The notes under the pieces were generated by a model. It saw only the letters and a list, made by a program, of their open reading frames with translations. It ran no database searches and was not told the DNA's origin. A stretch of DNA of 23,272 nt from Paracoccaceae bacterium (lineage in GTDB: Bacteria > Pseudomonadota > Alphaproteobacteria > Rhodobacterales > Rhodobacteraceae): assembly GCA_026709725.1 (NCBI GenBank), contig JAPOSK010000025.1, forward strand, positions 1-23,272, written 5' to 3'. A program made the position numbers and the translations under genes. The stretch's first letter is position 1. Every line of letters starts with the position of its first letter. This document shows positions 1 through 23,272 of this stretch, piece by piece.

Positions 1-174
1 ACCCCCGAAAAAAATGTTTCCGCCAAGCAATTGTCTGCAACTAACAGGGGAAGGCAAGCAGATTCGGGAAAAAATTTTCGAGGGCGGAATGTGTTCAAAA
101 CTAATACAAGGGGGCGGCTCGCCGCCTCGAACCACCGGTACCGGTCGGGCATACGCGAATCCGCATTATGCCCA

Positions 175-204
175 AACCGCCCATAACTGTGATTATGGGC
201 GGTT
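175..204. repeat. Perfect 12-bp inverted repeat
   Basis: Arms AACCGCCCATAA (175-186) and TTATGGGCGGTT (193-204) flank the six-base loop CTGTGA. No T tract follows on either strand, so a simple intrinsic terminator is unlikely. It may be a protein-binding dyad or a structural element of the control region. Confidence 0.75.
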
Positions 205-377
205 CGCACATCGCCCATCGCCATGCGCAAAATCGGTCGGCGTTTGTGATCCTGACCGGTTCTGAGCTCGCTCTGCCTATTCGCTGTGTCCTGTGATGCC
301 CATTTGCCTACCCACGAAGTGCCAATCAGACGTTGCATTGTGCTAAGTCATTGATTTATCGTCTGCGGCAAGGTCAA

Positions 378-509
378 TTCCCACGAAGTTTTTGCCGAAT
401 GCAGGAATCCGTGCAGGCGTGCATCGCCCATGCACTTTTTGATGCAGATGAATTGCTAGTGGAATCAGTGGGTTATGTGACTTCCCCCGAAGTTATCGGC
501 AAATGCAGG
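378..509 (+). repeat. Imperfect direct repeat, two copies
   Basis: Copies at 378-405 and 482-509 match at 23 of 28 positions. Both start TTCCC, contain CGAAGTT and end AATGCAGG. A shorter third copy of the core CCCACGAAGT lies at 311-320. Spaced direct repeats of this kind could be iteron-like binding sites. Confidence 0.6.
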
Positions 510-539
510 GAATTACATACCCCGTGAGAGGAAATTCAT

Positions 540-580
540 GTTTACGCTTTCGTTATTATTATATTTACGGAAGCGTAAAC
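540..580. repeat. 14-bp dyad with AT-rich loop
   Basis: Arms at 540-553 and 567-580 (core GTTTACGCTT and AAGCGTAAAC) pair at 13 of 14 positions around a 13-base loop made only of A and T. A second, wider dyad, AATTCATGT at 533-541 with ACATGAATT at 609-617, encloses it. Alternating TA tracts follow. The arrangement suits a DNA-unwinding element or an initiator site. Confidence 0.65.
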
Positions 581-890
581 ATCGATTTCTATATATATAT
601 ATACATTTACATGAATTAGTAGATATATATATATGTGGCCGATTTTTCGGCGTGCTGCATGGTTTTGTGCATGGTTATCCTGTTGATTTCGTTGTAGTTT
701 TTGGCTTTCCCACGGATTTCGGGCGGTCTCTGCATTGTCCTGTGATTGCCGGTGCGGGCGTGCATTGTGGCCTGCATTTCCGCTCGGTCTGGCCGTGCCG
801 GGCGCGTCGCGACGCGCCGGAAATTCGCCGGCGCCGGTGGTTCGGGCGTTGTCCTGGTTGGCGGAAAATGCGGATTTGTGCAAAAAATGG

Positions 891-920
891 TTGACGAATG
901 CAGATAAACTGGTTTACACT
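891..920 (+). promoter_or_regulatory. Sigma-70-like promoter for the left operon
   Basis: TTGACG (891-896) and TACACT (915-920) are separated by 18 bases. The predicted start, near 927, leaves a short leader containing the small hairpin GCCGGA/TCCGGC (931-945) before the ribosome binding site of the gene at 964. Confidence 0.6.
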
Positions 921-963
921 GCACTCGACCGCCGGATTTTCCGGCCTACTCAGGAGCAAGAAA

Positions 964-1284
964 ATGTACCGGAATGAAGCAGAGCTTTGGATTGCCAACG
1001 TAGACGCCAACGACGCGGGCGTTGCTATTGATGCAGAGCGTCGCCGCACCTTTTGCGGGGACGAGATCTGGTTGATGCCGGACGGATCGGCGGCGTTGCG
1101 GGCCAAAGACCGCTGGCACGCTCTGGCAGCAGGTGATCCTAAAGTGTGGCCCGAAGCAATTCGGCTAGAGGATCACTACGATCCTGATAGCGTCCAAGTG
1201 CTGAGACTCAGCGAGGAGGGCGGCAGCGGCGTTGAGGAGTACGACAACGCTGTTGCGGCGATGGAAAACAGCGATTGGGCCTGA
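964..1284 (+). CDS. Small hypothetical protein, first gene of left operon
   Basis: This encodes a 106-residue acidic protein that I do not recognise. It has no membrane segment or signal peptide. The N-terminal half alternates short hydrophobic and charged stretches (MYRNEAELWIANVDANDAG at the start) and could form a beta-rich domain; the tail is acidic. The ATG at 964 is chosen because AGGAGCAAG sits just upstream at the normal distance, and the same GGAGCAAGAAA string precedes the starts at 1818 and 2601. An in-frame upstream start lies inside the promoter and is unlikely. As the first gene after the promoter at 891-920 it is probably expressed early, but its role is unknown. Confidence 0.7.
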   Translation: MYRNEAELWIANVDANDAGVAIDAERRRTFCGDEIWLMPDGSAALRAKDRWHALAAGDPKVWPEAIRLEDHYDPDSVQVLRLSEEGGSGVEEYDNAVAAMENSDWA

Positions 1285-1298
1285 GGAGGGCCGGAACC

Positions 1299-1409
1299 AT
1301 GCTGAAAATCGTTTCAGCGGCGGCGTCGAAGTTGCTGGCACGTTGGTTGACCGGGACGACCCGGCCACTGCGAGATATTGGAGTATCTGGGAATTTGATC
1401 TCGCGGTGA
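1299..1409 (+). CDS. Possible short basic peptide
   Basis: A 36-codon frame starts at ATG 1299, nine bases after the strong Shine-Dalgarno GAGGAGG (1283-1289). The product is basic (MLKIVSAAASKLLARWLTG at the start) with an amphipathic N-terminal half. A competing frame shifted by -1 runs to 1444 and looks more protein-like at its end (RYWSIWEFDLAVIREIRR), overlapping the next ATG at 1435. Either the peptide is genuine, or a longer gene is broken by a frameshift or read by frameshifting. No family is recognised. Confidence 0.35.
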   Translation: MLKIVSAAASKLLARWLTGTTRPLRDIGVSGNLISR

Positions 1410-1505
1410 TCCGCGAGATCAGGAGGGCAGAGTCATGCAAATGACCGAGACCAAGACCGGGTGCGCATCGTACGTGCGCACACATCGCAAGTGGACAGAT
1501 GACGC

Positions 1506-1742
1506 TTGGCCGGCAGGGATCAGCTCGACGCCGACGAGCGCATCAAGACAGTCACGGACTATCGCGAAGATGGATTCGTGCCGAACAGCTACAAATGGCC
1601 GGCGCCAGGCACTCGAAAAGTGTGGCATAGGGATGGTCGCGTCGAGTCCGAGCCCTACGACCGCAAGCGGAGCGGCGGAGTAGGCCCGTATCTGGTGGCG
1701 AAGTCCGCCAAAGGAGGTGTAATCAAACCGAAAAGCAAATAA
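1506..1742 (+). CDS. Small hypothetical protein, unusual start
   Basis: The frame ending at 1742 encodes a charged, protein-like sequence (DERIKTVTDYREDGFVPNSY near the N-terminus; basic tail VIKPKSK). Its only start is TTG at 1506, without a convincing ribosome binding site. Upstream, AGGAGGG precedes ATG 1435 and ATG 1441 in another frame, whose first 25 or so residues (MQMTETKTGCASYVRTHRKW) also look genuine before turning into serine/threonine-rich shadow sequence. The likely explanations are one gene starting at 1435 with a -1 shift after position 1502, or two overlapping small genes. Function unknown. Confidence 0.45.
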   Translation: MAGRDQLDADERIKTVTDYREDGFVPNSYKWPAPGTRKVWHRDGRVESEPYDRKRSGGVGPYLVAKSAKGGVIKPKSK

Positions 1743-1747
1743 AGTAG

Positions 1748-1790
1748 TTGACAAGGCGTGCAAGTGTCGATTACTCTGCATTTGCACGCC
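1748..1790 (+). promoter_or_regulatory. Possible promoter containing a 12-bp dyad
   Basis: A perfect TTGACA (1748-1753) is followed 18 bases later by a weak TACTCT (1772-1777). Between and beyond them lie arms GGCGTGCAAGTG (1755-1766) and CATTTGCACGCC (1779-1790), which pair with one G-T wobble around a 12-base loop. The dyad overlaps the promoter, so it may be an operator; as RNA it would form a hairpin just ahead of the ribosome binding site at 1805-1811. Confidence 0.5.
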
Positions 1791-1817
1791 ACACACACAA
1801 CCAGAGAGGAGCAAGAA

Positions 1818-1997
1818 ATGGCTATTGAGATAGTGACGCAGAAAGCGGGGGCGCGGGGCTATACCGCGTTCTTGTACGACGACGGAGTGCTGCTCGTCAA
1901 TGGTGGAGGGAGAACCACCAATAGCGCGGTGCGCGACGCGGTAAAGCGCTACTTGGGCAAGTACATCGTGCAAGTCGATGCGGAGGGCGAATCATGA
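1818..1997 (+). CDS. Small hypothetical protein
   Basis: This 59-residue protein begins MAIEIVTQKAGARGYTAFLY and reads like alternating beta strands followed by one amphipathic helix (SAVRDAVKRYLGKYI). I do not recognise it. The start at 1818 is supported by GAGGAGCAAGAA directly upstream. Its stop overlaps the next start as ATGA at 1994-1997, so the two genes are probably translationally coupled. It lies behind the dyad-containing promoter at 1748-1790 and may be controlled by it. Confidence 0.65.
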   Translation: MAIEIVTQKAGARGYTAFLYDDGVLLVNGGGRTTNSAVRDAVKRYLGKYIVQVDAEGES

Positions 1998-2512
1998 GCG
2001 CCTATCTGTGCGAGCCGATGGAAATAGGCCAAGTGGCGGCGCGTTTTGGCGCGGATCGCGATATTGGGCCGGCATTGGAGAGGCAAATCCAGTATTACTT
2101 GGACTTGCCGAGAACGCCGCCGATGGCCGGCACGCTGGCCGAGAAAATCGCCGAGATTTTGGCGGGCGCCAACGCCGAAAGCGTTATGCAGCGTTACGGG
2201 CATGGCGATTTTTCCGAATTGCCGGGCAATGGCAAGTGGTCGAGCCTATTCGAATATGTCGCCGACTGCCGCAAAGCCTGCCGGGCAATGGGCAGTTCCG
2301 GCCTGAATGCCGCCGATGCCGCCGTTTCGGTGGCGAATATTTGGTATCAGTGTTGCGAATCGCAATACTGGCATCTGAACATTGGCAATCATCTGCTGCG
2401 TGATATGGCGTGGGATTTGATGGCCATTTTGTCGCGGCGGGCGGGCGGACGCAGTTACCGCCAGCGGCGGAATGATACGCCGATGGTATCGATTACCGAA
2501 TTGCTTGCTTAA
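1994..2512 (+). CDS. Hypothetical helical protein
   Basis: This encodes 172 residues, mostly predicted helix (for example GTLAEKIAEILAGANAESVM), with no membrane segment and no recognised domain. Cysteines near the middle (DCRKACRAM) and in WYQCCESQYW are spread out and do not make an obvious metal site. The start overlaps the stop of the preceding gene by four bases. After its stop comes the first two-hairpin RNA module, which separates it from the clamp-like gene at 2601. Function unknown. Confidence 0.7.
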   Translation: MSAYLCEPMEIGQVAARFGADRDIGPALERQIQYYLDLPRTPPMAGTLAEKIAEILAGANAESVMQRYGHGDFSELPGNGKWSSLFEYVADCRKACRAMGSSGLNAADAAVSVANIWYQCCESQYWHLNIGNHLLRDMAWDLMAILSRRAGGRSYRQRRNDTPMVSITELLA

Positions 2513-2514
2513 TC

Positions 2515-2600
2515 GTGAGGGGCGCGGGCCGCAAGGCCCGCGTTAAACGACGGCCCCGGTCCCAAGTCCGGGGCGAAACTCAACCGAAAGGAGCAAGAAA
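2515..2600 (+). promoter_or_regulatory. Two-hairpin intergenic module A
   Basis: Order: GTGAGGGG (2515-2522); hairpin CGCGGGCC (2523-2530), loop GCAA, GGCCCGCG (2535-2542); linker TTAAACGAC; hairpin GCCCCGG (2553-2559), loop TCCCAAGT (2560-2567), CCGGGGC (2568-2574); then AACCGAAAGGAG as ribosome binding site. The same plan with different stems recurs at 3491 and 4625. Conserved loops with compensated stems point to a structured RNA, either cis-regulatory or a processing site. Confidence 0.75.
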
Positions 2601-3488
2601 ATGATCGAAAATCCTGATTTCGAGATAGAGCTGCCAGTTGCGCCCCTGCGGGCTGCGGTGGCGGCTGCGGGGGTAAAAGACCTTCGCGACAGCATGAACC
2701 ATGTCTACATCGGCGTGGAACATAATGACGGGCTGTTGTCCGTGATGGGAACCAACGGCCATGTGTTAATGCGCTGGACGTGCCCACTGAACGACGAAGC
2801 CAATTTCAGCGGCCCTAACAGGCTGTTCAAGGTGAAGGGGGCGCGTGGCGTGGTGACGGAGAACGAGCGGCACGTCACGAGTCCCGGCAAGCATCAGAAC
2901 GGCGGCGAATCCCGCTATTTCTACTTCCCCCGCGATTTGCTGCCGAAGGGCGGCAAGCTGATCGACAGGGCGCTGATTCAAGGGCGCTATCGCATGGAAA
3001 CCTACGGGGAAGGCGAAGACCGGCGCGAAGTGGCGCGGTCTCTGGACTTGGCCGTAAATGGCCGCAACAGCAAAGGACTCGGACGCGCGCCGCAACCCTG
3101 GCAGCATGGCGAAGTCGGGCCTATCGGACGCGCGCCGGGCTACGAGCGGGTGTTCATTTCGCCAAGCGACAGCGGCAAGCAGATGAACCGCGATGTGGTC
3201 ACTTGCGCGAAGACGCTTGCGGTGCTTTCCGATGTCGCCAAGCATCTGAGCAATGGCAACGGCGCGATGAATGTCGAATTTCTTCGCTGCCAAGAGGAGG
3301 ATCAGCGGCTGAACCAATGGATGGACGACATGAGAGAGCGCGATTGCCGGTGTTTTGAGGCCGAGGAGGAGCGGGAAAAGATGACCGCTGGCCAAATGAC
3401 GCCGGCGCCGCACTATATCCACTTCGGGCTTGGCGCGGGGAGCAAGGCGCGGGCATTCATGGTGTACATGCCAACCAGACGCTACTAA
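2601..3488 (+). CDS. Probable sliding-clamp-like protein
   Basis: A 295-residue protein. Its N-terminal part (residues about 10-60: LPVAPLRAAVAAAGVKDLRD, then MNHVYIGVEHNDGLLSVMGT and NGHVLMRW) resembles the first repeat of DnaN-type beta clamps, where a TNGH/TDGH turn is characteristic. The C-terminus, AFMVYMPTRRY, resembles the terminal strand of beta clamps (MPMRL-like ending). Length is shorter than the roughly 370 residues of bacterial DnaN. If correct, it would form a ring that tethers a polymerase or nuclease to DNA. The start follows GAAAGGAG. It is flanked by modules A and B. The clamp assignment is an inference from pattern; structure prediction would test it. Confidence 0.6.
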   Translation: MIENPDFEIELPVAPLRAAVAAAGVKDLRDSMNHVYIGVEHNDGLLSVMGTNGHVLMRWTCPLNDEANFSGPNRLFKVKGARGVVTENERHVTSPGKHQNGGESRYFYFPRDLLPKGGKLIDRALIQGRYRMETYGEGEDRREVARSLDLAVNGRNSKGLGRAPQPWQHGEVGPIGRAPGYERVFISPSDSGKQMNRDVVTCAKTLAVLSDVAKHLSNGNGAMNVEFLRCQEEDQRLNQWMDDMRERDCRCFEAEEEREKMTAGQMTPAPHYIHFGLGAGSKARAFMVYMPTRRY

Positions 3489-3490
3489 TC

Positions 3491-3569
3491 GTGAGGGGTG
3501 CCCGCGCAAGCGGGCATTAAACGACACGGCCAGTCCCAAGTCTGGCCACACAACCGAAAGGAGAACGAC
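3491..3569 (+). promoter_or_regulatory. Two-hairpin intergenic module B
   Basis: GTGAGGGG (3491-3498); hairpin TGCCCGC (3499-3505), loop GCAA, GCGGGCA (3510-3516); linker TTAAACGACAC; hairpin GGCCAG (3528-3533), loop TCCCAAGT (3534-3541), CTGGCC (3542-3547); then AACCGAAAGGAG. Both stems differ in sequence from module A yet pair perfectly, while linker, loop and ribosome binding site are the same. Confidence 0.75.
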
Positions 3570-3794
3570 ATGAAGCAAATTATCGCAACAGTGGGAGTTA
3601 CCGTTTCTTTCGAGAAGGGGGAGCTCAGGGCCGTACTATCCAAAAACGGCCATTGCACGGCAGACACGAAGCTTGCGTTGGGCAGGGGCAAGGAGAGCGC
3701 CTACAGCATGGACGAAGCCGCAGAATGGGCCTCCGAAGGGGTGGCGGCGCAGTTGCTGTACGAGATGGGATGCTTTGCTGCACACAATAACTAG
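3570..3794 (+). CDS. Small hypothetical protein
   Basis: This encodes 74 residues beginning MKQIIATVGVTVSFEKGELR, a beta-rich N-terminus followed by a helical stretch (MDEAAEWASEGVAAQLLYEM). No domain or transmembrane segment is recognised. ATG 3570 is fixed by GAAAGGAG six bases upstream. It sits between module B and the divergent module D. Function unknown; small size and operon position suggest an early accessory phage protein. Confidence 0.7.
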   Translation: MKQIIATVGVTVSFEKGELRAVLSKNGHCTADTKLALGRGKESAYSMDEAAEWASEGVAAQLLYEMGCFAAHNN

Positions 3795-3867
3795 CGAGGG
3801 TGTTCGTAATGCGCCTGACGGATCGGGCGCATTGCGGGCATATCGCCCACAGCCAAAGGAGAACGAT
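3795..3867 (+). promoter_or_regulatory. Variant two-hairpin module D
   Basis: GCGAGGG, then hairpin AATGCGCC (3808-3815) with GGCGCATT (3826-3833) around a 10-base loop, then GGGC (3836-3839) with GCCC (3845-3848) around ATATC, then CCAAAGGAG. The order matches modules A-C but the TCCCAAGT loop and the TTAAAC linker are missing, so it may be a decayed or distinct relative. Confidence 0.45.
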
Positions 3868-4416
3868 ATGAACGTTGAAGCATTTGAGACCTTCGAGGTC
3901 GAGCAGGACGACCGGCGGTACGTGGTCGAATTGCATTACGACACGAGCGCGGGTGCGCCGTGGGAAAACCAGGATTTTCTTGGCGCGGTGGAAGTTGCAG
4001 GCCACCGAGAGGCGCATTTGGGCGAAGAAGTTGTACTCAAGTCGCCCGGTGAGCGGTTTATCGCCGGTTCGCATCACTACCCAAGCAGCGGGGTGTTGTA
4101 CGACTTCGCCGAAGCTGTGGCAGAGGCCAAGAAGTGGGTAACGCCGGAGGAGGGCGAAACGAAGGGGCAGGCCGCCGTGAGGCTGGCCAACCAGGATATG
4201 GACACAATCCGTGGTTGGCTGCGCGACGATTGGTTCTATGTCGGCGTGGTGGTCAAGGACATGACCGACACTGATTGCCCGTGCTGCGCGCCTTCCGCGT
4301 CGCTGTGGTGCATCGGATACGAATACGGCGACGAGAACGACAAGGGCGGGCATATCCGCCGCGAAGTGTTGCCGGATCTGATTCACGAGGTCGAGGGTTA
4401 CAGGGAGGCGGCATGA
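3868..4416 (+). CDS. Hypothetical acidic protein with cysteine cluster
   Basis: A 182-residue acidic protein, MNVEAFETFEVEQDDRRYVV at the start. Residues around 130-145 contain DTDCPCCAPSASLWC, four cysteines in a short stretch that could bind zinc, though the spacing does not fit a family I know. The middle has a likely helix (SGVLYDFAEAVAEAKKW). The start follows CAAAGGAG. Its stop overlaps the next start (ATGA at 4413-4416), so the downstream small protein is probably coupled to it. Function unknown. Confidence 0.7.
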   Translation: MNVEAFETFEVEQDDRRYVVELHYDTSAGAPWENQDFLGAVEVAGHREAHLGEEVVLKSPGERFIAGSHHYPSSGVLYDFAEAVAEAKKWVTPEEGETKGQAAVRLANQDMDTIRGWLRDDWFYVGVVVKDMTDTDCPCCAPSASLWCIGYEYGDENDKGGHIRREVLPDLIHEVEGYREAA

Positions 4417-4628
4417 GGCGCAAGAAGTGGAAGCCGGTGCAGCGTATCGGGCGGGCGCGGTGGAAGGTGGAATACCACCTTCCAGTGGCCGACTGGCTGC
4501 CGAAGCGGGCGGAGCGCTTGCCGCCGCCGTGGGTGGCGTATTTCGGGCAGCGGACCGATGCCGACAGGCTTGTGCGGCTGCTGGCCAAAGACGGAATCAA
4601 GGCCGAAGTCGAGCCTTACAAATGGTGA
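4413..4628 (+). CDS. Small basic hypothetical protein
   Basis: A 71-residue, strongly basic protein (MRRKKWKPVQRIGRARWKVE at the start) ending in a compact alpha/beta stretch, YFGQRTDADRLVRLLAKDGI, that looks like a SPOR- or ACT-sized fold but is not assignable. The charge suggests nucleic-acid binding or interaction with its acidic upstream neighbour, with which it shares a four-base overlap. The GTGAGGGG of module C begins inside its last codons and stop. Confidence 0.65.
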   Translation: MRRKKWKPVQRIGRARWKVEYHLPVADWLPKRAERLPPPWVAYFGQRTDADRLVRLLAKDGIKAEVEPYKW

Positions 4629-4698
4629 GGGGCGGGCCTAGCGGCCCGTTAAACCACAAGGGCGGTCCCAAGTCCGCCCGCAACCAAAGGAGAACGAC
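4625..4698 (+). promoter_or_regulatory. Two-hairpin intergenic module C
   Basis: GTGAGGGG (4625-4632, overlapping the upstream stop codon); hairpin CGGGCC (4633-4638), loop TAGC, GGCCCG (4643-4648); linker TTAAACCACAA; hairpin GGGCGG (4660-4665), loop TCCCAAGT (4666-4673), CCGCCC (4674-4679); then AACCAAAGGAG. This third copy again has different, fully paired stems with the same second loop. Confidence 0.75.
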
Positions 4699-5160
4699 AT
4701 GAAATTGTCAATGACCGAGGGCCTTGTGCCCGATTACGGGCCAAGCGTGGAGGTGCTGCTGCGCGACTTCACGGGCCTGCTGGAAGACCGGGGGTTCGAC
4801 AGCGTGACGCTGATCGACTTCGACAACGGCGCGACCGATTCCGTGCGGCACCAATATCTGGTGAAAGCGGATCAATCGCCCTGCGTGCTGCACCGCGACC
4901 AAGAGAGCGGAGAGCCGCGGATTATCGTGGACGGCATCGAGGCCAGCGATTGGTACTCAAACGCTTGCGGTATCGAGTTCGAGACCGAAGAGGACCGGCT
5001 GATTGCTTTTCACCACAAGGTGAGTGCGCTGATTGGGGAGTTTGTGTTGCAGATTCGGCCAGGCGCGATGGATGAGGAGCAGTTGGAGCGGTGGCGCAAC
5101 GGCCACAACGCCCTGGTGGAGGCTTGCCGCCACTTCGAGGGAGGCGAATATGAAGACTGA
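4699..5160 (+). CDS. Hypothetical acidic protein
   Basis: A 153-residue acidic protein with no recognised domain. It begins MKLSMTEGLVPDYGPSVEVL; the middle reads as beta strands (VTLIDFDNGATDSVRHQYLV) and the C-terminus is helical (EEQLERWRNGHNALVEACRH). ATG 4699 follows CAAAGGAG of module C. The end overlaps the next gene by eleven bases. Function unknown. Confidence 0.65.
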   Translation: MKLSMTEGLVPDYGPSVEVLLRDFTGLLEDRGFDSVTLIDFDNGATDSVRHQYLVKADQSPCVLHRDQESGEPRIIVDGIEASDWYSNACGIEFETEEDRLIAFHHKVSALIGEFVLQIRPGAMDEEQLERWRNGHNALVEACRHFEGGEYED

Positions 5161-5413
5161 AACCGAGATTGCAATGGAAAAGCTGCAAACGGATTTGATC
5201 GGCAAGATTTACTCAGTCGATAGAATCTACATCGAAACCGAGGTTTTGTTCCACAGCAATGTGGTGCAAGTCACAACGGTCCAAGCCATGCATCTGGTCA
5301 AGGAGGCGCTGGATTACTACCGGGAGAACGATATGGATATTGATGATTTCGACATGGACAGTTTTGGCCGGTTCGAGAGTGGCGATTTGTTTCTGAATAC
5401 AAGGGAGTGGTGA
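5150..5413 (+). CDS. Small acidic hypothetical protein
   Basis: This encodes 87 residues, MKTETEIAMEKLQTDLIGKI at the start, largely predicted helix, with a very acidic segment ENDMDIDDFDMDSF near residues 60-75. The start at 5150 follows GAGGGAGG inside the preceding gene, so translation is probably coupled. The acidic run could mimic nucleic acid or bind a basic partner; that is speculation. No family recognised. Confidence 0.6.
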   Translation: MKTETEIAMEKLQTDLIGKIYSVDRIYIETEVLFHSNVVQVTTVQAMHLVKEALDYYRENDMDIDDFDMDSFGRFESGDLFLNTREW

Positions 5414-5414
5414 A

Positions 5415-5564
5415 ATGACTGAAGCAATCAACCTTGTGTTCGGCACCGGCTTGTTGCTGCCCATCATTTGGGTGGGCATCAAGTTGGGCGACGAGTTCGC
5501 CCTTTGGGTCGAGCAATGGATGCGGCGGGCTTCGGCCCGCCGTGGGGGGCGGGCAGATGGATAG
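5415..5564 (+). CDS. Small single-span membrane protein
   Basis: A 49-residue frame too short for most gene callers. It starts MTEAINLVFGTGLLLPIIWV, giving one hydrophobic segment at about residues 6-24, then an acidic stretch and a basic tail (RRASARRGGRADG). AAGGGAGTGG upstream supplies the ribosome binding site, and the frame begins two bases after the previous stop and overlaps the next start. Its 3' end encodes a perfect hairpin with a TTCG loop (5523-5542). Function unknown. Confidence 0.5.
   Translation: MTEAINLVFGTGLLLPIIWVGIKLGDEFALWVEQWMRRASARRGGRADG
5523..5542 (+). repeat. 8-bp hairpin with TTCG tetraloop
   Basis: CGGCGGGC (5523-5530) pairs perfectly with GCCCGCCG (5535-5542) around TTCG, one of the most stable RNA loops. 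It lies inside the end of a small membrane-protein gene, 14 bases before the next start at 5557, with no T tract, so RNA stability or translation control is more likely than termination. Confidence 0.6.
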
Positions 5565-5979
5565 AACCCGCGTTATGGCAGTCGCGGAGATCGTCGATCT
5601 TCGCGGCGAGCCGGTGGAGTTGCTGAAAATCATCCACCAAGAGTTCCAATCCCTGTATGAGCGGTGGCGGTCTGCCGGCGCTTTGCTGGACGTCTCGGAC
5701 GAGGCGGTGTCGAAGCTGGCGACGATTCCGATCAACGCGATTCACGCCGAGTTGACCGCAAACAGCACTCTGCGCGGACGGCTGCGAAGCTATCCCACCG
5801 ACAACGACCGCGTTTCGGCGCGGGATTGGGCGCGGGTGCTTCGGTTGTTCGCCGAGAGCGATGGTTCGCCAAAGGCGGCGGTGCGGGCATGGATTGACGT
5901 GTTTTGCCACGAGCCGGAGTCGGAGCGCGGCTTCATGCGGTCGATTTGCGACTGGTTCACGGGAGGACGACGGAAATGA
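5557..5979 (+). CDS. Hypothetical helical protein
   Basis: A 140-residue protein, nearly all predicted helix (AEIVDLRGEPVELLKIIHQE; SARDWARVLRLFAESDGS), without membrane segments or recognised motifs. ATG 5557 is preceded by GGGGGGCGGG, a poor but purine-rich binding site, and overlaps the upstream gene by eight bases. Its stop overlaps the next start as ATGA. The tail DWFTGGRRK is basic. Its place next to the helix-turn-helix gene suggests a regulatory or DNA-associated role, which is not shown by the sequence. Confidence 0.65.
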   Translation: MDRTRVMAVAEIVDLRGEPVELLKIIHQEFQSLYERWRSAGALLDVSDEAVSKLATIPINAIHAELTANSTLRGRLRSYPTDNDRVSARDWARVLRLFAESDGSPKAAVRAWIDVFCHEPESERGFMRSICDWFTGGRRK

Positions 5980-6308
5980 GCGAAAAGCATCAAATCGACG
6001 AAATGATTGCGCTGCGCGAAGGCGGGGCGACGTACAAGGAGATCGCGGATCACTTCGGGATCACGCGGCAGGCGGCACACAAGCGGCTGAAGGAATACGC
6101 CAGCGGCACGGAAGCGGAGAAACAGCGGATGCGGGAGTTCCAGCGGTGTGCGGATGTCGAGAAGTTGGTGTACTACGCTTCCTGCACCAATATCCCCTGG
6201 CGGGAGGTTGCGGAGCAAGCGGGGTGCAGGGAGACAAGCGTGAGGTCGATGGCCGCGTACCACTGCAAGCGGGTGGGGGTTGCAATCGTCACGCCGCGCA
6301 GTGCATAA
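5976..6308 (+). CDS. Helix-turn-helix DNA-binding protein
   Basis: A 110-residue protein with a clear helix-turn-helix at about residues 18-42 (ATYKEIADHFGITRQAAHKR), of the type seen in sigma-factor region 4 and recombinase-like DNA-binding domains. A second similar unit follows at about residues 68-92 (IPWREVAEQAGCRETSVRSM), so it probably binds DNA through two tandem HTH units. It ends the left operon, directly before the terminator at 6332-6360. Likely a transcription regulator or terminase-small-subunit-like protein; no terminase gene is in the window, so regulator is preferred. Confidence 0.7.
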   Translation: MSEKHQIDEMIALREGGATYKEIADHFGITRQAAHKRLKEYASGTEAEKQRMREFQRCADVEKLVYYASCTNIPWREVAEQAGCRETSVRSMAAYHCKRVGVAIVTPRSA

Positions 6309-6331
6309 TCAAACCGCTTGATTCACCTTTT

Positions 6332-6360
6332 GCCCCGGCACCCAGCCGGGGCTTTTTTTT
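6332..6360 (+). terminator. Intrinsic terminator of left operon
   Basis: GCCCCGG (6332-6338) and CCGGGGC (6346-6352) form a 7-bp stem with a 7-base loop, followed by eight T residues. It works for the + strand only; on the - strand no T tract follows. The convergent primase-helicase gene stops only three bases beyond the T run. Confidence 0.9.
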
Positions 6361-6363
6361 GGC

Positions 6364-9063
6364 CTAGAAAACGTGGAATCCGGCCTCTTCGACTGTTTCG
6401 CGTGGCAGCAAGGTCGATCTGTACATGGTGGGGCCAAACTTGAGCCGCCGCCGCTGGCCCGATTTCGTCTTTGAGGGAACAGCCCCGCGCAGTTTGGTGA
6501 TGTATTCATCCAAGTCGATGTTCTGCCAGTGCGAGTCGCGCAGGAGCCGCTTGTGTTCGGGGTGCTTCTCGGCCACCACCAGATGCTCGGCTTCTATCAT
6601 CAGCCCGTAGCGCCGGCACGTGTCGCCCCACAGTTTGCGCTTTGCCGCCGCGTCATTGCTGTAGCCGTTTTCCTCGTCGGCGAACAGTTCCGGGTCTTTC
6701 TCCCACGACGTGAATCCGAGTTGCAGGGCTTCGGCGAGCGACTTCTCGGGATAGGGCGGGCAGCGCACCTTGTAGGCCAGAATCGTGCCGAGAGGCCCGT
6801 ACTCGTCCGATTTCTGCTCACGGCGCAGCCCCAAGCGCATGGCCGGATCGCCCATCAGGAAGGAAGCGCCAGCACTGAGAGCGCCGCGTATCTGGCTTTC
6901 GCGGGTGGCGACACCGGCGCGGATGTACTCTTTTTCGATGTTCCGCGCTGCGGCGGCTATCTTGGCCGAGTGCAGAATAATGTGGCTTCGGATTGCCAGG
7001 CACTTCGCCGGTGTCGTCGCGGCTTCGATTTTCCTCTCCACTTCCAGCCAGTTCTTTACGCCCTGATCCGACAGGCGGATCGGGTAAATACGCTGGATGT
7101 TCGCCTCGGACAGTATCGGGCGGTCGATGGACGACATGAACAGGGAGAAACGCGGGCGCGTCGAGATAACGCCGCCGTCCTGCCGACCGCGAAGGCGCAT
7201 CCCGTCGCCGCTTGTGGCGATGCGTAGCAGGTTGAGGATGCCGGTCTGCGCCCCTTCGCGGCCCCTCTCCGGTTCAAACTCGTCGAGCATGGCGGGCAAT
7301 GCGGAATCGGTGGAAAGCGCGGCCAAGCCCGCTTCCGTGGCGTTTGCCAAGGGCATGACCAAATCGCCGAATATCGGCTTGAGCATGGAATCCAGGACGT
7401 AGGTCTTGCCGGTGCCGGCGGCGGCGGTGAGCCAGACGGCTGGCCGGAAGCGCAGCGCCCCGCCGACCAAGCTGGTCACTATCCAGCCAAGCAACACGTG
7501 GCCATGCTCTGGCGTGATCCAGCGGTAGCCCATGACGGCCTCGGCGAAGTCCCGCGCATACTGCGCGGCGTTTTTGTCGGCCACGACGGGGATGCTCGGC
7601 CCCGGCAGGTAAATCTCGGTGTCGTAGGGTTCGCTCAAGCTCTTGGTGTCGCGCAGGATTCCCTCCGCGTCCTCGTACAGCAGGCGGTTGCCGGCGTGAA
7701 ACATCACCTTTTCGTCGCCTTCGGGTGTTTTGTAGGCCCGCGCCCCGCGCCGCCAGAAAATCGTGTTGTTCAGGTCGAGTTCGCCGCCCTTCTCCGCCGC
7801 CCGGATCATGGCGTCGGCCCACGCCCGCTTGTGCGCTTGCGTCCACTGGTTGCCGCCGGCAACCGCGTCCCACCACGAAGCCGGGGCGATTTGCAGCAGG
7901 CAGCCCTCGGCGGTCAAAGCGCCTGGTGGGAAGTGGTAAATCTTGTGCGTCTGCTTCGATTGGACGCAGATTTTGTCGCCGATCATGCCCATGATGCGAA
8001 AATACGGGGTGTTGGCGAGTTTGTTGGCCGGTATCTGTTGGTCGATGTCGAGCGCTTTGGGGCTGATTACCTCGTCGTAACGCTTTGCGCCGCCGGCGGC
8101 GTTGAGGAATTGCAGCAGTTTTTCCCATCCGCCTATGGCGATTGCGTCGGCGATGTCGTAGCCGTCGTCCCCCGGCGGCACGACGAGCTTGACCTCGCAC
8201 TGGTTGGAGAACAGATGCTTGGCGACGTTCTTGGCGAATTTCCGCCCCGCCTCGTCCGCGTCGGCCCAGATCAACACTTTGTGTCCGTACAGCGGACTCC
8301 AATCCGTGGTCTCGATGCGCTTGGATGAGCCGCCGCAAGGCGAAACGATGTTTGGCCGCATCCGCTTTCCTTCCTTGTTGACCACGCGGCGGGCCAATTC
8401 GACGCATTTCTCCCCCTCCACCACCCAGGTCTGAATGGATTTGTCCTTTGCGGCGGCTGCTCGAAGGCGGGCCGAAGCCTCGGCGATGTTGTACAAGGGC
8501 AGCCGGTCAAGCCTTTCCTGCTCCGGCACAGTGTCGCTGGCGGGGCCGGCCACCCAATACCCGTCTGCAAAACGCCGCTTGGTGAGTTGCAGAAACGTCT
8601 TGTTCCGCTTTCCGGTGGGGTTGTCCCATTCGTACCGGGCGACGACGAAAAGAAGCTCGCCCGCCTCGTTGGTGTAGTTGTACTCGGCGACCTTGCGGCG
8701 GTGGCCGTCCTTGCCAGTAGCGTCCGGGATGCCGAAAGAAGTCTTGGGCAGTCGCTTGTTGGCCTGCTCGCCCTCGCGCTTGCGGTTGATCTGCGAGCCG
8801 ATGTGTTCGTCGGTCGCGCCCATTTTCCGCAGCTTGTCAAAGGCTTCCTTTTTCGCGAGGCCGCGTATGTCGGTCAAATAAGTGTACGTCCCCCCCTTGA
8901 TGCCGCAGCCGTGGCAGAAATAGCGGTCGTGCGCCACGTTTATCGACATGGACGGGGACGAGTCCTCGTGGGACGGGCTGAAACAGCGGATGGTTTTCTC
9001 CGCCCCGCCCGCCTCGGGCAAGTGGATGCCGTCCTCGGCGAGCAACAATTCAAGTATCGACAC
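6364..9063 (-). CDS. Phage primase-helicase (CHC2-Toprim-ATPase)
   Basis: An 899-residue replication protein that would prime and unwind DNA at the fork. A zinc finger lies at about residues 27-53 (C27, H32, C50, C53; RCFSPSHEDSSPS and FCHGCG). A Toprim domain carries VEGEK (about 215-219) and the acidic pair in WADADEAG (about 266-273). The C-terminal ATPase has Walker A AAAGTGKT (about 547-554) and Walker B MLDEFEP (about 592-598), in the DUF927-like style of phage and plasmid primases. The GTG start at 9063 is chosen because it overlaps the upstream stop as TAGTG and lies just before the zinc finger; longer in-frame sequence is shadow. Last gene of the - strand operon. Confidence 0.85.
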   Translation of the reverse strand: MSILELLLAEDGIHLPEAGGAEKTIRCFSPSHEDSSPSMSINVAHDRYFCHGCGIKGGTYTYLTDIRGLAKKEAFDKLRKMGATDEHIGSQINRKREGEQANKRLPKTSFGIPDATGKDGHRRKVAEYNYTNEAGELLFVVARYEWDNPTGKRNKTFLQLTKRRFADGYWVAGPASDTVPEQERLDRLPLYNIAEASARLRAAAAKDKSIQTWVVEGEKCVELARRVVNKEGKRMRPNIVSPCGGSSKRIETTDWSPLYGHKVLIWADADEAGRKFAKNVAKHLFSNQCEVKLVVPPGDDGYDIADAIAIGGWEKLLQFLNAAGGAKRYDEVISPKALDIDQQIPANKLANTPYFRIMGMIGDKICVQSKQTHKIYHFPPGALTAEGCLLQIAPASWWDAVAGGNQWTQAHKRAWADAMIRAAEKGGELDLNNTIFWRRGARAYKTPEGDEKVMFHAGNRLLYEDAEGILRDTKSLSEPYDTEIYLPGPSIPVVADKNAAQYARDFAEAVMGYRWITPEHGHVLLGWIVTSLVGGALRFRPAVWLTAAAGTGKTYVLDSMLKPIFGDLVMPLANATEAGLAALSTDSALPAMLDEFEPERGREGAQTGILNLLRIATSGDGMRLRGRQDGGVISTRPRFSLFMSSIDRPILSEANIQRIYPIRLSDQGVKNWLEVERKIEAATTPAKCLAIRSHIILHSAKIAAAARNIEKEYIRAGVATRESQIRGALSAGASFLMGDPAMRLGLRREQKSDEYGPLGTILAYKVRCPPYPEKSLAEALQLGFTSWEKDPELFADEENGYSNDAAAKRKLWGDTCRRYGLMIEAEHLVVAEKHPEHKRLLRDSHWQNIDLDEYITKLRGAVPSKTKSGQRRRLKFGPTMYRSTLLPRETVEEAGFHVF

Positions 9064-9326
9064 TACAGCCTGCTCGCCTTCTCGTGGATGTCGTGCAGCC
9101 GCTCCGACTGCTTGATGGTTATGTAGTACGGCTGCCTCGCCTTCATGGAGAGGATGAAGCCGCGCTCCCACTCGTTGAGCAGGTTCAGGTTTTTCACGCA
9201 ATGGTCGAGCATACCCAGGTAGTACTCGTCAAAGCGGAATTTCGCCGTGGTCGCGTTGGTGAACGCTTGAGCCTGGCTCAGGTCGCGCCAGTGTGTGCCG
9301 TCGGGCCGGTAGCCGAGCCTCTTCAT
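9063..9326 (-). CDS. Small hypothetical protein upstream of primase
   Basis: An 87-residue protein if the ATG at 9326 is used, which overlaps the upstream stop as TGATG and follows GGGGTGGA; an ATG at 9347 would add seven residues but lacks a binding site. The C-terminal part (LLNEWERGFILSMKARQPYY, then TIKQSERLHDIHEKA) resembles a short helical motif found in other phage replication-region proteins, where a tryptophan/glutamate turn is followed by a Thr-Lys-Gln helix start. Function unknown, but its coupling to the primase-helicase suggests a replication accessory role. Confidence 0.65.
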   Translation of the reverse strand: MKRLGYRPDGTHWRDLSQAQAFTNATTAKFRFDEYYLGMLDHCVKNLNLLNEWERGFILSMKARQPYYITIKQSERLHDIHEKASRL

Positions 9327-9697
9327 CAGCAGGTCCACCCCGCGCATTTCTGCAATTCGATGCGAATATCCGGCGGAACCTTAATCTTGTGGCGTTCCAA
9401 CCCCCGCAGAAGGGTTTCGGCGGCAGAGGCTCTGAACTCCGTTGGCACCACCCTTAAGCCGGCACCGAAAATCCAAAGCGAAACCCGCGCTTCGACGTAA
9501 TCTTTGGCCTGGTCTCGGTCGGCAAAGCATTCCCCGGAGTCGATCATTCCCGAAAGGGCACACCACCCGCGCCATTCGTTTCCGGTTTCGCCCTTGGCGC
9601 GAAGTGAATTGTATTCAACAGCGCCGGCCCTCCAATGGCCTAGCATTCCGATCTCACCGCTTCCATGTCCCTTGCGGGGCTTCCAATCCAGTTTCAT
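9326..9697 (-). CDS. Hypothetical protein
   Basis: A 123-residue protein with many tryptophans and glycines (MKLDWKPRKGHGSGEIGMLG at the start), followed by a helical stretch and a likely amphipathic segment AKDYVEARVSLWIFGAGLRV. No recognised domain. The ATG overlaps the methyltransferase stop as ATGA and has AGAGGAATCAAGC upstream. It may be a small DNA- or membrane-associated factor, but nothing in the sequence decides this. Confidence 0.65.
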   Translation of the reverse strand: MKLDWKPRKGHGSGEIGMLGHWRAGAVEYNSLRAKGETGNEWRGWCALSGMIDSGECFADRDQAKDYVEARVSLWIFGAGLRVVPTEFRASAAETLLRGLERHKIKVPPDIRIELQKCAGWTC

Positions 9698-10845
9698 GCT
9701 TGATTCCTCTTGTTAATCACGAAGTGATCCACCATGTCGATGCGCTCGCCTAGCCAGCCCAACACGTTCTGCCCTATCGCGTTGCCAAGCAGCGCGTACC
9801 GGGCCGTGTTCGACATCGGTTTGCCGTTTGGCCCAAGAACGGCTGTGTAGAGGTCGGGCAACCCGAACAGCCGCTCGCATTCCAGCGGCGTCAATCGCCG
9901 TACCATTTTGCTCTGCAACACACCGTTCACGTTTTGGTTCGACATGACGGGGCCAGCCGATCCGTCATAGAACGCCGGGTCTTGGGCGCTGTTGAATCCA
10001 GCCACCGCCGAATCCGATCCCACAATGATGGTGTGGCAGGGGTCGCCAGGTTTCGGGTTGGCCCGATTCTCCCCGCTGGTAATCTGATTCAAGTCGAATG
10101 GAATCAAATTCTGGCATTCGTCTCCCGCCGGCCCGCCGGTGCCTGTCGCCCACTTGCAACTGACTGTTCCAGCCACCAGCGCCTCGGCCTCTTCTATTGT
10201 GCTTCCGTAGCCGCCTCCGCCATCAGCGCGTCCCTTAAATGTGGGGGCAACGCCCTCCCGCGCCTTTCGGCCCGGAGGAGAATGCCCCGACACGCAATGG
10301 GGCTCAAGCAAAACTCCCGCAGGTGGTCGCCAGTCTCCAAAATATCCGACAACGAACACACGCCGCCGTCGTTGGGGGATGGCACGCGGGAAAAATTGTG
10401 TTCGGAAATATTGAACGTCAAGGATTCGGTAGGCGACACAATACCCGATGTCCCCCAACGCCCCGACAAAGGCTCCATAAGCCCGTCCTTGGTTCTGCGA
10501 CAAGACGCCGGGGACGTTTTCCCACACCAACCATCGCGGCCTAAGTCTCTCAGCAAGTTGTACATACTCGATTGCCAAGTTGCCACGCGCATCATCCAAG
10601 CCTTTTCGCTTCCCGGCGACACTGAAGGACTGGCATGGGGTTCCTCCGCAAACAAGTTCAACTGGGCCACAATCTTTCTCCTCGATTTGCGTGAAGTCGC
10701 CAAAGTTCGGGACATCCGGGTAGTGGTGCGCGAGTACGGCGGCTGGCCATTCGTCGCTTTCCGCGAATCCGGCGCACTCCCACCCCAACCGCGACCACGC
10801 CACGTGATCCGAGCCGATGCCGCTGCAAACTGAAAGGTAGCGCAT
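9694..10845 (-). CDS. DNA (cytosine-5) methyltransferase
   Basis: A 383-residue enzyme that methylates cytosine at C5 using S-adenosylmethionine. Motif I SVCSGIGSDHVAW lies at residues 5-17, motif IV with catalytic cysteine (GGTPCQSFSVAGKRKG, C71), motif VI ENVPG at 109-113, motif VIII QRRRRV at 158-163, and motifs IX-X near the C-terminus (GNAIGQNVLGWLGERI). Between VIII and IX is a glycine-rich target-recognition region. No restriction endonuclease partner is visible, so it is probably an orphan phage methylase that masks host restriction sites. Its start overlaps the upstream methylase stop as TGATG. Confidence 0.92.
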   Translation of the reverse strand: MRYLSVCSGIGSDHVAWSRLGWECAGFAESDEWPAAVLAHHYPDVPNFGDFTQIEEKDCGPVELVCGGTPCQSFSVAGKRKGLDDARGNLAIEYVQLAERLRPRWLVWENVPGVLSQNQGRAYGAFVGALGDIGYCVAYRILDVQYFRTQFFPRAIPQRRRRVFVVGYFGDWRPPAGVLLEPHCVSGHSPPGRKAREGVAPTFKGRADGGGGYGSTIEEAEALVAGTVSCKWATGTGGPAGDECQNLIPFDLNQITSGENRANPKPGDPCHTIIVGSDSAVAGFNSAQDPAFYDGSAGPVMSNQNVNGVLQSKMVRRLTPLECERLFGLPDLYTAVLGPNGKPMSNTARYALLGNAIGQNVLGWLGERIDMVDHFVINKRNQA

Positions 10846-12116
10846 CAGCCAACCTCCGAAAACAGCGGCGCGTCCTCGCCAACGCGCTTTCTCGCGATGC
10901 TGGCGTACTCCTCGCTGATCTCAATCAATATCGCGTCCCGATGCAGCCGGTCGGCCACCAGCGCGGTTGTGCCGCTGCCGCCAAAAGGGTCCAGCACGGT
11001 CGCGGGCACTGGCTCATGCGGTGCGCACCCGCAAGTTTGCTCCCATCCAGTGGTGCTGATCGTCTGCTGATACTCGCCGCCGCGCTCCCGTGCGGCCTGC
11101 CTCGCCAAAGACATCCGGTGCGCGTTGCTGCCGACCTCGTAGGCCGACTCCGTTTTCCCATCGTGCGGCGATTCGCTTTTCGCCACAACGCGCTTCCACG
11201 GGGAGCCGCACTCCGGGCAAACCCCATGCTCCGAAGTGCCCGCCTTCACGCAAGGTTCGACCAGCGCGGGCGGGAACGTCGCGAAATGGGCACCCCTGTA
11301 CGGCGCGGTGGGGATTTTCCAAACATTGCGAAGATGGGCACCCGGCGGCACCTCCCGCTTTTCTCCAGCGGAGTACGTCGTCTTTTCCCGAACATTGTGC
11401 CTCGCGTCCTGCCCCTTGTATCCCGCGCCGGACGCCCAACCAGCCGGCACCCTGCCACTGAAATTGTGCGGCAGTTTCTTTTCATCCACCCCGAAAGTGC
11501 CGCCACGGAAATTGGGGGAAACGCCTTCGCCCCCGTACCGGGCCAGCGTCGAATCCGCAGTTCCGGTGCGGACAGCCACCGCGTCGTAGTAATACTTGCG
11601 GGACTTGGCAAACAGGAAAACCTTCTCGTGCGCCGTCACCGGCCTGTCCGTCACGCTCTCCGGCATCGGATTCGGCTTGTGCCAAATGATTTCGCTGCGG
11701 AGCCACCATCCATCGGCTTGCAAAGCAATCGCTACGCGGGCGGGCATCATCATCAGGTCTTTGGGCTTGAGGCCGGTGCTTTTCCATGCCCCGTCGTCTC
11801 CCCGTAGCGAACCGACATTGCTGGCCTGCTTCGGCGAATTGCCGCAGTAGCCGCCCTTGCCGCTCCCCGCGTAGGCGTCCCCGTAGTTCATCCAAAGCGT
11901 CCCGTCCTCCCGCATCACCCGCCGAACCTCGCGGAAAACCGCGACGATGTTCTCAAGATGCGCCGCAAAGGTGGACTCAAGGCCGATCATGCGGTCTTCG
12001 CCGTGATACGACCGAAGCCCCCAATACGGCGGCGAAGTCACCACGCAATGCACGGACTCCGCCGGAAGCTCCGCCAGCTTTTCAAGGCAGTCGCCGACCA
12101 AAATCTTGACGGTCAC
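10845..12116 (-). CDS. Beta-class N4/N6 DNA methyltransferase
   Basis: A 423-residue enzyme of the N6-adenine/N4-cytosine family (PF01555 type). The catalytic motif TSPPYWGLRSY is at about residues 27-37, before the cofactor motif VLDPFGGSGTTALVADRL near residue 380, the order that defines the beta class. SPPY favours N4-cytosine methylation but does not prove it. A CPECG knuckle and further cysteines lie in the recognition region. The GTG start at 12116 overlaps the upstream stop as GTGA. Likely an orphan, protective phage methylase working alongside the C5 enzyme. Confidence 0.9.
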   Translation of the reverse strand: MTVKILVGDCLEKLAELPAESVHCVVTSPPYWGLRSYHGEDRMIGLESTFAAHLENIVAVFREVRRVMREDGTLWMNYGDAYAGSGKGGYCGNSPKQASNVGSLRGDDGAWKSTGLKPKDLMMMPARVAIALQADGWWLRSEIIWHKPNPMPESVTDRPVTAHEKVFLFAKSRKYYYDAVAVRTGTADSTLARYGGEGVSPNFRGGTFGVDEKKLPHNFSGRVPAGWASGAGYKGQDARHNVREKTTYSAGEKREVPPGAHLRNVWKIPTAPYRGAHFATFPPALVEPCVKAGTSEHGVCPECGSPWKRVVAKSESPHDGKTESAYEVGSNAHRMSLARQAARERGGEYQQTISTTGWEQTCGCAPHEPVPATVLDPFGGSGTTALVADRLHRDAILIEISEEYASIARKRVGEDAPLFSEVG

Positions 12117-12334
12117 AGCAGTTCCTCGTCAGGCCCGCCGCCCTCAAGGATTTTCTGGCTGCTTTCCGTGAGTGTTTGTTTCAGATTCTTGATGCTCTCC
12201 TTGCAACGCCGAATCTTCTCCGTAGTATCCCGCTGTTCATCTTGGAGTTCGATCAATCTGCGGCGCTGCTCTTCCAGGTCCGTAGACGCGGAATAGAACG
12301 CCGTTTTCAAGGCTTCGTAATTTTCAGTTGCCAT
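12113..12334 (-). CDS. Small coiled-coil protein
   Basis: A 73-residue protein that is almost entirely a coiled coil (LEEQRRRLIELQDEQRDTTE is typical of the heptads), with an acidic C-terminal tail. It probably oligomerises or bridges other proteins. Three bases separate it from the helicase stop, and its stop overlaps the methylase start as GTGA. The sequence does not show which neighbour it works with. Confidence 0.7.
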   Translation of the reverse strand: MATENYEALKTAFYSASTDLEEQRRRLIELQDEQRDTTEKIRRCKESIKNLKQTLTESSQKILEGGGPDEELL

Positions 12335-12337
12335 ATG

Positions 12338-13714
12338 CTAACCCCATGCGTGTCGGTAAATGGATTTCATGCGTTTGGCCCAGCCGTAGCCGTAGCCATA
12401 CTTCTTTTGCAGTTGCAGCAGCTTGCCGAAGTCGCCTCCGGTCGCCACGATGTCCGCGCTTAGCCGCTTCTTGGTCGCCTTCGGCTTGCGCCGCTCGGTG
12501 ATTTCCTTCACCGGGGCATCGACCTCCACCGGAACGACCTTCTCCGGCACGTGGGCGCAAAGGGGGCAGCAATCCTCTTTCTTGGGATAGACGTACCCGC
12601 AGGCTTGGCACTGTCGGGCCAGCGAAGCGGCCCGCTTCACCTCGTCCTTGATTACCCCCCGCTCCAAACTCCACTCGATGTCCTCGTCGGGCAGGCCCAA
12701 GAAGAACCAGTTGCCCCCGCAGTCGATGACGACGGCTTCCCGCGCCTTGCGGCGCATGGCGCGTCCAATCATCTGCTTGTACATCGTGAGCGAGCCGGTC
12801 TTGCAGGCCAGCACAACGCACTCGGCCTCCTTCCAGTCGGTTCCCTCGGTGAACAGCCGGCAGTTGCAGACGGCTTGGTAGTCGCCGCGCTTGACCGCCG
12901 CGAGTTTCTGCCGCCGCTCTTCTTTGGGCGTGTCGCCGTCGATGTGGACGCTTTTCACGCCCTTTTCGATCAGTTGCTGGTTGATGGTCTTGCTGTGCGC
13001 CACGTCCGCGCCGAAAAAAATGGTCTTGCGATCCCTTGCGTGTTCCCACCACGTGTCCACCACCTTGGCGAGAACCGGCCCCGCCCTGCCAGCCTCCGAT
13101 TGCTGCTTGTAGGTTGCGGCGTTTGAAATGAAGTCGATGTCCACCGCCAGCAGCCGCACGGGAGCCAGGTACTCCGGGGTCAATTCGGAGATTGTTGGGC
13201 CGATTACCAGCTCGTCGAAGATGAAGCCAAGCCCCTTGTCGTCGGTGCGGGCGGGCGTGGCCGTCATCCCGATCACGAAGGCGTTGGGCCACCGCTCGAT
13301 GATTTTCCGCCAGCTTGAGGCGGTCGCGTGGTGCGCCTCGTCCACGAAGATGACGCGGGGTCGCAGCCAGTCGAGTTTGTCCAGCCTGCTCACGAGCGTT
13401 TGCACCATTGCCACTTGAATCGGTGCCCACGGCGAGCCTGCCTTGCCCGACTGGATGATGCCGGCGTGTTCCTCGCAGTCGATTTCCTTCAGTGTCGCGA
13501 TGGTTTGGTTCACCAGTTCGTCGCGATGGACGAGAAACAGAAACCGCCCGCCGGTGTCCGTGCCAAGTTGCTTGATGATGTCGTGAATAATCATCGACGC
13601 GACCATCGTCTTGCCCGATCCGGTGGGCAAGACGATGCACGGGGCTTTTTTGCCGGAGTGAAGGGCGGCTTTGGTGGCCTCCTTGACGGCGACTTGGAAC
13701 GGCCAAGGTTTCAT
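12338..13714 (-). CDS. SF2 DEAH-box helicase with C-terminal zinc ribbon
   Basis: A 458-residue ATP-dependent DNA or RNA helicase. Motif I PTGSGKT at about residues 30-36, motif II VDEAHH (DEAH 125-128), motif III TATP at 151-154 and motif VI QMIGRAMRR at 313-321 are all present, so it should be active. The C-terminus adds CQAC (about 368-371) and CCPLC (about 381-385), a probable zinc ribbon, then a basic tail. It resembles the RadD/UvsW-like phage recombination helicases. The ATG at 13714 overlaps the stop of the 15-codon micro-ORF, and the upstream gene is an SbcC-like ATPase. Confidence 0.85.
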   Translation of the reverse strand: MKPWPFQVAVKEATKAALHSGKKAPCIVLPTGSGKTMVASMIIHDIIKQLGTDTGGRFLFLVHRDELVNQTIATLKEIDCEEHAGIIQSGKAGSPWAPIQVAMVQTLVSRLDKLDWLRPRVIFVDEAHHATASSWRKIIERWPNAFVIGMTATPARTDDKGLGFIFDELVIGPTISELTPEYLAPVRLLAVDIDFISNAATYKQQSEAGRAGPVLAKVVDTWWEHARDRKTIFFGADVAHSKTINQQLIEKGVKSVHIDGDTPKEERRQKLAAVKRGDYQAVCNCRLFTEGTDWKEAECVVLACKTGSLTMYKQMIGRAMRRKAREAVVIDCGGNWFFLGLPDEDIEWSLERGVIKDEVKRAASLARQCQACGYVYPKKEDCCPLCAHVPEKVVPVEVDAPVKEITERRKPKATKKRLSADIVATGGDFGKLLQLQKKYGYGYGWAKRMKSIYRHAWG

Positions 13715-13758
13715 TGCTCTTCAGAAACGCCCTCCGCCACTTCCCATTCAATGCTCAT
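13711..13758 (-). CDS. 15-codon micro-ORF
   Basis: ATG to TGA encodes MSIEWEVAEGVSEEQ. The start overlaps the ATPase stop (ATGA, 13758-13755) and the stop overlaps the helicase start (ATGA, 13714-13711). AGGAGAGGAA lies just upstream. The ribosome could therefore pass from ATPase to micro-ORF to helicase without leaving the RNA. It may make a short acidic peptide or only couple the two genes. Confidence 0.55.
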   Translation of the reverse strand: MSIEWEVAEGVSEEQ

Positions 13759-15587
13759 GTTTCCTCTCCTAGCCAGATTTCGTGCCACCCATCGGGTGCT
13801 TCGGTTTCGGTGGCGCAGACGACGATGCAAAGCGGCGGCGGTGCGGCCTTGCCCTCGCCTTTCAGCCGCTCAATGTCCTTCTCGCGCTTGAGCGCGAGTC
13901 GGTTGACCAGATTGACCAGCCCTTCCCAATTCCCGCCGCGCACAATATCGCAGCAGTCGAGAACAACGAATCGCGTCGAGGGAACCAGCATGGTGATCGC
14001 GCATTGCAGCGCCCATTGCGCCTGATACTGCTCGTGCTGGCTCACCAGCCCCACGGGGCGGTCGTTGGAGATCACCTCGTAGTCCTTCGTGATTCCGATG
14101 TGGTTCCACCCGGTTAGGTTGTTGATGCTGGTGAGGCAGGCCCGCAGCTTGTCCATGCGGGGGCCGATGACGGCTTCGCGGACTCCGGTCGGGCGCAGCA
14201 ACTCTTCGATTTCGGTGTATCCCACCACGTCGTTGTGGAGTTTCTGCGCTTTGTCGTTGTCGGTCCAAGCCTTCCGCCGCCGGTCGGCCTTGTCTCGCTG
14301 GATTTCCGCCGCCGACCGCTCCAATGCGTTCCCTTTCGATGGCTCCGCGTCGGCGTCCTCCGCCCGCTTCTCCAAGGCTTCGAGTTCCGCCTTGACCGCT
14401 ATGCCCTTGTCGCGTTTCGCCCGCAGGGTTTTCTGTAGTTCCGCCAACCCCTTTGCGGCCTCGTTGTATTTCGCGGTGGCCCGCTCGTAGGCAGGCTCGG
14501 CCTCGTCCCGCAGCCTGTTTTGCAGCGAAAGGGCGTTTTCCCGCCACGAATCCAGTTCCTTCTCGATTTCACCGTCGTCCACGGCGGGTTTTTTCAGCTC
14601 CGCGCCGGACACGATTTCGTTTTTCACGCCACAGTTCCAGCACGACGGGTAATCCAAGTTTTTCAGCCGTTCCTGTTCGGCCAGCGCTTCCGCCAGCCCC
14701 GTTTTGGCTGCGGAAATGACTTCCCACGCCTGCGTTTTCGTCTCGCGGAGTTTGTCCAGCGACGACTTGGCGGCTTTGAAAGCCTCGCTGGTCTCCTTGA
14801 ACAGCGCGGCGGCTTCGCCCAATTCCTTTTTCTTGGCCGGTATCTCCTCGTTCCGCACCTGCATGGCGCGGGCGATGCGGTCTTCGCCGACGGCGTGTTT
14901 CACGCCGATGGCCCGCAACGCCTCCTGCGCGTCGGTGAGGGCTTGCAGCACGTCATCCTCGCTCAATCCCTCCATGTCCGATTCCCAATCCTCCGGCTTC
15001 CATTTGGGGGCTTTCTGCGCCCCCCACCGCTGCCCGGTGACATTCCCCCAATGCGATTTGCACTCGCGGGCCTTGTCCGCGTACATCTTTTGGGCGGCGT
15101 TCCATCCCTGCTTCGGGTTCTTGACCATTTCGAGGACTGTTTTCAGTTGGCCGTCGGGCAGGCCCCGCTGCTGCCATGCGGGTTTCAGCAAGGCGGCGGG
15201 GTCTTTGGGCAGGAACAGGGACTCGTAGGACTCGCTGCGCTTCTTCCGGTCGGTGCTGGTGGCGTTGGCAATGAAGTCAACCAGATTCACGGTGTGCGGG
15301 TGCGCGAGTTTCTTCACGCCGTCCGGCACGACGAAGCGGGCGGGCGGCACCCACCGCACTCCCCGGTCGTCCTGCGCGTAGCCCTCGGTCTTCCCGTCCG
15401 TGATGTACGCCTTCGCTTGCGCCGAGCTCAATCCGGCGGGGTTGCCGGTGTGCGCCGCCATCGCGCCGATGATTCGGGAGAGATTGGTTTTTCCGTCCCC
15501 GTTCTCCCCCGTTATCAAATTGATTCCGGGCTTGATCTCGATTTCGAGGTCGGCGTGGTTCAGTAGATTGCGGATTTGCAGTTTCAT
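13755..15587 (-). CDS. Rad50/SbcC-like AAA ATPase with zinc hook
   Basis: A 610-residue ABC-type ATPase, shorter than the usual SbcC or Rad50 of about 1000 residues. The N-terminal Walker A is GENGDGKTN (27-35). Long coiled coils (about 205-310 and 335-450) flank a CWNC motif at 316-319, the CXXC of a zinc hook. A C-terminal Walker B is FVVLDCCD (D544); the usual glutamate after the aspartate is replaced by cysteine, as in some phage AAA proteins. A matching SbcD/Mre11 nuclease is not in the window. The ATG at 15587 overlaps the recT stop as TGATG. Probable role: DNA end binding in recombination or repair. Confidence 0.8.
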   Translation of the reverse strand: MKLQIRNLLNHADLEIEIKPGINLITGENGDGKTNLSRIIGAMAAHTGNPAGLSSAQAKAYITDGKTEGYAQDDRGVRWVPPARFVVPDGVKKLAHPHTVNLVDFIANATSTDRKKRSESYESLFLPKDPAALLKPAWQQRGLPDGQLKTVLEMVKNPKQGWNAAQKMYADKARECKSHWGNVTGQRWGAQKAPKWKPEDWESDMEGLSEDDVLQALTDAQEALRAIGVKHAVGEDRIARAMQVRNEEIPAKKKELGEAAALFKETSEAFKAAKSSLDKLRETKTQAWEVISAAKTGLAEALAEQERLKNLDYPSCWNCGVKNEIVSGAELKKPAVDDGEIEKELDSWRENALSLQNRLRDEAEPAYERATAKYNEAAKGLAELQKTLRAKRDKGIAVKAELEALEKRAEDADAEPSKGNALERSAAEIQRDKADRRRKAWTDNDKAQKLHNDVVGYTEIEELLRPTGVREAVIGPRMDKLRACLTSINNLTGWNHIGITKDYEVISNDRPVGLVSQHEQYQAQWALQCAITMLVPSTRFVVLDCCDIVRGGNWEGLVNLVNRLALKREKDIERLKGEGKAAPPPLCIVVCATETEAPDGWHEIWLGEET

Positions 15588-16570
15588 CAAAACTCCGCCT
15601 CCTCGAAGTCGCCGTCGAAACCGAAGTCGTCCCCGCCGCTGTCGGGCAGGAATCCGTCGTCTTTGGCTGGCGGCGGCTCCGTCGCTTTCTCTGGTTCCGG
15701 CTTCGGCTCCGGCTTCGGCTCGGGCTTGGCTTCCGCCTTCGGTGGCCTGCCCCGCCGTTTGCGCTGCGGCGGCTTCGTCTCCGCGCCCGGCTCCGCCTGC
15801 GGCTTCTCTTGGGCGGGACCATCGTCAACGACATCGGCCTTGCCCATTTCTATGGGCTGCGGAATTTCCACGCCGTCGTCGTGTTGCGCCATTGCGCGGT
15901 CGGCCTCGATCATCCCGTCGAGCCGATCCGCGAATCCCTCTGCCCGCTTGTAGCGGTACTCGATTATCGCCCGCTTGACGGCGGTTTTCTGCGCCATCCG
16001 GTCGGGCCACTGGTTCCAAACCTTGTTGGTGCCCGATGATCCTTTGGCCCGGTCGATTTCCGCTTTGCCCATAATCAACAGAAAAGGCTCTTTGTCCGGG
16101 ACTTCGATGCTGCACCACGCGGCCACGTACTTTTGCGGGTTCCGCTCGAAAAGGCTTATGGCGGTGTGCTTCACCACGATGCTTTGGCCCTGCCCGTGCG
16201 AGCCGGTGATGGCCTCCACGTCGTCGCCCTCGTAGATCACGCCGCTGCGGATGTCGGCGTTCATTTCCTGCGCCATCGCGACTTTCAGGCCCTCCACCAT
16301 CGGCACCAGGGTAGCCTCGCCCTTGAACGGAACGATTGCCGCGTGTTGGCCGTCGGGGATGACGCGCAACTGGCAGCACTTCCTGATGGCGTTGGCAAGA
16401 CTGCTCACACTGCATTTCACGACATCGGGGGCGGCGAGAATCGCCTCCCGCAGAACGCCTTTGAACTGCGCGGGATCAACGCCTTCCCGCGCCAGCGTGA
16501 CTTTCATGCTCTCATCCACCACCCGGTCCGACAGATCGGCGGCGGCGGTGCGTGACTTGACCAAACTCAT
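15587..16570 (-). CDS. recT: RecT-family single-strand annealing protein
   Basis: A 327-residue protein whose first 230 or so residues match the RecT pattern: ANAIRKCCQLRVIPDGQHAA, IVPFKGEATLVPMVEGLKVA and VIYEGDDVE. RecT binds single-stranded DNA and anneals it during phage recombination. Residues after about 240 are a disordered, proline- and lysine-rich linker with KPEP repeats and a very acidic tip (GGDDFGFDGDFEEAEF) like single-strand-binding-protein interaction tails. ATG 16570 follows AAGAGGAAAAAAGC; an upstream in-frame ATG at 16603 is a weaker choice. It heads the - strand operon. Confidence 0.9.
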   Translation of the reverse strand: MSLVKSRTAAADLSDRVVDESMKVTLAREGVDPAQFKGVLREAILAAPDVVKCSVSSLANAIRKCCQLRVIPDGQHAAIVPFKGEATLVPMVEGLKVAMAQEMNADIRSGVIYEGDDVEAITGSHGQGQSIVVKHTAISLFERNPQKYVAAWCSIEVPDKEPFLLIMGKAEIDRAKGSSGTNKVWNQWPDRMAQKTAVKRAIIEYRYKRAEGFADRLDGMIEADRAMAQHDDGVEIPQPIEMGKADVVDDGPAQEKPQAEPGAETKPPQRKRRGRPPKAEAKPEPKPEPKPEPEKATEPPPAKDDGFLPDSGGDDFGFDGDFEEAEF

Positions 16571-16582
16571 GCTTTTTTCCTC

Positions 16583-16611
16583 TTGCGGTGTTGTGGGGTG
16601 CATAGTATTAT
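16583..16611 (+). promoter_or_regulatory. Rightward promoter for regulator and recombinase genes
   Basis: TTGCGG (16583-16588) and TATTAT (16606-16611) are 17 bases apart. The -10 box lies inside a 19-base element (16606-16624) repeated at 18832-18850. The leftward recT promoter overlaps it on the other strand. Confidence 0.5.
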
Positions 16612-16624
16612 CTCGAACTAACAG
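16606..16624. promoter_or_regulatory. Candidate operator, copy 1
   Basis: TATTATCTCGAACTAACAG overlaps the -10 boxes of both divergent promoters here. It matches copy 2 (18832-18850) at 17 of 19 positions and a weaker copy (29-47) at 15 of 19. A shared repressor or activator site is likely; the protein is not known. Confidence 0.55.
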
Positions 16625-16633
16625 CCAATGCAA
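16607..16633 (-). promoter_or_regulatory. Leftward promoter for the recT operon
   Basis: On the - strand TTGCAT (16633-16628) precedes GATAAT (16612-16607) with a 15-base spacer, shorter than ideal. GATAAT matches the -10 consensus at five of six positions. It is the only promoter-like site before the ten coupled genes down to 6364. Confidence 0.5.
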
Positions 16634-16662
16634 GTGTTATTTGCGGCTAACGGAGAAAAAAG

Positions 16663-16923
16663 TTGAAGCAAATTGACGAACTGATTTCATTGATCGAGCA
16701 AGCGGCGGACCTGCGGGGCGTGCGGAACATGACGATCTGCAACCAGTACCTGTCCGACCCGCACCTCTACGACCGCTTGAAAAGCGGCTCGAAGAAGGTG
16801 ACAGTGGACAAGCTGGAACGCAGCCTGGAACTCATGTCCGGGCTTGTTTACCGGCTCAAAAAACTCCAGGCGCAGGAGTTGGCGGCGAGAGCCGAGGCGG
16901 AATCCAATGATTCGACTGTCTGA
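16663..16923 (+). CDS. Small regulator-like protein
   Basis: An 86-residue protein with a TTG start at 16663, after CGGAGAAAAAAG. The core (NMTICNQYLSDPHLYDRLKS then GSKKVTVDKLERSLELM) resembles small phage Cro/repressor-like or transposase-helper folds, in which a short turn precedes a recognition helix; the family is not certain. The tail (LKKLQAQELAARAEAES) is a likely coiled coil. It is divergent from recT and overlaps the recombinase start by 17 bases, a usual place for a regulator. It is the best candidate to bind the 19-base elements, but that is inference. Confidence 0.65.
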   Translation: MKQIDELISLIEQAADLRGVRNMTICNQYLSDPHLYDRLKSGSKKVTVDKLERSLELMSGLVYRLKKLQAQELAARAEAESNDSTV

Positions 16924-17755
16924 TCGCGACCTCGCCGCGAACACCCGGTCGGCCTACGACCGGGCGATGGACTCGCTGGACTTGTTCTGTGACGGTCGGC
17001 CCGTCACAGACACGTCGTTTGTCGAGTACCTGGAGTTCCTGTTCGCCAACGGGCGGAAGCTATCGAGCGCAAAGCTGGCGATTGCCGCCGTCAACCGGCG
17101 GGCCAAGCGGTTGGGCAGGCCATCGCCGCTGGGCGAACAGACGGATGCGGCGATGGAGGGCTACCGCCGCACGACCATTGGCGTGGCCCAAGCTCCGGGA
17201 ATCACTTGGGAAAAGCTGGATGCCATCATCGCGCAGATTCATCGGGACAACGCCGGCTTGCGCGACATCGCGATGCTGCGCGTCATGTCCGATTGCATGA
17301 TGCGCGTGAGCGAGGTTGCCGCGCTGGATGTCGGCAACGTCGGCACCACCACCATCCACGTCCACCGCTCGAAAAGCGATCAGCATGGCGAGGGCGCGGA
17401 GTTGTTTATCGGCGAACCCACGCTGGACGCGATTCGCTTTTGGCTGCTCAATGCGGACATAACCGAAGGCCCCTTGTTCCGGCCTGTCTATCGCGACATT
17501 GTGATTCCACGCCGCCTGTCGGTTCGGCAGATTGCCCACGTCATCAAGGCGCGGGCGGGGGAAGCGGGATTCGACGCATCCTCCCACAGCTTGCGCGTAG
17601 GCACCTGCCAGTCGTTGGCCGAGGCCGGAGCCAGCTTGGTGGAAATGCAGCAGGCCGGCAGGTGGAAAGACCCAAAGATGCCGGCTTACTACACCCGCCG
17701 GCAAATGGCTGCGCGGGGCGCGGTGGCGAAGTACCGCTACGGGTCGGCAGCGTGA
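16907..17755 (+). CDS. Tyrosine recombinase / integrase
   Basis: A 282-residue site-specific recombinase. The N-terminal core-binding domain (about 1-90) is SAM-like; the catalytic domain carries arginine R133 (MMRVSEV), lysine K156 (RSKSDQ), the HSLR box H227-R230, W253 in GRWKD and the nucleophile at Y261 or Y262 (AYYTRRQM). It would cut and rejoin DNA at att-like sites or resolve dimers. ATG 16907 overlaps the regulator gene. No obvious attachment site was found beside it, so whether it integrates the phage is open. Its placement between replication and nuclease genes is compatible with a temperate phage. Confidence 0.85.
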   Translation: MIRLSDRDLAANTRSAYDRAMDSLDLFCDGRPVTDTSFVEYLEFLFANGRKLSSAKLAIAAVNRRAKRLGRPSPLGEQTDAAMEGYRRTTIGVAQAPGITWEKLDAIIAQIHRDNAGLRDIAMLRVMSDCMMRVSEVAALDVGNVGTTTIHVHRSKSDQHGEGAELFIGEPTLDAIRFWLLNADITEGPLFRPVYRDIVIPRRLSVRQIAHVIKARAGEAGFDASSHSLRVGTCQSLAEAGASLVEMQQAGRWKDPKMPAYYTRRQMAARGAVAKYRYGSAA

Positions 17756-18498
17756 GCGCACTAGCCAGCCTGAGCGCCACAGCCGCCCACACGTGGCTGA
17801 ATTGCGGGCGGCGGGCAACCCACAAATACATCCACGGCCACCGCGAGGAACTGGATTACGATCCGGTCGCCATCCGCTTCGGCAATTTGGTGCATGAAAG
17901 CATCACCGGAGAGGAAAACGACTTTTCCAAGCCGGTCGAATACGACCAGCACACCCAAAACCATCACCAGTTGGGGTGGCAAACCACTCGGGCGAGAGAT
18001 TTGCTCAACATCGCGCTGGAAAAAATCGCGGACGACTATCCCGCCTGGTATTGGGAGACGAAATACGAGACGCAAGCGACGATGGGCGACACCACCATCC
18101 GCGTGGTGGGAATCGCCGACGCGATTGCCGTCGTGGACAGCGCCGAAGGTGCCGCGCTAGCCAACATCATCGACCTGAAAACAGGGGCGCGGGAATTGCC
18201 GCACCACTATTTTTCGCAACTGGCGATGTACTGCTGGCTGGTCGCCAAATGCAAGCCCAAAACCGACGAATACGCCTTCACCCCGCACAGGGCAACACTG
18301 GTTCACGTCAACAGGCGGCTGCTGGATCGCGGGATGGAAGCCGTTACGGTGAAGAGCCTGCCCGCCGAGCCGCTGATCGGGATGGGAGAGGACATCATTG
18401 CCCAAACAATCAACGCCATGAATCGACCTGTGGCGAATCCCGGCCAGCATTGCGAGCAGTGCGAAAACACAGGGTGCGTGTACCACCCGCAGTTTTAG
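17752..18498 (+). CDS. Cas4/RecB-like PD-(D/E)XK nuclease with Fe-S cysteines
   Basis: A 248-residue nuclease. Motifs in order: H48 (FGNLVHES), D123 (GIADAI), D141-x-K143 (IIDLKTG) and Q156/Y160 (SQLAMYCWL), the RecB/Cas4 active site. Cysteine C18 near the N-terminus and C234, C237, C242 at the C-terminus (CEQCENTGC) match the four ligands of a 4Fe-4S cluster in Cas4 and AddB. It would trim DNA ends to give single strands for RecT. The GTG start overlaps the recombinase stop as GTGA. No cas genes or CRISPR array are nearby, so a phage recombination exonuclease is most likely. Confidence 0.85.
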   Translation: MSALASLSATAAHTWLNCGRRATHKYIHGHREELDYDPVAIRFGNLVHESITGEENDFSKPVEYDQHTQNHHQLGWQTTRARDLLNIALEKIADDYPAWYWETKYETQATMGDTTIRVVGIADAIAVVDSAEGAALANIIDLKTGARELPHHYFSQLAMYCWLVAKCKPKTDEYAFTPHRATLVHVNRRLLDRGMEAVTVKSLPAEPLIGMGEDIIAQTINAMNRPVANPGQHCEQCENTGCVYHPQF

Positions 18499-18513
18499 TG
18501 GACTTCTGTAGCC

Positions 18514-18741
18514 TCAAGCGCAAATTGATTTGATCGGCGAGAGAAGCGCGGTCGCCTTCCTGATCGCCTCGGCGCTTGTGGCACCTGAAACGCTGAAGTT
18601 CTTCCGCCCCACCTTCGTTGTGCAATTCATCACGTGCTTGCCCCGCGCCCAATGAAGCGTCCAGCTTTCACATTCAATGTCCAGCTTGGCAAGGCAGCAC
18701 GACAGCAAGGTGGTGTCAGTCGTCACAGGTGTCGCTCCCAT
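18514..18741 (-). CDS. Small hypothetical protein with structured leader
   Basis: A 75-residue protein from ATG 18741, or 70 residues from GTG 18726, which has a better binding site (GGGAG, eight bases away). The sequence contains DIECESWTLHWARGKHVMNC and a helical C-terminus; no domain is recognised. It is read toward the nuclease gene and ends only 15 bases from its stop. The promoter (18861-18833) and two hairpins (18749-18813) precede it. It stands alone, outside both - strand operons, and may be an early regulator. Confidence 0.55.
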   Translation of the reverse strand: MGATPVTTDTTLLSCCLAKLDIECESWTLHWARGKHVMNCTTKVGRKNFSVSGATSAEAIRKATALLSPIKSICA

Positions 18742-18748
18742 TGATGGT

Positions 18749-18813
18749 CCGGTGCTTCCGCCTCGCGGCACCGGGCGCGATGTGGGACGGGTGGAAAGGA
18801 GCAAACACCCGTC
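18749..18813 (-). promoter_or_regulatory. Leader with two 12-base-loop hairpins
   Basis: On the RNA, GACGGGTG (18813-18806) pairs with CACCCGTC (18793-18786), and CCGGTGC (18774-18768) with GCACCGG (18755-18749). Each loop is 12 bases. The first loop contains CUCC and the second GAGG, so loop-loop pairing is possible. This may be a regulatory leader or a small RNA. Confidence 0.55.
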
Positions 18814-18831
18814 GGCGACCCAAGTACTAGC

Positions 18832-18850
18832 TATTATCTAGAACTATCAG
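18832..18850. promoter_or_regulatory. Candidate operator, copy 2
   Basis: TATTATCTAGAACTATCAG differs from copy 1 (16606-16624) only at the ninth and sixteenth bases. It covers the -10 box of the promoter at 18861-18833, where a bound protein would block polymerase. Confidence 0.55.
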
Positions 18851-18861
18851 AGGCGTGTCAA
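18833..18861 (-). promoter_or_regulatory. Strong sigma-70-like promoter
   Basis: On the - strand a perfect TTGACA (18861-18856) and GATAAT (18838-18833) are 17 bases apart, the best promoter match in the window. It lies just after the end of the lysis operon and drives the small gene at 18741-18514. Its -10 overlaps the second copy of the shared 19-base element. Confidence 0.75.
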
Positions 18862-18872
18862 GCATCTTAACG

Positions 18873-19040
18873 TCAGTGGCTCTCACGGCCACAATAGGGG
18901 TTTTGTTTGCCGGAAAGCGACAGCTTCCATTTGTATTGCCAAGGCGAGCGGATGCCGAAGAACATCATCGGCTCCCCCCGCACAAGGCGCACGGCGTTTC
19001 CGTGCCAAATCCGGTTGAGCGTTTCCAACTGCCCGATCAT
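18873..19040 (-). CDS. Small hypothetical protein at end of lysis operon
   Basis: A 55-residue basic protein (MIGQLETLNRIWHGNAVRLV at the start) rich in aromatic and basic residues. No signal peptide or recognised domain. ATG 19040 overlaps the outer-spanin stop as ATGA, so it belongs to the lysis operon by position and coupling. Function unknown. Confidence 0.55.
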   Translation of the reverse strand: MIGQLETLNRIWHGNAVRLVRGEPMMFFGIRSPWQYKWKLSLSGKQNPYCGRESH

Positions 19041-19297
19041 TTTGAGACCGCCTCCGCGCACTCCCGCCAAGCCTGTTGCCAAGCGTCGGCGATGGCCGAG
19101 CAAATCAGCCAGTCGGCCTCGGAGACGAATCGGCCCTGTTGAGATTGATAGATCTGCGGAGCGGGGCAGACGGGCGGGCTGATCTCGCTCACCGGGCAGG
19201 CTTGCAGTTCGGTGACGCGCACCGGGACTTCCTGCACGATGGAGCCGCAGCCGGTGAGGACTAACAAACTACTAATCAGTGTCAATTTAGTTTTCAT
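19037..19297 (-). CDS. Outer-membrane spanin lipoprotein (Rz1-like)
   Basis: An 86-residue protein with a lipoprotein signal: MKTKLTLISSLLVLTGCGS, lipobox LTGC with C17 or nearby as the lipidated residue. The mature part is cysteine- and proline-containing (PPVCPAPQ) without a membrane span. It would anchor in the outer membrane and pair with the inner spanin to fuse the membranes at lysis. ATG 19297 overlaps the inner-spanin stop as ATGA, so this is the separated, not embedded, spanin arrangement. Placement after the endolysin and inner spanin supports the call; sequence similarity alone is weak, as usual for spanins. Confidence 0.7.
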   Translation of the reverse strand: MKTKLTLISSLLVLTGCGSIVQEVPVRVTELQACPVSEISPPVCPAPQIYQSQQGRFVSEADWLICSAIADAWQQAWRECAEAVSK

Positions 19298-19641
19298 TTC
19301 ACTGGCGCGAGGAGGCACGAAGCCGGACATTGCCGGGCACCCTCAATATCGGCCTGTGGCGCGGCCTGCGCCTCCCGCCGAATCGATTCGATGGTCAGGG
19401 CCAACTCGCCGTTGCGCTCGCTCAGGGCGGCGCTCGCGGCGCTCACGCGGGCGTCGGCAGCGTCCCGGTCTCGGTGCAGTGAGATCAGATAGCGGTTGCG
19501 CTCCTGGAAGACGGCGGCCTTGGCTTTGGAATTGATGCCATCGATCACCAGCCAGAGGCCCAAGCCGCCCGCCACCGCGAACGCGATCATCTTCATCGCG
19601 GCCAGCGATTTGAGCGCGGCGAAGGCGGTGGTGAAGTTCAC
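19294..19641 (-). CDS. Inner-membrane spanin (Rz-like)
   Basis: A 115-residue protein from GTG 19641, with one membrane span (MIAFAVAGGLGLWLVIDGI, about residues 17-35) and a long periplasmic helix (about 40-95) that looks like a coiled coil. That N-in, C-out plan is that of i-spanins, which link to the outer spanin across the periplasm. The GTG overlaps the transglycosylase stop as GTGA. A longer in-frame frame upstream is shadow of the endolysin gene. Confidence 0.7.
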   Translation of the reverse strand: MNFTTAFAALKSLAAMKMIAFAVAGGLGLWLVIDGINSKAKAAVFQERNRYLISLHRDRDAADARVSAASAALSERNGELALTIESIRREAQAAPQADIEGARQCPASCLLAPVK

Positions 19642-20300
19642 CGCCGCGCTCCGCAGGCGTTCAACCGCCCGTAAAAGTATTCCACGCGGGGAACATACCC
19701 CGCCGCCTCCGCCTCGTGTACGGGGCCTACAAAATCGGCAATGTGGGGCACAAAATCGTGCCAGTACCTGCCACCGTAGCGCACTTGGACCTTGTACCAA
19801 TTCCCTGAACCTGAATTGTAACCGGCAAGGGCAAGCCGCCAGCTTTCGTGGACAGGGCGAGGTTCAGTCCAGAATCTCGCCCTTCCAGCAAGATACGACG
19901 CGCCGACCTCAATGCTGTCGCGAGCGTTTCTTCGGTTCCCGTCCCGGAGGTTGATACGACGCGCTTCTTCATTGAATGTTGACTCCAACTGTTGAAGCAG
20001 ACCGACCGCCCCCGCCGGGGATTCCGCGTCGGCCCGCAAAGACGATTCCGTGATCGCCTGGGCTTTCAGCGCGAGCCACGGGACGCCGGCCAGGTCGGTC
20101 GCCCAATGGCGGCGCACGGCAGCCTCGAAGTGGCGGTCGTATTCGTCGGTGACGCGCAGGCATTCCGCCCGCGCCCCGGTGACCTGAATGAGCAGATAGA
20201 TCAGGATCAGGACGCCGACCGCCGTGATCCAGCAGGTGCCGCGACTGGCGTTGCGCTTGAGGACGCAGTGCGTCTTAACCCGTCGGAAGAACCAAGTCAA
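19638..20300 (-). CDS. SLT transglycosylase endolysin with N-terminal membrane anchor
   Basis: A 220-residue lytic enzyme. The N-terminus has one hydrophobic segment (WITAVGVLILIYLLIQVTGA, about 23-42), likely a signal-arrest-release or signal anchor. The SLT fold follows: catalytic glutamate in ITESS, then AGAVGLLQQL, and the ALAGYNSGSGN loop. It would cleave peptidoglycan between MurNAc and GlcNAc. The TTG start at 20300 overlaps the upstream stop as TTGA, matching the other overlaps in this operon; no better start exists in frame after the upstream gene. Confidence 0.8.
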   Translation of the reverse strand: MTWFFRRVKTHCVLKRNASRGTCWITAVGVLILIYLLIQVTGARAECLRVTDEYDRHFEAAVRRHWATDLAGVPWLALKAQAITESSLRADAESPAGAVGLLQQLESTFNEEARRINLRDGNRRNARDSIEVGASYLAGRARFWTEPRPVHESWRLALAGYNSGSGNWYKVQVRYGGRYWHDFVPHIADFVGPVHEAEAAGYVPRVEYFYGRLNACGARR

Positions 20301-20764
20301 AGCGCCACCATAACCCACGCGCCGCCAAGCAGAATAGCGGCGTAGCTGATTGCGTCCTTCCAAATCATCGCGGCGAGGACGCGGTGCTCGCCTTCGGTCA
20401 GCACCCGGTTTGGGGCCACCTTCGCCGACAATTTGCGCTTGATCTCGGCCTCGGCGAGGTCGGCTGCGTCGCGGTGCGGAACGGACAGTGCGCGGATAAA
20501 AGGAGCGCGGATAATCGCGGCAAAAATGAGGAACAAGCCGAAGCCCCCCCAATGAATCAGTTTGTTTCCAAACGTCTCCCCTCCGGTCGGCGGCCCGCCG
20601 GGGCAATCGACAACATCGCCGTCGATGGTGCAGACCATTTCCGCCGCGCCGCCGCCCCATCCGAAGAAGTCCTGCGCGTGCGCGGGAACCGCGCGAATCA
20701 GCAACACAAGCGCCATCGTCGAAAGCACAAAATAGACCGTCCACCAATAAATGCGCTTAATCAT
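20297..20764 (-). CDS. Membrane protein of the lysis region
   Basis: A 155-residue protein with an N-terminal signal or anchor (WWTVYFVLSTMALVLLIRAV, about 7-26, ending in an AHA-like cleavage site), a second span at about 74-92 (GFGLFLIFAAIIRAPF) and a third near the C-terminus (AAILLGGAWVMVAL). Between the first two is a short cysteine-containing loop. It could be a holin or an inhibitor of lysis, but the family is not recognised. ATG overlaps the 33-residue upstream gene as ATGA and its stop overlaps the endolysin start. Confidence 0.65.
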   Translation of the reverse strand: MIKRIYWWTVYFVLSTMALVLLIRAVPAHAQDFFGWGGGAAEMVCTIDGDVVDCPGGPPTGGETFGNKLIHWGGFGLFLIFAAIIRAPFIRALSVPHRDAADLAEAEIKRKLSAKVAPNRVLTEGEHRVLAAMIWKDAISYAAILLGGAWVMVAL

Positions 20765-20862
20765 GCCAGCACCCCCAAGACGGTGAACGCCGCCACCGCC
20801 AGAATCAGGAATCCGAGCCAGAAGCCCCGGATGAAAGCCTTGTCGTCAGCCGCTTTTTTCAT
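20761..20862 (-). CDS. 33-residue single-span membrane peptide
   Basis: ATG 20862 to TGA 20761 encodes a peptide with basic N-terminus (MKKAADDKAF) and one span (GFWLGFLILAVAAFTVLGVL). GGAGG lies six bases before the start. It overlaps the upstream gene by 17 bases and the next start by four (ATGA). Its size and single span fit a small holin or lysis regulator. Confidence 0.6.
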   Translation of the reverse strand: MKKAADDKAFIRGFWLGFLILAVAAFTVLGVLA

Positions 20863-21226
20863 CGTCATCCTCCAGCACGTGGCCGACAAGAAACGCGGTT
20901 CCCGCCTCGAACTCGGCGGGTGTGAGTTGCACTGTGTACGGATAATCGGTCACTGTGCTGTGCAGGACAATTCGCTTGCTGGTGAACGACACGATTTTCC
21001 ATTGCGCGTGTTCACCGCCCAAAATCGAACTCCCGCCGCCAGCGTCCGCGGAATCAAAGCGGATAACCGCATTCGCCTCCATGCCCTCCATTCCACGGAT
21101 TCGACCGAAAGCGCGGGTCTGTTTCAGGCGATTCGCGTATCCGCTCGCCAGTCCCGCGCCCCACGGCGAGCCGAGGAACGCGCCAAGCAAAGCGATTGCC
21201 AGTGTCACAATTCCGCTGATGGTCAT
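20846..21226 (-). CDS. Hypothetical protein with N-terminal membrane segment
   Basis: A 126-residue protein. Residues about 3-20 are hydrophobic (ISGIVTLAIALLGAFLG) and could be a signal anchor; the rest is a soluble beta-rich domain (IVSFTSKRIVLHSTV) ending in an acidic tail (LEDDDEKSG). ATG 21226 follows AGGAGATTGAA and overlaps the small upstream frame's stop. Function unknown. Confidence 0.65.
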   Translation of the reverse strand: MTISGIVTLAIALLGAFLGSPWGAGLASGYANRLKQTRAFGRIRGMEGMEANAVIRFDSADAGGGSSILGGEHAQWKIVSFTSKRIVLHSTVTDYPYTVQLTPAEFEAGTAFLVGHVLEDDDEKSG

Positions 21227-21357
21227 TTCAATCTCCTGTTGATGATTTCGCTCAATATATCATGAACCGCGACGCGCAGGATTCCGCGCTGCGCGTCCGT
21301 GATCGCGGGGCTGGGCTGGCGCTTGGGCCGGCCTACCCAGTGAACTTTGCGAGCCAC
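21223..21357 (-). CDS. Possible 44-residue basic protein
   Basis: GTG 21357 to TGA 21223 encodes a basic peptide (VARKVHWVGRPKRQPSPAIT, then a likely helix AVHDILSEIINRRLK). Its end overlaps the next start as ATGA and its start lies inside the nuclease-like gene, so it fills an otherwise empty 106-base gap in the operon. No family is recognised. Confidence 0.5.
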   Translation of the reverse strand: MARKVHWVGRPKRQPSPAITDAQRGILRVAVHDILSEIINRRLK

Positions 21358-21791
21358 TCTTCAAACTCCGGCTTGCCGCGCCAGTGCGCGATGCAGGCAA
21401 GCTGCTCATCCTCGACGTCCTTCTTGTTCTGCCCGTGATACGGCACGGCAAGGTTTTCCCGAATCAGGAAGTCGGTGAGCCGGTTCGATTCGCAGTCCAG
21501 CATATCGCCGAGTTTTCTCCCGAACTTGCCGGCGTAATTCTCGCTGCTGAAATACACCTCCCCACGGACTTGCGCCATCTTGAGCCAATCCCACGCCTTG
21601 TCCTTCGCGAGGTAGGCCAGCGCCTTGAAGTCCGGGCGGCGGTCGCGCAACTCGGTGGTGTCGATGCCCATGATTCGCACCTTGAAATGCGCGGAAAGGT
21701 CGAAGCCGAGATCGAGCGTCAAGTCCAAACTGTCCGCGTCGTAGCCGCCCCAATCCAGCACTCGGTAGATGTATGTCTGCGGGCCGCTCAT
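21333..21791 (-). CDS. Staphylococcal-nuclease-like protein
   Basis: A 152-residue protein resembling the SNase (thermonuclease) fold: VRIMGIDTTELRDRRPDFKA matches the first arginine and the aspartate-threonine-glutamate turn, GRKLGDML matches the GR-L motif, and LIRENLAVPYHG the closing strand and helix. It may cut or bind nucleic acid. An apparent catalytic arginine/glutamate set is present but not fully certain. Its place among lysis genes is unusual. ATG 21791 overlaps the upstream stop as ATGA. Confidence 0.65.
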   Translation of the reverse strand: MSGPQTYIYRVLDWGGYDADSLDLTLDLGFDLSAHFKVRIMGIDTTELRDRRPDFKALAYLAKDKAWDWLKMAQVRGEVYFSSENYAGKFGRKLGDMLDCESNRLTDFLIRENLAVPYHGQNKKDVEDEQLACIAHWRGKPEFEEWLAKFTG

Positions 21792-22066
21792 GTCAGAACC
21801 CCCGCGACCAAGCCGAGAATTATCCCGAGCCAAAGCCCGACGAGGAAATCGGCCACGTCCAAGCCGGCTGAATCGCCTTTGCGAATCACGCTCAAGCCCT
21901 GGTATGCGACATAGAGCAACGCCCAAACCGCCGCCGCGAGCATCAGCGCCGCCGCGCCGGTGAGGATCAGAAAGCCGCAAATCGCGCCTTGGATGTGGTG
22001 GCCCAAGAACTCGAAGGGGTAGAGTTTCCACCCTTGTCTGTAACTTGTGCGCTGTGTCTTGCCCAT
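21788..22066 (-). CDS. Two-span membrane protein, holin candidate
   Basis: A 92-residue protein with a basic N-terminus (MGKTQRTSYRQGW) and two hydrophobic spans (about 28-55 and 72-91), the layout of a class II holin. The loop between them is charged (RKGDSAGLD). No holin family can be named. ATG 22066 follows the upstream stop by one base. Confidence 0.55.
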   Translation of the reverse strand: MGKTQRTSYRQGWKLYPFEFLGHHIQGAICGFLILTGAAALMLAAAVWALLYVAYQGLSVIRKGDSAGLDVADFLVGLWLGIILGLVAGVLT

Positions 22067-22067
22067 G

Positions 22068-22238
22068 TCAGGTCTCCCGGTTGTCGGTCGCTTCGGAAAA
22101 ATCGTGCCCCCCGCGCCCTTCGAGCCAAGCCACCCGCTCGGCGAGCAGGGCCAGCTTGCGGAGCATATAGCCTAGCAGGGCGATGGTGGGGAGCAACACC
22201 ATTTCCTCCAGTTCGACCGCAGTGAAAAACGCCTCCAC
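22068..22238 (-). CDS. Small protein with possible membrane segment
   Basis: A 56-residue protein from GTG 22238, preceded by AAGGA. An acidic start (VEAFFTAVELEEM) leads into a hydrophobic stretch (VLLPTIALLGYML) and a helical tail. It could be a membrane-associated partner of its neighbours. A CTG three codons... two codons earlier would overlap the upstream stop but is a rarer start. Function unknown. Confidence 0.5.
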   Translation of the reverse strand: MEAFFTAVELEEMVLLPTIALLGYMLRKLALLAERVAWLEGRGGHDFSEATDNRET

Positions 22239-22240
22239 GG

Positions 22241-22483
22241 TCAGTCCTTGCAGGGCTTGGTTGACACCACGCCCCGGAGTTCGGCCACGTTGGAGTCGAT
22301 CCGCGCCACGGTGCGCCAAATCTTGCCCTGACGTTCCTCGCACTGGCTCTCGTGCTCCCGGATCTGGACCTCCAGCCTGTCAACGTCCCGGCGCATGGCC
22401 CAGATGTAGCCCCCGGCCATGACGATGATCAAAGTGTTGATGTCGAGGCCCAAGACCTGGGCGGCTTGCAGCAATGCTTCCAT
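22241..22483 (-). CDS. Single-span membrane protein with coiled coil
   Basis: An 80-residue protein with one span (TLIIVMAGGYIWAM, about 16-30) followed by a charged coiled coil (RDVDRLEVQIREHESQCEER). Such a span plus coiled coil is common among small phage lysis-cassette proteins. ATG 22483 has GGGAGGG just upstream and starts one base after the preceding stop. Function unknown. Confidence 0.6.
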   Translation of the reverse strand: MEALLQAAQVLGLDINTLIIVMAGGYIWAMRRDVDRLEVQIREHESQCEERQGKIWRTVARIDSNVAELRGVVSTKPCKD

Positions 22484-22484
22484 A

Positions 22485-23258
22485 TCAGACCCTCCCCAAC
22501 ATATCGGCCAACTCCCGCCACGGCTTCCAGCCTTTGGAAGCATGGGTTTTCGCATATGCGCGGGCGGCGTTGAAGTCGCGCCCACCAAGCTCGATCAGGT
22601 TAATCACGTGGTTCCAACGGGTGTGATGCGCTGGATTTTCCGACTCCTTCCACTTGTCGCGGTGTTTCAGACAATGCGCCAGCAGCGGTTCGATGTTGAT
22701 GCCGGCGAGCGGGTTGGTGGGCGGCGAAGCGGGAGGGGGCTCCTGATATGCGGTCGAAGAGTCTGGGCCGGACGCTCCATGCGTCCGAACACTCCCCTCC
22801 CACTCGCCGCCCGTGGCGGAGGCGTCCGCTGCCTCCCCGCTCGCACCAGCGTCCTCTGCGTCGGTGTTGGTGCCGGTGATTCCAATGTTGCCGTATGGCC
22901 AACCACCGGCATCCACAACCCGCTGCTGGTATTCAGTCAGCGGGATGCCTTTCTTCAGGCGTTCTTGGTATGTGCGGCAATCAAAGGGCAGTTGGGTATC
23001 CCGCCAATATGCGCTGATCTCCCTCGCCCCCGACCGCTCTTCATCCCACATGGCCTTCTGCGTGTCGTAGGTGTGGGCGTGGGGATAACTGTCATCGACA
23101 GGGCTTGGTTCCCAATCCATTTCAGGCAGGTCTCCGTTGTAATACAGAATAGCCCAACTGAATGACCCTTTGGTGTGATTCGCTTTCCCCGCATCTGTAT
23201 ATTGACCATCTGCACCCCGCACCCAATTTGTTCCAATTCGATTGGGCAGGGGGTACAC
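22485..23258 (-). CDS. Hypothetical structural-like protein, possibly truncated
   Basis: At least 257 residues. The sequence is rich in tryptophan and tyrosine (ADGQYTDAGKANHTKGSFSW, LPEMDWEPSPVDDSY), then a low-complexity glycine/alanine/serine linker (about 130-180), then a helical C-terminal domain (HVINLIELGGRDFNAARAYA). That plan suits the end of a tail-fibre or tail-tip protein, but no domain is recognised. The GTG at 23258 has no good binding site and the frame stays open to the window edge, so the true start probably lies outside. Confidence 0.6.
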   Translation of the reverse strand: MYPLPNRIGTNWVRGADGQYTDAGKANHTKGSFSWAILYYNGDLPEMDWEPSPVDDSYPHAHTYDTQKAMWDEERSGAREISAYWRDTQLPFDCRTYQERLKKGIPLTEYQQRVVDAGGWPYGNIGITGTNTDAEDAGASGEAADASATGGEWEGSVRTHGASGPDSSTAYQEPPPASPPTNPLAGINIEPLLAHCLKHRDKWKESENPAHHTRWNHVINLIELGGRDFNAARAYAKTHASKGWKPWRELADMLGRV

Positions 23259-23272
23259 CGCCGCAACACAAA

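Follow-up and report, generated by a model that had tools for sequence, protein, structure and literature searches.

The question raised by this locus is what the module repeated in three gaps of the window (the whole 23,272-nt stretch of DNA analyzed here) is and what it does between genes. All three gaps contain GTGAGGGG, a hairpin with the loop GCAA, GCAA, or TAGC, the sequence TTAAAC, a second hairpin with the loop TCCCAAGT, and AACC(G)AAAGGAG. The minimum-energy folds of all three copies include both hairpins (P1 and P4), whose letters differ between copies. The repeated module described in the original prediction is therefore real, but it does belong to a described family, contrary to what was stated there. 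The three modules are type-P5 twister ribozymes (Rfam RF02684, Twister-P5), a self-cutting RNA family that was already known. They score 59.7, 58.6, and 58.3 bits against the covariance model (CM), for which the curated gathering cut-off is 37.6 bits. In a cmscan search against 4227 families, their E-values were 2.5e-10, 4.6e-10, and 5.6e-10, which excludes chance matches. The alignments (2514 to 2571, 3490 to 3545, and 4624 to 4677) run through the whole model, positions 1 to 58, in the order expected for P5: P2/GAGGG, closed P1, UAA, P2', and P4 with the UCCCAAG loop. UAA directly follows P1 in all three copies, which places a U-A step beside P1 in an internal loop; U-A is the cleavage site of the twister class (PMC6154101). 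As element order, core letters, and the T1 and T2 pairs are also shared with RF02684, no difference from the family was seen at the RNA level. The open-P1 permutation (RF03160, Twister-P1) had no match at an E-value of 0.01 or below in the genome containing the window.

The two-hairpin plan of the original prediction had overlooked a third helix, P2, with the sequence UCGU/ACGA (copies 1 and 2) or UGGU/ACCA (copy 3), and two pseudoknots, T1 (GGG of GAGGG with CCC of UCCCAAG) and T2 (AC with GU). T1 and T2 are complementary in all three copies. Within the limits of a folding program that cannot draw pseudoknots, copies 2 and 3 had P2 in their minimum-energy folds, while in copy 1 the flanking letters paired instead. 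The folding energies of copies 1 to 3 corresponded to z-scores of -3.8, -3.3, and -1.9, and 11 of 200 shuffles folded as well as copy 3. Folding energy alone is thus weaker evidence for these modules than the cmscan match.

All features listed here lie on the + strand, and the extents of the ribozymes combine the RF02684 match, the fold, and the anchors. Copy 1 (2513 to 2574) consists of P2 (2513-2516/2547-2550), T1 (2519-2521 with 2561-2563), the P1 hairpin (2522-2543), and P4 (2553-2559/2568-2574), with the predicted cut between 2544 and 2545. The TAA stop (2510 to 2512) of the open reading frame (ORF) at 1994-2512 starts 7 nt 5' of its GA, and a Shine-Dalgarno (SD) AGGAG with the ATG at 2601 (together 2589 to 2603) follows, 56 nt from the predicted cut. 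Copy 2 (3489 to 3547) is built from P2 (3489-3492/3521-3524), T1 (3495-3497 with 3535-3537), the P1 hairpin (3498-3517), and P4 (3528-3533/3542-3547) and would be cut between 3518 and 3519. Here too the TAA stop (3486 to 3488; ORF 2601-3488) starts 7 nt 5' of the GA, and AGGAG plus the ATG at 3570 (3559 to 3572) lie 51 nt from the predicted cut. In copy 3 (4623 to 4679), which comprises P2 (4623-4626/4653-4656), T1 (4629-4631 with 4667-4669), the P1 hairpin (4632-4649), and P4 (4660-4665/4674-4679), with the predicted cut between 4650 and 4651, the TGA stop (4626 to 4628) of the ORF ending at 4628 falls within the ribozyme (GGTGAGGGG). AGGAG and the ATG at 4699 (4688 to 4701) are found 48 nt from that cut. 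The window holds three ribozymes, all in one orientation, between genes that probably belong to a single transcription unit. A neighboring wide gap in the same gene run contains a long stem-loop (3794 to 3846; 19 pairs in its unbroken part, -37.5 kcal/mol, z-score of -5.2, none of 200 shuffles as stable). This gap gave no twister match and no Rfam match up to an E-value of 5. By look only, the stem resembles an RNase III site.

No fourth copy above the cut-off was found in the window or in its 3.15-Mb bin, in which the best of eight weak RF02684 matches reached 19.9 bits. Likewise, none of 60 relatives of the bin had a match above the cut-off (one weak match, 24.7 bits). Searching cultured phages at the DNA level with positions 1 to 7900 of the window and with one array gave no match, and the primase was 24 to 31% identical to cultured-phage sequences among the 15 listed of 32 records. 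Further copies, whose absence or unpaired stems were named in the original prediction as evidence against it, were found in other records, with pairing kept. RF02684 matched 96 of 100 further records, 93 of them above the cut-off, giving 301 matches in 97 records with the window included. Two or more copies were present in 49 of the 97 records, none of which had mixed strands, and the largest arrays held 20, 15, 14, and 11 copies in one record. Of the 92 viral records retrieved with P5 letters, 33 held at least three copies. Because the 100 records were picked mostly by such letters, array size and conservation are biased upward. The CM search took in the 80 stretches listed of 101 (3 of the other 21 lie in searched records), with an E-value limit of 0.01 in one search and 0.001 in two others. 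Grouping by at least three shared genes, as judged from fetched stretches rather than whole genomes, placed 59 records in 47 groups. Near-identical records (G062/G080, G127/G149/G153, G129/G137, and, judged from equal CM scores, G136/G156) were present; G080, G149, G153, and G137 were left out of the homologue, similarity, and junction counts only. With a strict descriptor written for this analysis, 135 copies were recovered, and many of those detected by the CM escaped it. Variation in the T1 letters cost a first, letter-based anchor 75 of 256 copies; its replacement lost 3.

The original prediction took changing stems with kept pairing as a sign of selection on RNA structure, and this is borne out. 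Among 32 distinct copies of the same length, 96.6% of cells pair, versus 61.3% after shuffling, and both sides vary in 20 of the 21 pairs. T1 is 100% paired in these 32 sequences, and in 220 of the 230 distinct copies its three pairs are all Watson-Crick; its variation comes from further copies within the same records. T2 pairs in 200 of 212 copies (shuffled mean, 108). Both pseudoknots covary. The scissile position is a U in 203 of 212 copies, a count that is biased because the seed patterns asked for U. More generally, conservation of the core letters is overstated, as records were chosen by exact core letters.

The copies share one gene frame: a stop codon, the ribozyme, an SD, and a start. 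Genes were called from ORFs and SDs by simple rules. On this basis, 244 of 253 copies have an ORF end near the core, and in 154 of these 244 the stop starts at -8 to -1 from the GA. An SD and a start follow 3' of the ribozyme in 248 of 253 copies, at a median of 52 nt from predicted cut to start. These counts are without 45 of the 301 matches, which had no fetched surroundings, and 3 more that could not be anchored. In a uniform test, both flanks were present for 122/145 and 40/46 P5-pattern copies, compared with 9.6% of 3000 randomly chosen places; the test covered the 145 of 154 and 46 of 50 matches that lay far enough from a contig end. Retention of the ribozymes at homologous genes was also seen. 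Of the homologues of ribozyme-led genes in other records, 40/68 were also ribozyme-led and 28/68 had no ribozyme, versus 19/118 ribozyme-led for control genes (p = 3e-9). The retention pairs printed have 29 to 71% protein identity and rewritten stems. A single ORF fills 85 of the 189 intervals between neighboring copies, and many products of cutting would therefore still be polycistronic.

Exclusive use of type P5 in arrays was considered and rejected, as RF03160 matches beat or lie apart from P5 copies in some records (66 and 47 bits in G101; 44.5 bits in G127/G149/G153). The RF03160 cut-off of 67.2 was reached by 0 of 34 records in one search and 4 of 42 in another. P1-order copies form their own small sets (at least three in 6 of 41 records, up to five per record) and also lie between phage genes, with both flanks present in 54/94 and 8/16 cases, although cutting would not split them in the way predicted for P5. 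P5 is thus a favored but not a required permutation. At least two pattern matches occurred in 24/85 P5 versus 11/83 P1-order contigs (p = 0.022) and at least three in 10/85 versus 4/83 (p = 0.16). By CM, at least three copies were found in 33/92 (P5) versus 6/41 (P1 order) records (p = 0.014), with unequal E-value limits and with the P1-order scan covering 42 of 83 contigs chosen by the analyst, mostly longer ones. The preference of arrays for P5 is modest. P3-order patterns, matched by letters only, gave 5 and 10 stretches with one match per contig. A search with RF02681 (twister-sister) gave no match, and the controls were silent too.

Beyond the family membership, architecture, position, and structural conservation that were observed, we infer cutting. 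We consider it probable (about 0.74) that type-P5 twisters punctuate the polycistronic phage transcript by self-cleavage between cistrons. A cut at the U|A step of the UAA 3' of P1 would fall immediately past a gene, about 50 nt ahead of the following one, and owing to the P5 permutation, it would split the ribozyme. The upstream message would end in the closed P1 hairpin with a 2',3'-cyclic phosphate, and the downstream message would carry a 5'-OH at its start, with the P4 hairpin preceding its ribosome binding site (RBS). These new ends might resist host exonucleases and the 5'-phosphate-dependent RNase E, and if both were protected, individual genes could have separate mRNA stabilities with no protein involved. 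While it terminates at the abutting stop, a ribosome might also cover the GAGGG core and thereby delay the cut during upstream translation. It is a far more tentative suggestion, which we regard as doubtful, that many unrelated phages use such protein-free punctuation, with up to 20 twisters per row, most abutting or overlapping a stop, cutting messages by gene or small block. P5 would then be favored because both new ends receive a hairpin, and terminating ribosomes would gate the cuts, with translation timing mRNA maturation.

An alternative is that the RNAs fold as twisters but selection acts on the hairpins themselves as mRNA-end or RBS structures, with cutting slow or absent. The P1 hairpins are indeed strong (median, -13.6 kcal/mol in 230 distinct copies), and P1 is dispensable for cleavage according to a review (PMC6154101). 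A helix of at least 8 bp was also found in 27 of 34 array-region gaps of 41 to 200 nt counted as ribozyme-free, a count made with no shuffled control and including at least one gap (L238) with a CM match of 36.7 bits that the anchor had skipped. However, the tertiary pairs T1 and T2, for which plain hairpins have no need, are under selection as well, and we consider this explanation unlikely. Pseudoknot covariation is likewise unneeded by DNA recombination joints, short repeated islands that would help phages shuffle cassettes in the manner of attC sites or linkers. Copies do lie nearly always at gene borders, and four records each carry two identical copies, including G063, which has one at both contig ends. 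Copies are also somewhat more alike within than between records (P1, 0.55/0.46; P4, 0.71/0.61; RBS stretch, 0.59/0.43). Yet letters diverge while pairs are kept even inside one phage, and between phages a ribozyme is kept at homologous genes more often than one is gained at control genes, which makes joints very unlikely.

The original prediction also listed a translation switch, an antiterminator, or a protein-binding site, none requiring self-cleavage. The SD begins a median of 13 nt past the modeled P4 end, and the precursor fold of copy 1 pairs part of the SD with 2505-2510. Nevertheless, a general SD switch was rejected: the predicted unpaired fraction of the SD was about equal in precursor and product (medians of 0.54 and 0.56 for 226 copies), rising by more than 0.2 in 33 and falling in 22. 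The conserved letters are, moreover, those of the twister core, and such functions are even less likely than joints. Least likely of all is re-joining of the cut pieces into spliced or circular RNAs. The predicted 5'-OH and 2',3'-cyclic phosphate ends are substrates of RtcB, but phage-borne RtcB (PF01139) was found in 0 of 72 viral records, many of them fragments, versus 9 of 14 control genomes; as the search covered viral records, a host RtcB is possible. For hammerheads, the authors reported that they could not detect such products (PMC3088659).

The suggestion in the original prediction of an element for spacing or processing genes within one message is also supported, and self-cleavage between cistrons has parallels elsewhere. 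In phage T7, the early polycistronic mRNA is cut between genes at stem-loops by RNase III. There a host enzyme cuts, whereas here the RNA would cut itself; the stem at 3794-3846 may represent a site of the RNase III type within the operon that carries the twisters. Clustered prophage hammerheads flank single genes or short blocks, and the same role has been inferred for them; cutting was seen in vitro for three tandem arrangements and, for the Agrobacterium tumefaciens triple, also in Escherichia coli (PMC3088659). Both systems place several self-cleaving ribozymes between phage genes, but the class here is twister, rows are long, and stop codons abut or lie inside the core. Theta (HDV-like) ribozymes of gut phages are likewise phage encoded, self-cleaving, and proposed to act in RNA maturation, although at tRNA 3' ends (PMC10879173) and not at protein-gene borders.

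A 2023 paper describes the biological reason for ribozyme clustering and association with phage genes as still unknown (PMC10085705), and in the papers examined we found no comparable arrays, with as many as 20 copies in a constant order of stop, ribozyme, SD, and start. The ribozyme class itself was already described; what is added here is the long arrays and this tight layout. Because the arrays are long and hold to one gene frame, and because copies are retained where genes are homologous, the proposed processing can be tested directly. The covarying pseudoknots also form a large natural set for studies of twister structure. Overall, the long ribozyme rows in other phage genomes suggest that these phages themselves divide their long messages into shorter ones.

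The three two-hairpin modules of the original prediction were confirmed in the window sequence in position and listed parts (+ strand, 2513 to 2574, 3489 to 3547 and 4623 to 4679; copies 1, 2 and 3). They had not been recognised as a described family, but an Rfam scan assigned all three to the type-P5 twister ribozymes (E = 2.5e-10 to 5.6e-10, 58 to 60 bits; curated score limit of Twister-P5, 37.6 bits), and these scores exclude a chance origin. In the printed window alignments, the model was matched end to end (positions 1 to 58). Both hairpins fold in each copy with differing letters, as proposed, while helix P2 and the pseudoknots T1 and T2 had been missed. Folding energy alone was weaker evidence than the Rfam match, with 11 of 200 shuffles as stable as copy 3, and the minimum-energy fold of copy 1 lacked P2, its flanking letters, including part of the Shine-Dalgarno (SD) sequence, being paired instead. 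Sequence, helices, pseudoknots and scissile step all identify copies 1 to 3 as twister-P5 RNAs. They lie between genes, in the same sense as the genes downstream, and are new members of an already known RNA class.

Pattern scans returned 35 and 101 stretches from 2.9 million viral contigs (two scans) and 4 from GTDB species genomes (one scan). The Rfam model, run over 100 records behind these stretches, matched Twister-P5 in 96 (93 above the cut-off); adding the window brought the total to 301 matches, of which 277 passed the cut-off, in 97 records. One copy was found in 48 records and two or more in 49, none of the latter with mixed strands. The biggest sets held 20, 15, 14 and 11 copies per record; because records were chosen by their core letters, these sizes and the degree of conservation both come out too high. 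Copies were separated by a median of about 550 nt. Grouping by three or more shared genes in the fetched stretches sorted 59 records into 47 sets, and the ribozymes therefore occur across many phage lineages. When 16 fetched stretches (287 kb) of 15 array records were scanned with Rfam, 131 matches to Twister-P5 and a single tRNA were obtained, with no other family above its cut-off.

The structure, tertiary pairs included, is under selection. All three T1 pairs were Watson-Crick in 220 of 230 distinct copies, with co-varying letters (GAGGA with UUCCAAG, GAGUG with UCACAAG, GAUGG with UCCAAAG), and T2 was A-U or G-C in 200 of 212 placeable copies (shuffled mean, 108). In a set of 32 equally long, distinct copies, 96.6% of cells formed pairs; the figure was 61.3% for shuffled sequences, and slid controls reached no more than 43.9%. 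Both sides had changed in 20 of the 21 pairs, and T1 was paired in all 32. The scissile position was U in 203 of 212 copies, a count helped by the search patterns. P1 was strong (median, -13.6 kcal/mol), and all eight of its pairs covaried. Among the 33 records with three or more copies, 22 use at least two T1 letter sets, which perhaps prevents cross-pairing between neighbouring ribozymes.

The copies occupy a fixed position relative to genes. In 244 of 253 copies, the core lay close to the end of an ORF (30 aa or longer), and 154 of these stops began 8 to 1 nt ahead of the start of the core GAGGG (GA). The most frequent offset was -5 (57 stops, often TAG; for example, TAGGTGAGGG), while 13 stops began at -1 and lie inside the core. 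Downstream, an SD sequence, start codon and ORF followed in 248 of 253 copies, the start codon lying a median of 52 nt beyond the predicted cut. The corresponding values for copies 1, 2 and 3 were stops 7, 7 and 1 nt ahead of GA and cut-to-start distances of 56, 51 and 48 nt. A uniform test requiring both flanks was passed by 122/145 and 40/46 P5-pattern copies, 54/94 and 8/16 copies in P1 order and 3/5 and 2/9 matches in P3 order, compared with 9.6% of 3000 random places. In 85 of the 189 stretches that separate adjacent copies, a single ORF filled the space. A ribozyme was present at 121 of the 252 borders that a simple gene chain gave in 30 array regions; of the others, 42 overlapped, 47 measured 1 to 40 nt and 42 were longer, without a counted ribozyme. 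Among 34 borders of 41 to 200 nt counted as ribozyme-free in the 30 array regions, window included, 27 had, as a raw count, an unbroken helix of at least 8 bp; one or more of the 34 (L238) matches the ribozyme model weakly. Another border element was also repeated: a long hairpin with CTGGTG at its end, followed by a GGTG..CACC-type hairpin and AAAGGAG, was seen near 6204, 10765, 11332 and 11737 of a stretch fetched from a surveyed record (L235; G150, 24000 to 43000), which had no above-cut-off Rfam match besides Twister-P5.

The ribozymes tend to be retained along with their genes. Of the homologues that ribozyme-led genes have in other records, 40 of 68 were also ribozyme-led, compared with 19 of 118 for control genes (Fisher p = 3e-9), and the printed homologue pairs had 29 to 71% of protein letters in common with their stems rewritten. 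This retention speaks against fresh insertions or mere recombination joints, even though single records hold some identical copies.

Most likely, the message is cut at the U-A step between the P1 and P4 hairpins. In the P5 permutation, the upstream message would then end in a hairpin, and the downstream message would begin with a 5'-OH and carry a hairpin at its 5' end. As P1 is strong and covarying though dispensable for cutting, according to a review (PMC6154101), it may have a second use, such as 3'-end protection. Because the stop codon abuts the core, a terminating ribosome should, on geometry, hide it, and the cut would wait until the ribosome leaves. Release of the ribosome binding site was rejected as the general benefit, since predicted SD accessibility was scarcely altered by the cut. 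Phage-driven rejoining of the cut pieces is unlikely, as RtcB was found in none of the 72 viral records searched. Twisters of P1 order are likewise found between phage genes and form small sets, so splitting of the ribozyme is not essential; arrays favoured P5 modestly, and the difference was not significant when three or more pattern copies were required. P1-type matches also stood beside P5 copies in the same record in G101 (66 and 47 bits) and G127/G149/G153 (44.5 bits), all below the twister-P1 cut-off of 67.2.

The window, one entire contig of a 3.15-Mb bin of 634 contigs, looks like phage judging from its family matches (integrase, primase, helicase, RecT, DNA methyltransferase, exonuclease and endolysin); two adjacent DNA methyltransferase genes with phage-family matches lie at 9694 to 12116 (- strand). 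Copies 1 to 3 fall within a + strand run of small ORFs (about 960 to 6308), behind which a sequence scan placed a terminator-like hairpin with eight T (6332 to 6352), one of 8 such sites, barely above the shuffled mean of 6.2. On the ORF map, borders without a ribozyme from copy 1 onward are overlapping or very short, except 3795 to 3867, where a long stem-loop (3794 to 3846; 19 pairs in its unbroken part, z = -5.2) had no twister match and is perhaps an RNase III site with the same job as the ribozymes. A 13-pair stem at 1755 to 1790 (z = -3.2; 1 of 200 shuffles as stable), in the gap ahead of an ORF starting near 1818, may be an operator or an RNA hairpin; it lies close to a TTGACA seen by eye at about 1748, where the promoter scan listed no promoter.

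The arrangement has precedent in clustered prophage hammerheads, for which the published report (PMC3088659) draws the same inference; there, cutting was observed, with three tandem arrangements cut in vitro and the A. tumefaciens triple also in E. coli, whereas here it is predicted. A 2023 paper (PMC10085705) describes an enrichment of twister and hammerhead ribozymes close to further ribozymes and to Mu-like phage genes, and gives the reasons as unknown. Twister arrays of this size were not found in the literature consulted, and the name Twister-P5 was absent from the papers searched, but the original twister paper or other subscription papers may already mention the arrays. Overall, the window copies are ordinary as ribozymes and interesting as a system, and through the survey they become a case in which the punctuation of phage operons by ribozymes can be tested.
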